Shown: positions 1 through 64,000 of the stretch, piece after piece
How the letters are laid out: the number at the start of each line of letters is the position of its first letter
How positions within the stretch are numbered: the first letter of the stretch is position 1
Assembly (NCBI GenBank): GCA_018821985.1
Contig: JAHJKP010000039.1
Coordinates: 62,001-126,000 of the forward strand
Direction of reading: 5' to 3'
Origin: Pseudomonadota bacterium
Lineage (GTDB): Bacteria > Desulfobacterota > Desulfobulbia > Desulfobulbales > Desulfocapsaceae
Length of the DNA: 64,000 nucleotides
Position numbers and translations under genes: made by a program
The notes under the pieces: model-generated
The model's database searches: none
Seen by the model: only the letters and a program-made list of their open reading frames with translations
Told to the model about the DNA's origin: nothing

Positions 1-864
1 TATGATTGGGCGGACTATTTCTCTCTTTTCAACCACTGTCACGACGGCCCAGCCGGTTGAAGAGATGCGGCTGTAATGGGCGAAATACTCCACCTTGTCA
101 ACACGGAATGTAAAGTCGCCCTTACTGTCCAGTTGGAAGGCTTCCTTCATTTCCGGAAGCGATTTGCCCAATAAGGACTGATCTGGATGCATGATAATTT
201 CCCCAGACCTGTCCATGACGAAGCTGAAATCCGTCCCGTATTCGTCATGTTGGGCAATAAGGTGGACAATCTTGTTCATTGAACAATCAATAGCTACCAC
301 GCCGCTATATACGCCATCGGACTTTCTCAGCGCCCTGCTGGTCGAGACCAGCCATTCGTTTGTCTTAATTTCCTGATATGGCAGACCGATCGACGTCTCG
401 GGTTTGATTGCCATCGCCGCTCGATACCAGGGGCGGGTGGTCGGATCAAATCCCTCAGGAGGCGTGTAGTCGTTTATTAGCATCAAGCCATTTTCATAAC
501 CAGAATAGATAAAGGTGATATTCTTGTTGGCCTTACGAATAGACCGATACCCATCCAATATGCGCTGACGAGCCTCTTCATCAAGTACCATCGCCTCCCT
601 GATGTCCTGGTTTTCCTCCAGCACCTTGAGGGTATTCATGATTTCGCTGAAATACCCATCAATGATAAGAGCGACAGCGTAATTGGTTCGGTTTATGACG
701 GCTTTCGCCTTGGAGATTTCGGAATAATAAAATATACTTGAGAGGAAAAAACCGAAAACGGCCATAACAATCAAAGCCAAAAGAGCACCGCTTTGAAATA
801 TCTCCCGTTTGATGCTGGCCGTAGGCGGTGAACACTTGGTTTTGATAGATATTTCTTTTTTCAT
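1..864 (-). CDS. dCache-domain membrane sensor (3' end outside window)
   Basis: Reading the minus strand from ATG at 862-864 gives an uninterrupted frame of 288 codons to the left edge. Residues about 28-50 form a hydrophobic segment, followed by an extracytoplasmic region containing PTTRPWYRAA and a later VMDRSGEIIMHP stretch, the pattern of the two lobes of a double Cache (dCache_1) ligand sensor. In this family the sensor feeds a methyl-accepting, kinase or GGDEF output module across a second membrane segment, which here would lie beyond the left edge. The output type cannot be told. The gene runs in the same direction as the broken PAS-GGDEF gene to its right, 319 bases upstream. Domain assignment is by motif and length; the ligand is unknown. 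Confidence 0.8.
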   Translation of the reverse strand, partial: MKKEISIKTKCSPPTASIKREIFQSGALLALIVMAVFGFFLSSIFYYSEISKAKAVINRTNYAVALIIDGYFSEIMNTLKVLEENQDIREAMVLDEEARQRILDGYRSIRKANKNITFIYSGYENGLMLINDYTPPEGFDPTTRPWYRAAMAIKPETSIGLPYQEIKTNEWLVSTSRALRKSDGVYSGVVAIDCSMNKIVHLIAQHDEYGTDFSFVMDRSGEIIMHPDQSLLGKSLPEMKEAFQLDSKGDFTFRVDKVEYFAHYSRISSTGWAVVTVVEKREIVRPII

Positions 865-1183
865 GATCGGAAGAGTATGAAGGTAAAACATTTTGGCTAA
901 CCACTGATATTTGTTTCATTTTTGCGCTAACATTTTGGGGAATTCAGAGGCTAGGTGCTGGCAGCAAAAACGAGCAATTCTCTCCCGATCAACGGTCAAG
1001 TTGACCCTATTGTGGTACGCTCGGCATGGGGGGATAATATTGTGGGGTTAAAGTCCCCTGTATCTAACTCCTATTATACATTTTGCTTAACAGAAATACT
1101 AGCGGCAGGCAATGACGAAACAGCAAAGGATCGTCCGAATAAAGACGGAGCGCCTACGTTGCTTAATCACTTGAATTAGAACA
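865..1183. other. intergenic stretch, no clear gene
   Basis: About 320 bases separate the dCache sensor from the end of the PAS-GGDEF gene. A 74-codon plus-strand frame at 955-1179 starts without a convincing ribosome binding site and resembles nothing I recognise. I see no RNA gene, terminator or riboswitch pattern here. Confidence 0.4.
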
Positions 1184-2482
1184 TTATCCAGCCTTGACGG
1201 AATAGTAGCTATAGTTGTTTTTCCCCTTCTTTTTCACCTGATACATTGCCTTGTCGGCTTTTTGGACCAGATCATCAACGTGGAGACCATCAACAGGGTA
1301 AACGCTTATCCCGATGCTCACCCCGACCGCGCACTGTGTTTCAGAAACACAAAAAGGTTCATTCAGGCTGTTGATAATTCTTATGCAAAGACTTTCTATT
1401 TCCTCACTCTCGTAAAACTCTCTGACAATAACGGCAAACTCATCACCGCCCAGCCGGGCGACAATATCCATTTGACGGACGGAATGCAGCAGTCTTCTGC
1501 CGACTTCCTTGAGAACCTCATCACCAGCCCTGTGCCCCAGATTATCGTTGATCGCTTTAAAACCATCCAGATCGAGAAAAAAAATGGCGAGTTGAGTTCC
1601 TATCCTTTCCGCAGTGTTGACAGCCTTCTCCAGATGGTCAAGAAAAGATATGCGATTATAGAGTGAAGTGAGTTGGTCATGAAGCGCCAGATATTGGATT
1701 TTTTCGGCCTGTTTTCTTTTTTCGGTAATTTCCTCTTTTATCGCCACATAATGGCGGGGTTTGCCGTCATCATCCATGACAACTGAAATTGTTGCCTTTT
1801 CCCAGTATTCCAGACCATCTTTGGTAAGGTTACAAAATTCACCCTGCCATTCTCTGCCGCTGGTAATAGTTTCCCACATGGATTTATAGAAATCGGAGGA
1901 TTGTTTCCCCGAATTCAATATCCGAGGATTTTTACCTACCACCTCTTCTCTGGTGTAGCCGGAAACTTCAGTGAATTTTGGATTCACATAGGAAATTGAA
2001 CCGTCCAGATCGGTTATAATGACGGAGACAGGACTATACTCCACCGCCCGGGAAAGGATGAGAAGCTGTTCCCTGTTTATTTTCTCTTCCGTTATATCTT
2101 GAACAATACCGTGCATTCGGAGAGGATTCTGTTCTTGATCATAAAACATCTGGCCGGATTCACGAACCCATCGAATAGAACCATCCGGACGAATAATCCG
2201 ATGATCAAAATTAATTTCCTTTTGGTTGAATGCAGACTTAATAGTTTTTTCGACCAGTTCACGGTCATCGGGATGAACCAAGGCCTTAAAAGAATCTAAG
2301 GTGCCTGGAAAGAGGCCCTCCGGGAGATCAAAGATGCGATAAACAGAGTCGGACCAAAAGACTGCTCCGGTCCAGATCTCCCACTCCCAGCTGCCGATAT
2401 TAGCGGCCAACTGGGCAAGGTGGTACCGTTGTTCACTGCACCTTAGATCGTTCTCGGCCTTTTTCCGATGAGTAATATCCAT
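1184..2482 (-). CDS. PAS-PAS-GGDEF diguanylate cyclase, downstream part of amber-interrupted gene
   Basis: Counted from ATG at 2482, residues about 18-130 and 140-260 are PAS/PAC sensor domains (the second with VIITDLDGSISYVNPKF), and the C-terminus is a GGDEF domain. The signature GGDEF lies at residues 345-349, preceded by RQMD at 336-339, an intact RxxD inhibitory site, so an active, product-inhibited c-di-GMP synthase is expected. No Shine-Dalgarno sequence precedes 2482, and the frame upstream of that ATG reads straight back through the end of a PAS domain (EEYVNIYGMDIT) to a TAG at 2552-2554 and then into the 2552-3139 frame. The two parts are therefore best seen as one sensor gene of 652 codons including the final stop, split by one stop codon. 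Whether this part is translated alone is unknown. Confidence 0.75.
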   Translation of the reverse strand: MDITHRKKAENDLRCSEQRYHLAQLAANIGSWEWEIWTGAVFWSDSVYRIFDLPEGLFPGTLDSFKALVHPDDRELVEKTIKSAFNQKEINFDHRIIRPDGSIRWVRESGQMFYDQEQNPLRMHGIVQDITEEKINREQLLILSRAVEYSPVSVIITDLDGSISYVNPKFTEVSGYTREEVVGKNPRILNSGKQSSDFYKSMWETITSGREWQGEFCNLTKDGLEYWEKATISVVMDDDGKPRHYVAIKEEITEKRKQAEKIQYLALHDQLTSLYNRISFLDHLEKAVNTAERIGTQLAIFFLDLDGFKAINDNLGHRAGDEVLKEVGRRLLHSVRQMDIVARLGGDEFAVIVREFYESEEIESLCIRIINSLNEPFCVSETQCAVGVSIGISVYPVDGLHVDDLVQKADKAMYQVKKKGKNNYSYYSVKAG

Positions 2483-2551
2483 GCCATAGATATTGACATA
2501 CTCTTCACCTGGAACCGGAGTTACTGAAAATTGGAAGATCTTCTCACTGAC

Positions 2552-2554
2552 CTA
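2552..2554 (-). other. in-frame amber (TAG) codon inside PAS-GGDEF sensor
   Basis: The frames on either side of this codon are continuous (start positions differ by a multiple of three) and together give an unbroken PAS domain. A single substitution would restore a gene running from 3139 to 1184. No pyl genes or suppressor tRNA are visible in the window. Confidence 0.85.
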
Positions 2555-3139
2555 AAATTCCCGTACTATCGTGACCTGATTGCGGTGAACGGTGGCAATG
2601 GCTGGCTGGAAACAATCGGGCAGGAGGTTTCCTGTTTCAATTCCCCACTGTTTGAGCAGCTGTTGTCCCGCCCTGTTAATATAGAGGGCAATACCCGAGG
2701 AGGAGGCCCGCAGTACCGGATCGGGATCTTCGTCGGGAAATCTGGCAAGATCACAAATCTCTTTTTGGTATTTCTTCTGCAAACTGATATCCCGTACGGA
2801 AGCTAAAATGAGTTCTTTTGCATCCAGGATGAAGGTTTTGGCCTTGATAGCGACATCAAGCATTTCGCCGCTTTTTGTGACAAATTGTGCCTCCAGAATA
2901 TGGCTGTCAGCAGATTTGAGATGTTGTCGAAAAGTCTTGGTGAATTCACCTTCTTGTTCGTGAGCGGGATGAAGTGTACGCTGATGCCTGCCAATCAGCT
3001 CCTCTTTTCCCCAGCCCAAAGCCCCAACCGCGGCTTTATTGCAGTCAACAATGATGCCTGTCTTGGCCTCTGCAACCATTAACATATCCTGAGCTTCATC
3101 AAAAATTTTCTGATATTTATCTTCTTCTTCACAAATCAT
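2552..3139 (-). CDS. PAS-domain N-terminal part of the same sensor, ended by an in-frame TAG
   Basis: Begins at ATG 3139. Residues about 5-120 form a PAS domain (YQKIFDEAQDMLMVAEAKTG, IIVDCNKAAVGALGWGKEEL) with a PAC tail, followed by the first half of a second PAS domain (DPDPVLRASSSGIALYIN). The frame stops at TAG 2552-2554, codon 196, in the middle of that second PAS domain; the rest of the domain continues in the same frame beyond the stop. Alone, this would be a 195-residue soluble sensory fragment without an output module. It looks like a recently broken gene, or a read-through or sequencing artefact, rather than a complete protein. Confidence 0.7.
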   Translation of the reverse strand: MICEEEDKYQKIFDEAQDMLMVAEAKTGIIVDCNKAAVGALGWGKEELIGRHQRTLHPAHEQEGEFTKTFRQHLKSADSHILEAQFVTKSGEMLDVAIKAKTFILDAKELILASVRDISLQKKYQKEICDLARFPDEDPDPVLRASSSGIALYINRAGQQLLKQWGIETGNLLPDCFQPAIATVHRNQVTIVREF

Positions 3140-3784
3140 AAATTTCTATTTTCCACTCACTTTATATCCGATGATGAAATTATGTATATTGATAACAAAT
3201 AGATTGGTCCTGTTTCTTAATATCCACTTAATACTGTTCATTTTTACTTGCTAAGGTTTCAGGGCAATCAGCGGCACCAACAACACACCATGACTGGGCC
3301 TCACGCCAACTTTTAGCTTACTTTTTTTATCAAAAAAATATAACCCCTCGATCCCGATTAGCCCCGACCTTAGACAAACACGAAAAACTTTAATTAACTA
3401 TATGCCCCTGCTAATTTTTCTCCATACCCCGGAGGCGGCACTAACCTGATTTGAGCCGCATGACCCAAGATTTTAAAGGTTTCCTAGAGGTTTACTAAAA
3501 AAACTGACTAAAACAGATGGAAGTTCAAGTGTAGTTAAAAATAAATAATTTTTCAAATAGAGCAAGGGAAGGTGATAAAGGAAGGGAACAGCTGTGCTGA
3601 AACAAAAATCTTTCTTATGGCACCGATGAGTAAGATGCCATATTTGTTCAGGAATAGAATATTGCTTTGCTCTTGCCATAAATCCAGTAAGTCTTCAAGA
3701 CTCAAGATATAATTCAATTTATGTCAGGCAATTGTCATAAAAAAAACTGAAAATCGTTAGGAGCTTACTCCTGACGAGTGAACC
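3140..3784. other. AT-rich intergenic stretch with transposase relic
   Basis: This 645-base gap holds only the decayed RAYT-type transposase start described separately. The remainder is AT-rich with no frame, hairpin terminator or RNA I can support. Confidence 0.5.
3602..3679 (-). pseudogene. relic of REP-associated tyrosine transposase (IS200-like, N-terminus)
   Basis: From ATG 3679 the minus strand encodes MARAKQYSIPEQIWHLTHRC followed by HKKDF. This is the characteristic start of REP-associated tyrosine (Y1) transposases of the Desulfobacterota and Geobacter type (MARAKR..IPG..WHITHRCHKREF). After about 26 residues the frame continues for 40 codons with unrelated low-complexity sequence and lacks the catalytic His-hydrophobe-His and Tyr motifs, so it is a dead 5' fragment. 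It may relate to the inverted repeat at 9298-9396, which has the look of a RAYT-mobilised palindrome. Confidence 0.6.
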
Positions 3785-5146
3785 TTATTTGCTTAAATCG
3801 AGAACGCTCTCCAGTTGACATTGGTTGTTGGTAAAACAAAGGATACTCTTTTCCAGCCTGTCGTAATCAGGATTAAACGTGCCACGCCGCCAATAATCAT
3901 ATTGAAGTTTTTCCCCTTTTTCATCCTTTAAGCTTGCAATATTATTTTCGCTGAAAATGGTTTTTTCCGATCCCTTCTGGCATTTTGCATAGCCATCAAC
4001 ATCGTCTTTCTCTTCGTAGAATTTACAGTTCCGGTACTTACCGTTAACACCGTAGTGTTTGTCTCCAGGGCTCATAGATAGAGCCGTATGGGCGAAGTTA
4101 GCAAATCTGTAAGGAGTACCTTTATAATTCAGTTCAGGACTGTCGAATTCCACCGTTGCAATATCTTTACAAGACGCTAGCGATTGATCTTCCTTCGTAT
4201 ATTTGGTCTTGTACCAGATAAGAGCGCGACGGTCAGCGGTCGTCAGGTCACAGAAAAATTTACGGGCCTCCCTGGCATCAATCGTCTCATCATCAGCACT
4301 GACAGCCATCAGCACAGGAACCTCCAGCGCGTACTTACTGTCAACCAGGCCTTTGGTCAGTTCGTAAAACTCAGCCCCGGCATTCATAGAAAAAGATTCA
4401 TATCGTGCGGCATCTTTCTCATCATATTTGCTCAACCAGTCTTTAACAAATCTCAGAACAGTAGTAGCCCAGGCCAACTTAGTTTTGGCTTTGACGGCCG
4501 TCGACAGCAGAATCAAGCCTTTTATTTTATTTGTACTTTGTCCCTCTTTCATATGCCGTATGGCCAACGCCGTGCCAGTCGAGAATCCAACCAGATACAG
4601 GTCATGAATCTGGTCGATTTTCTGAAAACTTCTCACTCCATAGTCGGTTATTCGCATCCAGTCTTCATGTTTCATCTTCAATGAGTCTCCGGCCACGGTG
4701 CCGTGCCCTGGTAACAACACGGCCCGGATCAAGGCACACGGATAAGCCTTTTGCAGAGAGTCACTGATACTGCGCATTAGATAAGGTGAGTCGGTCAGGC
4801 CGTGGATGAGCAGAAAACCTTTTCCCCCGCCTTTTGATGTGTCCCAACACATATCACTGTCTTTTTCAGGCCACTGAAACGGGCCCCGCATTATTGCCGT
4901 CTCTTCACTCGTATACCCTCCCAGATAGGGACTCTGACCCGATTTAAATCGAAGATCGTCTAAAATCTGTCGAATATTTTCACGACTGTCATGAACATAC
5001 TGCGTAAATTCCGGCTCAGGCTGCCCTGGAACGAAAGCCGCCTTTCCTGTTGGCTGCAACCATTCTGGATTCGAAGAGATGCATGCACCTAAGGCAAGCG
5101 ACACACATACGGTCACAAAAATTGCTTTGATTGTTGAAGCAGTCAT
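3785..5146 (-). CDS. lipoprotein alpha/beta-hydrolase (lysophospholipase/carboxylesterase-like)
   Basis: The 453-residue protein starts at ATG 5146 behind a GGAGAG site. Residues 1-22 form a lipoprotein signal ending in the lipobox LGAC (Cys22), so it is probably membrane anchored. The alpha/beta-hydrolase core shows an oxyanion HG in LLIHGLTDSPY (about 112-122), GHGT (147-150) and the nucleophile elbow GFSTG (187-191, Ser189). An Asp in SADDETID and a His in NFAHTALS could complete the triad. The length exceeds a minimal hydrolase because of a Cys/Lys-rich C-terminal region of about 100 residues of unknown role. The likely reaction is hydrolysis of a lipid or carboxyl ester; the substrate is unknown. 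It stands alone between regulatory genes. Confidence 0.8.
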   Translation of the reverse strand: MTASTIKAIFVTVCVSLALGACISSNPEWLQPTGKAAFVPGQPEPEFTQYVHDSRENIRQILDDLRFKSGQSPYLGGYTSEETAIMRGPFQWPEKDSDMCWDTSKGGGKGFLLIHGLTDSPYLMRSISDSLQKAYPCALIRAVLLPGHGTVAGDSLKMKHEDWMRITDYGVRSFQKIDQIHDLYLVGFSTGTALAIRHMKEGQSTNKIKGLILLSTAVKAKTKLAWATTVLRFVKDWLSKYDEKDAARYESFSMNAGAEFYELTKGLVDSKYALEVPVLMAVSADDETIDAREARKFFCDLTTADRRALIWYKTKYTKEDQSLASCKDIATVEFDSPELNYKGTPYRFANFAHTALSMSPGDKHYGVNGKYRNCKFYEEKDDVDGYAKCQKGSEKTIFSENNIASLKDEKGEKLQYDYWRRGTFNPDYDRLEKSILCFTNNQCQLESVLDLSK

Positions 5147-5227
5147 TTCAACATCTCTCCAGATAATTTTAAAATGAAAGTGCAGGGCCTGCGCTTCGAC
5201 TGTGCATATTTAGAATTTACTGAATGG

Positions 5228-6364
5228 CTACGCTTCTTGTCCGGTCCAAGGCCGCAACTGACAGGCCACCCCCAAAAACTCCCCATCATTTCCAAAGAGC
5301 GGGGTCAATTCCTGCCACAGGACTTTTCCGTCAGGGTGAATACACTTTCCTGAAATCTGGATCTTCTGGTCAAAGACCTTGTACATCCTGGTAAGGACCT
5401 CACCGGCATTGTCCATACGGGAAGCGACAGTTTGCAGGTCGTCGAATGTCTTGATTTCCTGGCCGTTCAGGTTGAGCATGTTACAAAAAGTCCTGTTCTT
5501 TCTGACCAGATTTCGATCCTGGTCAAAGATGATCAGACTGAAATCAAGGGCATTAAAGGCAGCCTGCGTTCTGGCCTGTGCGCTCTGGTCCTGATAATTT
5601 TTGCTTACCGGTCTGGCAATAATAACAACACGATCAACGCGCCCCATATCACCCGCAACCGGGAGCATATTGACCATGTATGTTCCATTGTTGGTGCTGA
5701 CTTCCTTGATATGGGGAGTATTCAGGTCGAATGTTTTTTGCAGTAAAAGTTCATAAGGGGAATAATCGGGAACAATCTCTGCCAGAACCGTATCATAGTC
5801 CTCGCCATGGTGTCTTCCCAAAAACAGGATGGAAGCATGGTTCTGATACATGATTTTCCGATCGCTGGAAACAATGGTTATGCTGTCATGCAAGGCCTCA
5901 AAGACCTCGTAACAGCGAATCATATGAGCCTTGGCCTCTTTAGCCTCTGCTTCGGTATCCTGAAATTTATCGCGGAGAACCTGGAAAATTTCCTCAATGG
6001 GAAGCGCACGTCCTTGTTCTGTCGTCTCGATAACGTTTTCAGGCAAAGCGGCTGAGGCAAGTTTCTCTGACAATGGCACTTCGCCCTGAATTGTGGGATG
6101 AGTGGCCGCTGTTATCACCGCCCCTTTTTTTACCAATTCTTCTTCTGTTATATTGAGGGGTTTACTGACCTTGTTTCGCCATTCCTGTGAGCATCCCTGC
6201 TTCCCGTTCAACACCTTGCTGAGGGTGACCGCTGAGATCTGCGCCTTCACTGCCAGATCCTTCTGAGCTATTTTCTGAGCCCGAATCGTCTCCGCCAGTC
6301 CGGCAATAAAATACGCCTGTCGCTGTTTGTTCTCCATGGCGATGGCGGTTTCGCTGTTTTCCAT
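5228..6364 (-). CDS. XRE-family transcription regulator with C-terminal PAS domains
   Basis: 378 residues, start ATG 6364 behind an AGAGAGGAAAT site. Residues about 20-75 form a Cro/CI-type helix-turn-helix (QKDLAVKAQISAVTLSKVLN, then NITEEEL). A predicted coiled stretch (about 110-145) is followed by two PAS-like domains at about 145-255 (ITIVSSDRKIMYQNHASILFLG) and 265-375 (LIIFDQDRNLVRKNRTFCNML). The architecture is a DNA-binding sensor that changes activity on binding a small ligand, redox cofactor or partner through PAS. It is transcribed away from the two exported repeat proteins starting at 6800, across an AT-rich 435-base gap, the usual arrangement of a regulator controlling its divergent neighbour. 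The signal is unknown. Confidence 0.8.
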   Translation of the reverse strand: MENSETAIAMENKQRQAYFIAGLAETIRAQKIAQKDLAVKAQISAVTLSKVLNGKQGCSQEWRNKVSKPLNITEEELVKKGAVITAATHPTIQGEVPLSEKLASAALPENVIETTEQGRALPIEEIFQVLRDKFQDTEAEAKEAKAHMIRCYEVFEALHDSITIVSSDRKIMYQNHASILFLGRHHGEDYDTVLAEIVPDYSPYELLLQKTFDLNTPHIKEVSTNNGTYMVNMLPVAGDMGRVDRVVIIARPVSKNYQDQSAQARTQAAFNALDFSLIIFDQDRNLVRKNRTFCNMLNLNGQEIKTFDDLQTVASRMDNAGEVLTRMYKVFDQKIQISGKCIHPDGKVLWQELTPLFGNDGEFLGVACQLRPWTGQEA

Positions 6365-6799
6365 ATTTCCTCTCTATACTCCTTCTACCAGATTGGGTCC
6401 TCATACCCTCGTGTCAAATCAAACTCGTGAAAGCTATATTTTTCATTATTGTTATTATCAAATTAATGTCAAGAGAAAAAATATCCCAAACAATATCGAA
6501 ACAATAGCCTTATTTGCACAAATAAATTAACTCAAATGTTAATTTATATACATTTTGCTAATAAATTTCACTTGCACTAGCTAACAAATAACGTTATTTT
6601 AGCAATCATTCCTATTACAGTATTAACAAGTGAGCAAGAAAGAGAAAATCTACCCCAAATTGCCCTAGCGAAACAGGAGTGTTTTTAGTCGGCAAGCTCT
6701 GGATTCATCAAAGCATGGAGGGGTTTAATAAATATTTTAGCTGAAAACACTTTTATCTGTCACTGACACAGTGAAACCCTTAACCAATTGGAGATTACA
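6365..6799. promoter_or_regulatory. AT-rich divergent promoter region
   Basis: The stretch between the XRE-PAS regulator and the exported repeat protein is very AT-rich, with repeated TAATTTAT/AATAAATT-type words around 6520-6570 that could be operator half-sites. No exact -10/-35 pair or named riboswitch is convincing. Inference: it holds both divergent promoters and the regulator's binding sites. Confidence 0.4.
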
Positions 6800-7957
6800 A
6801 TGATGCAAAAAATCTTGGGCGGCTTTGTCCTGGCCCTCACCCTTATTTTTTCAGCTTCCCCCGGCAACGCCACCCTTACCACTGATCTGCAGGACCTGGT
6901 GGCCCAGGAAACAATCATGCGTGATCAACTGGCAGACATCAGCGTCAACCAGGGTGGAACCTGCACCCAGCTTGGCACACTCAACACCTCCATGGAAGAA
7001 TATCTGGCCATGGTAACAAGTGTCATCAGCCAGCTTACGATCCCGGTTACCCTGACCAGCACGGATGCCATATCCCTGGACACCCTTTCCACCCTCACCA
7101 CGGAGATGGCGGCCGATTCTGTTCGTCTGTCCTGGGAATTGCGTAACATCGAAAATGTGGCCGAGCTGTTCGAATACCGGGCTGCCCTGAGCGCCATGCT
7201 CCGGTTGTCAGATGATATCGGCAAGATGGCCGACAGAATTCTCGAGATGGCGGACCGCATCCTCGTCATGGCGGACAATATCGGCGCCATGGCCGATCGT
7301 ATTCTCATCACCCAGCAGCTGCAGAACAGCAATGTGGCCCTGACCCAGGCATCCATCCTCACTACCCAGACCAATATGGTGGCCATGAGCGACAGCCTTT
7401 CCTCCATTGCCTATAATATGACTTTAGGGCTGGTGAAGACCGATGCGGTTGTGTTGGAAAACGACATGGGGGCAACGACGCTCACCAGCGTCAACATGGC
7501 GACGGAATTGGATAGCCTTGCAGCCAGGACATCCCTCCTTCTTGCCGGCACAGAGAGTCTTTACACCCTGATCAACCAGAACAGCCAGTCTGCCAGTCAC
7601 TTTATCAATAGCGACACCCTGACCTTACTGGGCGATCTTTCCACCATTAACAAGGCCTTATCCCTCTCGCTGGAGGCCTATGCCAACACCATCAACCAGA
7701 TCGCACCGCTCACCCAGATTCCTGTCCTCTCCGATGCCACCGCCAGCATGCTGCGCCTTACCACCGACATCGGTAAGATGTCTGACCGGATCATGGAGAT
7801 GACCGACAAGATCATCGTTATGGCAGACAATATCGGCTTGATGAGCGACCGGATTGTCACGACCCAGGATTTGCAACAGACCAATATAGAGCTGACCGGG
7901 GGCTCGCTGCTCACCGCCCAGAGTGTCACCCTCACTGTGATAAAAAACTTCCTTTAA
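6800..7957 (+). CDS. exported heptad-repeat protein, paralogue 1
   Basis: I choose ATG 6800, preceded by GGAG at 6790-6793; an upstream TTG at 6788 overlaps that site. Residues 1-25 are a signal peptide (ILGGFVLALTLIFS, cleavage near GNA). The mature protein is Thr/Leu/Met-rich and almost entirely amphipathic helix. Two copies of one block occur (about residues 132-190 and 315-375). Each starts with LRLSDDIGKM and continues with exact seven-residue steps (MADRILE, MADRILV, MADNIGA), then an ITQQLQNSN tail. Heptads of this kind suggest a rod or helical bundle in the periplasm or outside the cell. I recognise no family or enzyme motif. The neighbour at 7992 is a paralogue, so this looks like a tandem duplication in one operon controlled by the divergent XRE-PAS gene. 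Confidence 0.7.
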   Translation: MMQKILGGFVLALTLIFSASPGNATLTTDLQDLVAQETIMRDQLADISVNQGGTCTQLGTLNTSMEEYLAMVTSVISQLTIPVTLTSTDAISLDTLSTLTTEMAADSVRLSWELRNIENVAELFEYRAALSAMLRLSDDIGKMADRILEMADRILVMADNIGAMADRILITQQLQNSNVALTQASILTTQTNMVAMSDSLSSIAYNMTLGLVKTDAVVLENDMGATTLTSVNMATELDSLAARTSLLLAGTESLYTLINQNSQSASHFINSDTLTLLGDLSTINKALSLSLEAYANTINQIAPLTQIPVLSDATASMLRLTTDIGKMSDRIMEMTDKIIVMADNIGLMSDRIVTTQDLQQTNIELTGGSLLTAQSVTLTVIKNFL

Positions 7958-7991
7958 AATAAGCATATTGACATCTAACGGAGACACAAAT

Positions 7992-9164
7992 ATGAAAAAT
8001 AAGATCAAGAACGTATTTTTTGTTGCCCTCTTTATAGCGGCAGGCCTTTGGCTTCATCCGACCAACTCACAGGCCACTTTGCTTGATGATCTGAATGGGC
8101 TGGTGGCCCAGTCCCAGGCCCTTGACACCCAGCTCAAGGATATCACCCTGACCGGCGACACGGTCTGCGGCCCACTGGTTGCGGCCAATCAAGCAGCCCG
8201 TGATCTTGTCAACAATATCACCCAGATTGACCAGGGGCTCGCCGCCCACTTGCAGGTGGATGTGGATATCCTCACCGCCCTCAATCAACTGGCAGCCCTG
8301 ACACCGAACCTTGCCAGCGAGAACCTTCGCCTCTCCGTTGACCTGCAGACCCTGTCACAGACAGGACAGGCCATAACCATCAAGGATGGCATTGTGGCCA
8401 TGCTCCAACTCTCCGATGATATCGGCACCATGGCCGACCGCATTGGTGAAATGGCAGACAAGATCCTGGTCATGTCCGACAATATCGGTCTCATGGCCGA
8501 TCGTATCATTGCCACCCAGGAGATCCAAAACGAGAATATACAGCTCACCCAGCAGTCAATTTTGCAGACCCAGACCAATATGCTGACCGTGACTTCTCTG
8601 GTAGAGACCAGTACCAACGACCTGACCCTGGATCAGTTGGTGATTGATGGCAATCTGCTGGCGGCCAAGATGGTGGCAGTGATCTTAAACCCATTTACCA
8701 TGAAGACACAGCTTGCTACGGTGGCCACCGATGTCCAAACCTTTCTTGCCAAGGTGACCACCGCTTACGGAACCATCGCCCAGCAGTCGGCAACCAGCAC
8801 CATGTACATCAACACCACCTCCCTGACCAGCCTGGCGAATGTCTCCATTATGCTCACCTCGTTGACCACGGCCGTTGACGGCTATGTCATCGCCATTGAC
8901 GCCCTGAAAAACATAACCTCCAGCACCAGCCTTTCAGCCTCGCTCAAGAGCATGTTGCAGCTTTCTGCTGATATCGGAGTCATGGCCAACCGCATCCTGG
9001 AGATGGGAGATCTGATTCTGGCCATGGCGGACAATATAGGCATGGAGGCGGACCAGATCCTGATTACTCAGCAATTACAGAATGCCAACGTGGCCACGGT
9101 GCAGACCTCGATCCTGGCAGCTCAGGATCTGGCAATCACTATTATTGCCGCTCGGAATTTATGA
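7992..9164 (+). CDS. exported heptad-repeat protein, paralogue 2
   Basis: ATG 7992 is preferred: GGAGACACAAAT lies directly before it and it opens a signal peptide (NVFFVALFIAAGLWL, cleavage near SQA). The mature part has the same layout as the gene upstream: LLDDLNGLVAQ near the N-terminus, then two blocks of LSDDIGTMADRI, MADKILV, MSDNIGL, MADRII and QEIQNENIQLTQ (about residues 130-190 and 320-385). One Cys near residue 52 matches a Cys in paralogue 1, and both are preceded by a similar short segment. The 34-base gap suggests co-transcription with 6800-7957. Function unknown; a structural or surface role is inferred from the repeats and export only. Confidence 0.7.
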   Translation: MKNKIKNVFFVALFIAAGLWLHPTNSQATLLDDLNGLVAQSQALDTQLKDITLTGDTVCGPLVAANQAARDLVNNITQIDQGLAAHLQVDVDILTALNQLAALTPNLASENLRLSVDLQTLSQTGQAITIKDGIVAMLQLSDDIGTMADRIGEMADKILVMSDNIGLMADRIIATQEIQNENIQLTQQSILQTQTNMLTVTSLVETSTNDLTLDQLVIDGNLLAAKMVAVILNPFTMKTQLATVATDVQTFLAKVTTAYGTIAQQSATSTMYINTTSLTSLANVSIMLTSLTTAVDGYVIAIDALKNITSSTSLSASLKSMLQLSADIGVMANRILEMGDLILAMADNIGMEADQILITQQLQNANVATVQTSILAAQDLAITIIAARNL

Positions 9165-9297
9165 TTCTGGTAAGGAGCAAGAAAAATTGGCCAAAAGGCA
9201 AAGAATTGAAAACTCATCTGTTCAATGTTACATGGTGATTGAACTTGTTGACTGAACGTATTGAAAGAATGATGTAAGTAAAAAAAACGGTTAATAA

Positions 9298-9396
9298 AAT
9301 AGGGACAGCGACCTTTTTTTGAAACACAAAGACAGAGCAGTCTTGTGGGAATGAGGTTTTATCGACAGGACTAAAGGAACGGTCGCTGTTCCTAAT
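9298..9396. repeat. inverted repeat (RAYT/REPIN-like palindromic element)
   Basis: The arm AGGGACAGCGACC at 9301-9313 is repeated as its near-perfect reverse complement, GGTCGCTGTTCCT, at 9381-9393 (12 of 13 positions pair). The spacer is about 67 bases and AT runs lie at each end. A single further arm-like word, GGGGACAGCGA, occurs at 39664-39674. The spacing and arm type resemble palindromes moved by REP-associated tyrosine transposases, of which a relic lies at 3602-3679; this link is an inference. Confidence 0.55.
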
Positions 9397-9523
9397 TTTC
9401 AAACATCAGAATCGGGATAAATAAAAAAATAATTTACTTTAGTTTCAAGCAATTACCGCAAGTCAACCACAGCAGGAGCAGGAGACAGCTTCCCTCCCTG
9501 GCAAGCTTGCCTGATTATGCAGC

Positions 9524-9680
9524 TTGTAATGAGACCCATGAGACCGCACATTCTGCATCTTCCGCACCAATATAGGCCGTATCGCTGGTAATGGTGACGG
9601 AAAGATTCATCGTCCGCTTCACCAGCGCCGCCAATTCTTGGATACTTGCCCAAGGAAACTGAACAACCGACACCGGCAGC
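9524..9680 (-). pseudogene. partial duplicate of yaeQ (3' part only)
   Basis: About 155 bases match the 3' part of the complete yaeQ at 12110-12266 at roughly 90% identity by eye, in the same orientation and 2587 bases away (encoded VQFPWASIQELAALVKRTMN in both). Beyond 9680 the similarity stops abruptly and unrelated sequence follows. A chimeric frame continues to 9865 but overlaps the metallo-hydrolase gene and has no family support. This is the scar of an insertion or recombination event, not a working gene. Confidence 0.75.
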
Positions 9681-9758
9681 AACAGCGCAAAATGTGGTCT
9701 GCCCCTGGTTACGTTCCTACTTTGCCGCGTCAGCGCCGCCCAAGTTCCCCGCATCCAC

Positions 9759-10640
9759 TCAAGCGCATGATTGTGCATTTTTTTTATTTTGTTCAGCAAC
9801 AAGACTTGATGCCAATGCTTTGGCAACAAGGGGCATAGCTGCAAAAGGAGGGAGCCCAAGCTCACTTACTACTTTTTGGCATAACTCCATACTATTTTGT
9901 TGTTTATCAACAGGACTGTTATTCATGACAGCAGTATGAATACGCTCAAGATAAGCAATACTTTCATTCATTCGTTTGATTATTTTCTCTTGGCCTTGGA
10001 TGGGCTCCTCCCAGGAGGACAATAAGTTCTCTACATTCTCAACTTGTTGCAGAATTCTTATTGATGCAAGACAGGAAAAAATATCTTCGTAAATTGGGAG
10101 ATCACCGGGATAAGCTAAAGCATCGGCGGTAAATAAAGTTTTTTCATCTTCAAACAATAATGAGATGGAGCCTTTTGAATGGCCGGGAGTATGAATTATC
10201 TTACATGACAGGCCCTTTTCTAATTCTAGAATTTCTCCTCCAGCAAGAAAGCGGTCAACTACTACAGGGCCTTCAACCAAAGTCTGAAATCCAGGGACAG
10301 GCCTGTCTTTAAATTGTTGTTCTGTATCCTCAATCCATTCTTGTTCGAGTTTATGAGCAAAAACAGTACAATCAGTCTGGCTTTTTATACTTTTGGCAGA
10401 ACCGATATGATCCGGGTGTGAATGGGTAAGAATTAAGGAAGAGACTTCTTTCGTATCTCGCCCATGTTCTTTTATATATTCCCAGATTGTCGCTTCAGTA
10501 CCTGCCACACCACTATCAATCAAATGTATTTTGTCTCCAAAGACCAGATAGACAAAAGCAAATCTATCGATTGATATCTCTTGAGAGACAGGGATTTTGA
10601 AAGGAATTTTTATCGCGTGTATTCTTTCTGTAACCTGCAT
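9759..10640 (-). CDS. MBL-fold metallo-hydrolase
   Basis: 293 residues from ATG 10640. The zinc-binding signature of the metallo-beta-lactamase fold, HSHPDH, is at residues 73-78. The next ligands are a His in HTPGHSKGS (about 150-158) and an Asp in LFTADALAY (about 170). A helical C-terminal extension with SIAYLERIHTAV lies beyond the core. Members with this layout hydrolyse thioesters (glyoxalase II-like) or other esters, or are lactonases; the substrate cannot be named from sequence. There is no signal peptide, so it is cytoplasmic. It lies in the AT-rich island between two yaeQ copies, with codon use unlike the flanking core genes. Confidence 0.85.
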   Translation of the reverse strand: MQVTERIHAIKIPFKIPVSQEISIDRFAFVYLVFGDKIHLIDSGVAGTEATIWEYIKEHGRDTKEVSSLILTHSHPDHIGSAKSIKSQTDCTVFAHKLEQEWIEDTEQQFKDRPVPGFQTLVEGPVVVDRFLAGGEILELEKGLSCKIIHTPGHSKGSISLLFEDEKTLFTADALAYPGDLPIYEDIFSCLASIRILQQVENVENLLSSWEEPIQGQEKIIKRMNESIAYLERIHTAVMNNSPVDKQQNSMELCQKVVSELGLPPFAAMPLVAKALASSLVAEQNKKNAQSCA

Positions 10641-10681
10641 TTTATAATTGCCTTAAATTTGTTCTTATCCTACACAACGGT

Positions 10682-11134
10682 CTAATTTTCAGAAAGTTGG
10701 GATTGTGCCTGTTTGATCAGCTCTCTTCTTTGTTTTGTTTCGGCATATGGAATAATACAGATAACACTATCCAGGTTCGAATTAACGATAACTGTTATTG
10801 GTATATACTTCCCTGCTTCAGTTGAATTTATACCGCTTTTGACTATAGGAGGAAGGTTATTCCAGTCATTGCGTTCAGCGTAAACAATAATACTGTGCTC
10901 TTTCAGCCCATTAAACAGGTCAATGCTCGCGGCGGTGCCAAGGCTGCAATCTGTGTTTTTGTTTGCATATACGAAGGTAATACTTTTGTTACTGTCTATT
11001 GCATTTTGTTGGGCTGTTCTTAATTGGCTAACGGTATAAACATAATTGGGGATTTTAAAACTAGCTTGAGCGAGCGATGCGGTGATGCAGGATAGTGCAA
11101 AAAGTATCAAAGTTGTTTTTGCAAATTTCATCAT
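10682..11134 (-). CDS. small exported protein, possibly thioredoxin-like, translationally coupled
   Basis: 150 residues with a clear signal peptide (TTLILFALSCITASLAQA, residues about 7-24). The mature part contains SITFVYANKNTDC followed by helix-strand segments that vaguely recall a thioredoxin-fold domain, but there is no CxxC, only single Cys residues near 63 and 126. Its ATG at 11134 overlaps the TGA of the upstream gene (ATGA), with AGGGAG just before it, so translation is coupled to the PD-(D/E)XK-like protein. Pairing an exported protein with a nuclease-like one is odd. I do not recognise the family. Confidence 0.6.
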   Translation of the reverse strand: MMKFAKTTLILFALSCITASLAQASFKIPNYVYTVSQLRTAQQNAIDSNKSITFVYANKNTDCSLGTAASIDLFNGLKEHSIIVYAERNDWNNLPPIVKSGINSTEAGKYIPITVIVNSNLDSVICIIPYAETKQRRELIKQAQSQLSEN

Positions 11135-11826
11135 CTGATACTCCCTTGAACTGGTTGTTCGAAATTTATTTCTTCAGTATCTATTAACAAATCGATGACA
11201 TACCTCTTTAGCTTGTGACTATTCAGAGACATTAAATGTTTTTGTAGTTTTAGGGCTCCATCCCATTGCTCAATGCTTGTGGAGATATGAGTTGAGTCAT
11301 TACAAAAATATGCAAAAATCAGATATGCATTTATCCCGCATACTTCTCTCAGGAAATAAAGATGACACATCCTGTTGGCATATTGATAGAAGCCATTTAG
11401 CCAATTTTGTCCTGATGTTGCGTTAAGAAATTTTTTTGTGCAATTTATGCTGTTTTTAATTTTTGTTTTTGATTTTTCAGAACTGGCCATGCATAAGGAA
11501 GATATCTCGGGTATATTGGCTTTCGCTTCTACTATAAAATGATATTTGTTTTCTAATTTCCCTAAAGCATCCCATTGAGGGCCACCCTTTGGCCAGAAAT
11601 CCAAAAGCTTTGCTTGATGCTCTTCTAGGCCTAGAATTTTTAAAAAATCATTATCTCGATATTCCGCATTATCGTCTTCTTTTCTAGGGGACACCCATTC
11701 TACGAGGGACAAATCATCTTTAATAAAACCTTGGATTTTACTATTAAATAATCCTCTATTCTCATTAACAAGGGTCTGAATCCACCTCAGGCTTCCTTTT
11801 TCTCCATGTATTTGAGGAATTCTCAT
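11131..11826 (-). CDS. uncharacterised PD-(D/E)XK nuclease-like protein
   Basis: 231 residues, start ATG 11826 with a weak site. The central motif reads FWPKGGPQWDALGKLENKYH and then FIVEAKA (about residues 78-105). An Asp in a WDAL turn followed by a strand with ExK is the active-site layout of PD-(D/E)XK phosphodiesterases. The segments YQYANRMCHLYFLRE and YFCNDSTH further on are hallmarks I associate with a widespread uncharacterised family carrying this motif. A nuclease or defence-related role is inferred, not shown. It is the first gene of a two-gene coupled unit with 10682-11134 and sits in the low-GC island. Confidence 0.6.
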   Translation of the reverse strand: MRIPQIHGEKGSLRWIQTLVNENRGLFNSKIQGFIKDDLSLVEWVSPRKEDDNAEYRDNDFLKILGLEEHQAKLLDFWPKGGPQWDALGKLENKYHFIVEAKANIPEISSLCMASSEKSKTKIKNSINCTKKFLNATSGQNWLNGFYQYANRMCHLYFLREVCGINAYLIFAYFCNDSTHISTSIEQWDGALKLQKHLMSLNSHKLKRYVIDLLIDTEEINFEQPVQGSIR

Positions 11827-11839
11827 ATTTCTTTTTTTA

Positions 11840-11947
11840 AATCAACGTTGCGATAACCAGCCGCTATTGGCTGGCGCATCTAGCTAGCTTTTCCTTTGTG
11901 GCAACCAAGTGCCCCAAAGACCGCACCTCTTGCGGTCTGCGTTAATT
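11840..11947 (-). other. possible attC-like site (weak)
   Basis: Read on the minus strand, the segment begins AATTAAC and ends AACGTTGATT, so its ends pair except for one G-T. It contains two hairpins, a perfect 8-bp stem at 11918-11938 and a CCAGCC/GGCTGG stem near 11856-11875. Length (108 bases) and end motifs fit an integron attC, but the inner L boxes do not pair well. It might alternatively just hold a terminator for the gene to its right. Confidence 0.3.
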
Positions 11948-12083
11948 TGACACAAGCTGATGTTCGTAAATCCTTCTTGTAATATCACCCAATGTGTACC
12001 ATCACCATACCACTGTTGGCAGCAAGGTCAGTCTTTGCGCATACCCTACTCTTGAGTAGTATGCCAAAAGTCGGTGATAGAAA

Positions 12084-12638
12084 TCAAACGAAAACTGGAC
12101 CCCTTGTTTCTTGTAATGACACCCAGGACACCGCACATTCCGCATCGTCTGCGCAAATATAGGCAGTATCGCCGGTAATGGTGACGGAAAGATTCATCGT
12201 CCGCTTCACCAGCGCCGCCAATTCCTGGATACTTGCCCAAGGAAACTGAACCACCGACACCGGCAACTCATTGAACTTCGCCTGTCCCTGTGCCCACCAG
12301 GTATCCGATTTTGAATTAAAGCTATAGATCTTAACTGCCGGCGAAAGTCGGCTTGCTTTTTTTATTCTGTCAACAGTTGGCTCCCCCACATCGATCCACA
12401 ATGATAGTCGATCATCCAAGGTGCGCGCCCAGATATCAGGTTCCTCCACGGCGCACAGTCCTTTGGTAAAGGCCAGATACTCCTGAGCGTTCAGACAAAA
12501 GGCCAGAATACGAGCCATCATGCGCTCAAGTGTTTCAGAAGGGTGTTGAGCAACCGTTAAAGTGAGCGTATCATAATAATCTCGGTCGGTATCAGCCAAG
12601 GTAATTTTTAATTTATAAATTGTCGGTTTCAATGCCAT
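12084..12638 (-). CDS. yaeQ: YaeQ family protein
   Basis: 184 residues, the usual YaeQ length, starting MALKPTIYKLKITLAD at ATG 12638. Diagnostic segments include YYDTLTLTVAQHPSETLERMM, WIDVGEP and PWASIQEL. YaeQ is a compact protein whose structure has been compared with the PD-(D/E)XK nuclease fold; here E66 (in VEEPDIW), D82 (WIDVGEP) and K93-K94 (RIKKASR) fall in the region of the proposed site. Its biological role is not settled (in E. coli it was first linked to RfaH-related haemolysin transcription). A 3' fragment of a second copy lies at 9524-9680, so sequence between the copies was gained or rearranged. Confidence 0.9.
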   Translation of the reverse strand: MALKPTIYKLKITLADTDRDYYDTLTLTVAQHPSETLERMMARILAFCLNAQEYLAFTKGLCAVEEPDIWARTLDDRLSLWIDVGEPTVDRIKKASRLSPAVKIYSFNSKSDTWWAQGQAKFNELPVSVVQFPWASIQELAALVKRTMNLSVTITGDTAYICADDAECAVSWVSLQETRGPVFV

Positions 12639-12827
12639 AATTCGTTGATCTCCGGAAGATGTGCCCTCGCCATGCAGTTACGGGATTTAGCTGCGAATTC
12701 GTTCTGCATCAGGCAATTATGCCATCTTTCATTTTCTATCCCCTCGACGAACATAAATATTGTTACTGCAACGCGGATAGTTGACGCATCCCCAGAACCC
12801 TTTGTTGCCCATCTTAATTCTGACCAT

Positions 12828-13111
12828 TTATATTTCATACTTTACGCACATGTGAACCATGCAATCTCTTGCCAGGATTGCATCCAAAATTTCTGTTTGT
12901 ATTTCTAGCAAGAACGCCTTGATCGCAATGAGCAGCTCTTCCACGGTAATTATTTCGCTGTTTTCTTCTTTGCAAAATTGTCTGACAGATTTATCGAATT
13001 CCCCCGAGCTAAAGAAAAAACCTTTATCAACTTGCTTTGAAGCCATTACCCACCTGAAAGCCCTTACGATAACTATTTTGACAAACTTGCTCTGGCTTAA
13101 TGACCGATATC
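12828..13111 (-). pseudogene. remnant of Mrr-like restriction endonuclease domain
   Basis: The minus-strand frame reads SKFVKIVIVRAFRWVMASKQ, then VDKGFFFSSGEFDKSVRQF and EIITVEELL, ending at 12828. This resembles the C-terminal half of Mrr-type PD-(D/E)XK endonuclease domains (..VREL.GVM....KGIFVTTG.F...A..FA...I.LIDGEEL). The frame is blocked by TGA about 13111-13113, and no catalytic D/ExK half or plausible start is present upstream; a Met inside the strand at 13046 would give only 72 residues. I read it as the tail of a lost restriction enzyme lying just before yaeQ. Confidence 0.45.
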
Positions 13112-13464
13112 AGCGGAAGCCTGGCGGCAGGCCTGATTTTTCGATAGAGCAGCGTGTTCGCTGTTTTTTATGGGTGGGAATCTATGAGGGCGGGAACAAC
13201 AGGTTTGACCATTTTCCAGGATTTTGAGTCATGAGCTGCATGCCATAAATCATAATTTCTTTGGAGGTCAAACCATGCGTGACTAAGTTTTGGGTTAATC
13301 TCGAAAAAGCGCACAGTCTCGCGGGCCGGTGTTCAAGCGACATGTCATGTGATTTAGTGCTGAACAGATGCCTGAGTTCTTATCACCCCGAGGTGTCAAG
13401 AATAAAGATTTGCCCTCCCCTTTAGCTGGAGAGGTGCAAGTAAAATGAAGTTTTCCCCGATTTC
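13112..13464. other. intergenic stretch, nothing recognised
   Basis: About 350 bases between the restriction-enzyme remnant and the small membrane protein. No frame, RNA or attC-like site is evident, although a cassette boundary would be expected somewhere here if the array extends leftward. Confidence 0.4.
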
Positions 13465-13863
13465 TCATTTAGCTGATCGACTTACCTCTTCAACCCAGTC
13501 TTGGCAAGCTTCATACTCGGCCCGGACAGGCTGTCGGTTAGCCATTGTCACTAGGTCACAATAGCGTTTAACTTCGGGATACTGCTGCCCAAAGGCAGCC
13601 AACTCCTCATATTGAGGAGGAGTTAATTTCTTGTACTCCTGGAGCATCTCACCGACATAGACAGCAAACGGAGATGGGGCAACAATGAAGACCAATGCCA
13701 ATGTTTCAAGTTGGTTATAATAATTTGTGTTAACAAAAATAGCGTACACTCCAATGAGTAACCCACAACAGGCTAGAGATAGGAGTGCGACGAAGACGAC
13801 AATATACTTGCGTCGATTTTTGAATATGTCAGCTGGTGGTCCTTGGGGAATGTTGATTGTCAT
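13465..13863 (-). CDS. small two-helix membrane protein (cassette gene)
   Basis: 132 residues from ATG 13863. Two hydrophobic segments (YIVVFVALLSLACCGLLIGV at about 20-39 and LALVFIVAPSPFAVYVG at about 55-71) are followed by a polar 60-residue tail ending CQDWVEEVSRSAK. No family is recognised. In cassette orientation it is the gene that follows the attC-like site at 14078-14135, so it is probably the fourth member of the mobile cassette run, moved as a passenger. Its AT content matches the neighbouring cassettes and differs from core genes. Confidence 0.6.
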   Translation of the reverse strand: MTINIPQGPPADIFKNRRKYIVVFVALLSLACCGLLIGVYAIFVNTNYYNQLETLALVFIVAPSPFAVYVGEMLQEYKKLTPPQYEELAAFGQQYPEVKRYCDLVTMANRQPVRAEYEACQDWVEEVSRSAK

Positions 13864-14212
13864 TATTCTTTACTAAAAAGTGAATAGATTTATTTTTATA
13901 TGGAGCGAGTATGAAAATAATTGATCGAAAGTGCCAATTTCTAAATATACGCGTTATTTTCAGTAATAGCTCATATTGAAAAGCGCATATGATGCAACCC
14001 TCGTCATCATTCTGAGCAATAGTTTTATTTTCTGCGTTCAGTTGACCATGTGAGAGTTATTTTATAATGTTGTTAAAAGCTAACGAAAAGATCAGCGGCG
14101 CGGCTTTTTGCGTCCGTTGAAGCGCCATGTTCGGCAATTTGCGCCGTTTGATAAAAGAAATGTGCGCTTAAATAAATCCGGCACCATATTTACTACTTAT
14201 TGACATAACTAG
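13864..14212. other. intercassette stretch containing an attC-like site
   Basis: This 349-base gap carries the attC-like site at 14078-14135 and otherwise AT-rich sequence without a frame. It may hold the promoter of the small membrane protein to the left. Confidence 0.5.
14078..14135 (-). other. attC-like recombination site 1
   Basis: On the minus strand the 58-base site starts GCCGAAC and ends GTTAGCT. Its inner arms TTCAACGGACGC and GCGCCGCTGA can fold into an imperfect hairpin around AAAAAGCC. The inner part is nearly identical to site 2 at 15710-15770. It lies directly 3' of the radical SAM gene, where a cassette's attC belongs. End boxes deviate from the RYYYAAC/GTTRRRY consensus at one or two positions. 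Confidence 0.6.
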
Positions 14213-15616
14213 CTAAAAGTATTCCGCAAATCCTGTGGCAGGAAGTTCCTTTTTCGAAACATTAAAAAGTTCTTCTGAATCCATCGCATTATCTGGTAGG
14301 CGACCTTCCATCATTTCACAAAAACTTTCCCTTTCTTTTGTCTCAATCTGGATGGAGCCACTGCCGGTTTCTTTCACTACAAAAATGTGTTTCGACCCGG
14401 ACATTGTAATTTCGGTACCTTCGTCTAATGGCTTTTCATTGATTATTGCTGCCTTGTAATCTACAAAAACAGGTTCCTCACCAAGTTGCATCTGAAGGAG
14501 CGAGTTTTTTGTAAGAGATATCTGTTCCTGATCTTGTGAAATCCGCCATCCATTTCCTTCAGGAGACAACTGGATCAGCTGGTTTCCCAATGCTTTAAGC
14601 GGCATGGAAATTCCTTGTAGGCTAAGGTTGCGAATAAAACCATTTTGATTGATTTCTTCCTGCTCATTGAAAACAAAAGCCGCCGCTTTTTTGCGGAAGG
14701 CGGATTTTTGGTAATGGCTTTTGTAATGAAAGGAACAATAATTCACTGCTAATCTCAGTCCTTGTTGAAAAACAAAGTTGATAATTTCCAGTGCCGTTAG
14801 TTCCGATTCCAGAACCGTGATTTTCTGGCCATGTAAAAAAGTATAATTCCGATTGAATAGATTTTTAAAATTATAGGGCGTAAGCCTCATTTGGTGGAGA
14901 TTGAGAAAGTTTACGCCAAGGCTGTCGAGTTCGATAACCATGTTTTTTAACTGTGCTATGTCTTCTGGAATTGCAGGTATTTCAACGGTTACGTTTGGGA
15001 TTTTTCCCAAGGCAAGTTTCAAGTTTTTAGTATTATACTCTGTGGCAGTAAGGTCGAAGCGGATTTCATCCAAACCTGCTCCAGCTAATTTTATTACTTT
15101 TTCTTCATCTAAAAGTGTCCCGTTGGTGTACATCCAGACATAAACCGAATCACCAAATTCTTTTTTTATTTTAGACAGAAAATCAAGGGTAGTGCCGAAA
15201 GTAAGCAACGGCTCTCCGCCACTCAGCCCAATGCCTTTAAATCCGAACCTTTTAATGTATTCAATGTAATTTTCAGGCTTGTCGAAAGTAATGCCTTGGG
15301 TCTCAGGAATTGATGTATCTACCTGGGACGTCGGGCAATAAAAACACCTGCAGTTGCAGCGGTTATTCACGAAAAGGCACGACCAATGACCTTCTCCACA
15401 AAGCCTGCACCCCGGAGAAACAGCGTGTGCAAATGGTTTTGTTCCATTACAAAGGTAACCAGCCTTGCCTTCGATTTCTGAGATGAGACGAGAACGTTCT
15501 TTATCGGCCTCAATCAAACGGTAATACGATAGTTTTTTTAGTTGATCATAGTAAATTCCGTATTCTTTTCGATTTGCGGCAATTTGATTTTTTTGATAGT
15601 TTATGAGTGCGTTCAA
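14213..15616 (-). CDS. radical SAM protein with N-terminal Cys cluster (cassette gene)
   Basis: 467 residues; the start is TTG 15616 behind GGAAAGACAAAC. The radical SAM CxxxCxxC is C87-C91-C94 (within RCNCRCFYCP), followed by the GGEP motif in GLSGGEPLL. Further cysteines just before it (C56, C70, C73, C80) could hold an auxiliary iron-sulfur cluster. The fold and spacing recall uncharacterised radical SAM proteins related to pyruvate-formate-lyase activases and anaerobic maturases. The C-terminal 120 residues form a beta-rich domain of unknown role. It cleaves S-adenosylmethionine to start radical chemistry on an unknown substrate. It occupies its own cassette between two attC-like sites, an unusually large cargo for a cassette. 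Confidence 0.8.
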   Translation of the reverse strand: MNALINYQKNQIAANRKEYGIYYDQLKKLSYYRLIEADKERSRLISEIEGKAGYLCNGTKPFAHAVSPGCRLCGEGHWSCLFVNNRCNCRCFYCPTSQVDTSIPETQGITFDKPENYIEYIKRFGFKGIGLSGGEPLLTFGTTLDFLSKIKKEFGDSVYVWMYTNGTLLDEEKVIKLAGAGLDEIRFDLTATEYNTKNLKLALGKIPNVTVEIPAIPEDIAQLKNMVIELDSLGVNFLNLHQMRLTPYNFKNLFNRNYTFLHGQKITVLESELTALEIINFVFQQGLRLAVNYCSFHYKSHYQKSAFRKKAAAFVFNEQEEINQNGFIRNLSLQGISMPLKALGNQLIQLSPEGNGWRISQDQEQISLTKNSLLQMQLGEEPVFVDYKAAIINEKPLDEGTEITMSGSKHIFVVKETGSGSIQIETKERESFCEMMEGRLPDNAMDSEELFNVSKKELPATGFAEYF

Positions 15617-15709
15617 GTTTGTCTTTCCAATGTAAGATAATAGATATCAGGAGCAGAATGAATTGAAGATATTTTGTTATCTTATCTTACTCACGCCATT
15701 TTATTGCAT

Positions 15710-15770
15710 AGCCAATGCCGCTTTTCAGCGGGCGCGGCTTTTTGCGCTCCGCTGAATGCCCTGGTTCGAA
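15710..15770 (-). other. attC-like recombination site 2
   Basis: On the minus strand the 61-base site starts TTCGAAC and ends ATTGGCT. The arms ATTCAGCGGAGCGC and GCGCCCGCTGA form a hairpin with the same core (CAAAAAGCC) as site 1. It sits immediately 3' of the PPOX-family gene. The terminal box ATTGGCT lacks the usual first G, so the site may have decayed. Confidence 0.55.
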
Positions 15771-15804
15771 CACTCCTATGTTTAATCCTCAAGCACTCCA
15801 CAAA

Positions 15805-16176
15805 CTACAAAGTCTGGGTGGCAGAATTGATGGTAACTGCCAATACTGCCCGCGCCCATGAGAATCTTGCCTTAGTCGCTTCAAAATCCGGGCCAGAGGT
15901 TATAAAGGCGGCTGTTCCCTTGATTAGGAAACCCGTGCCAGGCCCATTTATACCCGCCACCTTGCTGCTACCCACTGTAATCAAAACATCATTGTTTGTG
16001 GTAATGTTAGCTTCCGTGCGGTTCATGTAACCTGCTGGAATGAGCAAACGCTCATCATCTGTTATTCGTACGTAGCTGTTCCATGTATTAACCAAGTGCG
16101 GGCCATCTTCACCCAAGGTAGCAATGGCTACCACCCCATCCTTCTTCAACACTTCACGCATTTTGTCCGGTATCAT
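15805..16176 (-). CDS. pyridoxamine 5'-phosphate oxidase (PPOX)-family FMN-binding protein (cassette gene)
   Basis: 123 residues from ATG 16176. The opening MREVLKKDGVVAIATLGEDG and later NTWNSYVRI and RLLIPAGYMNRTEANI are typical of the small split-barrel flavin-reductase/PPOX superfamily, which binds FMN or F420 at a dimer interface. Such small members act as flavin-dependent reductases or detoxifying enzymes; the substrate is not predictable. It lies between attC-like sites 2 and 3 and is read in the same direction as its neighbours, each with its own spacing of about 150-200 bases, so it looks like an independent mobile cassette rather than an operon member. Confidence 0.8.
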   Translation of the reverse strand: MIPDKMREVLKKDGVVAIATLGEDGPHLVNTWNSYVRITDDERLLIPAGYMNRTEANITTNNDVLITVGSSKVAGINGPGTGFLIKGTAAFITSGPDFEATKARFSWARAVLAVTINSATQTL

Positions 16177-16245
16177 CGTGACTAGCTCCTCTTGTTTATA
16201 TGGTTATACGATCTGACACATCGCAAATGTGTGACCATTTTGCTT

Positions 16246-16334
16246 TGCGAACGACCAGCCTCACCAGCGGCGGCCACTGAACTTTGATCGAAGAACGCTG
16301 CTCCCCGCCGTCTGAGTGTAGGCGCTTGTTAGCG
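16246..16334 (-). other. attC-like recombination site 3
   Basis: On the minus strand the 89-base site starts CGCTAACAAGCGCC and ends CGTTCGCA, with internal paired arms (CAGACGGCGGGGAGC against GGCCGCCGCTGGTGAG). Its R'' box CGCTAAC is the exact reverse complement of GTTAGCG at 17039-17045, the other boundary of the same cassette. This is what is expected if the cassette once circularised through this site. Confidence 0.65.
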
Positions 16335-16338
16335 AATT

Positions 16339-17010
16339 TTATACTTTTCCAAGTAACCAACCAAGCAACAACTTGACAGGGAACTTTTGGATATTTCTAA
16401 ATAAAACCTTCCTAAATCTTATTGATCCTATTCCCTGTTTAAGGGATTCAAAAATAGGTTGTGAATTACCGTAATATTCTGGTGCAATCATTTTCAGGCG
16501 TTCTACAGCTGCCTCAATATAGCTTTTTACCTCTATGAAGCTCTTCTCGATGCTTTCTTCATCCAATTCAACAATAAAATAATCTGATATCAGTCCGCCT
16601 TCTACTTGAAAAAATAGAATAGATGGAAGTTTTACATTGTAATCTAGGGATAAATAATTTTTTAGAATTGGATGCAAATGGCTAGAATTATTTCCTGTAC
16701 TTATTGGATACATACTTCTTCTTTCAATTTCGCTGGCTGCGGATAAATCTTCTGCAAAATATTTTTCTCTAGAATGGATGTAGTAAATACTTAACAACTT
16801 TCCAGAAATTGCATTTAATGCATTCCAATAATGAATATCCTCTAATACTTTAAATATTTGTGGGTTGCAGAAATCGTATATTAAAAAAGCGAAGGCTAAC
16901 GCTCTATTTTCATCTATGTGTTTTTCACATAACTCAATAATCCCATGACAGAAATTATCATTATTAAATTCATGGATGCTTCCATCTTCAAATATTTTCA
17001 AAGGGACCAT
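16339..17010 (-). CDS. unknown protein (first gene of cassette array)
   Basis: 223 residues from ATG 17010 behind AGGAAAG. It is largely helical with a short C-terminal hydrophobic stretch (FPVKLLLGWLLGKV). I recognise no domain or catalytic motif. The gene ends four bases from attC-like site 3 and begins 29 bases after a GTTAGCG box, so the cassette is tightly packed around it, as in integron arrays. The AT content is the highest of the array, suggesting a foreign source. Confidence 0.65.
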   Translation of the reverse strand: MVPLKIFEDGSIHEFNNDNFCHGIIELCEKHIDENRALAFAFLIYDFCNPQIFKVLEDIHYWNALNAISGKLLSIYYIHSREKYFAEDLSAASEIERRSMYPISTGNNSSHLHPILKNYLSLDYNVKLPSILFFQVEGGLISDYFIVELDEESIEKSFIEVKSYIEAAVERLKMIAPEYYGNSQPIFESLKQGIGSIRFRKVLFRNIQKFPVKLLLGWLLGKV

Positions 17011-17535
17011 TTGCTTTCCTGTATTATTTAGGGAGGGGCGCTAACAGTGTATTAGGCAGAATGGGTCAATATTATGCTAGGCACATTCTGTCTATTGTTT
17101 TTTGAGAATATCAGGTGGTTCATATCTATCCGACATATTGACATAGCATTTTGACGTTACCTGATATGGAGCAGGAAAACACAAATATTTTCAAAGAGAT
17201 ATTGTATTTCCCAGATAAGTGTCTGGATATATTTGATCAACGTGAGATGCAGCAGACACAAGACAACATGTGTCCCTATTCTTAATTGCTCACAAGGCCC
17301 AATCCGACTCACGCTCTCATCCCCCCGGCACCTTCTCCTCGGACGCCTTCCTCTTCTTTGACTTTCTGTTTGATCTTGACAGAGACCTTTTTTCGATGTA
17401 AAAATTTTTTCCTCACTAAAATTTACAATCATTTTTGCTCCTGCCTGAATGCAGTTGCGGATGGTCGGCACTATTACTTAGTACAATCACTGCCTCTCCA
17501 GGCAGTTTTCATTTCATTCATCAGGAGAAAAATGA
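17011..17535. other. boundary between cassette island and glutamate synthase operon
   Basis: The left end carries the GTTAGCG cassette boundary (17039-17045). No integrase gene follows: the frames at 17157-17567 have no family resemblance. The right end is the leader of the glutamate synthase operon, with a hairpin at 17489-17506. Confidence 0.5.
17489..17509 (+). promoter_or_regulatory. leader hairpin before glutamate synthase operon
   Basis: ACTGCCT and AGGCAGT form a perfect 7-bp stem with a CTCC loop, followed by TTT, 27 bases upstream of the first start codon. It could be a weak attenuator or an mRNA stabiliser. No coding leader peptide is evident. Confidence 0.4.
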
Positions 17536-18678
17536 ATGTGTCGTTTAGCCCTGAAAACCGCTATTGAGCCTTTTTCACCCTATGAGGTTCTCACGGCCAT
17601 GGAAGCCATGCAGGAAGGCTATGATGGCTCCGGGCTTGGCCTGTTACTGCGCGGCCTGAACTTTGATGATTTCAAATATGACTCAAAGAACCCTGTTCTT
17701 TCCGGGATTGCCCACAGTGAAGCAGCCTGGCAGCGCCTGAATTCCATCATGGAGCAGCGTGGTTATGAGCTGCAATATGACCACAAGTTTGAGACCATTC
17801 CCTCTCTGGTTGAGGCCAAGGATCGCTATCGTTATTTCCTGCGCGTCTATAAGATGCCAGCCGCCTTTGCGGAAAAGAGCACGGAGGAGATCGAAGATGA
17901 ACTGATGCTCACCCGCCTCTTCCTGAGGGCCAACGGCGAAGAAAACGGCAATGATCTCACCGCCTTCTCCTTCTGGCCCGATGTAGCCACGATCAAGGAA
18001 GTGGGCTGGCCCCTGGATATCGGCAACGCCCTGACCCTCCATGACAACCGGATCACCTCCCGGGTCTGCATGGCCCAGGGTCGTCAGAATACCAACTACG
18101 GCATCAACCTCTACGCCTGCCATCCCTTTTTCATTCAGGGCATTGCCACCATGACCAACGGCGAGAATACCGCCTTTGTGCCCATCCGCGATTGGCTGCT
18201 GGGAAAACATTACCCTGGTTATATGGGGTATCAGAGTGACTCCGAGGTCTTTGCCCATATCCTCCACTACACCCTGAAACAGCTCAAGCTGCCCTTGCAG
18301 GCATATAAACATATCATCACCCCGCTGAAAAACGCAGAACTGGACAAACATCCCCAGGGCGTTTTCCTCAGGGGGTTGCGTGATGTCTGCCGCCGCCTGA
18401 TCATTGACGGCCCCAATGCCGTCATCGGCACCCTGCCCGATGAGACCTGCTTGTTGGTCATGGATCACAAAAAGATGCGTCCTGCCACCGTTGGCGGCAG
18501 AGACGGAGCCTGGGCCATTGCCTCCGAGATGTGCGGGGTTGCTGCCATGATTCCCGACCGTGATCCATCCCTTGATTTTCAACCCATGCGTGAACATACC
18601 ATTATCGTCCCACCAGATAGAAAGGAATTAACAATATGGTCTCAGCTCGATCCGTATCCGTTGGCCCAAGTAGCTTAA
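17536..18678 (+). CDS. glutamate synthase glutaminase (class II amidotransferase) subunit
   Basis: 380 residues starting MCRLA at ATG 17536 behind AGGAG. Removal of Met exposes Cys as the N-terminal nucleophile of a class II (Ntn) glutamine amidotransferase, which releases ammonia from glutamine. In bacterial GltB this domain is fused to the synthase; here it is a separate subunit, the archaeal-type or split arrangement known from many anaerobes. Segments LLRGLNFDDF, NTNYGINLYACHPFF and DGPNAVIGTLPDETCL fit the family. It is the first gene of a three-gene operon and overlaps the next gene by 43 bases, so the subunits are probably made in fixed ratio. The complex acts in cytoplasmic ammonium assimilation. 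Confidence 0.9.
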   Translation: MCRLALKTAIEPFSPYEVLTAMEAMQEGYDGSGLGLLLRGLNFDDFKYDSKNPVLSGIAHSEAAWQRLNSIMEQRGYELQYDHKFETIPSLVEAKDRYRYFLRVYKMPAAFAEKSTEEIEDELMLTRLFLRANGEENGNDLTAFSFWPDVATIKEVGWPLDIGNALTLHDNRITSRVCMAQGRQNTNYGINLYACHPFFIQGIATMTNGENTAFVPIRDWLLGKHYPGYMGYQSDSEVFAHILHYTLKQLKLPLQAYKHIITPLKNAELDKHPQGVFLRGLRDVCRRLIIDGPNAVIGTLPDETCLLVMDHKKMRPATVGGRDGAWAIASEMCGVAAMIPDRDPSLDFQPMREHTIIVPPDRKELTIWSQLDPYPLAQVA

Positions 18679-20276
18679 GCTACACCGACCTCCCCTGGAT
18701 AATTCAGCACCGGGAAGACAGGTGCACCTTGTGCGGACACTGCACTGCGGTCTGCCCGAAAGAAGCTATTTATCTGGCGTACAGACGGCAGAGGATGCCC
18801 AAACTGGATGTCCTCAAGAAGTCTCGCGGCAATGAGTACCGCACCTTTGTCGGTATTCGTCAGAAGACCAACATGGCCAATGCCTGTATCGGCTGCTCCA
18901 TGTGCTCCATGGTCTGCCCCAATGAGGCGATCATGCCGGTGCCGAACACCAATGAACACCGCACCCTCTTCTTTCACAACCAGAAGGGGCAGCCCCAGAC
19001 CCGTGGTGGCCGGAGAAATGTCAGCGGACCGAATCTGCTTGACCGGATCATGTTTAACCGCATCTCCATGCTCACCGATCCGGCCCTCGATGCCGGACGC
19101 CATGAGTTCAACCTGACCACCACCCTCGGCCGCACCCTTGCTCCCGAAGAATTCCTGAAACGTCAGCGCGAAGGCGGCTGGATTCCTCCGACCCGTGAGA
19201 TATTCCCCTTCGTGATCGGCTCCATGTCCTTCGGCGCTCTGTCTCCCAACATGTGGCTGGGGTTGCTTCAGGGCGTGGCCTATTGCAACGAGGTACTTGG
19301 GATTCCTGTGGTCATGTGTACCGGTGAAGGCGGCTGTCCGCCATGGGTATTGAAGAGCCCCTATCTCAAATACATCGTCCTCCAGATCGCATCCGGTTAT
19401 TTCGGCTGGGATGAGATCATCCGCGCCATCCCCGAGATGCAGTGCGACCCGGCGGCAATCGAGATCAAGTACGGCCAGGGTGCGAAACCCGGTGACGGCG
19501 GCCTGCTCATGTGGTTCAAGGTCTCCAAGCTGATAGCCCGTCTGCGCGGGGTTCCCGAAGGTGTTGATCTGCCGTCCCCACCGGTGCACCAGACTCTCTA
19601 CTCCATTGAAGAGAGCGTCATGAAGATGATCCAGACCATGTCCACCGCCTTTGGACACAAGGTTCCGGTCTATCCCAAGATTTCGGCCTCCACCTCGGCC
19701 AAGTCGGTGCTCAACAACCTGGTGCGTAACCCCTATGCCGGCGGACTGCTCATTGACGGTATTGACGGCGGAACAGGTGCGGCCTACAACGTCTCTATGG
19801 ACGCCACCGGCCATCCCATCGCCTCCAATGTCCGCGAGTGTTATCTGGATCTGGTGGCCCAGGGCAAGCAGAACGAGATCCCCATCTTTGCGGCTGGCGG
19901 TATCGGCAAGAACGGCAATGTAACCCAGAACGGCATGGCCCTCATCATGCTGGGTGCCTCCGGGGTTCATATCGGTAAATATATCATGCAGTCGGTTGCC
20001 GGCTGTCTGGGCAACGAAAAGAGCCGCTGCAACGTCTGCAACGTCGGCATCTGCCCCAAGGGCATCACCAGCCAGAACCCGAAACTGTATCGACGGCTCG
20101 ATCCTGATCTGGTTGCGGAACGGGTGAGCGAGGTTTTCATGTCCATCTCCACCGAGGCCAAAAAGATCATGGCACCCCTGGGACGCTCCCAGAGTCTGCC
20201 CGTGGGCATGTCCGATGCCTTGGGTATCAGCGACAAGGATGCCGCCGATCGACTGGGGATTAAATACGTCTGTTAA
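18636..20276 (+). CDS. glutamate synthase FMN/FeS central subunit
   Basis: 546 residues, start ATG 18636 behind AAAGGAATT. Two 4Fe-4S ferredoxin motifs open the protein (C30, C33, C36, C40 and C84, C87, C90, C94). The FMN-binding alpha/beta barrel follows (FVIGSMSFGALSPNMWLGL, GEGGCPP, KYGQGAKPGDGG, IDGIDGGTGAAY, AAGGIGKNG), with Cys-rich CNVCNVGICPKG near the end for a further cluster. The barrel condenses 2-oxoglutarate with ammonia delivered by the upstream subunit, using electrons relayed through the clusters. This is the archaeal-type GltB core without the GXGXG domain, which here belongs to the third gene. Confidence 0.92.
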   Translation: MVSARSVSVGPSSLSYTDLPWIIQHREDRCTLCGHCTAVCPKEAIYLAYRRQRMPKLDVLKKSRGNEYRTFVGIRQKTNMANACIGCSMCSMVCPNEAIMPVPNTNEHRTLFFHNQKGQPQTRGGRRNVSGPNLLDRIMFNRISMLTDPALDAGRHEFNLTTTLGRTLAPEEFLKRQREGGWIPPTREIFPFVIGSMSFGALSPNMWLGLLQGVAYCNEVLGIPVVMCTGEGGCPPWVLKSPYLKYIVLQIASGYFGWDEIIRAIPEMQCDPAAIEIKYGQGAKPGDGGLLMWFKVSKLIARLRGVPEGVDLPSPPVHQTLYSIEESVMKMIQTMSTAFGHKVPVYPKISASTSAKSVLNNLVRNPYAGGLLIDGIDGGTGAAYNVSMDATGHPIASNVRECYLDLVAQGKQNEIPIFAAGGIGKNGNVTQNGMALIMLGASGVHIGKYIMQSVAGCLGNEKSRCNVCNVGICPKGITSQNPKLYRRLDPDLVAERVSEVFMSISTEAKKIMAPLGRSQSLPVGMSDALGISDKDAADRLGIKYVC

Positions 20277-20364
20277 GGAAAGAATATTTCAAGATGTTCA
20301 CTTTTAAAGAACAGCTTCTCTTTCCAACAATTTAAATTTCAAATTTGATTTTGAGGTGTTTTCA

Positions 20365-22731
20365 GTGGGTACGATTGTTGTAAAAGGTCTTGACGAAAAT
20401 GGCCACCGCATCAGTTCCATGGATTTTGAAAAACTGGTACGGGAGGCCGCGGACAAGACAGACCATCTGAGCCTGGAGACCTTTGGCCAGCATAATATCG
20501 GCATCCGGCTCCACCGCCCGGAAGGCCTGACCATCGAAACATCAGGCCCTGCCGGTCAGCGTCTGGGTTGCATGGGCATGCCTGGAACATCCATCATCTG
20601 TCACGGCTCTGCCTCAGACGACGTGGGCTACCTCAATATCGGGGCCGAGATTTCGGTCCTGGGGGATGCCACCAATGGTGTGTGCAGTGCCATGGCCAAC
20701 GGCAAGGTATACATCAAAGGTTCCATCGGTGCCCGTGGTCTGACCATGACCAAATGGAACCCTGAATACGCACGGCCGGAGCTGTGGGTGCTCGGTTCCA
20801 CCGGCGACTCCTTTGCCGAGTTCAACTGCGGCGGGATCGCCGTGGTCTGCGGCGTTGAGGCCAAGAATCCAGCCAATGTCCTGGGTTATCGCCCCTGCGT
20901 CGGCATGGTTGGCGGCACCATCTATTTCCGCGGCCCGATTGACGGCTCCTACTCCAAAACCAATGCCCGTCTTGCCAAACCCACAGATGAGCAATGGCAG
21001 TGGCTGCAGGGAAACATGGCCTCCTATCTGGAAAAGATTGGCCGCAGCGACCTGCTGGCCACCCTTGCCGTGCGCGATGAGTGGCAAATGTTCCTGACCG
21101 TCACCCCCCAGGAGCGGGCCCTGATGTTTTCAGGCCCCATGCCCATGGCCGAATTCCGCAACAAGCACTGGAACAAGGCCTTCGGCGGCGGAGATCCTCT
21201 ACGCGATCTGGCCCCTGGTCTTGACCGCAGCCCCATCGGAGCCGTACCAACAGGCGATCTGCGCCGCAAAAAGCCCTTCTGGGCCAATCGCGAATCCGCA
21301 GCCCCCTGTACCTATTACTGTCCTGTCCACATTCCCACCGTTGATCGTCTGCGCCTCATCCGTGAAGGCAAGATCAATGAGGCCTATGAGATGCTTCTGC
21401 GCTACACTCCCCTGCCGGCATCGGTCTGCGGGGCAGTGTGCCCGAACCTGTGCATGGAAAACTGTTCCCGATCAGGCGTTGATGAATCCATTGACGTCCA
21501 GCTTCTCGGTCGTGCCGTTGCCAATGTAGCGGCCCCTACCATGGCTGCGCCCATCGGCAAAAAGGTGGCCATCATCGGCGGCGGCCCGGCAGGCATGAAC
21601 ACCGCCTGGCAACTGGCCCAGGCCGGGGTCGAGGCCCATATCTTTGAACAGGACAGCCAAATAGGCGGCAAGCTGGCCCAGGTTATTCCCTGGGAGCGTC
21701 TGTCCAAGGCCGTCTGGGATCAGGAGATTAAGCGTTTTCTCGATACTCCCAACATTCATGTGCACTTAAGTGTGGACATGAACAAGGAGAAATTTGAGGA
21801 ACTGCAGAAGGACTTTGATTATGTGGTGGTGGCCGTCGGAACCCATGAGCCGCGGCGTATTCCCTTCCCCGGCAATGAAAAGGTTATCACGGCCCTGCAT
21901 TTCCTGAAACAGGCCAAAAGTGCAACCCCTGCCAAAGTGGGCAAGGAAGTCGTCATCATCGGGGCTGGCAATGTTGGCTGCGATGTTGCCTGCGAGGCCT
22001 ACCGGCTTGGCGCCGAAAAAGTTACCCTTGTTGATATTCAAAAGCCACTGGCATTTGGCAAGGAAAAAGAAGCAGCCGAGGCACTCGGCGCAGTCTTTCG
22101 CTGGCCGGTCATGACCCGTGAGGTGACCGATGAGGGTTTGGTCATGAATACGGGCGAGGTCATTCCTGCTCAGACGGTGATCATCTCCATCGGCGACGTC
22201 CCCGCCCTGAAATTCCTGCCGGAAAGCGTTGAGACTGTCACTGTTGGCGGGGCAGCTTGGATCAAGACCAAGGATTCGCATCTGACCACCAATGCCAAGG
22301 TTCTGGCAGTCGGCGACGTTGAGAAACCTGGTCTGGCCACTAACGCCCTGGGAGCCGGGAAGACAGCGGCCGAATTTATCATTGCCGACTTCAAGGGTGT
22401 TGAATGGAAGCCCTTTACTCAACACCCGATCACCCAGCAGGCCCTGACCATCACCCATTATGTGCCGGATGAGCATATGCGCATTCACACCGAGCAGGCC
22501 CAGGCCGAGAGCTGCCTCTCCTGCGCCTCCTGCCGTGACTGCCATCTTTGTGAGACCATCTGTCCCACAGGGGCCATTACCCGGCGTGAGCTTGAATACG
22601 GCCATACCAATGGCTATGAATCAGGACTTGATGGCAGTTGGGAGTACACCTCAGACGACAAGAAGTGTATTGCCTGCGGCTTCTGTGCCGACACCTGCCC
22701 CTGCGGTATCTGGATGATACGCACTTTTTAA
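20365..22731 (+). CDS. fused GXGXG-domain / GltD-like oxidoreductase / ferredoxin glutamate synthase subunit
   Basis: I favour GTG 20365 as start (GAGG at 20353-20356) over an in-frame GTG at 20356 that overlaps that site. Three parts are visible. Residues about 1-220 are the GXGXG beta-helix domain of glutamate synthase (LGCMGMPGTSIICHGSASDD). About 300-690 is a GltD-like FAD/NAD(P)H oxidoreductase with an N-terminal Cys-rich cluster region (CTYYCPVHIP, CGAVCPNLCMENC) and Rossmann motifs IIGGGPAGM and IIGAGNVGCDV. About 715-785 is a two-cluster ferredoxin tail (CASCRDCHLCETICP, CIACGFCADTCPC). NAD(P)H electrons would enter through FAD and pass by FeS clusters to the FMN subunit. This fusion puts the structural domain and the electron-input subunit in one chain. 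Confidence 0.9.
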   Translation: MGTIVVKGLDENGHRISSMDFEKLVREAADKTDHLSLETFGQHNIGIRLHRPEGLTIETSGPAGQRLGCMGMPGTSIICHGSASDDVGYLNIGAEISVLGDATNGVCSAMANGKVYIKGSIGARGLTMTKWNPEYARPELWVLGSTGDSFAEFNCGGIAVVCGVEAKNPANVLGYRPCVGMVGGTIYFRGPIDGSYSKTNARLAKPTDEQWQWLQGNMASYLEKIGRSDLLATLAVRDEWQMFLTVTPQERALMFSGPMPMAEFRNKHWNKAFGGGDPLRDLAPGLDRSPIGAVPTGDLRRKKPFWANRESAAPCTYYCPVHIPTVDRLRLIREGKINEAYEMLLRYTPLPASVCGAVCPNLCMENCSRSGVDESIDVQLLGRAVANVAAPTMAAPIGKKVAIIGGGPAGMNTAWQLAQAGVEAHIFEQDSQIGGKLAQVIPWERLSKAVWDQEIKRFLDTPNIHVHLSVDMNKEKFEELQKDFDYVVVAVGTHEPRRIPFPGNEKVITALHFLKQAKSATPAKVGKEVVIIGAGNVGCDVACEAYRLGAEKVTLVDIQKPLAFGKEKEAAEALGAVFRWPVMTREVTDEGLVMNTGEVIPAQTVIISIGDVPALKFLPESVETVTVGGAAWIKTKDSHLTTNAKVLAVGDVEKPGLATNALGAGKTAAEFIIADFKGVEWKPFTQHPITQQALTITHYVPDEHMRIHTEQAQAESCLSCASCRDCHLCETICPTGAITRRELEYGHTNGYESGLDGSWEYTSDDKKCIACGFCADTCPCGIWMIRTF

Positions 22732-22761
22732 AGCTTCTTTTTTTCACAGGGTGTATGTATA

Positions 22762-22802
22762 AGAAAAGCCCTTCAGAAAAATATTCTGAAGGGCTTTTCT
22801 TT
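22762..22802 (+). terminator. strong Rho-independent terminator after glutamate synthase operon
   Basis: A perfect 17-bp inverted repeat (22762-22778 with 22784-22800, loop AAATA) ends in a T-run, 30 bases after the stop codon. An A-run on the left would let it work in both directions, but the minus-strand gene beyond it ends at 22872, so it may serve both convergent units. Confidence 0.9.
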
Positions 22803-22871
22803 TTGCTCACCTGACCCTGAACCAGACTGGTGGTCGTAGTTCCACCTTATGTCTTCAAAAAACGTCTTTCC

Positions 22872-23399
22872 TTAAAGATTCTCGTAGAAGAAATCCAGCA
22901 ACAACTGTTCAAGGATGGCCTGTTTTCTGAGCAGGTCACCTGTCTGCTGTTCCAGAAGAAGCAGGACAGATGACTCCTCTTTTCCCGTAATATGGCTGCA
23001 ATTATAATTGAGGCAGAACATAGGTTTCATGATCAAGACACATCCTGCCACCCCCAGGAAACAGCACTCAATCAGGTCATCCTGCTGAATGCTTACCTGA
23101 ATTCCGGCCAGTAGATTCATCAGCAGTTGCAGCACATCATTTTCACTCGCCATAAAGCGGCTGCAACAGCCACCACCCTGACGGCCGGCACATTGCGTAC
23201 AGGTTTTCCCCATCCCCATAGTGCCCATCCGGGCCTGCAGGGCGCGCTCCGAGACTTGCATCATGGCCAATTGGGACATGATATCCGGCCGCAAGGCAAG
23301 CTCCTGACCATAACGGCCATAGAGATCCTGTGCCGTTGCCAGTTTCACCACCACATCACCGCTGTAAAAAAGCGAATAGACCTCAGAACGTGTTACCAT
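22872..23399 (-). CDS. Cys-rich protein of unknown function (possible metal/FeS site)
   Basis: 175 residues from ATG 23399. Two cysteine groups stand out: CTQCAGRQGGGCC at about 67-79 and CCFLGVAGCVLIMKPMFCLN further on, the latter followed by CSHITG. Together they could hold an Fe-S cluster or zinc, recalling YkgJ-like Cys clusters, but no named family is certain. The rest is helical. It lies head-to-tail downstream of the penicillin-binding protein gene (24 bases), so the two are probably co-transcribed. Confidence 0.6.
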   Translation of the reverse strand: MVTRSEVYSLFYSGDVVVKLATAQDLYGRYGQELALRPDIMSQLAMMQVSERALQARMGTMGMGKTCTQCAGRQGGGCCSRFMASENDVLQLLMNLLAGIQVSIQQDDLIECCFLGVAGCVLIMKPMFCLNYNCSHITGKEESSVLLLLEQQTGDLLRKQAILEQLLLDFFYENL

Positions 23400-23423
23400 G
23401 ATTCCCTTGTGAGCTGTATTCCA

Positions 23424-25322
23424 TCATTGAGCCTGCCGCATGAAATCAAGCCAGATCGGAGCGGCAGCGCGGCCACCGGTTTCCTCCCGGCCAAGGCTTC
23501 TGTTCTGATCATAACCCAGCCAGACACCGGTGATCAATTTCCTGCTAAAACCGACAAACCAGGCATCTCGATTTTCATCAGTTGTCCCGGTCTTCCCACC
23601 GCACAGACCAGGCAGTCCGCCGGCCCGTTTTCCAGTTCCGTCGCTGATAACCGCGGCCAACATCCTCTGCATCTCTGCCGCTACCTTCGCATCAAGCACC
23701 CGGCGTGATTCCGGTCTGTTTTTCATCAGAACCCTGCCCGCCCCATCTTCAATCCTGGTAATCAAGATAGGAGAAGTGAACTGACCACCACAGACAAACG
23801 GGGTATAGGCCCCGGTGATCTCGAGAAGGGAGACACCGGTCGCCCCCAGAGCCAGCGAGAGATCGGCGGTGATCGGTTCGCTGATACCGGCGGCCTTCGC
23901 CAAGGCCCGCACCTTATCAACGCCTACCTTCTGTAAAAGCCTGACCGCCACCACATTCAGGGAATGGGTCAGGGCCTCGGACAATGTGGTTTCCCCATGA
24001 AACTGACCGGAAAAATTTTGCGGCTGCCACATCTTTCCCCCGTGGCCCCGGATGGAGAGCGGCGCATCAAGGATCATCGATTGCGGCCCGAAGCCGTTTT
24101 CCAGGGCCGTGGCATAGATCAAGGGCTTAAAGACCGAGCCGGCAGACCTCCGCCCCTGGGTTGCCCGATCAAAGGGAGACGCCGTAAAATCAAGCCCGCC
24201 CACCAGAGCCCTGACCTGGCCCGTACAGGCTTCAAGACTCACCAATGCCCCCTGGGGCATCTCTTTGTGTCCATTTTTTGTGACTGACTGGCCCGAAGAT
24301 CGCACCAGAGAGGCCATCACCCCCTGGCGTACCGCACTGCTGGCCACATGCTGCATAGCGGGATCAAGAGTCGTGAAGATGCGAACCCCGGCATAATTGA
24401 GAGAGACCCCAAGATCCTGTTCCGCCCGCTTGCGCACCAGTTGCACAAAATAGCCGCTATTGCTGAGTGCGGCGCTTTCCGGCTCTTTAAGCTCTACGGC
24501 CGACACAAAGGCCCGGCGCGCTGCATCTCTGCTGACATAGCCATCCTCTGCCATCCGGTTCAAGACATAGCGCTGTCGCTGCTGGGCCCGCTCCAGATGT
24601 TCAAAGGGTGAGTAACGGCTTGGCGCCTGCGGCAGACCGGCCAGGATCGCCATCTCCCCTAAAGTAAGTTCCTGCACATGTTTGGAGAAATAGACCTGCG
24701 CCGCCGCCTCAACACCGTAGGCACCGCCCCCGAGATAGATCTGATTGAGATAGATGTAGAGGATCTCCTCCTTGGAAAGCAGGCTGTCTATACGCCAGGC
24801 AAGGATGGCCTCTTTGAATTTGCGCAGATAAGTCTTCTCTGGGGAGAGCAGCAGGGAACGAGCGACCTGCTGGGTAATCGTTGAGCCGCCCTGACTGCGA
24901 CGGCCCTCCCGGGCATTATTGATAAACGCCCTGAACACTGACCAGAAATCAAGACCGGGATGATCATAAAAACGACCATCTTCAGCAGCGACAAAGGCCT
25001 TGGGAAGGAGGGGCGGCATCTTCGCCAGGGGCAGAACCGTCCTGTTTTCGATATAGATCCGTTCCATCACCTTGCCGTAGCGGTCGAGGATCTCGGTGGC
25101 CTGCAGAGGATGATACTGAGAAACAGAGCTGATAGCAGGGAGATCAAGGGCCTTGAAGGCAAAGAAGAGCGTTCCGAGAAAAAGCGTAATCAACACACAT
25201 ATCGCAAAGAGAAAGGAGATAATATGCCTTTCATTCAGCGGCTTCCGACGTGGTGTCGGTGTCGGCCGTGGCGAAGATGTTTTGGGCACAATTGGCCCTG
25301 TTTTTTGTTTGGACGAGACCAC
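23424..25322 (-). CDS. class A penicillin-binding protein (PBP1A-like glycosyltransferase/transpeptidase)
   Basis: 632 residues: Pro-rich cytoplasmic N-terminus, one membrane anchor (IISFLFAICVLITLFLGTLFFAF, about 34-56), then a GT51 domain with the catalytic Glu114 in AAEDGRFYDHPG and the RRSQGGSTITQQ motif (141-152). The transpeptidase domain has SxxK at S396-K399 (SAGSVFKP), SxN in SLNVVAVRL and KTG in GGKTGTTDENRDAW. It polymerises lipid II into glycan strands and crosslinks the peptides in the periplasm. At 632 residues it is shorter than E. coli PBP1a, lacking the OB-domain insertion. The start follows a basic, export-compatible leader. Confidence 0.92.
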   Translation of the reverse strand: MVSSKQKTGPIVPKTSSPRPTPTPRRKPLNERHIISFLFAICVLITLFLGTLFFAFKALDLPAISSVSQYHPLQATEILDRYGKVMERIYIENRTVLPLAKMPPLLPKAFVAAEDGRFYDHPGLDFWSVFRAFINNAREGRRSQGGSTITQQVARSLLLSPEKTYLRKFKEAILAWRIDSLLSKEEILYIYLNQIYLGGGAYGVEAAAQVYFSKHVQELTLGEMAILAGLPQAPSRYSPFEHLERAQQRQRYVLNRMAEDGYVSRDAARRAFVSAVELKEPESAALSNSGYFVQLVRKRAEQDLGVSLNYAGVRIFTTLDPAMQHVASSAVRQGVMASLVRSSGQSVTKNGHKEMPQGALVSLEACTGQVRALVGGLDFTASPFDRATQGRRSAGSVFKPLIYATALENGFGPQSMILDAPLSIRGHGGKMWQPQNFSGQFHGETTLSEALTHSLNVVAVRLLQKVGVDKVRALAKAAGISEPITADLSLALGATGVSLLEITGAYTPFVCGGQFTSPILITRIEDGAGRVLMKNRPESRRVLDAKVAAEMQRMLAAVISDGTGKRAGGLPGLCGGKTGTTDENRDAWFVGFSRKLITGVWLGYDQNRSLGREETGGRAAAPIWLDFMRQAQ

Positions 25323-25563
25323 TGAAACTTAGTTACATCGGATAAAGGTGAGCATTGGATGATCTTTTTGCAAAATTCTCTAAATAATGACAGGTTATTC
25401 ACAACATACCATTACCACAGACGACAGAGAGTTCACAGGGAGAAATTGACATGCTGAACAACAATTGCCGAAATGGAATAAGGTCAACTCACCTTTTTTA
25501 TGGTATAAAATAAAACTGTCCGCCAAATGCCCCAACATTCTTTTGTTCACTTGGAGATACACG

Positions 25564-27897
25564 ATGAAACGTCCACCCCTGCTCACTGAAGATGGTTATC
25601 TGCTGCTCGATCCGCAGACGGAACCGACCATTGATACCAAGCTGGGTGTCCCGAAACTGGCAGGCACTCTCCGTTTTGAGGAAACCAGCGATACCGTCCG
25701 CGGCGTGGTTAGCGACATCGTGGCCGCCGGTCTCATGCGGGAACGCTGCTCCCTGATCGGCAGAAGCGGCCATTCGCAGATCGGCCTGGATCTGGATTTC
25801 GGGGACGAGCTGCCGGAGGTTGACACCCGGCACAAACGCATAGATGTCCCGGTGCACCTCTTTTCGCTGAACCCGAACATCCCGGATATCCTCTTTGCCG
25901 AGATCAAGTCCATGGCCGACCGCAACCGACGCCTGACCGCAGGCAGACTCTTCATCCCCATTGCCGACCCACTTGGACGCGCTGAGATTGAAGAGGCAGC
26001 GGCCAGCAATTATCTTCTGTTACCTCCCAAGGCCTCCATTGATGACGCGGGTGTCATCACCCTCCCTCTGGAAAACAACCGCTATCTTCTATCTAACACC
26101 CTGCTCACGGCCGGTCAGAATATCCAGATCGTACTCAGCGAGAGCAAGGAAGGCCTTGGCCTGATTCAATATCCTTCCCGCTGCGGGCTCCCGGAATTTC
26201 TGGCACCAGGCGATTTTTTGTGCGGAGCAATCCGTATTTCCCTTGGACCCTACAGCGCCTTGATCGATAGGACACTCAATGAACCCGGGGTTTTTCATCT
26301 TGCCGCCCGACTCCTGGATGCAGTGCGGACCAGCGGTATCAAGGTCCCGAGACAGGTTGAGATCTACAATGGCAGTGATCAGTCCGTGGCCCCGGACCGC
26401 CTTCAGGTAAAGCTCCGTCTCTTCCCCACCGACCAGGCAACCACCCGGATGACCAGACAACTCCTGTCCGGTAGCCAGGGGCGGAGAATCATGGAGGAGG
26501 GAGTGGATTTTGCCGATGCGACCAAGATCTTTGACCTGAGTGTCAGTGACGCCCTGTTCGACAATATAAGTCAGATGGCAGGTGCCCGCGGCAATTATGG
26601 CCGAATTCTGACCCGCAGTAAATGCATAGAGATCCAATGGGAACTGCAGGAAAATGAGTGGCATGAAACCGCCCAAAACCGGATGATCTATGAGGCGGTC
26701 CGGGGCACAATCACCTCAGGTGTTCATCAGGGAGATCAGATTGCCACCGACCTGAGACGATTTGCAGAGACCCTCGATCTGGTCGGCGGGGCCCAGAACC
26801 TGCGCAAGGTCTTTATTGCCCATGAATTCCCAACCACCGACACCCTCCGCGTGCTCAAACATAACAATGTCGGTGTTTTTATCGGACGCAGCATACGAGA
26901 AGGCGAGGCCCAGGAAAATGGTTGCCATCCCCTGCTGCCCCCCCCGGACAATCTTTACTTTGGTGGCGCAACCTACGAAACATTCTGCGAGATGTCCTGC
27001 CATGAAGATGTCCGTTTCTACATGATCTTCGGGCAGGACCAGGAGAAGCACCTGCGAGAGTTCCATCGCGGATTCTGGATGACCAGAGAGGGCAAGGAAA
27101 AGCTGGCAGACACCCACACCATGATCGCCATGTTCGGCTCCCATATTGACGGGACGGAAGGGGTACTTACCCAGCAGATTCACGATTTTTTTGAGCAACT
27201 CCATTCCGTTCCCGAAATCGGCGACCATTTTGCAGTCTGTCACGGCAGCGGCCCGGGAGTCATGAAGATAGCAGATGACACCGCCGCAGATCTTGGCATA
27301 CTCCGCATAGGTGTCGGTATCGACAGCGAGAGGATCGGCCAGCGCGCCAATCTCAAGCCACCGATTCTGCTCAATTTCAACAATTCCGCCCGCCACATGC
27401 GCCAAAATATCCTCGATCGCACATCCCTGTTTAAGATTTACAACATCGGAGGCATGGGCACTTTTGAAGAACTGCTCATTGCCGTTACCAATCTCAAGCT
27501 CTTTGAAAGCCTGCCCGCCCCCCATATTTTCGTCGATCCCTTCGGGCTTGGTGAAAACGGCACCCATCTATGGCAATCTACCCTGGAGCAATTGCAGACC
27601 GCTTCGAGCATGAAGACCATCGGCAGCCACAAGGTCCGGCTGGCACCGGCATGGGTACCAAATTTCTGTCATGTGGTCCGAGATTACAAGGCCGTGCTGG
27701 CAATCATTGCCGATTTTGTCCATGACCCGGTGGCCTACTGGCAAAAAGCCGGAATCCCGGAACAGGACCTCCTCCAGGCCTGGGATAACGCCGTCCGCAG
27801 CAAGGTGATTATTCCACCCTATCTGCAGCAGGCAATCCTCACCGTGCGGAATCATGGTGAGCAATCACTCTCTACACCTGTCGACAGTGAAAGCTGA
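25564..27897 (+). CDS. large protein with C-terminal LOG/Rossmann nucleotide-binding domain
   Basis: 777 residues from ATG 25564, which has TTGGAG before it; earlier in-frame starts lack a site. The C-terminal 270 residues contain CHGSGPGVMKIADD and IGGMGTFEELL, variants of the PGGxGTxxE signature of LOG-type (formerly lysine decarboxylase-like) phosphoribohydrolases, which split nucleotide 5'-monophosphates; the motif is IGG here rather than PGG. The first 480 residues have no family I recognise, with acidic, alternating strand/helix sequence. Nucleotide monophosphate hydrolysis or binding is inferred; the substrate is open. It is divergent from the PBP gene and upstream of mutL with a 110-base gap. 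Confidence 0.75.
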   Translation: MKRPPLLTEDGYLLLDPQTEPTIDTKLGVPKLAGTLRFEETSDTVRGVVSDIVAAGLMRERCSLIGRSGHSQIGLDLDFGDELPEVDTRHKRIDVPVHLFSLNPNIPDILFAEIKSMADRNRRLTAGRLFIPIADPLGRAEIEEAAASNYLLLPPKASIDDAGVITLPLENNRYLLSNTLLTAGQNIQIVLSESKEGLGLIQYPSRCGLPEFLAPGDFLCGAIRISLGPYSALIDRTLNEPGVFHLAARLLDAVRTSGIKVPRQVEIYNGSDQSVAPDRLQVKLRLFPTDQATTRMTRQLLSGSQGRRIMEEGVDFADATKIFDLSVSDALFDNISQMAGARGNYGRILTRSKCIEIQWELQENEWHETAQNRMIYEAVRGTITSGVHQGDQIATDLRRFAETLDLVGGAQNLRKVFIAHEFPTTDTLRVLKHNNVGVFIGRSIREGEAQENGCHPLLPPPDNLYFGGATYETFCEMSCHEDVRFYMIFGQDQEKHLREFHRGFWMTREGKEKLADTHTMIAMFGSHIDGTEGVLTQQIHDFFEQLHSVPEIGDHFAVCHGSGPGVMKIADDTAADLGILRIGVGIDSERIGQRANLKPPILLNFNNSARHMRQNILDRTSLFKIYNIGGMGTFEELLIAVTNLKLFESLPAPHIFVDPFGLGENGTHLWQSTLEQLQTASSMKTIGSHKVRLAPAWVPNFCHVVRDYKAVLAIIADFVHDPVAYWQKAGIPEQDLLQAWDNAVRSKVIIPPYLQQAILTVRNHGEQSLSTPVDSES

Positions 27898-27942
27898 TCT
27901 CGCGCCAAAAAAATTCTTTATGCTGAATCGTCACAAAGCTGT

Positions 27943-27948
27943 TATAAT
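27943..27948 (+). promoter_or_regulatory. candidate -10 box before mutL
   Basis: TATAAT lies 60 bases before the mutL start in an AT-rich spacer. The -35 region at the expected distance is poor, so this is only a candidate. Confidence 0.3.
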
Positions 27949-28007
27949 ATTTGTTATAGTATTTCATCAATAATGCTCTACCCTTAACCCTTCAACGACT
28001 TTTTATT

Positions 28008-29945
28008 ATGTCCAAGATCCGCATTCTTCCTGAACAACTGGCCAACCGTATCGCTGCGGGTGAGGTGGTGGAACGTCCGGCATCGGTAGTCAAAGAACTG
28101 TTGGAGAACAGCCTTGACGCGGGCGCCAGCCGGATTGAGATTGAGATTGAGGGCAGCGGTACCCGTCTGATCCGGGTCATGGATAACGGGGAGGGCATGG
28201 ATGAAGATGACATGCTCCTCTGCCTGGAGAGGCACGGAACCTCCAAGATCTCCAGCGCTCAGGATCTGGACACCATCAATTCCCTGGGCTTCCGGGGTGA
28301 GGCCATTCCCTCCATCGGTTCGGTATCACGGATGACCATCAGCTCCCGCACCCAGGATTCAGCTCTTGGTGCCCGGGTCGTACTGGACTATGGGAAAATG
28401 ATCAAGGTCCATGAGATCGGTTGCAGCCGCGGCACCATCTTTGAGATCCGCAACCTCTTCGGCAATACCCCGGCCCGCAGAAAATTCCTGCGCACCAACA
28501 GAACCGAACTGTCTCATATCGAGGAGGTCGTCAAAAACTACGCCGTGGCGGCACCCGCAATCACCTTTATCCTGCGCATAGACGAACGTGAGGTGCTCCA
28601 CTGTGGAGAAAACCAGTCTCTGCCGGATCGACTGAAAGCGATCATGCATTATCAGGGGCCATTCATGGAGATTGGAAAAGCTGAAAACAACAACCAGCAT
28701 TCCGGTCGCACTTCCTCCGTCCATGGTTACCTCCTGCCCCCGGATGCTGCTGTGGCTGGCTCTGCGGGAATCCGGCTTCTGGTCAATGGCAGAGCCGTCC
28801 GCGACCGGATGATCGTCCATGCCGTTGCCGAAGGATTACGTAATTTTCTGATGAAAGGAAGGAATCCGGCCGGCCTCATCCATCTGCGCCTGCCCTTGGA
28901 GGATGTTGATGTCAATGTCCATCCCACCAAGCAGGAGATCCGCCTGCGCAACAGCCAGGCCATCCACCAGATGATCAGCCAGACCGTGGAAGAGGCGATG
29001 GCCGAATATCAAAAAAAGATTCAGTCCACCATTTTCCGAACCGAACCTTCTCACACCAGTCCACAGCAAGAATCAACAGCACAACCGACACCAGATTCCA
29101 GCGGTCAGCAGACGGTGCGATTTCATTCCACTCCTAAACATACGCCAGAGCCATTTATCACGAAAGCAATCCCCGTTCCTCCATCACGCCCCTATCAGCC
29201 GGAAGCTCCCCAGGCATCAGAGCCCTCCCCCCGGCCACAACCAGTCAGGAAGATGGATGCCCAAGCCTTGCTGCAAACCGCAGAGCCCACCGCCTCAGCG
29301 GCCCCCCCCATTATTCAGCCCACCAAAAAAGATCAGCATCCCCTGCCAGAGGCGAAAGTCCCGTGCCATGGTCTGAAGGTCATCGGCCAATATGACAATC
29401 TCTACATCTTCTGCCAGTCAGCCGATGGCGGACTCCTGGTGGTGGATCAACATGCGGCCCATGAACGCCTCCTCTTTGAAGACCTGAAAAAACAGTTCAT
29501 GCAGGGACAGATCGCCGGTCAGACCCTGCTGTTCCCGGCAACCGTCGAACTTTCCATTGCCCAGACAGAATGCGTGGAACACCATGCAGACGAGATCAAA
29601 CAGATGGGATTTACAGTCAGGGAGTTCGGGGGCAATTCCTTTATCATCTCTTCCGTTCCTGCCATGGCGGGTCAATGCAACCCCGGCGAACTCTTTCTCG
29701 ATCTTCTGGAAAGATTCGAAAGTGGAGAAGATAAGAACGGAAAAGGGTCCATCCTTGATGACATCCTGGCCTCCATGGCCTGCAAGGCCGCAGTCAAGGC
29801 TGGAGACACTCTGCACGCCCGTGAGATTGACGCCCTTCTCAGCCGCATGGCCAGGGCGGATCTCTTTTCCCACTGTCCACACGGACGACCGGTCCTGAAA
29901 CATTTTACCAGCACGGAGATCAAAAAATGGTTTCACCGCCCATGA
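28008..29945 (+). CDS. mutL: DNA mismatch repair protein MutL
   Basis: 645 residues. The N-terminal GHKL ATPase shows ANRIAAGEVVERPASVVKE, DNGEGM and GFRGEAIPSI. A Pro/Ser-rich linker (about 345-445) joins it to the C-terminal dimerisation domain, which contains DQHAAHERLLFE, the DQHA(x)2E(x)4E endonuclease motif, with ACKAAVKAG and CPHGRP completing the metal site. This is the nicking-competent MutL of bacteria without MutH, which cuts the new strand after MutS recognises a mismatch. The next gene starts 19 bases before its stop. Confidence 0.95.
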   Translation: MSKIRILPEQLANRIAAGEVVERPASVVKELLENSLDAGASRIEIEIEGSGTRLIRVMDNGEGMDEDDMLLCLERHGTSKISSAQDLDTINSLGFRGEAIPSIGSVSRMTISSRTQDSALGARVVLDYGKMIKVHEIGCSRGTIFEIRNLFGNTPARRKFLRTNRTELSHIEEVVKNYAVAAPAITFILRIDEREVLHCGENQSLPDRLKAIMHYQGPFMEIGKAENNNQHSGRTSSVHGYLLPPDAAVAGSAGIRLLVNGRAVRDRMIVHAVAEGLRNFLMKGRNPAGLIHLRLPLEDVDVNVHPTKQEIRLRNSQAIHQMISQTVEEAMAEYQKKIQSTIFRTEPSHTSPQQESTAQPTPDSSGQQTVRFHSTPKHTPEPFITKAIPVPPSRPYQPEAPQASEPSPRPQPVRKMDAQALLQTAEPTASAAPPIIQPTKKDQHPLPEAKVPCHGLKVIGQYDNLYIFCQSADGGLLVVDQHAAHERLLFEDLKKQFMQGQIAGQTLLFPATVELSIAQTECVEHHADEIKQMGFTVREFGGNSFIISSVPAMAGQCNPGELFLDLLERFESGEDKNGKGSILDDILASMACKAAVKAGDTLHAREIDALLSRMARADLFSHCPHGRPVLKHFTSTEIKKWFHRP

Positions 29946-30520
29946 CATTCAATCAAGCTCCACAACTGCAAAGCCCTCTTCCTTCCCGGATCTTCTTCAT
30001 CATCCTGCTTGGCATCATCCTCTTGTTCTCCGGCTGTGCCAAACGACCAGTGGGTAGAATGGGGGCAGAAAGCCGGATCATGGAGACCACCGGTTACTGC
30101 GGCTGTTCCCAATGCTGCGGCTGGGAACGCGGCAGATGGCTCTTTCTCAAACTCGATTTCTGGAACCGCTACACCAATGGAGGCAGGGATTACAGCGGAC
30201 GGACCGCCAGCGGCACCACCCCTACTGAACCCCAACCAGGATTCTTCTCCCTAGATTCCCTGCAACGCCCGTGGATGATCCCCACCCGGCTGATCCTGTT
30301 TCCCTGGTATTTCCTGCCCGAGAAAGGCACGATTGCCGCCGATACCAAGTACTATCCCTTCGGCACCAGAATGTACATCCCCGGCTATGGATGGGGGGTG
30401 GTGGAAGACAAGGGCGGTGCGATCAAGGGGCCTGACCGGATCGATCTCTTCTTTGATTCCCACAAGGACGCCATCCAGTGGGGCAGACGAAAAGTAGCTG
30501 TTGAGATTGAGCGCCGCTGA
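29927..30520 (+). CDS. 3D-domain lipoprotein (MltA/RlpA-like)
   Basis: 197 residues, overlapping the mutL end. ATG 29942 is an alternative start 15 bases on. Residues about 22-38 are a lipoprotein signal ending SGC. The mature part has TTGYCGCSQCCGWERG, then TKYYPFGTRMYIPGYGWG and DRIDLFFDSHKDAIQWGRR with conserved Asp residues of the 3D domain seen in MltA lytic transglycosylases and Rpf/YabE proteins. It likely acts on peptidoglycan at the outer membrane. The four-Cys TGYC..C..CCG opening is typical of this 3D subfamily. Confidence 0.8.
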   Translation: MVSPPMTFNQAPQLQSPLPSRIFFIILLGIILLFSGCAKRPVGRMGAESRIMETTGYCGCSQCCGWERGRWLFLKLDFWNRYTNGGRDYSGRTASGTTPTEPQPGFFSLDSLQRPWMIPTRLILFPWYFLPEKGTIAADTKYYPFGTRMYIPGYGWGVVEDKGGAIKGPDRIDLFFDSHKDAIQWGRRKVAVEIERR

Positions 30521-30548
30521 TAAAAAATTCACTCAGCGCGGACTCATA

Positions 30549-31715
30549 TTATTGTTCAGGCGAAGGATCTTCTTCACTACTGGGCATACGCATACAGATA
30601 GGTTCCTGAATCCCAACCTGTTTGGAAAAGTTATCCAGGCCCTGCAGGATAGGCCAGGTTACGACCTGACCCCGAGGAATAACAAGGACGCCATTATTGG
30701 CAAAGACATCTTCCTCGGCCACCATACCCGTCTGAATATCCTTCACCCTGAGATTCACGACCTTCCCCTGTTCACTTCTAAGCCTTAATCCTTCCAGGGC
30801 ATTCAACATCTCAGGATTATAAACTCCCCGCATTTTTCTCATTTTTTTCAGGATCTCTTTATGCGTCAAACCCTGATACCTGAGCAGGTCATAATCAATG
30901 GCCACCCTTAACATCTGGGCGCCACGGCAGATATTAGCATCTTCAAGAGAAATCGCCTCTTCTTCAAAGGCACTAAAAGGAGACAACTGCATGCCAACCA
31001 TACTGGCAACTTGCTCCATTCTGGGAATATTGGCAAAAAGCCTCCGTCCAACCTCGGGGTGATGTTCATACATCCGGCGTTCTTCAAGAGTAAGTTCAAC
31101 TCCCGCATAGAGTTTATGCAAGATATCTGCAGGCAAAGTAATACAGCCGATTTGAGACATAAGAGCGGCAATCTCATACTGCCAGGAATCAGAAAAATGT
31201 CCCTGCTTGCAGAGGTGTGACACCAGATCTTTGATTCTTGAGCCCGCCCCAAAGATCGTGGCGTTGGACTGACTGAGCAGCTCACTCAATACCTTCATGC
31301 TGCCTTTCAGGGTCTCATTCAACAACTCTTTCTCAGCAATGATGAGCTTATATTGTCTGACCGCCAGGGCCAGCGCGGTGGCAAGGGTTGCCGTCGAACA
31401 AGGTTTATTGAGAAAACGAAAAATCTGCCCCGCGTTCACCGCCTCAACCGCCGTCTCCTGGTCGGCATTGCCGGTGAGCATGATGCGCACCATCTCCGGG
31501 TACATATCCTTGACCCGGGTCAATAACTGGACACCATCCATTCCAGGCATCCGCATATCTGAGACAATAATGCTGAAAGGGCCAGAGGTTCTTAAAATCT
31601 CCAGGGCCTCGTCTCCGCTCTGCGCGGTCTTGATATCAAAACGATTCCGTAACTGTCGCTGAATGGCTTCAAGGACATTAGCCTCGTCATCAACAAGAAG
31701 AATCTTTTCACCCAT
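30549..31715 (-). CDS. response regulator with degenerate HD-type output domain
   Basis: 388 residues: an N-terminal receiver (ILLVDDEANV; phosphorylatable Asp in IIVSDMRMPGMDG, about residue 53; Thr in LTGN; Lys in NKPC), then a helical domain shaped like HD-GYP. The catalytic HD is replaced (AALMSQIGCITLP where HDLGK..IP is expected), the later MYEHHPEVGRRLF keeps one His pair, and HHERxDGxGYP is missing. It probably cannot hydrolyse c-di-GMP and may act as a binding or scaffold protein. It is transcribed away from the REC-HD-GYP gene at 32085. Confidence 0.8.
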   Translation of the reverse strand: MGEKILLVDDEANVLEAIQRQLRNRFDIKTAQSGDEALEILRTSGPFSIIVSDMRMPGMDGVQLLTRVKDMYPEMVRIMLTGNADQETAVEAVNAGQIFRFLNKPCSTATLATALALAVRQYKLIIAEKELLNETLKGSMKVLSELLSQSNATIFGAGSRIKDLVSHLCKQGHFSDSWQYEIAALMSQIGCITLPADILHKLYAGVELTLEERRMYEHHPEVGRRLFANIPRMEQVASMVGMQLSPFSAFEEEAISLEDANICRGAQMLRVAIDYDLLRYQGLTHKEILKKMRKMRGVYNPEMLNALEGLRLRSEQGKVVNLRVKDIQTGMVAEEDVFANNGVLVIPRGQVVTWPILQGLDNFSKQVGIQEPICMRMPSSEEDPSPEQ

Positions 31716-32084
31716 GCGTTTTTACTCCTAACTCAAGATTAGTAACCAATGGCAAGAAGCCATCGCCCTGGACCTGTTATCCGGGACAAATCAACCAATT
31801 AACGCAAGGCGCGCCAAAACTATCACAACCCGCATATCTCAGGACATGATATTAAAATGATTGCGACATAGTCATTATTTTATAAAAAATGCCTTTCCTG
31901 AAGGAATCATACAACATTTTCCAAACTCTATTCAATGAACATTCCACTTTTTCTGATCCCGGCAGAACTTAAAAAGAAATGAAGAGTTACAAACAAATGA
32001 CTTGTTCTTGACGGGGAGAATTTCATGATGTAATTCATTAAAAAAAGTAACATTCTGATTCCTCTATAAAATAGCAGGAAAAAC
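31716..32084. other. divergent intergenic region between two response regulators
   Basis: About 370 AT-rich bases between the divergently transcribed REC genes; it should carry both promoters. I see no clear sigma-70 or sigma-54 element, terminator or RNA. Confidence 0.4.
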
Positions 32085-33149
32085 ATGAAGAACATTCCCT
32101 CCAAAGAAGAAACAATCTTACTCGTTGAAGATGATCCCTTAGTACGGCAGAGCATGGCCTTTTTTCTGGAGAACATAGGATATCATGTCCTCCAGGGCAA
32201 TAATGGCCTCGAAGGGCTTGAGCTTTTTACCCGCGAATCCCCTGATCTCATGGTCCTCGACTTGCAGATGCCGGGAATGAGCGGCCTTGAACTCCTGGCA
32301 GCCATCAAAAGCGATCTCCCTGTGACTCCGACTATCATCGTTTCCGGCACAGGTTCCATGGACGATATCATTGCTACCCTGAAACTCGGGGCCTGGGATT
32401 ATTTGACCAAGCCCATCGAAGATCTGGCTGTCCTTGAGCATGCAGTAACCAAGGCTCTGGAAAAATCTCGGCTGATCAAAGAAAACAAACGCTATCAACT
32501 CCATCTGGAAGAAGAGGTTAGCGAACGGACCGCGGAACTGCAGCGGCGTGAGCAGGAACTGAAGCTGACCTTGATCAGTATTGTTGATGTCGTGGCCTCC
32601 ATGGTGGAAAAACGTGACCCCTATACTGCCGGCCACGAACAGAGGGTGACCTCTCTGGCCCTGACTATTGCCAGGGAACTGGAGCTGGATGAGGAACGAT
32701 ATGAGGGACTGGGCCTCTCGGCCGCCATCCATGACCTGGGGAAAGTTGCTATCCCCAGTGAAATTCTCGGCAAACCGGGCAAGCTCACCTCCATTGAGTA
32801 CCAGCTGATTCAGACCCATGCCCAGATAGGCTATGACATCCTGACCAAAGGGACGGCTACATTCCCCTGGCCCATAAAGACCATTGTCCATCAGCATCAT
32901 GAACGCATCAACGGTTGTGGCTATCCTCTGGGCCTCAGCGGCCATGATCTGCTTATCGAATCACGTATCCTGTCGGTTGCCGATGTGGTTGAAGCCATGG
33001 CCTCCCACCGGCCCTACCGACCGGCCTTGGGCATTGAGGTGGCGCTTCAGGAAATCAGCAAGCACCAGGGCACCCTTTATGATGCCGATGTGGTCACTGC
33101 CTGCCTCTCTCTTTTTGCCAATAAGAAATTTTCCTTTGAGTACTCATAA
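32085..33149 (+). CDS. REC-HD-GYP cyclic di-GMP phosphodiesterase
   Basis: 354 residues. Receiver domain 1-125 (LLVEDDPLV, Asp in LMVLDLQMPG) and a coiled helix (LEEEVSERTAELQRREQ) lead to an intact HD-GYP domain. Signature parts are HDLGKVAIPSEILGKPGKL, HAQIGYDIL and HHERINGCGYPLGL. Phosphorylation of the receiver by a partner kinase should switch hydrolysis of c-di-GMP. The kinase gene at 33177 follows 27 bases later and may be its partner, a reading based on adjacency. Confidence 0.9.
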   Translation: MKNIPSKEETILLVEDDPLVRQSMAFFLENIGYHVLQGNNGLEGLELFTRESPDLMVLDLQMPGMSGLELLAAIKSDLPVTPTIIVSGTGSMDDIIATLKLGAWDYLTKPIEDLAVLEHAVTKALEKSRLIKENKRYQLHLEEEVSERTAELQRREQELKLTLISIVDVVASMVEKRDPYTAGHEQRVTSLALTIARELELDEERYEGLGLSAAIHDLGKVAIPSEILGKPGKLTSIEYQLIQTHAQIGYDILTKGTATFPWPIKTIVHQHHERINGCGYPLGLSGHDLLIESRILSVADVVEAMASHRPYRPALGIEVALQEISKHQGTLYDADVVTACLSLFANKKFSFEYS

Positions 33150-33176
33150 CAAAGTGCCATAAAGTGAGGGGATGCC

Positions 33177-36050
33177 ATGCCAATGCTATTTGTTCCTTCC
33201 AATTTCAAAGAGATCCAATGGCGCAAACTCCTGCCCATCTTTCTTACACTTACCTTTACTCTGATCACTTGCCTTGGAATCTTCCTCTCCAGTCAGGCCA
33301 GGAAGAACATCCACCACAATATCGACCTGATCATGCACGAACAGCAGATGCATATGATCCTGGCCAAAACCCTCCTCCACAAAGAACTGGATAGACTGTC
33401 AATAGACCTGATGACATTTAGCGGCACACCCGTTATCCTTCGTTTTTTCACCAACCCGCAGGACCCGGCCTTCCGGCAATCGGTCAATGCAGGTCTCAGT
33501 AATTATGTCAAAAACAGAGAGGACTATGACCAGGCCCAGATATTCGACAACAACGGCAGGGAGCTTGTCCGGGTGGGAAAAAGAGACAAACAGACTGTGA
33601 TCATTCCTCCCGAAGAGCTTAACACCAAGTTACCAGATACTTTTTTGGATAAGACCCTGAAGTTACAGGTCCGTGGCCAGACTTCTTTCTCGCCCATAGA
33701 GCTGGCGCGTGACAAAAGAGGCGAGATAATACATCCATTCCACCCCATATTGCATTTGGGCACCCCGATCTTTAACCGACAGGACAAAAAGGTTGGCGTC
33801 TTCCTGTTCACCTACAAGGCTCAACAATGTATTAACATCTTTACCCAGGCGACAACTCACCTCCACGATCTGGACGAACCTTCTCACCACAACCTTCAGA
33901 TAGTCAACAATAAAGGGTATTGGCTGCTGGCACCGGACAAGGAAGATGAATGGGGATTTATCCGTGATCCGCAGCGCCGTTTTGACCACCGTTTCCCAGA
34001 GATGTGGAAGACCATGCTCGAACAGGGCCAGGGTCAGATCATGACCGCGGACGGACTTATCACCTTTTCGACCATCCCCCTGATCTTAACCAAGGAGAAC
34101 TCCAAAGAGAGCCCTGCAGCTCTCAAAACAGAAGAGAACAAAGATGCAGCTCCTTTCTGGATTCTCATCAATCAGATTTCTGCAAAAGAGCTGGATCGCC
34201 TGAACGCCCCTGCCCGGCGCTTCCACCTCATCCTGTTTTGGATCATCCTTATGGGAACCCTGCCCCTGCTCTTGTGGATTGCCCTGCTCCTGGAAAAAAA
34301 ACAGAGGGACCAAGCGCAGCTGCAGGCCCAGGAGCAACGACTGACACACCTCAACCTCCTATTGCAGACCATCATCAAGCTTCACCGACTTATTGACCAG
34401 ACAAAAGAGCAACAAGAACTGATACAAGAATGCTGTGAAATCCTGGTCACCAGTCGCGGCTATGCCAGCGCCTGGATCATTCTTCTGGATAAAAATGGAA
34501 AGGTAGAGCTCAACGCCTATTCAGGACTGCTCCTCAACTTCGACCAACTTAACGAGCAGATAAATCTGGGCAAGCTACCACCCTGTATTCTGGAATGCAA
34601 TGCACAGCAGGGAATAGTGGTTATTGACACGCCCGCCGTATTCTGCGCTGAATGCCCCACAGCAAAAAGCTATCCACAAACAGGGGTCATGTGCGCCTCT
34701 TTGAAGCACGAATCCTGCGTCTTTGGCTATCTGAACGTCTTGCTCCCCATCGACTTCATCAAGAACCAGGAGGAGAAAGATCGCTTCAGTGAAATCGCCT
34801 TGGATATCGGCTTCGGCCTGTTCAACCTGGAACAGCAAGAGAAAAAGAGACAGGCGGAAAGAGCCCTGTGCCAGAGTGAAGAGCGACTGCGCAGCATCAC
34901 CGATTCCGCCCAGGATGCCATCCTGATGATGGATTCCCAGGGGGCCATCTCCTACTGGAATCCGGCAGCCGAGACAATCCTGGGGTATCGAGCAGATGAA
35001 GCTCTGGGGAGAAATCTGCATACACTGCTGGCGCCCCTGCGCTATCATGCAGCGCAGCAGCAGGCCTTTCCCGAATTCTTACGTAGCGGTCACGGCAATG
35101 CCATCGGTAAAACCGTTAAGTTATCAGCCCTGCACAAAGATGGCCGGGAGATACCTGTGACCTTGTCATTGTCGTCGGTCTTACAGAATGGAAGCTGGCA
35201 CGCGGTTGGAATTCTGCGCGACATGACTGAGTACAAGCTCATGGAAGAGCAGATGCTGCAATCGGAAAAGATGACCATCATTGCCGGATTGGCCGCCGGT
35301 GTCTCCCACGAGATCAACACTCCGCTCTCCGCCATCCTCCAGTCCCTTCAGGTCATCCGCCAGAGCCTCTCCCCGGATCTTGCCAGAAATCAGGAAGTTG
35401 CCGACCACTGTGGCCTTGATCTCACCAAAGTGCAGGACTATTTTGAAAAAAGGGAGATCAATTATTTCATGGACGGGATCAAGGACTCGGTCATCAAATC
35501 CGCTCAAATTATCAGAAGCCTTCTCCAGTTCAGCCGCCCGCAGAAGATGGAAACCGCCCCGACGGATCTGGTACTCTTGCTGAACCAATCGGTGGAACTG
35601 GCAAAAAATGATTATAATTTAAAAAAACAGTATGATATCCTCAAGGTAGAGATCATCAGGGAATACACTCCAAACCTGCCCCAGGTTTCATGCGTGGCGA
35701 TTGAGATCGAAGAGGTCTTCATCAACCTGCTGAAAAACGCGGTGCAGGCCATGAGCGACCAACCCGAACCAAGACCCAAAGGTCAGATCATCCTGCGCGC
35801 CCTGCGCCATGGAGAGATGATCCGTATTGAGATAGCAGATAATGGCCCGGGCATGGACGAGGAGACCAGACTTCATATTTTCGACCCCTTCTTCACCACC
35901 AAAGATATCGGGGTAGGAACGGGACTTGGCCTTTCCGTCTCCTATACCATCATCGTCACCAAACATGGAGGACAGATCACAGTCCACTCAGTACCTGGTC
36001 AGGGAGCAACATTTACCATTGACCTGCCCATTAACAAGGAAAAACCATAA
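33177..36050 (+). CDS. transmembrane sensor histidine kinase (periplasmic sensor, GAF, PAS)
   Basis: 957 residues behind GTGAGGGGATGCC. The first membrane segment is at about 17-40; a large periplasmic sensor follows, with a second segment near 340-365 (FHLILFWIILMGTLPLLL). A GAF domain lies at about 395-555 (with CGYxxxCAECPT-like cysteines in VFCAECPT) and a PAS domain at 570-690. The kinase core has the phospho-accepting His in SHEINTPLSAI and the HATPase boxes NLLKNAVQAM, DNGPGMD and GTGLGLS. It autophosphorylates and passes phosphate to receivers in this cluster. The ligand is unknown. Confidence 0.9.
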   Translation: MPMLFVPSNFKEIQWRKLLPIFLTLTFTLITCLGIFLSSQARKNIHHNIDLIMHEQQMHMILAKTLLHKELDRLSIDLMTFSGTPVILRFFTNPQDPAFRQSVNAGLSNYVKNREDYDQAQIFDNNGRELVRVGKRDKQTVIIPPEELNTKLPDTFLDKTLKLQVRGQTSFSPIELARDKRGEIIHPFHPILHLGTPIFNRQDKKVGVFLFTYKAQQCINIFTQATTHLHDLDEPSHHNLQIVNNKGYWLLAPDKEDEWGFIRDPQRRFDHRFPEMWKTMLEQGQGQIMTADGLITFSTIPLILTKENSKESPAALKTEENKDAAPFWILINQISAKELDRLNAPARRFHLILFWIILMGTLPLLLWIALLLEKKQRDQAQLQAQEQRLTHLNLLLQTIIKLHRLIDQTKEQQELIQECCEILVTSRGYASAWIILLDKNGKVELNAYSGLLLNFDQLNEQINLGKLPPCILECNAQQGIVVIDTPAVFCAECPTAKSYPQTGVMCASLKHESCVFGYLNVLLPIDFIKNQEEKDRFSEIALDIGFGLFNLEQQEKKRQAERALCQSEERLRSITDSAQDAILMMDSQGAISYWNPAAETILGYRADEALGRNLHTLLAPLRYHAAQQQAFPEFLRSGHGNAIGKTVKLSALHKDGREIPVTLSLSSVLQNGSWHAVGILRDMTEYKLMEEQMLQSEKMTIIAGLAAGVSHEINTPLSAILQSLQVIRQSLSPDLARNQEVADHCGLDLTKVQDYFEKREINYFMDGIKDSVIKSAQIIRSLLQFSRPQKMETAPTDLVLLLNQSVELAKNDYNLKKQYDILKVEIIREYTPNLPQVSCVAIEIEEVFINLLKNAVQAMSDQPEPRPKGQIILRALRHGEMIRIEIADNGPGMDEETRLHIFDPFFTTKDIGVGTGLGLSVSYTIIVTKHGGQITVHSVPGQGATFTIDLPINKEKP

Positions 36051-36221
36051 CAAGAAGTATTTTGAGCCCAACCGTTATTGCGGCAAGGGCTCGAATGACG
36101 ATCATTTTATATATCTGTTAAGCTTCATCGGTTGGTAAATTGGGTTAACCGCTTTATCGACTAACCCAATCTACCAAGAATAAATTACCTATAAAAAAAT
36201 TCCACCCATCGAACTCTTATA

Positions 36222-37922
36222 ATGGAACCGAAGACTACCATCCTTTATGCTGAAGACGACCCGCTGCTGCGCCGTTCCATATCCACCTACCTCGACAATT
36301 GTGGACTCCGGGTGCTGGAGGCCGAAAACGGCCTGGAGGCCTGGCATATCTTCCAGCACGAGAGGCCTGACCTGGTACTCACCGATCTCCGCATGCCGGT
36401 AATGGATGGTTTTGAATTTCTGACCAAGGTCATAGCCGATTCACCCGGCACCCCCATCATCATCCTTTCCGGGGTAGGAACCATGAATGATGTCATTGAG
36501 GCCCTGCGCCTTGGTGCCTGGGATTATCTCACCAAACCAATAGCAGAGATGAGCATCCTCCTTCATGCCATAAACAAGGCCATGGAACGAGTAAAAATGC
36601 TGCATGACTCCCGCAACTATCAGCAGACACTGGAACTGAAGGTACTGGAGAGGACCCAAAAACTGGAGGAAGAGCTGGAGGAACGAAAAAGGATTGAAGG
36701 ATTGGTCATCAGGGCTAAACAGGAATGGGAACGGACTATGGACGCCATGCCGGATCTTATCGCCCTGCTCGACATCAATCAGCGGATGATCCGGGTCAAC
36801 AAAACTCTGGCTGCGGCCATCGGTCTCACACCGGCAGAGGCAGTAGGACAGCAATGCTATCTTTGTATGCACAGTACGAGATGCCCTTCTGAACACTGCC
36901 CTCATCTCCAGATGCTGGCCGATGGCCAGCCGCACACAATTGAGATGTATGAAGAACGGTTGGGCGGTACCTTCGAGATTATTGTCGTGCCCCGCTACGA
37001 TCTCGACAACACGACCCTGATCGGCTCAATCCATATTGCCAGGGACATCACCGCCCGCAAAGAGGCGGAAAAAGAGCAGAAGAAACTCCAATCACAACTG
37101 CTGCATGCCCAAAAACTGGAATCGGTGGGACAACTTGCCGCCGGTATTGCCCATGAGATCAACACCCCGACCCAATATGTGGGCACCAATATTGATTTTC
37201 TCGATGATGCCTTTCACGACGTCAGCAAGATTATTGAGCACTTCCAGGCACTGCTGAAGGCCGAAGAGAATGACAGCCTGTCGCCGCAACAGTTCAAAGA
37301 GGCGCGGCAGGCCTTGGTTGATGCCGACTGGGACTATCTGTCTGCCGAGCTCCCCAGCGCCATTGGTCAATCACGGGACGGAATCAAGCGGGTAAGCTCC
37401 ATTGTCCGGGCCATGAAGGAATTTTCCCATCCCGGCAGCAAGGAGAAGATATCAGCCAATCTGAACACCATTATCCAGACCACCATCACCGTGGCTACCA
37501 ATGAATGGAAATATGTGGCAGAGGTCAAAACCGATTTTGATCCGAACCTGCCCTCGGTCCAATGCCTCTCTGATGAACTGGGCCAGGTTATCCTTAATAT
37601 GATAGTCAACGCCGCCCATGCGATTAGTGAAAAACTTGGTGCCAACCCGGAAGGGCAAAAAGGCACAATCACCATTGCCACCATGCAGAAAGAGCAATGG
37701 GTGGAACTGCGAATCAGCGATACCGGTGCCGGAATCCCCGACAAGATCCGTCAGCGGGTCTTTGATCCCTTCTTCACCACCAAACAGGTGGGTAAAGGCA
37801 CCGGCCAAGGTCTGGCCATTGTCCATGACGTGATCACCGAAAAACACCAGGGAACCATTACCCTGGAGTCGGAAGTCGGGGTCGGCACCACCTTTATCAT
37901 TCGCCTACCGGCAACAAGTTGA
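36222..37922 (+). CDS. REC-PAS histidine kinase
   Basis: 566 residues: receiver 1-125 (LYAEDDPLL; Asp in LVLTDLRMPV), a long coiled coil (LELKVLERTQKLEEELEE), a PAS domain about 165-280 with several Cys (CYLCMHSTRCPSEHCPHLQ, a possible metal or cluster ligand set), then the kinase core with His in IAHEINTPTQY and HATPase motifs NMIVNAAHAI, DTGAGIPD and GKGTGQGLAI. The N-terminal receiver places it in a phosphorelay, downstream of another kinase. A soluble protein, no membrane segment. Confidence 0.9.
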   Translation: MEPKTTILYAEDDPLLRRSISTYLDNCGLRVLEAENGLEAWHIFQHERPDLVLTDLRMPVMDGFEFLTKVIADSPGTPIIILSGVGTMNDVIEALRLGAWDYLTKPIAEMSILLHAINKAMERVKMLHDSRNYQQTLELKVLERTQKLEEELEERKRIEGLVIRAKQEWERTMDAMPDLIALLDINQRMIRVNKTLAAAIGLTPAEAVGQQCYLCMHSTRCPSEHCPHLQMLADGQPHTIEMYEERLGGTFEIIVVPRYDLDNTTLIGSIHIARDITARKEAEKEQKKLQSQLLHAQKLESVGQLAAGIAHEINTPTQYVGTNIDFLDDAFHDVSKIIEHFQALLKAEENDSLSPQQFKEARQALVDADWDYLSAELPSAIGQSRDGIKRVSSIVRAMKEFSHPGSKEKISANLNTIIQTTITVATNEWKYVAEVKTDFDPNLPSVQCLSDELGQVILNMIVNAAHAISEKLGANPEGQKGTITIATMQKEQWVELRISDTGAGIPDKIRQRVFDPFFTTKQVGKGTGQGLAIVHDVITEKHQGTITLESEVGVGTTFIIRLPATS

Positions 37923-38451
37923 AACAATGGGTCACTACCCCACACAACCATCTATGACTGATAGCTGAGGCTACCATGAAACGCCCAGATACCTCATTTT
38001 CTAATTCTCTTTTTTGTGTTTATTCAAAGGATCACCTTTTCCTTGTCAATCAGCATTGAAAATGCCCATGGCCATGGGGATCAAGGGATAATCTGGACAA
38101 ACCAATAGCGGGAGAGACACTTATCAGAACAGTCAGGATGGTCCTGGATGAGAAAAACATTGAGCTCGGCAGGATAGTTCCATTCATCCTCTATTCTTCC
38201 TTAAGGTGTCTTGAAATAATCAGCATTATCCGATTATAATATTATTTCATCGTAGAGTACAAATCCTCCTCAAGCCTTTTTTTCAGGCAAACGAGTTCGA
38301 AGTCTATGCTTATCAGCGAGGTTCCGATGAGGGTTGCAAAAGCCCCCTTCAAAAAAAATGAGGAGGGGAAAGGGAATTTTACTATTATGGTGGGATATTG
38401 CAATTGCATAACTGAACATTACTGAATGTTCCTAACCTGCTGAGAAAGTAT
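37923..38451. other. gene-poor stretch with decayed receiver fragment
   Basis: About 530 bases between two signalling genes. It contains the REC relic at 38069-38160 and otherwise no coding evidence. A poor hairpin, CCCCTTC/GAGGAGGGG, lies near 38345-38370 but has no T-run. Confidence 0.5.
38069..38218 (+). pseudogene. relic of a receiver-domain C-terminus
   Basis: One plus frame reads LDKPIAGETLIRTVRMVLDE (38093-38152). The intact receiver at 39871-40356 ends KPVKGDELARTVRLVLDKQ; 11 of 19 positions agree, including the conserved Lys-Pro. The frame upstream of it loses similarity within about ten codons. It is the tail of a once complete receiver gene, either a deleted neighbour or a duplicate. 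Confidence 0.6.
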
Positions 38452-39657
38452 ATGACAAAAAGACGTGTTCTCTTTGTAGATGATGATCCCAATATCCTGT
38501 CCGGGATTCGCCGGGTACTACGCTCCTTTAGAGATGATTTCGAGCTGTACTTTGCGGAAAACGGCAAAGACGCCCTGGAAATAATGGCAGGAACTACCTT
38601 TGACGTGGTGGTCTCTGATATGCGAATGCCGGGAATGGATGGTGCTGATCTTCTGAAAAAGGTCCAGGAGCTTTATCCCTGTACCATCAGAATCATGTTG
38701 ACAGGACAGGCCGATCAGAACTCAATCCTGCGCACCGTCGGGGTGGTTCATCAATTTCTCGAAAAACCCAGCAATCCCGATATCCTAAAATCGGTCCTGA
38801 TCCGGTCCAGCACCCTGTATCATTTACTTGCAAACGACAAGATCAAAGAGATCGTTTCCAGAATTGAAAGTCTACCCAGTCTGCCGGATATTTATGTCAG
38901 ATTGCAGCAGGCCGTGAGCAAACTGGATGTGTCGGTGGCAGAGGTGGCCGCGATTATCGAAAAAGATATGGCCATGAGTGCCAAGGTGCTCCAACTTGTG
39001 AATTCTGCTTTTTTCGGCATGTTCCAACCCGTGGAGAGTCCAGCCCGCGCGGTTGGTCTGCTGGGGCTGGATACCATCAAAGGGCTGGTCCTGGGAGTGC
39101 AGGTTTTTGAAGGGATGAAAAGCAGCAGCAAACTTTTTTCCCTGAACAGACTGATGGAGCACTCCATGGCCGTTGGCGCCTGCGCCAAGAAAATCGCCCA
39201 GGCAGAGACCAATGACAAGGCCGTCATCGATCACAGCTTTATTGGCGGTATCCTTCATGATGTCGGTAAACTGGTACTGGCCTCACGAATGCAGGAGCAG
39301 TATGATCAGACAATCCTACTGGCCCGTGAGCAGAACATATCACCGCTTGATGCGGAGATCCAGATCTTTCATACCGGTCATGACAGCGTCGGCGCTTATC
39401 TTATTGGGATATGGGGGTTGCCTGGACCTGTGGTCGAGGCCATTGGTTTTCATCATTTTCCGGGAGACCTTCCTGAAGGTGCATTCAGTCCGGCCCTTGC
39501 CGTCCATGCCGCCAATGCACTTTATTATGAAAACAAACCGCACAAAGGGGACAATGCACCGACATGTCTGGACCTTGAATTTTTAGAGAAAAACGGCCTG
39601 GCTAACAGGATTGAGGTCTGGCGGGAGATCTGTGCTGAACTGCTGCAACAGGAGTAA
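38452..39657 (+). CDS. REC-HDOD response regulator
   Basis: 401 residues. Receiver 1-120 (LFVDDDPNI; Asp in VVVSDMRMPGMDG; Thr in LTGQ; Lys in EKPS) followed by an HDOD domain (LPSLPDIYVRLQQAV, SAKVLQLVNSAFFG, GLLGLDTIKGL), the metal-free relative of HD domains used as a signalling output. HILHDVGKLV in the later half retains an HD pair. Often found in Desulfobacterota and Geobacter next to kinases, as here. Confidence 0.9.
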   Translation: MTKRRVLFVDDDPNILSGIRRVLRSFRDDFELYFAENGKDALEIMAGTTFDVVVSDMRMPGMDGADLLKKVQELYPCTIRIMLTGQADQNSILRTVGVVHQFLEKPSNPDILKSVLIRSSTLYHLLANDKIKEIVSRIESLPSLPDIYVRLQQAVSKLDVSVAEVAAIIEKDMAMSAKVLQLVNSAFFGMFQPVESPARAVGLLGLDTIKGLVLGVQVFEGMKSSSKLFSLNRLMEHSMAVGACAKKIAQAETNDKAVIDHSFIGGILHDVGKLVLASRMQEQYDQTILLAREQNISPLDAEIQIFHTGHDSVGAYLIGIWGLPGPVVEAIGFHHFPGDLPEGAFSPALAVHAANALYYENKPHKGDNAPTCLDLEFLEKNGLANRIEVWREICAELLQQE

Positions 39658-39663
39658 CAAACG

Positions 39664-39674
39664 GGGACAGCGAG
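39664..39674 (+). repeat. single copy of the 9298-9396 repeat arm
   Basis: GGGGACAGCGA, seven bases after the HDOD stop codon, matches the arm of the inverted repeat at 9301-9313 except at its ends. No partner arm is seen within 150 bases. It may be a decayed solo repeat or chance. Confidence 0.3.
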
Positions 39675-39870
39675 GCATGAAAGTCAACCCTGCTCGACCG
39701 CAGGGGGCGGATTCCTAAATAAAATCGCCAGCACCTTTTCAATGTCCCATTGCAGCAGACACCCGTGTACCCCGCCAATCTTCTGGACCATCAATAAAAG
39801 ATTGGCTGTAGGGGAGGGGCCAGAAGAATTGAAAGAGCAATATTGACAAAGACTGATCAAACCTGTTTTT

Positions 39871-40356
39871 TCATGGTCGCCCATGCACTTCATGTTGCTT
39901 ATCTAGGACCAGTCTGACGGTTCGGGCAAGCTCATCTCCCTTCACCGGTTTATAGAGATATTCCCTGATCCCTATGACATAAGCATCTTCTTTTGAGGTG
40001 ACCGCACTGTGTCCGGTACAGATGATGATCGGCATGAATGGGACAATCTCCAGCACGGCCTCGGCCAATTCAAAACCGGTAAGACCGGCCATTGTCTGGT
40101 CGGTCACAATCAGGTCAAACTGTTGCGGAGCGGCCCGTACTTTTTCCAGGGCCTCTCTGCTGTCTGTTATCCCCATGACCTCATAGCCATAATCTTCCAG
40201 GAGCCTCTTCGTTATTTGAACCAGCAAGGGCTCGTCATCAACAACGAGAATCCGTTCAGTGCCAAGGGGAAGAGCCTCCTCTTGTTTTGGCTTGTCCGGG
40301 GTTGCAATGTCCTTATCGATGCGGGTATTCAGATAGGTGTTGTCTTTTCGTACCAT
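39871..40356 (-). CDS. single-domain receiver protein
   Basis: From ATG 40356 the protein has 161 residues; an upstream GTG at 40395 would add 13. An acidic leader of about 30 residues precedes one receiver domain (ILVVDDEPLL; Asp in LIVTDQTMAGLTG; Thr/Ser in CTGHSA; Lys in YKPV). No output domain, so it probably acts as a phosphorelay intermediate or by protein contact. The sequence resembles receivers found at the C-terminus of hybrid kinases, so it may be a detached one. Confidence 0.8.
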   Translation of the reverse strand: MVRKDNTYLNTRIDKDIATPDKPKQEEALPLGTERILVVDDEPLLVQITKRLLEDYGYEVMGITDSREALEKVRAAPQQFDLIVTDQTMAGLTGFELAEAVLEIVPFMPIIICTGHSAVTSKEDAYVIGIREYLYKPVKGDELARTVRLVLDKQHEVHGRP

Positions 40357-40488
40357 TATCCACTCGCCTGTCAGCGCCTTTCTTACCCAAGTCACTGTGA
40401 ATAACTTGAAAAGGGAAAATCCATCAAGTGCATTCCTCGTGCGGAAAGGACTCTTACAAGAGGTCTATCCAGCACAGTGAGGAGCCGA

Positions 40489-40698
40489 TCAATCCTTATT
40501 CAGGATCTTTTCTCGCTCCCGGTCATATTCATCCCTGGTCATCGCACCCATATCCAAGGCCTTTTTCAGATCCATAAGCTGTTGTCCCGTGGTTACACTC
40601 GTCACCTCGCTGCGCACTTCAGCTCCACCGCCGCCACACCCGGAAAGCAGTGGGACCATAGCTATAAACAATATCCACAGGATGAGACGTCGTTTCAT
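40489..40698 (-). CDS. small SHOCT-domain lipoprotein
   Basis: 69 residues; I choose ATG 40698 because AAGGAG lies just before it and it opens a lipoprotein signal (RRLILWILFIAMVPLLSGC). The tail QQLMDLKKALDMGAMTRDEY is a SHOCT motif, a short helical oligomerisation element. It is anchored in a membrane; role unknown. Confidence 0.8.
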   Translation of the reverse strand: MKRRLILWILFIAMVPLLSGCGGGGAEVRSEVTSVTTGQQLMDLKKALDMGAMTRDEYDREREKILNKD

Positions 40699-40761
40699 CT
40701 TTTTCTCCTTAAGACAAGTATCGTTGCTAAAATAAACCATTTCATTCAGGGGGCAAGATAA

Positions 40762-42417
40762 TTATTTTTCCTCGACAATCCGGCCCTCAACAACAGGTGC
40801 CACGGGTGAGTCCTTGGCCAGGACATCGAGGACCACATCCCGCAGGAACCCGCCGGGATCATTATACACCAGCCTACTGCTGCGCATGGCCCCACCAATT
40901 TCGACAAAATCGCCACCACTTCTGATAGCCTGCCCAAAGGCTGTGTAACCATCACCTCCGGCTGCTATAAAATCAAGGGTGGCCACGCTATATTCCTGCT
41001 GCGGATCAATGGGATGGCCGCCGACCGTGGCTGACACAATCCGCTGCCCCACCGGCAGGCGGCGATCAAAAACAAAAGTCATTCCGGATACCTGAGGGAA
41101 ACGCCCCTCTCCCCGCTCCACCCCTGAGACCCCATGTTCCAGAGTCTCCAGCAGGAGATTGCCGCTCATCTTTACTGCCACCAGATAACTATTGAAAGGA
41201 AGGGCGGCATAGATCTGACGAAAAGTAATCTCCCCCTTATTCAGGCCGGTACGCAAACTGCCCCCGTTGACCAGGGCCGCCTGCGCTCCCGTGGTACTGC
41301 GGACGATATCGGCCACCAGATTCCCCAGATTAGTCTCCTGTTGACGCACCCCTTTCTGAATCAGGTCAACGTTGGTTTCCCCACCTTTCTGATTCAAGAT
41401 GATATCAACCTGGGCATTATATCGCTTCACCAGCGCCGCTATTTCCGGATCATCCCCCCCAGGTGCAGGAACTATCTCATCAAGTCGGCCTTCGACCGCT
41501 ACCAGTTGTCCCTGTTCAACGGTCATATCGACCACGCCCAGGAATCTGCCGTGGTCTCCTGCCTGCACCACCACTGCACAATTTCCGATCCGTACCGGCG
41601 TTTTCACCTCGGTATGAGAATGGCCGCCCACTATCAGGATCGGCACATCAAGGGCATCCGGCCCTTGACAGAGATTTTTCGCCAGCGCCAGATCCTGTTC
41701 ATAACCGATATGGGTCAACAACACGAACAAACCGGTATTCTTTTTCATGGCAGTCAGCTGCTCCCGCGCGACCTGCAATGGTGGGGAAAAACTCAATCCC
41801 TGGGTATTTCGGGGATGAGAGCTCTGAGGAACGTCATCGGTCACCAGACCAATGACGGTCACCTTCCCAGCCGGAAGGTTGAAAGAAGCGTGAGGATGCA
41901 CCCCAGGCAAGCCTTGTACATTGGCGGCCAGAACAGGAAAACTGGCCTCACTGATCCGCTTTTTAAGCACATCCTGGCCAAAATCATATTCATGATTGCC
42001 AGTCACCATGGCATCAAGATGCAACTGATTCAACAGGGCAATAGTGGAATAGCCCTGTGAAAAATTTGTCCAGGTATCCCCTTGGATCATATCTCCTGCT
42101 GCCAGAAAGAGACCCGGCTGTTCAGTTCTGAGTCGTTTCAAACGGGAAGCCAGCCAGGCGATACCTCCCTGTTGACCTTTTCCCCCTGAAAGTTGCGTAG
42201 GATTGGCAAAGCCATGAAAGTCGTTGATATAATAAATTCGAAAAGTGGTGGGAACGGCGACGACCAAAGATGGACTAATGCCGTCGGAACCAGGGCTGGC
42301 GGGAACGGCGACGGCCAGGGATGGACTAATGCCGTGAGAGCCAGGGATGGTGGGAGCGGCCCAGCTTGGCACAGAGATATTCAACAACAGGAGCAGACCA
42401 AGAGCAATGACTTTCAT
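40762..42417 (-). CDS. periplasmic 5'-nucleotidase/UshA-like metallophosphatase with 17-residue repeats
   Basis: From ATG 42417 (GAGGGG before it) the protein has a signal peptide (VIALGLLLLLNISVPSWA). The metallophosphatase core shows INDFHGF, GDMIQGDTW, GNHEYDFG and GGHSHTE, and the C-terminal 5'-nucleotidase domain has NGGSLRTGLNKGEITF. It removes phosphate from nucleotides (and perhaps 2',3'-cyclic ones) in the periplasm. Oddly, about 40 residues between signal peptide and core are two 17-residue repeats (PGSHGISPSL, PGSDGISPSL) encoded by the 51-bp element at 42250-42361, here read from the opposite strand to the copies in the GlgC and RACE genes. Confidence 0.88.
   Translation of the reverse strand: MKVIALGLLLLLNISVPSWAAPTIPGSHGISPSLAVAVPASPGSDGISPSLVVAVPTTFRIYYINDFHGFANPTQLSGGKGQQGGIAWLASRLKRLRTEQPGLFLAAGDMIQGDTWTNFSQGYSTIALLNQLHLDAMVTGNHEYDFGQDVLKKRISEASFPVLAANVQGLPGVHPHASFNLPAGKVTVIGLVTDDVPQSSHPRNTQGLSFSPPLQVAREQLTAMKKNTGLFVLLTHIGYEQDLALAKNLCQGPDALDVPILIVGGHSHTEVKTPVRIGNCAVVVQAGDHGRFLGVVDMTVEQGQLVAVEGRLDEIVPAPGGDDPEIAALVKRYNAQVDIILNQKGGETNVDLIQKGVRQQETNLGNLVADIVRSTTGAQAALVNGGSLRTGLNKGEITFRQIYAALPFNSYLVAVKMSGNLLLETLEHGVSGVERGEGRFPQVSGMTFVFDRRLPVGQRIVSATVGGHPIDPQQEYSVATLDFIAAGGDGYTAFGQAIRSGGDFVEIGGAMRSSRLVYNDPGGFLRDVVLDVLAKDSPVAPVVEGRIVEEK
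42250..42361 (+). repeat. 51-bp element, two tandem units (locus C)
   Basis: Units 42250-42300 and 42301-42351 plus ten bases of a third. The core GATGGACTAATGCCG appears in both. Against the reverse complement of the 63001 copy I count 41 and 43 identical positions of 51. The host gene reads the complementary strand of the element. Confidence 0.85.
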
Positions 42418-42452
42418 ATTCCCCTCATATCGCTGTGGGACAAAGAGACCCA

Positions 42453-43340
42453 TCAATTTTTATGCAGCAACAGCATGAGCCAAGGCAGAGATTTGGAAGT
42501 TGCTGCTGCCGTAAACTTGGCCTCAGGCACATACTGCTTGATAAAATCTACAAATGCCGAACTGCGGGTATAAACCCCATAATAGCCATTTTCTGCCTGA
42601 CAATCCGCACCATAGGAAACAAGGCCCACATGCACCCATTGCCCATCGACCTTGAGCATCATGGGACCGCCGCTATCGCCAGAGCAGGCATCCTTAGCCA
42701 CCGGATATCCAGAACAAAGCTGTGAGCCTGACAATATGACCCAATATCCACTATTACAATACCAGTCTGCAATTACGGGTAGATTAACCTGTTGCAACCT
42801 GCTGGGATAATACAAGCTTGTCGTCGTATCAGCGAGCCCCCAACCGACAAGGGTGGTCATCTGGCCCAGAAGTTGCGAATCAATCCCCTGCACCGAAGCA
42901 CCGGAGAAGATGGTGATAGGTTGCTGGGCTGACGTACTATTCAATTCAAGCAGGGCGATATCATTGGCAGCAAAACTCACATAGGCAGGATGTTTGACAA
43001 TCCTTTTCACCGCAATCCTCGTCCCACTCCAGTTGGTCAGGTCATTGACGCCAACCGCAACCTGAATGTCGCTGGCCGACTTCCCTTCAACACAATGACC
43101 GGCAGTCAGCACCCAATTGGAGGCAATCAGTACCCCCCCACAGTATTGGGCATAATACAAATCAGGTTCACCGGCGTATAAAATTGCCGTCATCCATGGC
43201 CAATCTCCGCTGGAGGCTTCATAGCCACCAATAATCTGAGGGACAGCTGGTAGCACACTGGAGGATTCAGCTGCTTGCTCAGCAGCATAAAGTGTCTGAC
43301 TGAAAAAAATTACTAAAAGAATCAGCACTAAATTTTTCAT
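42453..43340 (-). CDS. secreted trypsin-like serine protease
   Basis: Starting at ATG 43340 (an upstream ATG at 43361 adds seven residues) the protein has a signal peptide (LVLILLVIFFSQTLYA). The mature chymotrypsin-fold domain begins near IIGGYEASSGDWPWM. The triad is visible as LTAGHC (His), NDIALLE (Asp) and ACSGDSGGPM (Ser); Asp at the start of DACSGDSGGP suggests trypsin-like cleavage after Arg/Lys. Cys pairs could make disulfides. Such S1 proteases are uncommon in anaerobes of this group. A C-terminal hydrophobic stretch (LPWLMLLLHKN) follows, possibly a sorting or anchor tail. Confidence 0.88.
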   Translation of the reverse strand: MKNLVLILLVIFFSQTLYAAEQAAESSSVLPAVPQIIGGYEASSGDWPWMTAILYAGEPDLYYAQYCGGVLIASNWVLTAGHCVEGKSASDIQVAVGVNDLTNWSGTRIAVKRIVKHPAYVSFAANDIALLELNSTSAQQPITIFSGASVQGIDSQLLGQMTTLVGWGLADTTTSLYYPSRLQQVNLPVIADWYCNSGYWVILSGSQLCSGYPVAKDACSGDSGGPMMLKVDGQWVHVGLVSYGADCQAENGYYGVYTRSSAFVDFIKQYVPEAKFTAAATSKSLPWLMLLLHKN

Positions 43341-43486
43341 TGTTTGTTTGTTTTTTCCCACATTAGATTCTATATAACTTACCTAAGTCACTATCTATTA
43401 ACATGTCGAGCAACATTGTGGCCGCTAGTCCCTGGCAAACAGATATTACGTTCATGCTTCGCTGTTCCAGCTTGCAGCGATTGGAG

Positions 43487-44053
43487 TTACTGCAACAGTG
43501 TATGTTCAAGCAGGATCTTCCCCCCGATGCTGCACAACACCAGACCGCCCAAAATCTCCACCCGCTGGCCCCAGATCCCGCTGATGCGCCGCCCCAACAA
43601 CATCCCCACAACCGTCAACACGCCAGCCGTAACCCCGATCACCAGCGAGGGCACCCAGACACTGACATTGAGCATGGCCAGGGTCAGGCCAACTGCCAGG
43701 GCATCAATACTAGTGGCCACCGACAGCATGATCAGAGACCAGCCGCGGGTGGGATCACGGACCAGTGCGTCTTCATCATGATCGGCAAAGGCCTCATAGA
43801 TCATCTTAAGACCGACAAAGGCGAGGAGGAAAAAGGCAACCCAGTGAGCGTAGGCGGCAATCCATGCCTGAATGGTCATCCCCGCCATCCAGCCGATCAC
43901 CGGCATTAATGCCTGAAACAGACCAAAATGGAAACTAAGGCGAAACAGATGCCGGCCATTCATGACCGATAAAGCAAGTCCGGTGGCCAAGGCAACCGCA
44001 AAGGCATCCATGGCCAGGGCCACGGCAATACCCAATAAGGTAATTGTATCCAT
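43487..44053 (-). CDS. mntP: manganese efflux pump MntP
   Basis: 188 residues, standard for MntP, with six membrane helices. The conserved acidic motifs AMDAFAVALATG (first helix) and SIDALAVGLTLA (fourth helix) mark the internally repeated DUF204 fold. It exports Mn(II) from the cytoplasm. No yybP-ykoY-type manganese riboswitch fits in the 66 bases between it and the PP-loop gene upstream. Confidence 0.92.
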   Translation of the reverse strand: MDTITLLGIAVALAMDAFAVALATGLALSVMNGRHLFRLSFHFGLFQALMPVIGWMAGMTIQAWIAAYAHWVAFFLLAFVGLKMIYEAFADHDEDALVRDPTRGWSLIMLSVATSIDALAVGLTLAMLNVSVWVPSLVIGVTAGVLTVVGMLLGRRISGIWGQRVEILGGLVLCSIGGKILLEHTLLQ

Positions 44054-44119
44054 GATTTTTTTCTTCAGGAACTCTTCAGCTCGGCAGCAGACACGGCAAC
44101 AGCCCTACTCTCTCACCTG

Positions 44120-45181
44120 TCAACTTTCGACCTTTTCGAGCGCCCACTCTTTAAATATTTTGTCAGCAAGGGGCAGAAGAGTCAAGGTCTGCGTTTCTTT
44201 TCCCACAGAAATTTGCACATCTCCCTGCGGAGGCCCATCTTTTATTTTCTTGCCGAAGCGCACCACCAATGATGCCGCCAATTGTAATGCCTCCTGCAAC
44301 TGAATGTCGTTTTCATAGCAGATCGCCGCCCGCCTGAGAATAGCAGAAGGCCCGGGCCGTACCGGCATGGAAAGTATTGCATCCTCTTCCTGAGCCATGG
44401 TCAATAAGCGCGCGTTTTCCTGTTCATTGCGGCCAAGGATCAACCAACCGCCACCGGGAAGCAGAAACTGCCTGCCCAACAACAGTAGACAGATATCCGG
44501 CACCGTAATATCTTCGGCCCTGACAATAAAATTTCCTTGATAAATCCGGGCAATCCGGCGGCTGAGAATAGGATCGGCCAGGATACAGCCACCGGCCGGG
44601 GAGGGGAAATCAACAATACCAAACTCTCTGGCCAAGGCAATCTGACGGGAGCGGCCACGTCCGCTCATATTCAGCAACTTGCTCCGATCAATCCAGCCTT
44701 GTGCTTCCGCTTCTGTTTCCGGGAGCAGTCTGGCAGAAAGGGGCCGCAACAGATAACGCTGAGCACCGGAATCACGTTCAATCACCCGCAGGGTATCACG
44801 ACGTTGAGACATGGGCCGCTGCCCCAGCACCTCACCGGTGACCAGAAATGAGGCACCAAGAGATGCCATCATCGCTTTGGCCCGGGTAAGCATGAGGATT
44901 TTGCAGTCTATGCAGGGATTGAAATTCTTGCCAAATCCATGTTGGGGATTATGAAGCAGATCAAGATAGCCATCGCTGAGATCCTCAATGAGCACCTCAA
45001 TCCCATACTTTTTAAAGACCTCCTCCTGGTAGGCATCACGTGAAGCCAGGAGCTCATAATCAAAAAAAGGGGTTACAAATTTGACGGCCACGACCCTGAC
45101 TCCCTGCACCGCTACCAGCCGGCAGGCAAGGATAGAGTCAAGACCGCCTGAAAAAAGGGCCAGGGCCGTTATCTGGGGCAC
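44120..45181 (-). CDS. PP-loop ATPase related to tRNA thiolation enzymes (ThiI/MnmA-like)
   Basis: 353 residues. An ATP pyrophosphatase loop LFSGGLDSI opens the protein (residues about 8-16), followed by CIDCKILMLTRAKAMM with a CxxC used for sulfur or metal in related 2-thiouridine/4-thiouridine synthetases, and SFLVTGEVLGQRP. The C-terminal half (PGGGWLILGRNEQENARL) resembles NFACT/DUF814-type RNA-binding regions. It likely adenylates a tRNA base before sulfur transfer; the exact position is not clear. The start codon lies inside the recN 3' end (13-base overlap), giving coupled translation. Confidence 0.75.
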   Translation of the reverse strand: MPQITALALFSGGLDSILACRLVAVQGVRVVAVKFVTPFFDYELLASRDAYQEEVFKKYGIEVLIEDLSDGYLDLLHNPQHGFGKNFNPCIDCKILMLTRAKAMMASLGASFLVTGEVLGQRPMSQRRDTLRVIERDSGAQRYLLRPLSARLLPETEAEAQGWIDRSKLLNMSGRGRSRQIALAREFGIVDFPSPAGGCILADPILSRRIARIYQGNFIVRAEDITVPDICLLLLGRQFLLPGGGWLILGRNEQENARLLTMAQEEDAILSMPVRPGPSAILRRAAICYENDIQLQEALQLAASLVVRFGKKIKDGPPQGDVQISVGKETQTLTLLPLADKIFKEWALEKVES

Positions 45182-46899
45182 TGATTCTCCTTTTCCTGCT
45201 GCTCTTTTTCCTTCTGCCCCTGGCCACCTTTAGCCAACAGCTCCAGGGCCCAGGCACGGGTCTGGGCCGAAACCGAATCACCCGCCAGCATCCGCGCCAG
45301 TTCATCCACCCTCTGTTCAGGGGCAAGCAGGGTAAAAGAAGAAAGGGTACGCTCCTGCTCCATCTGCTTGGCCACCCGGAAATGAGAGGTTCCCCTGGCG
45401 GCAATCTGGGGCAGATGGGTGACACAGAAGACCTGATGATGAGTGGCCAGCTCCTGAATCTTACGGGCCACCGCCTCAGCCGCCTCACCGCCAATACCGG
45501 CGTCCACCTCGTCAAAGATGACGGTCTCCACCATATCTTTCCTTGCCAGTAGACATTTGAGGGCCAGCATCAGACGAGAGAGTTCACCGCCGGATGCCAC
45601 CTTGGCGAGGGGTCTGGCCGGTTCCCCTAGGTTGGCCGAGAAGAAGAATTCCACCCGATCCCAGCCATTGCTTCGTACCATATCCATCCCCTGTTCCTGT
45701 TCCTGAAAACGAACCTCAAAGCCGGAACGGTTGAAGGCAAGAGAATCCAGTTCCGCTGCCATAGCCATGGTCAAATGCTCTGCTGTCTGACGACGCCCGT
45801 CAGAAAGGACGGACACCTGGCGCAAGGTCTCATCTTCGAGAGTGGAGACAACCGCTTCCAGCTCGCTCATATTCTTATCCATATTGTCAATGAGCAGAAG
45901 TTCATCTTCCGCTGAAGCGGCATAGTCGAGAACCGCCTGCAGGGTCTCACCATATTTACGTTTCAGATGCTGAAGGTTGTTGATCCGCTCATTCACCTGT
46001 TCAAGACGGGAAGGATTATGTACAAGCGAGTCCTTATAATTGCGCAGCTGACTGACGAGATCCTCTGCCTGATAGCTGTAGGCAGTCAGCTCGGCCGCCA
46101 GACCTTCCGCTTCCGGGTCCAGTTGAACCACCTGCTCCATGTCCCGCCGCACCTCAAACATCCCGTCCACTAAGGTGGAGGAAAGAAAACGATACGCCTT
46201 CTGACTGAGCATGATCAGGGTATCCGCATTCTTGAGCCGTTTTCTCTCGGCCGCCAGCTCCTCATCTTCACCCAGCACCGGGCCAATCTGGCGGATCTCT
46301 TCCAGCTGATACTGGAGGAAATCCCGCCGTTGCTCCTTATCCCGCTCCTGTTGACGGAGCTGAGTAAGCTCATCTCTCTTCTGTTGCCACTGTGAAAAAA
46401 CCTGGGAAACCTGGGCCCGCGCCTCCCAATGTTCGCCAAGGGCATCAAGAAAGTCAAGATGAAGTCCCGGTTGCAACAGCTGCTGATGATCATGCTGGCT
46501 GGCAATGCTGAGCAGATTGGCTGCCAGCATGGAGACCGTCTTCACCGTTGCCAGGGAACCATTCACATAGAGCCTGCTCTTGCCGCCACTGGTGATCACC
46601 CTCTTGAGAATCACCGTGGAGTCATCGCCAAACCCTGATTCCTGCAGGGCCTGCAGCAATTCATGATGTTTGGCGTTGACAACAAAAAGTGCCTCCACCA
46701 CACACTGCTGTGCACCGTTCCTAATCCAGTCAGACTGCGCCCGGCCACCCATGAGAAGATGAATAGCCCGCAGCATGATGGACTTCCCGGCTCCGGTCTC
46801 ACCGGTCATCACCACCAAACCATTCCCTTCATCCTGATCAAAATAAAGATGCAGCGATTCAATCAGGGCCAGGTTTTCAACCTTCAGTTCACACAGCAT
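45169..46899 (-). CDS. recN: DNA repair protein RecN
   Basis: 576 residues, normal for RecN. Walker A GETGAGKS lies at residues 33-40 after FENLALIE-type start (VENLALIESL). Two long coiled coils follow. The ABC signature ASGGELSRLMLALK and Walker B VIFDEVDAGIGG are near the C-terminus. It is an SMC-like ATPase that helps join broken chromosome ends in the cytoplasm. A Gln/Lys/Glu-rich tail is low complexity. Confidence 0.95.
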   Translation of the reverse strand: MLCELKVENLALIESLHLYFDQDEGNGLVVMTGETGAGKSIMLRAIHLLMGGRAQSDWIRNGAQQCVVEALFVVNAKHHELLQALQESGFGDDSTVILKRVITSGGKSRLYVNGSLATVKTVSMLAANLLSIASQHDHQQLLQPGLHLDFLDALGEHWEARAQVSQVFSQWQQKRDELTQLRQQERDKEQRRDFLQYQLEEIRQIGPVLGEDEELAAERKRLKNADTLIMLSQKAYRFLSSTLVDGMFEVRRDMEQVVQLDPEAEGLAAELTAYSYQAEDLVSQLRNYKDSLVHNPSRLEQVNERINNLQHLKRKYGETLQAVLDYAASAEDELLLIDNMDKNMSELEAVVSTLEDETLRQVSVLSDGRRQTAEHLTMAMAAELDSLAFNRSGFEVRFQEQEQGMDMVRSNGWDRVEFFFSANLGEPARPLAKVASGGELSRLMLALKCLLARKDMVETVIFDEVDAGIGGEAAEAVARKIQELATHHQVFCVTHLPQIAARGTSHFRVAKQMEQERTLSSFTLLAPEQRVDELARMLAGDSVSAQTRAWALELLAKGGQGQKEKEQQEKENQCPR

Positions 46900-47029
46900 T
46901 CTTTTCTTCCAAACATATACCCATAATTCTTATCCTGCCTTGACTCACTTCACAAACAACGTTATTCTGAAGCGGTAAGGTCTTATTCCTCTTTTTTCTA
47001 CAGTCCGAAATCGCCACAATAGGCCTACC

Positions 47030-47536
47030 ATGCCAAAAAAAAATAGTCTCAGCGCCAGCCTCGAAGATTATCTGGAGGCAATTTACCATATCGTTCAAGA
47101 TAAAGATGTGGCCAGAAGTAAAGAAATCGCCGCTCGTCTACAGGTCAGTCGGGCATCGGTCACCGAAGCGCTACGGGCCCTGGCCAAGAGAGAGCTCATC
47201 AATTACGCCCCCTACGAGGCCATCACTATGACCACAAAAGGGGAAAAGGCGGCAGAAAGTGTCATTTTCCGCCATGATGCCCTGAAACAGTTCTTTATTG
47301 AGGTTCTGGCCGTCGACCGCAGTGTGGCGGAAGAAGGCGCCTGCAGGGTAGAGCATGCCGCCCCGCCGGAGGTCATCTCCCACATGATCTCCTTCATCGA
47401 ATTTCTGAAGATCTGCCCCCGCGGCGGTAACGAACTGCTTCAGGGTTTTGCCGACTACTGTAAACGGGGCAAGAAACGTAGTAATTGTGACGCCTGTGTT
47501 TCAAGTTGTCTTCTTCAGGGGACGACAGGAGACTAA
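47030..47536 (+). CDS. DtxR/MntR-family metal-dependent repressor
   Basis: 168 residues. The winged HTH (SLEDYLEAIYHIVQDKDVAR, EIAARLQVSRASVTEALRAL) is followed by the metal-binding dimerisation helix region with HDALKQFFIEVL, EEGACRVEHAAPPEV. A Cys-rich tail (CKRGKKRSNCDACVSSC) is not part of the minimal family and may hold a further metal. Typically such proteins repress metal uptake genes when Fe(II) or Mn(II) is bound. mntP is about 3 kb away, which makes a manganese link possible but unproven. It converges with the SelW-like gene 25 bases beyond its stop. Confidence 0.85.
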   Translation: MPKKNSLSASLEDYLEAIYHIVQDKDVARSKEIAARLQVSRASVTEALRALAKRELINYAPYEAITMTTKGEKAAESVIFRHDALKQFFIEVLAVDRSVAEEGACRVEHAAPPEVISHMISFIEFLKICPRGGNELLQGFADYCKRGKKRSNCDACVSSCLLQGTTGD

Positions 47537-47560
47537 TTGGCCTCTGGCTCTCCCGACCCC

Positions 47561-47776
47561 CTATCCCAACAACCCGGCGATTTCTCCCTCTTCAGGAAAA
47601 CGCTTCATCTCCTTCTTGGAAAATATCTTCTTTCCCTCAACAGTGACCTCAAAGACACCACCTGTTGAGGGAATCAACTCCACCTCAACGCCTGACAACT
47701 TCTTCAATTCCTCTTCCAACCTGGAAGCTCGAGGTTGATAGTTTCACTTTGTACAATATTCAATTATGATCTTCAT
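47561..47776 (-). CDS. SelW/Rdx-family selenoprotein (in-frame TGA = Sec at codon 11)
   Basis: Reading from ATG 47776 (AGGG eight bases before it) gives 71 residues if the TGA at codon 11 (47744-47746) is read as selenocysteine: MKIIIEYCTKUNYQPRASRL then KKLSGVEVELIPSTGGVFEV, KIFSKKEMKRFPEEGEI. The CxxU motif (C8, U11), the (N)Y.PRA..L pattern after it and GGVFEV..GK.IFSKK are the hallmarks of the SelT/SelW/SelH (Rdx) family. In homologues lacking Sec the position is Cys, giving a thioredoxin-like redox site. It ends at TAG 47561-47563. A hairpin lies just after the TGA (47717-47737). The gene is missed by ordinary stop-to-stop reading because of the TGA. Function is a small cytoplasmic thiol/selenol redox protein. 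Confidence 0.85.
47717..47737 (-). promoter_or_regulatory. candidate bacterial SECIS hairpin
   Basis: On the minus strand CAACCT and AGGTTG form a perfect 6-bp stem around a nine-base loop, starting six bases after the TGA and lying inside the coding sequence, the position of bacterial SECIS elements. Apical-loop features bound by SelB cannot be confirmed by eye. Confidence 0.45.
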
Positions 47777-47918
47777 CAGTTATCCCTAAATCAAGACTAA
47801 TCGTTTCAGCTTTTATTCATAAAAAGCACCACACACATTTCCTTATCAGAAATCCATCTCATCCAGAAAATATCTTCAAAAGAACAGACAGTTATTTCAT
47901 TTAACCGTAATATTACAT

Positions 47919-47946
47919 TTGACTATACCTCCAATTATCGTATAGT
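47919..47946 (+). promoter_or_regulatory. sigma-70-type promoter for HDOD-kinase gene
   Basis: TTGACT (47919-47924) and TATAGT (47941-47946) with a 16-base spacer. A start of transcription near 47953 would leave a leader of only about eight bases before ATG 47961, so translation may be nearly leaderless or may begin at a later Met (48024). Confidence 0.5.
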
Positions 47947-47960
47947 AATTTAATCTACGT

Positions 47961-50171
47961 ATGCAAGACAAACAAGAATTAAACTTGTTATCCAATGATT
48001 TGCAACCTCATAGATCTTTCACCATGACCAATAACACCCATCTTTTTGCCCGCCTTCAGGACTCAAGAAACCTTCCGTCCTTACCTCAGATACTTCTTCA
48101 AGTGGTTGAAATTGATCAACAAAAAGATTACGACGTCAAAAAACTTGTCAAAATCATAGCTCAAGATCCATCCATCAGCGCCAAAACGTTACGACTTGTC
48201 AATTCCGCATACTTCAGTTTGGAAAACAAACTCACCAGTCTTGAACGAGCTGTTCTGTATCTGGGGATTAATGTCATAAAAAACATCGCCATAACCGCTT
48301 CCATCCACCATGTCTTTAATGGTGTGAAAAAAAACGGCGCATTTCCCATAGATCGTTTCTGGTGGAACTCTTTTTCCTGTGCCATATTTTCCAGAAGAAT
48401 TGCTGAGCAGACAAAGTATATCAATGTGGAAGAGGCCTATGTGGCCGGCCTGCTTCACAATCTGGGGAAATTACTGCTGTGGCTAAACTTCCCGCAAGAA
48501 TATAAAACCATTTTGCCTTTACTTGAAAGTCAGACAGATGAATGTGATGCAGAAAGACAACAAATCGGTATCACTCACTGTGAGGCAGGGGCCTGGTTAA
48601 TCAGACATTGGAAGCTGAACTCATTCATGGCTGATGCTGTCCTTTATCATCATGAGCCACTTGATCGGATCAAAAATGGTTTTCCTCTGGTCAAAATAAC
48701 CTACCTTGCACACAAATTCAGCAAGCTGAATAACGAGAACCAATCTTCTGCATTCGCTATAGGTCACGACGTATTGGGACTCGATAGTGAGCAGCTGAAT
48801 GCCATTATTTCAGGCGCTCAAGAAGAAATTGAAAATATCGCCACTAGCCTAGAACTACGAATAAAAACGCCGACATGCTCTGAGGACGCATCAACAGAAC
48901 CCATTGACACATACTCTCTGCATCTTATCAACAGGGTACAGGACAGCTCCTTGTTGACCAGTTTCCTGGAAGATTTGATTCAAGCCAAGGACAGAAATTC
49001 TATTTTGAGGACTACCGAACAGTCTCTGAATATCCTGTTAGAGATTGACACTATCCTCTTTTTTCTCCATGACGTTGATAATAACACTCTTTCTGGCTGT
49101 ACGTCTTCGCAAAACCGCTTTCAGGAATTAGCCCAGGATATGGTGCTGCCAAATGAGGCCGGCAGTCTCCTTGCCAAGTCAATGATCGAACAGAGAATCA
49201 TAAACACCCACGAGCTGACACCCACCGACGAGCTCAGCCTGGCGGACTCCCAGCTCCTTGACTTGATCGGTGAAAGCGGAATGGTGTATATTCCCATGGC
49301 AGCAGGGGATATCTCAGTGGGAGTGATTGTTCTTGGTCTGAAGGAATCCGAACTCAAGGGTGACGCCAGACTCTTGCGCCTTATGGCAAATCAGACCGCG
49401 CTCTCCGTTCACCTTCATGAAACCAGAGAGAAACAGGCACAAAAAATCCAGGAAGAACGGTTGGCAGCGACTGCCATAACTGCTGCCAAAATAGCCCACG
49501 AAGTCAATAATCCTCTGGCCATTATTAAAAATTATTTTAAATTATTCGAACTGAAGTTTACCCACTCATCAACACTCAAAAAAGATTTGAAAATCCTTAA
49601 CGACGAAATCAATCGCATCTCAAACATTGTTCAACAATTAAACAATTTTTCTCCTTCCCAAAAAAAAGAACGTGAACAGGTTGACCTTAACTCATTATTA
49701 ACTGACTTAAGTAAAATTCTCTCCAAATCCATTTTGTATACGACAAAGACCAAGATTCACTTTATCCCGGACCCCGATCTTCCGCCTATTACGGCCTCAG
49801 CCGACGATATCAAGCAGATCATAATCAATCTTATCAAAAATGCTGCGGAAGCACTTCAGGAAGGTGGGAATATTTACTTAGAGGCCCACAGAAAAGATTT
49901 AGTCAACACAAAAATAGTTTCTGACAAAAAACTACCGAACGTACGCGGTATGGAAATAACTATCCGTGATGATGGTCCAGGCATTGCTGATGAAGTCTCC
50001 GCCAATCTTTTTGATCCCTTTATCAGCACCAAAGAAACAGAAAGCTGTGGTTTGGGGCTTTCCATTGTCCAAAATATGGTTACACAACTCAACGGGACTA
50101 TCACTTGGAGCAGTAGCAAAGGCCAAGGAACCTCATTTACGATTTTTCTGCCTATTAACGGATTTTCTTAA
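47961..50171 (+). CDS. HDOD-GAF histidine kinase
   Basis: 736 residues. An HDOD domain fills about 35-230 (LPSLPQILLQVVEI, SAKTLRLVNSAYFS, LYLGINVIKNIAI, GLLHNLGKL), a GAF domain about 330-490, then the kinase core with the phospho-His in IAHEVNNPLAII and HATPase boxes NLIKNAAEAL, DDGPGIAD and SCGLGLSI. HDOD placed at the sensory end of a kinase is unusual; more often it is an output. No membrane segment. The gene precedes a response-regulator hybrid by 43 bases, probably its partner. Confidence 0.85.
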   Translation: MQDKQELNLLSNDLQPHRSFTMTNNTHLFARLQDSRNLPSLPQILLQVVEIDQQKDYDVKKLVKIIAQDPSISAKTLRLVNSAYFSLENKLTSLERAVLYLGINVIKNIAITASIHHVFNGVKKNGAFPIDRFWWNSFSCAIFSRRIAEQTKYINVEEAYVAGLLHNLGKLLLWLNFPQEYKTILPLLESQTDECDAERQQIGITHCEAGAWLIRHWKLNSFMADAVLYHHEPLDRIKNGFPLVKITYLAHKFSKLNNENQSSAFAIGHDVLGLDSEQLNAIISGAQEEIENIATSLELRIKTPTCSEDASTEPIDTYSLHLINRVQDSSLLTSFLEDLIQAKDRNSILRTTEQSLNILLEIDTILFFLHDVDNNTLSGCTSSQNRFQELAQDMVLPNEAGSLLAKSMIEQRIINTHELTPTDELSLADSQLLDLIGESGMVYIPMAAGDISVGVIVLGLKESELKGDARLLRLMANQTALSVHLHETREKQAQKIQEERLAATAITAAKIAHEVNNPLAIIKNYFKLFELKFTHSSTLKKDLKILNDEINRISNIVQQLNNFSPSQKKEREQVDLNSLLTDLSKILSKSILYTTKTKIHFIPDPDLPPITASADDIKQIIINLIKNAAEALQEGGNIYLEAHRKDLVNTKIVSDKKLPNVRGMEITIRDDGPGIADEVSANLFDPFISTKETESCGLGLSIVQNMVTQLNGTITWSSSKGQGTSFTIFLPINGFS

Positions 50172-50214
50172 CAGTTGCGGCAAGTTCATCTGACATCCAC
50201 AAAAAGGGTTATCA

Positions 50215-52125
50215 ATGAATCACTCTCAACACATTCTTCTGGTCGATGATGAAATTCGTTTTGGTGAAACGCTCAAGCAGATCCTTGCATTCTACGGATA
50301 TCAGGTCACCATTGCTACCTGTGGCCGTGAAGCTGTAGACTTGCTGAACAACCATGTTTTTGACGTTGCCCTTCTTGATCTTGAACTCCCGGACATGTAT
50401 GGCTACAATATCATTGATTCGGTACAAGAGAATAATCGTTTTTTAGTCACGATCATGCTGACCGGCAACGGTTCCATGGAAACAGCAATTCAGGCCATGA
50501 GAAAAGGAGTATACGATTACCTGAAAAAACCCATCGATTCCGATCTGCTTCTTAAAACCATAGAAAAAGCAACTGAACATCAACAATTAGAAAAGTCCCT
50601 CAGGGCTAGTGAAGAACGTTTCAAGATCCTGGCAGACGCCTCCTGGGAAGGGATTGTCATTCATGACCAAGGTATTCTACTTGAATCCAATCAACAATTT
50701 CTCAACATCTTTGGATATAAAAGTGAAGAGCTGCTCGGTGTCAATATACTGGAGAAGATATTTATTCCGCAGGCGGTTACCGCTATCAACACACGAATAA
50801 AAAATGGCGAAGTAGGTTTCCATGAGTCAGTAGGGTTAAAGAAAAACGGAACAATTTTTCCCATTGAAACCAACAGTAGATATATGGAATATCACGACAG
50901 AACAGTCAGGGTCTGTGCCATAAGAGATATATCGACAAGGGTCGCAGCCGAACAGGAAAAAATAAAACTTCTGGAAAAACTAGCAATAACAAACAAAATG
51001 GAAACACTGGGCCTGATGGCCGGTTCCATTGCCCATGATCTCAACAATATCCTATCCGGAATTGTCACCTTCCCAGAAATAATATTAATGCAGATGGACA
51101 AAACGGAAAAACACCGTGAAGCTATCGAGTTTATTCGCGATACAGGTAAACGTGCCGCAGCAGTAGTTTCTGATTTACTCTTAGTGGCCCGTGGTGCATC
51201 AGCGCCAACAAAAACCTGTTGTCTGAACAGACTCATCCAAAATCATCTGGCTTCAATTGAACACCAGGCAATCACCTCCCTGTATAAAGAAGTTATCATT
51301 AAAACGAAACTTGCCGACGACCTTTTCAATATCAAGTGTTCAGAAATCCATATCAGTAAAGTATTGATGAACCTTATCAATAACGCTCTGGAAGCCATCA
51401 AAAAGAATGGTACTATTGTTCTTTCCACCTGCAACAGACATATTGAGACACCTGTGCAAGAATATGAGCGTATCAATGCCGGAGACTATGCTGTCCTCAG
51501 CATTTTTGACAATGGACCCGGTATTCCGGAACAGTCGTTGAATAAAATCTTCGAACCCTTTTATTCAAAAAAAGTAATGGGCAGAAGCGGTACAGGGCTT
51601 GGCCTGACAATTGTCTGGAACACCATTCATGATCACAACGGTTATGTGAATGTACAAAGTAATGAAAATGGAACACTCTTTGAACTCTTTTTTCCTGCCA
51701 CCAGGCAAGAGATTGAGGGTGATAGTGCCGGAATTTCTATCAACGCGTTCAGAGGGAATGGCGAGACCATTTTGATTGTTGATGACCAGCAAGACCAAAG
51801 GACTATTGCCTGTAATTTACTGAGCAATCTGAACTATACAACGTACGCAGTCGCCAGTGGCGAAGAGGCTGTTGCTTACCTTCAGCAGAACAAAGCGGAC
51901 TTGGTTATCCTCGATATGATTATGGAACCAGGCATAAATGGACGCCAGACCTACGAGCAGATACTTACAATAAACCCCTCCCAAAAAGCTATTATCGCAA
52001 GTGGCTTCTCAGAAGATAACGAAGTGAAAAAAATTCATGATCTCGGAATTATTCAATTTATCAAAAAACCATATACAATGGAGCAGATCGGAATAGCCAT
52101 CAAGCAGGCATTGCATTATAGTTAA
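50215..52125 (+). CDS. REC-PAS histidine kinase-REC hybrid
   Basis: 636 residues: receiver 1-120 (LLVDDEIRF; Asp in VALLDLELPD), PAS about 130-250 (SEERFKILADASWEGIVIHD), kinase core with His in SIAHDLNNILSGI (about 275) and HATPase motifs NLINNALEAI, DNGPGIPE and GTGLGLT, then a second receiver at about 515-635 (LIVDDQQDQ; Asp in LVILDMIMEPG). A complete multistep relay module in one chain. It lies directly downstream of the HDOD kinase, so both are likely one signalling unit. Confidence 0.9.
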   Translation: MNHSQHILLVDDEIRFGETLKQILAFYGYQVTIATCGREAVDLLNNHVFDVALLDLELPDMYGYNIIDSVQENNRFLVTIMLTGNGSMETAIQAMRKGVYDYLKKPIDSDLLLKTIEKATEHQQLEKSLRASEERFKILADASWEGIVIHDQGILLESNQQFLNIFGYKSEELLGVNILEKIFIPQAVTAINTRIKNGEVGFHESVGLKKNGTIFPIETNSRYMEYHDRTVRVCAIRDISTRVAAEQEKIKLLEKLAITNKMETLGLMAGSIAHDLNNILSGIVTFPEIILMQMDKTEKHREAIEFIRDTGKRAAAVVSDLLLVARGASAPTKTCCLNRLIQNHLASIEHQAITSLYKEVIIKTKLADDLFNIKCSEIHISKVLMNLINNALEAIKKNGTIVLSTCNRHIETPVQEYERINAGDYAVLSIFDNGPGIPEQSLNKIFEPFYSKKVMGRSGTGLGLTIVWNTIHDHNGYVNVQSNENGTLFELFFPATRQEIEGDSAGISINAFRGNGETILIVDDQQDQRTIACNLLSNLNYTTYAVASGEEAVAYLQQNKADLVILDMIMEPGINGRQTYEQILTINPSQKAIIASGFSEDNEVKKIHDLGIIQFIKKPYTMEQIGIAIKQALHYS

Positions 52126-52464
52126 ATCCTGCACAATTAGTAAAACACCTCAGCTATCAAGATGGGAGCGAAAACACAGCGAAGAGCCATTTTCTGCGTA
52201 GACAATAGCTACAGCCATCTTTTGAGCATAAAAAGGGTGAAGCTAATGCAGTCTATGTTCTCCCCTATTGCCACAAGATATCATGAAATGGCAGGGGTTC
52301 AATTAATACAAGGACTCAACAATAGCTCACTCCTGCTTAATTACCAACAAGCATAAATAACGACATGTCATACTGTATTTTTTACGGAAACATGATATAG
52401 TCAAAAGTTTGGTAAAAATTTTTCTATTTTTCTCCGGCTGTGTCCATCCCCAAAAAAATTTCTT
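52126..52464. other. intergenic stretch, nothing supported
   Basis: About 340 bases between the hybrid kinase and the dGTPase-like gene. A 64-codon frame at 52162 lacks a ribosome binding site and family likeness. No terminator hairpin is convincing. Confidence 0.4.
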
Positions 52465-53661
52465 ATGTCAGAGTCAGACCCACATGCAGTCCTTTTTGCC
52501 ATTCTTGACGACCTCAATCAGGAAGAACAACGGCGTCTTTCTCCTGCCGCCAGCCTGAGTGTTCATGCCCAAAGAAGAACGACTGAGATAAGAAGAGGTC
52601 ATCGTCAGGCCTATGCCCTTGATGCCGACCGTATCCTCCATTCTCGGGCATACACCCGCTACATCGACAAAACCCAGGTATTCTGTCTGATTGCCAACGA
52701 CCACATCACCCACCGGGTCCTGCATGTGCAGCTGGTCTCCCGCATTGCCAGAACCATCGGCCGCTTTCTCCATCTCAATGAGGACCTCATTGAGGCCATT
52801 TCCCTGGGGCACGATATAGGCCACCCCCCTTTTGGTCACGATGGCGAACATTTCCTGGCCGCACTCTGCAAAAAACATGGCCTCCCTCCGTTTCAGCACA
52901 ATATCCAATCGATACGTTTTCTCGATCAGCTGGAACGCAAAGGGAAAGGCTGGAATCTCAGCCTGCAGACCCTGGATGGCATCCTCTGTCATGATGGCGA
53001 ACTGCACGCGCACCACCTGAGTCCGCTACCCATAGAGTCGTTCATTGATTTTGACCGGAAGATGGCCGCCAAGCAGGAAGACCCCTCTATAAATCTGCAG
53101 CCGTCCACCTTGGAAGGATGCGTGGTCCGCATGGCAGACACCATCGCCTATATTGGTCGAGATATAGAAGATGCCATTATCCTGGGTCTGATCAAACGTG
53201 CGGATATACCTGAGTCTTGTCGCACCCTTTTAGGAGATGGCAACGGCTCCATTGTCTACACCCTGGTTACAGATTTGATTTGCAACAGTCATGTGGCAGC
53301 TCCGGGCTCCGAGCACAACAGCTCAGACAACCACATCGGATTCAGCGAGTCAATCGCCTACGCCCTGAAAGAGCTCAAGGAATTCAACTACGCCCATATT
53401 TACCTCCACCCCCAGACAAAAAGCAGTATGCCCCTTATACAAAAATGCTATGAGACCCTCTTTGAGTCCTGCCTGGGCTGCCTGGAAAAGAACGGTGCAG
53501 ATATCTCGCCACCCCCTGACCTTCTGATCGCCATGACAGACTCCACCCTGGGCAATCAAACCCCAGCCACCATGGCCCGTGACTATATTGCCGGCATGAC
53601 TGATGATTTTTTCCTGAAGCAGGCCAAGGCTGCCGGCTGCAGTGTGCCGGATAAACGATGA
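52465..53661 (+). CDS. dGTPase-like HD-domain triphosphohydrolase
   Basis: 398 residues. Signature segments SRAYTRYIDKTQVF, THRVLHVQLVSRIART and SLGHDIGHPPFGHDGEHFL (HD motif with the flanking His) are those of deoxyguanosinetriphosphate triphosphohydrolases, which hydrolyse dNTPs to nucleoside and triphosphate. ADTIAYIGRDIEDAI supplies the last metal ligand. Substrate preference is not readable. The last codons overlap the start of the ClC gene (ATGA), so the two are coupled. Confidence 0.9.
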   Translation: MSESDPHAVLFAILDDLNQEEQRRLSPAASLSVHAQRRTTEIRRGHRQAYALDADRILHSRAYTRYIDKTQVFCLIANDHITHRVLHVQLVSRIARTIGRFLHLNEDLIEAISLGHDIGHPPFGHDGEHFLAALCKKHGLPPFQHNIQSIRFLDQLERKGKGWNLSLQTLDGILCHDGELHAHHLSPLPIESFIDFDRKMAAKQEDPSINLQPSTLEGCVVRMADTIAYIGRDIEDAIILGLIKRADIPESCRTLLGDGNGSIVYTLVTDLICNSHVAAPGSEHNSSDNHIGFSESIAYALKELKEFNYAHIYLHPQTKSSMPLIQKCYETLFESCLGCLEKNGADISPPPDLLIAMTDSTLGNQTPATMARDYIAGMTDDFFLKQAKAAGCSVPDKR

Positions 53662-55439
53662 AGATCTCCCTGCAAAAATTTGTCCCCGGCGAGAATGTCC
53701 GGATGATGGTCATTGCCACCTTTATAGGTCTTATGGCCGGGATAAGCATTATTGTCTTTCGAACCGTGGTCGAAGGAATGGAGAAATTTTTCCTTGAAGG
53801 CGGGAAAGAGTTGCTTGGCATCCACCAGGGGGGATGGCACCTGCTGCTCCTGCCCCTGCTCCCCATGACCGGTATGGTCCTGCTGATTCCGCTATCCCTC
53901 CTCTACCCTAAAGAGGTGAACGGCTACGGTTTCACAAAATTCCTGCGCAAAGTGAACCTGGAAGGCGGATATATCAAGGGAAGGACCATCTTTCTCAAGC
54001 TCATATCCACCGCCCTGACCATCGGCACAGGAAACTCAGCCGGCGTCGAAGGACCCATTGCCTCGATCGGTGGAGCCATCGGCTCACAGATTGGTCAATT
54101 TTCCAAAGTTTCCGGCGCCCGCATGAAGGTCTATATTGCCGCTGGTTGCGCCGGAGGTATTGCCGGTATCTTCAACGCTCCCTTGGCCGGCATCTTTTTT
54201 GCCTCAGAAATTGTCCTGCTGGGCACCTTTGAGATCTCATCTTTTTCCGCTCTGGTGATTGCCTCAGCCATATCCACAGTGGTCACCCGGGCCTGGTATG
54301 GCGAAAACCCGCTTTTTTCCATACCAGCTTACCACCTGATCAACCCCTTTGTTGAGCTGCCATTCTACACCATCATGGCCGTCGTCACCGGCCTGATCGC
54401 CGTCTTTCATATCCGGATTTTTTACTATATTCGTGACAAATACCGGCTTCTGCCCATCCATCCCCAGCTCAAACCGCTGACCGGGGCCTTTATTATAGGA
54501 TGCATAGGCATGGTCTATCCTCAAATCATGGGCAGCGGTTATTATTTTATCGAGTCAGTTATGAATGGCAACGGGACACTCTTCCTACTCCTAGCCCTCA
54601 TTTTCTTCAAGATTATAGCCACCGCCGTCACCCTTGGCTCAGGTGGGGCGGGCGGGGTCTTTGCCCCTGCCTTGTTTATCGGGGCGATGATTGGCGGCGC
54701 CTTCGGCCACGTGGCCAATATGCTGTTTCCCACCATGACGGCTGACCCGGGCGCTTACGCCACCGTAGGTATTGGCACATTTCTGGCCGCATCCACCCAC
54801 GCACCCATGACCGCCATTTTCCTGCTCTTCGAGATGACCGGCAACTACATGATCATCGTGCCGATCATGCTCACCTCCATTATCGCTACAATTGTCGCCA
54901 AAAAATTTAATAAAGACTCCATCGACACGGTTGATTTCACCCGCGAAGGTATTGACATCCACGAGGGACGCGAAACAGCGATCATGAAATCAATCCGTGT
55001 GGGCAAAGCCATCACCGAGGAGGTCGATTTTATCAGTGAAAAAGCCAACATCAATCACCTGCTGGAGATATTCCGCATGGCCAAAGGAGGATTTTACTTT
55101 CCAGTTGTTGATGACTCAGGGAAAATGACCGGAATTATCTCCATGCAGGATGTGAAAAATATTCTGCACAAGGCCGAAGAAGAACGGGTCTGTTACCTGG
55201 TGGGTGGAATATGCAGCAGGGACGTGATCATGCTCACACCCGATGACACGCTCTATACGGCCATGCAGCTCTTTGACATTAAAGGTATTGAAGAGATCCC
55301 GGTTGTTGAAGATCTGAATAATAAATGGGTGGTCGGCATGCTCAAGCGTCGGGACGTGATTGCGGCCTACAATCATGAAGTCCTGAAAAAAGGGATCAGC
55401 GAAAAGGCAGAAACAATCAGGATAACCTGTGGAGGTTGA
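53658..55439 (+). CDS. ClC-family chloride channel/antiporter with CBS pair
   Basis: 593 residues. The transport core has GTGNSAGVEGPIASIGG with the gating Glu, IAAGCAGGIAGIFNAPLAG and LGSGGAGGVFAPALFIG, the three signature ClC regions, and a dozen or so membrane segments. After about residue 440 two CBS domains follow (GFYFPVVDDSGKMTGIISMQDV and DTLYTAMQLFDIKGIEEIPVV), which in the family bind adenine nucleotides. The gating Glu suggests a proton-coupled exchanger or gated channel for Cl- or another halide/anion in the inner membrane. Confidence 0.92.
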   Translation: MKISLQKFVPGENVRMMVIATFIGLMAGISIIVFRTVVEGMEKFFLEGGKELLGIHQGGWHLLLLPLLPMTGMVLLIPLSLLYPKEVNGYGFTKFLRKVNLEGGYIKGRTIFLKLISTALTIGTGNSAGVEGPIASIGGAIGSQIGQFSKVSGARMKVYIAAGCAGGIAGIFNAPLAGIFFASEIVLLGTFEISSFSALVIASAISTVVTRAWYGENPLFSIPAYHLINPFVELPFYTIMAVVTGLIAVFHIRIFYYIRDKYRLLPIHPQLKPLTGAFIIGCIGMVYPQIMGSGYYFIESVMNGNGTLFLLLALIFFKIIATAVTLGSGGAGGVFAPALFIGAMIGGAFGHVANMLFPTMTADPGAYATVGIGTFLAASTHAPMTAIFLLFEMTGNYMIIVPIMLTSIIATIVAKKFNKDSIDTVDFTREGIDIHEGRETAIMKSIRVGKAITEEVDFISEKANINHLLEIFRMAKGGFYFPVVDDSGKMTGIISMQDVKNILHKAEEERVCYLVGGICSRDVIMLTPDDTLYTAMQLFDIKGIEEIPVVEDLNNKWVVGMLKRRDVIAAYNHEVLKKGISEKAETIRITCGG

Positions 55440-55550
55440 GGCTGATATCTTCTTGCATGCCATCATTTATTTATACAAACAATGACAAAATCATGGTAGA
55501 TGATTATTTAATTTACTGATTTAGATTCAATGCATACCTGCTCACAACAG

Positions 55551-55627
55551 GCGCTCGTAGCTCAGCTGGATAGAGCACCGGACTTCGAATCCGGGAGTCG
55601 GGGGTTCGAATCCCTCCGGGCGCACCA
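55551..55627 (+). tRNA. tRNA-Arg (anticodon TCG)
   Basis: A full cloverleaf: the acceptor arm GCGCTCG pairs with CGGGCGC, followed by A73 and an encoded CCA. D-arm AGCTCAGCTGGATAGAGC, anticodon stem CCGGA/TCCGG around CTTCGAA, T-arm with GGTTCGAATCC. It reads CGA and other CGN arginine codons depending on wobble. Confidence 0.95.
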
Positions 55628-55640
55628 ATAAAACAAAAAA

Positions 55641-55675
55641 AGCACTTATCGGACATTCCGGTAAGTGCTTTTTTT
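55641..55675 (+). terminator. terminator after tRNA-Arg(TCG)
   Basis: AGCACTTATCGGA pairs with TCCGGTAAGTGCT (one G-T) and is followed by a run of eight T. It also precedes the converging YcaO gene end. Confidence 0.85.
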
Positions 55676-55690
55676 ATTGTTCTGCTTTCA

Positions 55691-57436
55691 TTATTGCTTC
55701 CAGTTCTTCAGCTTGGCAAGGTGTAGTTTTTGATAGCCCTGCAGAAGTTTTTTATGTGTATTAAAACCCTCAAGACTCAAACCCGGGCTGTGCAAACCGT
55801 AAAAGAGTTCTTTTGCTTCGATAATATCCCTACAGGTTTGCAGAGTACTTCCACCATACATAAGCTGAAAACTGTCGACATAGTCAGCAAGTTGTCTTGT
55901 TGCATCGTCTCTCAGTTCCAACAGCACCCGCAGGCACTGATAATAGCGTGCGGCCTTGTCATCAAGCTGGTCAATATGCAGGCACCAGTTCACCCAGTCG
56001 ATGGCTTCACTGTTTTTAAGTGCAAGACACAACATGGCTTTTAACTCGCCAATACGTAAAGCGGCCCAGGTGGAATCAGGGTCAGGGGCCAAGCCAATAA
56101 ATTCAGCAACACCTTGAAGATCGTTATACCCTCCTTCATCGAGGCGATCGAGAAGAGACTGCCATTGGGCGTGATCAAGATTTTTCAAGGAGAGAATTTC
56201 TTTTCGAAACAAGGCTCCTTCGTTTTTATTATTCCAGATCAGATCGTCGACCGGATAAATGTCAGACATGCCGGGGACAATGATTCGGCAGGCATAAACA
56301 TTAAGATGGGTGAAATCTGAGATATAGATATCAAAGCCCATCTCATGAATCACATCACATAAAAAGCTGAATTCATCTTCGTTGTTTGCATCAAAATCCC
56401 AGTCAGAAAATTCATAATCCGCTTTATTTTTAAAGAAATCGTATGCCATCACACCGCTGGAATCGATAAAATGTGTTTCAAGATTATGGTGGTCGGCAAC
56501 TTCCTCGAGATTAAAACTGGGAGGCTGAAAAACGTCGAGTTGATTGAGCCCCCTCCCCTGTAGCAATTCCGTTACCGTTCGCTCCAATGCCACTTCAAAA
56601 TTTGGATGCGCCCCGAATGAAGAAAATACAGTGGCATTACCAGGATTGATGAGCGTAACGCTCATTACAGGGTAACGCCCACCCAGTGACGCATCGGCAA
56701 TACGAAGGTGATAACCATGTTGCCGCAGACTGTTCAAGGATTCTGTTATTTTTGGAAAGCGGGCAAGTACATCGTCAGGTACTTCAGGCAGGCAAATGCC
56801 TTCGCTGATAATTTTATTTTTAATGTAACGCTCAAACACTTCTGACAGACTTTGAACGCGAGCCTCGTAGGCTGTATTGCCCGCAGCCATCCCGTTGCTT
56901 ACATACAGGTTGTCGATAATGTTGACCGGAAACCAGATCGTCTCATTGTCACGCTGGCGTTGATAAGGGCAGGCACATATGCCACGTTCACCTGTGCCTG
57001 AGTTGGTGTCGAATATGGTCGAGGCACTGAACTCGTTTTCCGGGTCATAGTAGTGCCGGAGTTTTTCATCCAGCAGGGCCAGGGGAATCTTGTTGTTATC
57101 GCTCTGAAACCAACGTTCATCTGGATAATGAACAAATTCACCTTGGGAAAAATCTTCGCCAAGGTAGAAATCAGCAAAAAAGTAATTGCAACTTAAACGT
57201 TCAAAATATTCACCCAGCGCACTCGCCAGACAAGATTTTTTTGTGGTACCTTTCCCATTGGTATACATGAGTCCACAGTCTTTATCGCGGATATGTACAG
57301 AGTAAACGTTTGGTACCGGATTTAACCAGGAGGCTTCTTCAATATCAAAGCCTAAATCAACAAGTTGTCGCTGCATGGTTTCAATAGATGATTCCAATGC
57401 GGCATCTTTGCCTTTTATAAATGTCTCTTCGTTCAT
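55691..57436 (-). CDS. ycaO: YcaO cyclodehydratase-fold protein (E. coli YcaO type)
   Basis: 581 residues, very like the 586-residue E. coli protein over its length: [136 protein letters not shown]. YcaO-fold proteins activate amide backbones with ATP; the E. coli member affects beta-methylthiolation of ribosomal protein S12 with RimO. The ATP-contacting acidic and basic residues of the fold appear kept. The tail lacks the PxPxP end used by azoline-forming YcaOs, as in E. coli. It is single-gene, facing the tRNA-Arg terminator. No peptide precursor or RiPP genes are adjacent. Confidence 0.93.
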
Positions 57437-57778
57437 TATTTCGTAGATTCCACTAATGGCAATAACTATTTACTTTTCACACAGATTATTCGGGAACAAG
57501 TCACACCATCCATCTTTGTGATGCAACCCTGGATATCTGTATTTGCCAACTATTATGCAGGGCCTCAACGCCATCTGCATCAAGATCCCACCTTCTCTGA
57601 GGTGGGTATTTTTCACCCATGACCCACAGGGCAAGTTCCAGTCAGCAGACCCGCTTTTCAAATCGATTTTCCTCAGAGGAACGACAGTGCTGGACGCAAT
57701 AAAAGCCGACAGCTGCGAAATGGTGAATGTGGCGCCTGGCATAGAAAGATAATTACTATCAAGTTCTGTCTGATTTGA
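57437..57778. other. intergenic stretch with transposase-like fragment
   Basis: Upstream of YcaO; holds the degraded fragment at 57575-57650 and a CCCACCT/AGGTGGG hairpin followed by TATTTTT at about 57588-57613, which lies inside that fragment and could be a chance terminator look-alike. Confidence 0.4.
57575..57652 (+). pseudogene. possible DDE transposase fragment
   Basis: The plus frame encodes IPPSLRWVFFTHDPQGKFQS, which recalls the strand around ..PIRWVLVRDPQGKF..QALL.. in a DDE transposase family common in anaerobes. About 25 residues are left and the frame continues into unrelated sequence. Weak evidence. Confidence 0.3.
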
Positions 57779-58225
57779 TTATACCATATGGCCGACAGTG
57801 ACGGTGGCAACAACAATATATCTTGCCAATTTACCGCTGAAAGTGAGCAAGGAGAATAACAAAAAATTCAGACGTAAGGAGCCACTTACAAGGCAAAGTG
57901 GATCGCCAATGATCGGTACCCAGGAGAGCAGAAGCGACCAGCAACCATATTTTCGGTAGAGAAGAACTGTCTTGTTGACTCTGGCCTCATCAATACGCAG
58001 GATCTTGGTTGCCAGAAATGAAGACCCCCAAAGTCCAATACAGTAGGTAGTACAAGCCCCCAGAAAGTTTCCCAAGGTTGCCACCACAACCACCTCTTCT
58101 ATCGGGTATGCCTGCAGGATCAGGGTAACCAACAACCATTCGGAGCCGAGCGGCAGAATGGTTGCCGCCAGGAAACTAATGACAAAGAGGGCCGTCAGAC
58201 TGTGTTGGAGGAGAAAATTGTCCAA
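57779..58225 (-). CDS. yqaA: YqaA-type DedA-family membrane protein
   Basis: 148 residues with four hydrophobic segments. PLGSEWLLVTLILQ, TLGNFLGACTTYCIGLWG and SWVPIIGDPLCLVSG are features of YqaA proteins, a short branch of the SNARE-associated/DedA (VTT) superfamily; the G(x)xx(D/E)P region is kept. DedA relatives flip or transport lipids or other solutes; the YqaA substrate is unknown. Confidence 0.85.
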   Translation of the reverse strand: MDNFLLQHSLTALFVISFLAATILPLGSEWLLVTLILQAYPIEEVVVVATLGNFLGACTTYCIGLWGSSFLATKILRIDEARVNKTVLLYRKYGCWSLLLSWVPIIGDPLCLVSGSLRLNFLLFSLLTFSGKLARYIVVATVTVGHMV

Positions 58226-58424
58226 AAATATTTCGCAGGAATATACTATAACTTACTTATAATATTAATCAAAAAAACTCTTAAGATACACAGCTAACAA
58301 CACCTGCTCCCGCTTACCGAGATGGAGACTAGAGGGAAATAGCAGAAACCACCTCTGACTGAATGTCTTTATTTTAACATGCATCCAGATTTTCGAGCTT
58401 ATAGAACCGGTATAGAACAGAACG

Positions 58425-58460
58425 AAAAGGGGGTTAAGTCATAACGACATAACCCCCTTA
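58425..58460 (-). terminator. terminator after tRNA-Arg(CCT)
   Basis: AAGGGGGTTA pairs with TAACCCCCTT around a 13-base loop and ends in TTTTC on the minus strand, eight bases past the tRNA end. Confidence 0.8.
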
Positions 58461-58467
58461 ATTGTAC

Positions 58468-58543
58468 TGGTGCCCACGGCGCGAATCGAACGCGCGACAC
58501 CAGGATTAGGAATCCTGTGCTCTATCCCCTGAGCTACGCGGGC
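58468..58543 (-). tRNA. tRNA-Arg (anticodon CCT)
   Basis: On the minus strand, acceptor GCCCGCG pairs with CGTGGGC (one G-T), then A73 and encoded CCA. The anticodon stem CAGGA/TCCTG encloses TTCCTAA with anticodon CCT. T-arm GCGCGTTCGATTCGCGC. It reads AGG. Confidence 0.95.
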
Positions 58544-58636
58544 AGAATAGATTTTTCAAACAGGTGGCATAATACCTGAGTTTATTGAAAACGCAATATT
58601 TTTCAGAATTACGGTTCCAGACAAAGCATCTGCCCT

Positions 58637-59902
58637 TTACACAGACTCACCGTCCAGAACTTCATTTCCCGAATAGGCATCATAATGGGTATGAGAGTTG
58701 ATAATGCAATTGCGTCCCACTATCAGGCCCGCAGGGACTACGGCCTCTTTGCCAATCAGGGTAATCCCGGTATAGAGATGAGTCGGTTGCTTTCGATTAG
58801 GGATATGATGATTGCTCCCCGAACCGACCACCGCGCCCGATCCCACATGAACCCGTTTATCAAAAATAGCAAGATCAACTGAAGCACCAGTATCCACCAC
58901 GCAATCGGCAAAAAGAATGGAATTTTTGACCACGGCCCCATGTTCAACCACCACCCCGGGGGCCAGGACTGAATTGATCACCGTTCCCTTGACGGTACAA
59001 CCTGCGGAGATCATGGAGCCTTTGACAACAGCCTCGGACCCGTAACGGGCCGGTGCCCGGTCAGCTCGCCGCTCTTCAGCCTCTACATTGGTTCGTATCC
59101 CCCATTTCTCAGGCGAAATTCCACTCTCCGGCTTCAGGAGATCCATATTGGCCTCCCAATACGCTTGGACCGTACCCACATCTCGCCAATACCCATAAAA
59201 GGGATAGGCGAAGACATTATCATTCTCAATAGCCCACGGCAGGATATGCATGCCGAAATCGACATCATCGCGATTTCTTGCCAGAGTATCCAGCAGATAA
59301 CGCCGATTAAAGACATAAATACCCATGGAGGCAAGATTGGTCCGGGGATTTTTGGGTTTTTCTTCCCAGTCAATTATCCGATTCTCGCTATCGATAACCC
59401 CGGCACCAAACTGATGAATTTCACTCTTGGAAACCACCATCATAGCCACGGTCACATCGGCCTTCTTATAACGATGATACTCAAGCATGGCATGGAAATC
59501 CATGTGGTAGATATGATCACCGGAAAGCAGCACCACCTCATCGGCTGGATTTGCCTCCAGAAAATCAATATTCTGCCGCACCGCATCCGCTGTGCCCTTG
59601 TACCAGTCAGAATCCTTAAAACCGGTGCGAGGAGGAAGGATCTTCACCCCGCGGCTCCGACCGGTGAAATCCCAGGCCTCACCCGTACCGATATGTTTCA
59701 TCAGAGAAAGTGGCTTATACTGGGTCAAAACCCCGACCTTTGTCAGCCCTGAGTTCATGACATTGCTGAGGCTGAAATCAATGATCCGGTACAGCCCGCC
59801 AAAGGGCACGGCCGGTTTGGCACGGCTCTGAACCAGGATATTCAAGCGACTGCCAACCCCGCCGGCCAACAACAAAACCAAGGCGTCTTGTCTCCAATTC
59901 AT
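58637..59902 (-). CDS. glgC: glucose-1-phosphate adenylyltransferase
   Basis: 421 residues from ATG 59902, with GAGAGGTGG before it, overlapping the stop of the paralogue upstream (ATGA). The nucleotide loop LLAGGVGSRL and AKPAVPFGG near the start, SGDHIYHMD, IDWEEKP and KPSNP-like PKNPRTNLASMGIYVF, GYWRDVGT and the left-handed beta-helix C-terminus (VVKGSMISAGCTV, VLAPGVVVEHGAVV, IIN) are those of GlgC. It makes ADP-glucose from ATP and glucose-1-phosphate, the first step to glycogen. It is the catalytic partner of a pair. Confidence 0.93.
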   Translation of the reverse strand: MNWRQDALVLLLAGGVGSRLNILVQSRAKPAVPFGGLYRIIDFSLSNVMNSGLTKVGVLTQYKPLSLMKHIGTGEAWDFTGRSRGVKILPPRTGFKDSDWYKGTADAVRQNIDFLEANPADEVVLLSGDHIYHMDFHAMLEYHRYKKADVTVAMMVVSKSEIHQFGAGVIDSENRIIDWEEKPKNPRTNLASMGIYVFNRRYLLDTLARNRDDVDFGMHILPWAIENDNVFAYPFYGYWRDVGTVQAYWEANMDLLKPESGISPEKWGIRTNVEAEERRADRAPARYGSEAVVKGSMISAGCTVKGTVINSVLAPGVVVEHGAVVKNSILFADCVVDTGASVDLAIFDKRVHVGSGAVVGSGSNHHIPNRKQPTHLYTGITLIGKEAVVPAGLIVGRNCIINSHTHYDAYSGNEVLDGESV

Positions 59903-61203
59903 CGTACCACCTCTCCGGCCGTCACTTTCTCTTTCCACTGCTCGGCAGGCAGATGGGGATCGATGGTGGCTCCTTCGCCAATGACCGTCCCTGGAGGGAT
60001 CTGATTATTCCAGCCGATCACCGTCACCGCTCCCGACATCCCAGGTTGCCGCGGCATTAGGCCGTCCTTGGCCGTCACCCGCGCGTCCTCCTCTCCTACC
60101 CTCGGTCCGACAGAGACTCCCGCACCAAAAACACTGTTCACATCGGCCACGACCTTGTTCAGAGAACAATTCTCGCCAATGACAGTATTAAAAAAGAGGA
60201 CAGACTGGTCCACCACCGCCCCCTTTTCCACTCGCACCCCAGGAAAGAGGATTGAATTCCGCACCTCTCCCTCAATCACACACCCATTATAGATCATACT
60301 GTTCTGGACAGTGGCCGTTTCCCTGACCAGAGTGGGCTGAACATCACAGATACCCCGATGGGCAAGGTTGGTTCGCACCCCCCATTTTTCCATATCAATC
60401 TTTGGATTTTCACCCAAGAGATCCATATTGGACTGCCAGTATTCTTCAATTGTTCTGGTATACCCCCAATATCCCTGATGTTTGTACCCATAAACCCGGC
60501 AGTTCTGCTCCATAAGCATAGGGATGATGTCCCGCCCGAATTCATAGGAATTCTTACCATGATTCTCCTCCAAGGCACGACAGAGGACCTCGGGCCGGAA
60601 ACACAAGACCGTGAGTGAGGCCCAACGGGACTGAGGTTCTACTGGTTTTTCCCAGTAGGAAAGTACCCTCCCCCCCCGCTCCCCGTCTTCATCATCGAGT
60701 GCCGCCACCCCGAAACGGTGGGCCTTATCCAAGGGCACCTGAATAAGACCGAGGGTCAGATCCGCCTTCTTTTCGTGGTGATAAGCGATCATCTTCCGGT
60801 AATCCATATTATAGATATGGTCTCCTGAAAGGATCAGGATCTCTTCCGGCTGATGATAGCGGACAAAATCAAGGTTTTTGTAAACAGCATCAGCAGACCC
60901 CAGATACCAGTCCGCGCTGTCCATATCCTTGAAAGGGGGAAGGATTGAGATGCCGCGATTGCGGCCGATCATATCCCATGCCGCTCCGGTACCGATATGA
61001 TTAATGAGGGAAAAACTCCGATATTGGCTGAGAATGGCAATCCGTTCAATACCGGAATTCATCAAATTGCTCAGGGCAAAATCGATAACCCGGCAGAATC
61101 CCCCAAAAGGCACGGCTGATTTCGGGCGATAACAGGTAAGAACGTCCAATTCATCAACCCGGCTGCCCGCCAGAATCATCGCAAGCGTGGAAGGTGTGTT
61201 CAT
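59899..61203 (-). CDS. GlgC/GlgD-like paralogue with altered nucleotide loop and 17-residue insert
   Basis: 434 residues, clearly homologous to its neighbour (PKSAVPFGGFCRVIDFALSN, SLINHIGTGAAWD, LSGDHIYNMDY, GYWGYTRTIEEYWQ) but with the ATP-binding loop AGSRVDELDVLT in place of AGGxGTRLxxLT. In the GlgC/GlgD family such a loop goes with a non-catalytic, regulatory subunit, so this may be a GlgD-like partner of 58637-59902. At about residues 376-392 the beta-helix is interrupted by TAKDGLMPRQPGMSGAV, exactly one 51-bp element (60023-60073); without it DARV would join TVIGWNN. It overlaps the next gene by four bases, so the subunits would be made in equal amounts. Confidence 0.88.
   Translation of the reverse strand: MNTPSTLAMILAGSRVDELDVLTCYRPKSAVPFGGFCRVIDFALSNLMNSGIERIAILSQYRSFSLINHIGTGAAWDMIGRNRGISILPPFKDMDSADWYLGSADAVYKNLDFVRYHQPEEILILSGDHIYNMDYRKMIAYHHEKKADLTLGLIQVPLDKAHRFGVAALDDEDGERGGRVLSYWEKPVEPQSRWASLTVLCFRPEVLCRALEENHGKNSYEFGRDIIPMLMEQNCRVYGYKHQGYWGYTRTIEEYWQSNMDLLGENPKIDMEKWGVRTNLAHRGICDVQPTLVRETATVQNSMIYNGCVIEGEVRNSILFPGVRVEKGAVVDQSVLFFNTVIGENCSLNKVVADVNSVFGAGVSVGPRVGEEDARVTAKDGLMPRQPGMSGAVTVIGWNNQIPPGTVIGEGATIDPHLPAEQWKEKVTAGEVVR
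60023..60078 (-). repeat. 51-bp element, single unit (locus B)
   Basis: One unit (60023-60073), with GTCAC at its start repeated directly after its end (60074-60078). It matches the unit at 63001 at 45 of 51 positions by my count. It keeps the host frame (17 codons). Confidence 0.85.
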
Positions 61204-61273
61204 TCTTCACCCATTAAAAGGAAAGGAATATTTTTCTCTTTAACACCAACTACTTCGCCATTAGCTTTGCCAA

Positions 61274-62296
61274 CTACTTCATATGACGGGTAGTAAGTCG
61301 TTTGAGAGTCAGAGAGGTAAACTCTTGATCTTCTGGTGCCAGATTTTTCAAGGGGACTTCTGCCCGGGCAGCCTCTTTATGCCCGCCTGCTGACCCAACA
61401 GCGCCAAAGATGCGAGTGGCAAGTTTTCCCGCATTCTTTCGATAACCGTCACAACGAAAGATCACAATCAGGCGTTCACCGTGGATACCAGAAACAAAGA
61501 CCCAGTCCACCTCATCAACATGATTAAGAAAGTCAGCAATAATCACCAGCACATCAGGACTGCGGACCTTGCCGACATGGGAATACAAACGCCGTTTTGA
61601 ATATTTCAGCTCTGCCAGTCCGGCAAAAAAATATTTGAGTTCAGAACGCCGGAGATCAGTAAGCTCAATCTTTCTCACCAGATTTCTATTGGCAAGGGTA
61701 AAGAGATAACGAAACGAGATCCCATCAGAAAGACGGGATTGTTTCTCAAAATTACGGGTATCCACCTTGATCCCGTAAAAAAGAGCTGTGGCCGTGGCCA
61801 CGGTGGGCTTAATGCGGGCTGCCCGCAGATACTCCACAAGCATGGAGGAGGCAGCGCCATAATCTGGCCTGATATCGACAAAATTAGCCTGACACTCACC
61901 AGTAAGTGGGTGATGATCAATCACGGCATCAAACTTGACCTTCTCAAAACAGGGGAGATGTGCTGGTTGTGAGTCTACCAGCACTTTTTTGCTGAAGGCA
62001 TCGAGCTTTACATTATTCCACCGCTCCAGAGGAATCTTTAAACGTTGAACCATGGCGATATTATTTAATCGCCGGATCTCGTTTGGGTGGGCGATAACCA
62101 CATTCTTCACCCTGTAGCGGAGCAACTGTTTAATCGCCATGGCGCAAGCCAGGGCATCAGGATCTGCGTTAATACAGACAAGGACCTCATCCTCTTTTTC
62201 AAAAATATTCCAGAATCCCTGTAAACGTTCTTTGGCTGTTCTAGGGGAAACACTCATGGTAGAGGAAGATGCGCCATTTTTTTGTTTTATCGCCAT
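61274..62296 (-). CDS. DHH-family phosphoesterase (NrnA-like)
   Basis: 340 residues. DHH motifs NADPDALACAMAI, KVLVDSQPAH, DAVIDHHP and the DHHA1 tail GSAGGHKEAARAEV are present; the first motif reads NADPD rather than the more usual H..PDGD. NrnA-type enzymes digest nanoRNAs and c-di-nucleotide products (pGpG, pApA) or pAp with Mn(II). A Ser-rich N-terminal extension of about 25 residues is likely disordered. Given the many c-di-GMP proteins here, a role in clearing pGpG is plausible. It stands between the GlgC pair and the RACE gene, all on the minus strand. Confidence 0.85.
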   Translation of the reverse strand: MAIKQKNGASSSTMSVSPRTAKERLQGFWNIFEKEDEVLVCINADPDALACAMAIKQLLRYRVKNVVIAHPNEIRRLNNIAMVQRLKIPLERWNNVKLDAFSKKVLVDSQPAHLPCFEKVKFDAVIDHHPLTGECQANFVDIRPDYGAASSMLVEYLRAARIKPTVATATALFYGIKVDTRNFEKQSRLSDGISFRYLFTLANRNLVRKIELTDLRRSELKYFFAGLAELKYSKRRLYSHVGKVRSPDVLVIIADFLNHVDEVDWVFVSGIHGERLIVIFRCDGYRKNAGKLATRIFGAVGSAGGHKEAARAEVPLKNLAPEDQEFTSLTLKRLTTRHMK

Positions 62297-62563
62297 TTAA
62301 ATATATCTAGTCCCGGGAGACTATGGTTTCCATACAGGTTATCAAAATAATTCAACTCATCCCTTATCATATCCAAGGATATCTTGGGAAATAAGGACCT
62401 TCGTTGAAAGGGTCAGCTTATCCATCCGACAGCTTCAATGCATACGAAAAATCTTATCGCAGCTACTCAACCAAGAACTGAACACCAACAAATCCATCTT
62501 CAACTATAGCATATCGCCAAAGAGGAAAGCAAGCCTGATGCACACTGATAAAACTCTCTGCCG

Positions 62564-64000
62564 CTATTCTTTCTGCTCTGCAAAGAGAGGAACGGAGGGG
62601 AAAAGTGAAGGATCAGTATGGGGAATAAAACGTGCCCCGGAGAAGCGTATCATGAATTCCTGGTTCACATTCAATTCGACATAGGTGATCTTAGAGACAA
62701 TATCCAGACACTCCTGCCTTGCTGACTGCTCCAACAGAACCTGTTCAGCTCCCCGAAGCGAACTGTTGCCAATTGCCCTATAGACCGACAGATCCAGATC
62801 AGGAAGCATCCCCAGGGTTATTGCCTGCTGCGGATTGATATGATTGCCGAAGGCTCCAGCCACACAGATCTCAGCCAAGTCAACAAAAGCAAGCCCCACC
62901 TGATTTACCAGGGTAGCCAGAATCGCATACATGGCGGCCTTGGAGCGAATCATCGCATCCAGATCAATCTGCTCAAGCAGCACCTCGTCACCACCACCCT
63001 CCTTGGCCGTCACCGCTCCCGCCTTCCCTGGCTCCCGCGGCATTAGGCCATCCTTGGCCGTCACCGCTCCCGCCTTCCCTGGCTCCCGCGGCATTAGGCC
63101 ATCCTTGGCCGTCACTACGACAAAGGCCCGCTGTCCATCCCGTTCCACAATCCGCTGCCGCATAAAGGCCGCGCGAACCGGATCACTCTCCTTGGCCGGG
63201 TCTCTGAATTTTCCACGGATATCAATGATCCTGGCCAGATAGAGCGAGGCCACAAGATCAATCAGACCGGAACCGCAGATGCCACGCGCCGGGGCGCCAT
63301 CAATGGTTTTCACCTCCATTGAATATGTCTCGGGGTTAATGGAGACGTACTCAATGGCGCCAGGCGCTGCCCGCATCCCCATCCTGGCCACCCCACCTTC
63401 AAGTGCCGGACCGGCAGCCCCGGCACAGGCAATAAGCCAGTCCTGATTTCCCAAAACCACCTCGGCGTTGGTACCCACGTCAATCAGCATCCTCGTCTGT
63501 TCGGATGCGGCCATACCCGAGGCAAGAATCCCTGAAATCAGATCTCCACCAAAATAACTGCCAATGGAGGGCATAATCCACACCGGGGCGGCCTGATGCA
63601 GGATCAGTCCGAGTTCCCGGCTCTCCATGGGTTCAATAGCGTTCACCATGGGGATATAAGGTTCCCGGCAGATATGAAAAGGATCAAGGCCGAGGAGGAG
63701 ATGGGTCATGGTTGTATTACCGGATACCGACAGCGCCCGGATCTCACCGGCCTCCACCCCACTGCCTGCAACCAGTTCAGCCGTCAGAGTATTGATACAG
63801 GCAACAATACTCTGCTGCAGGACAGCAAGACCCGGGTCCATGAAGGAGAGATCTATCTCCCGCATCTGCCTCCTCACGTTGGTGGCCTGATGGATACGAC
63901 TGAGGATATCAGCCCCATATTCGATCTGGCTGTTTTCACGCCCCGCGGACGAAAGAATCCGGCCGGTCAACAGATCCACCAGGTTCGCCTCCAGATGAGT
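62564..64000 (-). CDS. RACE/ASKHA-domain protein for corrinoid enzyme activation (5' end outside window)
   Basis: The minus frame is open from 64000, reading THLEANLVDLLTGRILSSAG, YGADILSRI, ALSVSGNTTMTHLLLGL, LIDVGTNAEVVLGNQ, CAGAAGPALEGG, GICGSGLIDLVA and AGAFGNHINPQQAI. These are the motifs of RACE proteins (reductive activators of cobalamin-dependent enzymes), which use ATP and an N-terminal 2Fe-2S cluster (outside the window) to reduce corrinoid cofactors. Partners are often methyltransferases of methylated compounds, not visible here. Between VVV and EGGGDEV there are two tandem copies of the 17-residue repeat (TAKDGLMPREPGKAGAV), encoded by the 51-bp element at 63001-63115. Confidence 0.9.
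   Translation of the reverse strand, partial: THLEANLVDLLTGRILSSAGRENSQIEYGADILSRIHQATNVRRQMREIDLSFMDPGLAVLQQSIVACINTLTAELVAGSGVEAGEIRALSVSGNTTMTHLLLGLDPFHICREPYIPMVNAIEPMESRELGLILHQAAPVWIMPSIGSYFGGDLISGILASGMAASEQTRMLIDVGTNAEVVLGNQDWLIACAGAAGPALEGGVARMGMRAAPGAIEYVSINPETYSMEVKTIDGAPARGICGSGLIDLVASLYLARIIDIRGKFRDPAKESDPVRAAFMRQRIVERDGQRAFVVVTAKDGLMPREPGKAGAVTAKDGLMPREPGKAGAVTAKEGGGDEVLLEQIDLDAMIRSKAAMYAILATLVNQVGLAFVDLAEICVAGAFGNHINPQQAITLGMLPDLDLSVYRAIGNSSLRGAEQVLLEQSARQECLDIVSKITYVELNVNQEFMIRFSGARFIPHTDPSLFPSVPLFAEQKE
63001..63115 (-). repeat. 51-bp element, two identical tandem units (locus A)
   Basis: Units 63001-63051 and 63052-63102 are identical, followed by 13 bases of a third. Perfect identity suggests recent duplication. 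The unit itself holds two copies of GCTCCCGC spaced 17 bases apart. Confidence 0.9.

Follow-up and report, generated by a model that had tools for sequence, protein, structure and literature searches.

How does one and the same stretch of 51 bp come to reside in three unrelated genes? This question is raised by the window analysed here (the whole stretch of DNA, 64,000 nucleotides in length), which belongs to a 3.3-Mb Desulfocapsaceae genome. The gene for a RACo-like protein (RACE; 62564-63979, minus strand; PF14574 and PF17651 by Pfam) carries two identical tandem units of the kind denoted A below, both on the minus strand. The first, at 63064-63114, has the order YGAC, hairpin 1, TAAT, hairpin 2, with edges re-read from copies that have differing right flanks, and the second, at 63013-63063, is supported by sequence and by tandem-repeat detection. 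In the register used by the initial annotation, which had reported this pair, the units span 63011-63112 of the minus strand and encode the 17 residues TAKDGLMPREPGKAGAV twice, between FVVV and (TAKE)GGGDEV; their identity agrees with its suggestion that the pair is recent. The right edge of the array, TGACGGCCAAGGA (63000-63012, minus strand), is either a partial third unit or the native target; the corresponding stretch in insert-free orthologues reads GC[T/G]GCCARGGACGG (L052, L058) or ATGGCCATGGATGG (L053). In a structure model of the protein, the insert, at about residues 290-323, is placed in or beside a predicted disordered loop between two strands, residues 294-330 having pLDDT below 50.

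The second host, a GlgC-like nucleotidyltransferase (59899-61203, minus strand; PF00483 by Pfam), contains a single A-type unit at 60027-60077 (minus strand) that is identical to the RACE unit in 45 of 51 positions (88%, match at 60025-60075). The third, a 5'-nucleotidase (40762-42456, minus strand; PF02872 and PF00149 by Pfam), contains two tandem A-type units on the plus strand, one at 42258-42308, right after what looks by eye like a signal peptide, and the other, recognised by sequence match, at 42309-42359; they share 41 and 43 of 51 positions with the RACE unit (80-84%, match at 42260-42361). The further copies had thus been correctly described as some 80-90% identical, and the tandem arrangement is borne out by Tandem Repeats Finder, which reports period 51 at both 63000-63115 and 42246-42360. 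The implied idea of one peptide shared by the three hosts is not supported: the 5'-nucleotidase copies, being antisense to their gene, encode a peptide, AAPTIPGSHGISPSLAV.., other than that of RACE and GlgC, and the family at large uses four frames on both strands.

The window has other repeats as well. Four copies of a 196-nt block (7193-9144; 62-72% identity; spacing 552/652/552) span two adjacent ORFs (6788-7957 and 7968-9164), which are tandem paralogues with repetitive coding sequence. Separate from the 51-bp family is a direct repeat of 156 bp (9523-9678 and 12110-12265; 92% identity, 2587 bp apart).

Host genes, reading frames and empty sites

The family is far beyond chance in this genome. 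A BLAST search with the unit finds 15 places at E values under 1e-3, the best being 5.9e-56, and a gapped pattern allowing at most three mismatches has 23 matches in the whole genome, compared with none for the reversed control pattern. A sequence model (R1) of 54 positions, built from 20 aligned copies, recognises at least 45 places at E<=1, at least 37 of them at E<=0.003, a few of these places being parts of one copy. All counts from genome searches are lower bounds, with 150 candidates per genome scored in this genome and in the search of its genus, its family and some other families, and 22 per genome in the order-wide search. Rfam has no match at the unit in the nine loci searched.

What do these copies reside in? 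A total of 463 kb of the genome was scanned, comprising the window and 20 stretches around copies and hence not a random sample, and 26 of the 31 arrays found there lie within ORFs that match a Pfam family over cutoff; UppP, outside the scanned 463 kb, is a 27th host. The hosts include CbiB, CCA-transferase, TatD, HypE, RecC, RecD, FtsQ, MurG, a P-type ATPase, TsaD, Mfd and N-acetylmuramoyl-alanine amidase. In three of the hosts the unit is at the extreme N- or C-end, and there its coding status is less certain. Of the other five arrays, three appear to be carried by MITEs, another lies in an ORF of 175 aa that has no family, and the last is a weak match. From the arrays with period 51 alone, one might think of a minisatellite confined to its locus, of common ancestry of the three genes or of an artefact of assembly. 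We consider these explanations all but untenable, because the unit is dispersed over 26 host ORFs whose Pfam families are unrelated and recurs in 15 of 17 separately assembled genomes of the genus, with single copies and clean empty sites.

The unit is present in both orientations relative to the host genes. Among the 27 hosts, four reading frames are used 11, 8, 6 and 2 times, and the remaining two are not used at all; these two contain stops in the A form and are open in two B consensus forms. It had been pointed out that all copies keep the frame of the host, and the inserts are indeed in frame, but for an insertion of 51 bp this is automatic, so that the informative point is rather that two of the six frames are not seen in use. 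Should one suppose, then, that selection on proteins maintains the peptide as a functional module? The B consensus leaves two frames open that are yet unused, a hint that the peptide may matter a little. Nevertheless, with four different peptides encoded from both strands in unrelated enzymes, with orthologues in close relatives that do without the unit, and with a copy number that ranges, at a single site, from 0 to 4, such selection appears very improbable as the explanation of the repeat.

Two cases from other genomes concern ORFs without an assigned family. In G048, two ORFs without a Pfam family (L384:1072-2202 and 2181-3998) have units in the same frame, and one of them contains three tandem 54-bp copies of a distinct variant. 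In G026, a genome from another family, a unit close to the consensus lies in frame towards the C-end of an ORF of 597 aa in locus L167; the ORF looks helicase-like by eye and has no Pfam family at 1e-5.

The most telling evidence comes from orthologues of the host genes, most of the genomes compared being MAGs or other assemblies. The insert in CbiB is found in this genome alone, none of the 22 other aligned orthologues having it. The CCA-transferase gene has exactly 51 extra bp, that is, one A unit; its counterpart in G015 has two units and that in G009 four A units, the first of which holds a nested B unit. Ten of the 13 aligned orthologues of the genus are empty at this site, nine of them with TGAC at the insertion point (G001/L353 was left out of the alignment, and G011 did not align at the site). 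In MurG, where the insert lies between two glycosyltransferase Pfam domains, a B unit is present in this genome and in G006, in decayed form in G016, and as two tandem copies in G002 and G012; nine genomes of the genus and six outgroups have no insert (G030 and G031, with split matches, were left out). HypE has a B unit in this genome, G012 and G015, an A unit at the identical point in G014, short remnants in G003, G010 and G005, and no insert in seven genomes of the genus and seven outgroups. For RACE, 21 of the 80 fetched loci were aligned at the site (L060 and L061, whose ranges end in ordinary stop codons, were left out of the protein alignment), and the only insert among these orthologues, in L054, is an A unit split by a B unit, a composite of the same kind as the one at C51:69328 of our genome. 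The GlgC site has 0, 1 or 2 units in the relatives listed. In GlgC and M20 (the latter aligned without fragments L368-L372), insert-free genes retain 12-17 bp of the unit, which may represent scars or prior similarity rather than virgin sites. The orthologues from outside the genus, as aligned and among those listed, have no insert.

Because the hosts are unrelated, both orientations and four frames are in use, and orthologues in close relatives have empty sites among those listed, the contention of the initial annotation that the repeat spread as DNA between unrelated genes is well supported, and its two proposed checks, a genome-wide search for further copies and an alignment of the hosts with their orthologues, both came out in its favour. 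To the extent that such a history can be read from sequences, it is nearly certain that exact 51- and 54-bp insertions absent from close relatives reflect spread as DNA, and mobility at the DNA level is itself nearly certain.

Two hairpins and the mode of movement

The unit comes in two forms, A with period 51 and B with period 54. The A form consists of YGAC, hairpin 1 (GGCC-AAGGAY-GGCC), TAAT and hairpin 2 (GCCGC-GGGA-GCCA-GGGA-TGGC-GGGA-GCGG); the B form consists of CGCA, hairpin 1, CAGT and a hairpin 2 with the end GAGCGAC. Comparison of copies with differing right flanks sets the edges of A at YGAC and GAGCGG; this comparison of edges and flanks kept 161 rows, with copies that have insertions, gaps or short flanks left out, and the motif filter for A retained 77 rows, which omit A copies with a changed linker, including the CCA-transferase copy. 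Both hairpins have GCCARGGAYGGC-like cores in the same orientation. Inspection of the edges and folds of the unit revealed no terminal inverted repeats.

Are the hairpins real? In an alignment made without regard to structure (105 distinct rows), pairing is preserved in 90.6% of 806 cells, and 32 cells are altered on both sides, compared with 5.5 expected by shuffling, a number that none of 500 shuffles reaches; the covariation score is 0.168, compared with at most 0.078 for slid versions. Compensation is exemplified by the change of GGCC/GGCC to GGAC/GTCC in hairpin 1 and of GCCA/TGGC to TCCA/TGGA in hairpin 2. The final pair of the inner stem of hairpin 2, one of eight pairs in all, fails in 40 of the 105 rows. 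Folded as DNA, five of the six strands tested are more stable than their shuffled versions (z -2.6 to -3.7), and one B strand is no better (z -1.0). Thus, the view that the unit is not obviously palindromic has to be abandoned: it contains imperfect palindromes, namely, two predicted hairpins that are backed by covariation.

So what kind of entity could this be? In our opinion, the facts taken together are probably best explained by a small mobile element of DNA, non-autonomous and with two hairpins, that would move in the manner of Y1-type elements. The unit enters as a whole and in either orientation; its ends are sharp, the insertion point is often immediately ahead of YG, and there is no consistent long target duplication. 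Since its length is a multiple of three and most frames are open, the recipient gene gains 17 or 18 residues and the ORF stays open. Copies then expand head to tail or receive other copies within themselves (B inside A); others decay, or have no counterpart at the corresponding site in relatives. The proposed enzymatic step, transposition as single-stranded DNA by a Y1 HUH transposase of the IS200/IS605 or RAYT type that acts in trans, is more tentative, being a plausible suggestion that falls somewhat short of probable. Under this scenario, insertion beside an existing unit would yield tandem arrays.

The grounds for suggesting a Y1 enzyme are the hairpins with tetranucleotides at their feet, the lack of a consistent duplication and the insertion at a short motif, all of which fit the single-strand model. 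IS200/IS605-like (Y1) elements are not known to cause a target-site duplication. At the sites with an insert-free counterpart, YG follows the insert in four of five cases (CCA-transferase, CbiB, MITE-1 and HypE; CA follows at MurG), and it does so at all three sites read without a counterpart (B in A, MITE-2 and the P-type ATPase); the bases upstream vary. Target duplication at MurG (read in G002) and at the MITE is at most 1 bp. Several A insertions in our genome have YGAC on both sides (CCA-transferase, CbiB, GlgC, rhodanese and the array ends in RACE and UppP). Hairpins close to both ends, with a tetranucleotide at their foot, are the criterion given for IS200/IS605-like (Y1) elements (PMC6006769), and the unit has them, the Y1 and REP criteria used here being drawn from this source and PMC8266576. 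Y1 transposases are encoded in all 17 genomes of the genus (75 matches, RAYT-like ones being recognised by eye among the loci fetched). Against the Y1 step, none of the 30 Y1 loci examined, out of the 75 matches, has a unit within 1.5 kb, and G016 has a single short Y1 fragment match against at least 28 copies of the unit. The orientation of the unit agrees with 20-kb GC skew, a proxy for lagging-strand insertion, in 21 of 31 cases, a proportion that we count neither for nor against the model.

Two candidate regularities were not retained. A 4-bp target duplication as a rule was dropped: among 42 non-tandem A copies, 4 have identical 4-bp flanks, a little more than the 1.7 expected by chance (p 0.047), and a duplication of 1-4 bp may nonetheless occur. 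The apparently stronger agreement with GC skew among A copies alone was set aside, this subset having been chosen after the data were seen.

The main rival to the Y1 step is recombination at short similarity, in which a displaced strand or repair template containing the unit would anneal and be copied in by the host machinery (template switching or microhomology insertion), with no dedicated enzyme required. Indeed, the empty A-type sites of CbiB and CCA-transferase share 7-11 of 13-15 bases with the end of the unit (P 0.0003-0.03 relative to random genome positions, five sites having been tried), GCCARGGAYGG or a close form is common to the cores of the unit and the RACE site of three insert-free orthologues, and the insert-free GlgC and M20 genes contain the 12-17 bp mentioned above. 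Such similarity is, however, lacking at three B-type sites (MITE, HypE and MurG; P 0.21-0.84), and recombination alone does not call for identical ends at unrelated sites or for hairpins that are kept by compensatory change. On balance, we regard host recombination as rather unlikely and continue with the two-hairpin mobile element as the preferred explanation.

MITEs, phages and possible spread between lineages

The unit also occurs outside genes. In 20 of the 30 top loci of G015, a B unit lies within a MITE-like element of about 160 bp (MITE-1). Eight loci (L055, L026, L006, L057, L054, L052, L124 and L046) have copies of MITE-1 without the unit; judged by eye, those in L054, L057 and L124 seem to occupy one position in different species, and the flanks of the unit-bearing MITE-1 copy of our own genome (L001) place it at that position, again by eye. 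The existence of unit-free MITE-1 copies implies that the unit invaded the MITE. In G048, from another family, an A unit lies in a second, unrelated MITE-like element (MITE-2), both ends of which were recognised in eight of the 11 regions tested (14 were fetched). Two MITE families have captured the unit and multiplied it between genes.

The location of the unit in the middle of MITE-1, along with the second case in G048, makes it legitimate to ask whether the units in genes are internal fragments left behind by MITEs that inserted and subsequently lost their arms. This possibility appears quite improbable considering that MITE-1 itself was invaded, that the two MITEs, unrelated to each other, hold units of different subfamilies, and that no arms are found beside in-gene copies among the loci searched. 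A mobile unit that is independent of its MITE carriers is thus again the reading we prefer.

Some additional small elements were observed along the way. A unit-free MITE-like element of about 106 bp, TTAGGAGCCGTTACG..., with a fold z of -5.8, is present at L055:910-1015, in L193 and in 19 other loci of G015, and in several genomes of the genus. The MITE-borne B unit of L001 (about 2790-2983, minus strand) has an extra short hairpin-like sequence in place of part of hairpin 2, possibly a third kind of tiny insert. At L199:1048-1097 there is a short MITE derivative that is scarcely more than its two ends.

How far has the unit traveled? Within the genus, it is found in at least 14 of the 16 other genomes at E<=0.01, the two misses being only 55-63% complete. 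None of the eight genomes sampled from other genera of the family has it, and at least two of 13 from other families do (among 150 candidates scored per genome). Across the order, at E<=1e-6 and with 22 candidates scored per genome, it is present in at least 31 of 257 genomes, 15 of the 17 in the genus and 16 over 13 other genera. Outside the genus, the unit scores above 60 bits. In G210, a near-consensus unit in the P-type ATPase gene lies, by eye, at the point where the gene of our genome has a decayed one. Phage genes, too, have units in them or next to them: a viral contig whose genes include portal, terminase and Mu F-like ones carries a unit directly after the F-like ORF, the stop codon of which is in the edge of the unit, and in G125 a phage terminase gene has a unit at its start. 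Among viral sequences, the exact A pattern was found in one viral contig and the B pattern in none; searches of plasmid and phage collections did not find the unit. The taxonomic scatter, the phage copies and the scores above 60 bits outside the genus suggest that the unit may move horizontally between lineages, and units in or beside phage genes could be carried between families.

A bolder hypothesis, which we entertain as possible and put forward with still greater reserve than the Y1 step, would combine these threads: the unit would be an active selfish element, neutral to the reading frame, in the form of a single-stranded transposon of 51/54 nt with two hairpins. Its length, its open frames and the mildness of its peptides would allow it to build up in essential genes, RAYT-type enzymes resident in the genomes would mobilise it, landing on its own edge would give rise to arrays, and unrelated MITEs and phages would carry it across families. 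It would then be a new system beside the Rickettsia palindromic elements (RPEs), REPs and ERIC-type repeats.

Known repeats compared and implications

Which known repeats does the unit resemble? RPEs, to which it had been likened from the outset, are short mobile repeats that occur between genes as well as in frame within conserved proteins that are unrelated; as described in PMC2229807, they are 105-146 bp long, have terminal inverted repeats and come from Rickettsia. The analogy is apt in that the unit, too, inserts in frame into unrelated protein genes. It differs in being 51 or 54 bp long, in having two hairpins in direct orientation and no terminal inverted repeat rather than one long palindrome, in forming head-to-tail arrays, and in residing in environmental Desulfobulbales-type genomes. 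The ERIC/RU repeats of enterobacteria offer a further case of in-frame intragenic fusions of a non-autonomous repeat (PMC2229807), and the unit, likewise non-autonomous, is fused in frame within genes; unlike the unit, they are MITE-like, 103-168 bp long, and without 51-bp tandem modules. The unit differs from MITEs in general in its lack of terminal inverted repeats, though it is carried inside two MITE-like elements.

REPINs are inverted pairs near their RAYT. The unit resembles REPIN/RAYT (TnpA_REP) systems in being a doublet of short hairpins in a genus with RAYT-like Y1 genes (by eye), but its hairpins are direct, and no unit was found near the 30 Y1 loci examined. Compared with GTAG REPs and REPINs, it lacks GTAG, has feet YGAC/CGCA and TAAT/CAGT, and its hairpins are not inverted. 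It also lies mostly in genes, at least in the stretches of our genome examined, whereas most REPs are intergenic. Intragenic REPs with GTAG or CGTC tags have been described in 'O. terrae' and R. conorii as hairpins of tens of bp with a tetranucleotide tag, sometimes inside uvrA and recB (PMC3733652). By the account in the same source, CGTC REPs have a stem of 8-9 bp with AT pairs first, a loop of 4-5 nt, a CGTC tag and a CCA tail, and their dimers are mostly inverted (HH); the stems of the unit, in contrast, measure 4-5 bp and include an internal loop, its hairpins are direct, and it lacks a CCA tail. CGTC does adjoin hairpin 1 on the reverse strand, in A units only. The unit does not fit the structural definitions of RPE, GTAG REP, CGTC REP, REPIN or MITE, and is best read as an analogue of RPEs and intragenic REPs that falls outside the membership of either. 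No description of such a family was found in open-licence PubMed Central papers; accordingly, the proposal of an undescribed protein-coding mobile repeat is retained in its first part and qualified in its second, because the repeat is not purely coding and has multiplied in two MITEs.

An element of 51-54 letters has been copied into dozens of unrelated, often essential genes in an uncultured sulfur bacterium and its relatives, adding 17 or 18 residues without breaking the gene, a rare natural record of selfish DNA living inside proteins. Such protein-internal selfish DNA was previously known mainly from Rickettsia and from some REP and ERIC-type repeats; new here are the environmental bacteria, the empty sites in close relatives, the two orientations and the four frames. 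The double capture by MITEs, together with the phage copies, presents a minimal element that makes use of larger ones. On a practical note, inserts of 17 or 18 residues could be mistaken for protein domains or alignment errors. Given the empty sites, both orientations and four frames, and given that the hosts include well-studied enzymes with solved homologues, such as MurG, HypE and RACo, one can measure directly how well enzymes tolerate random peptide insertions and how new segments of proteins are born.
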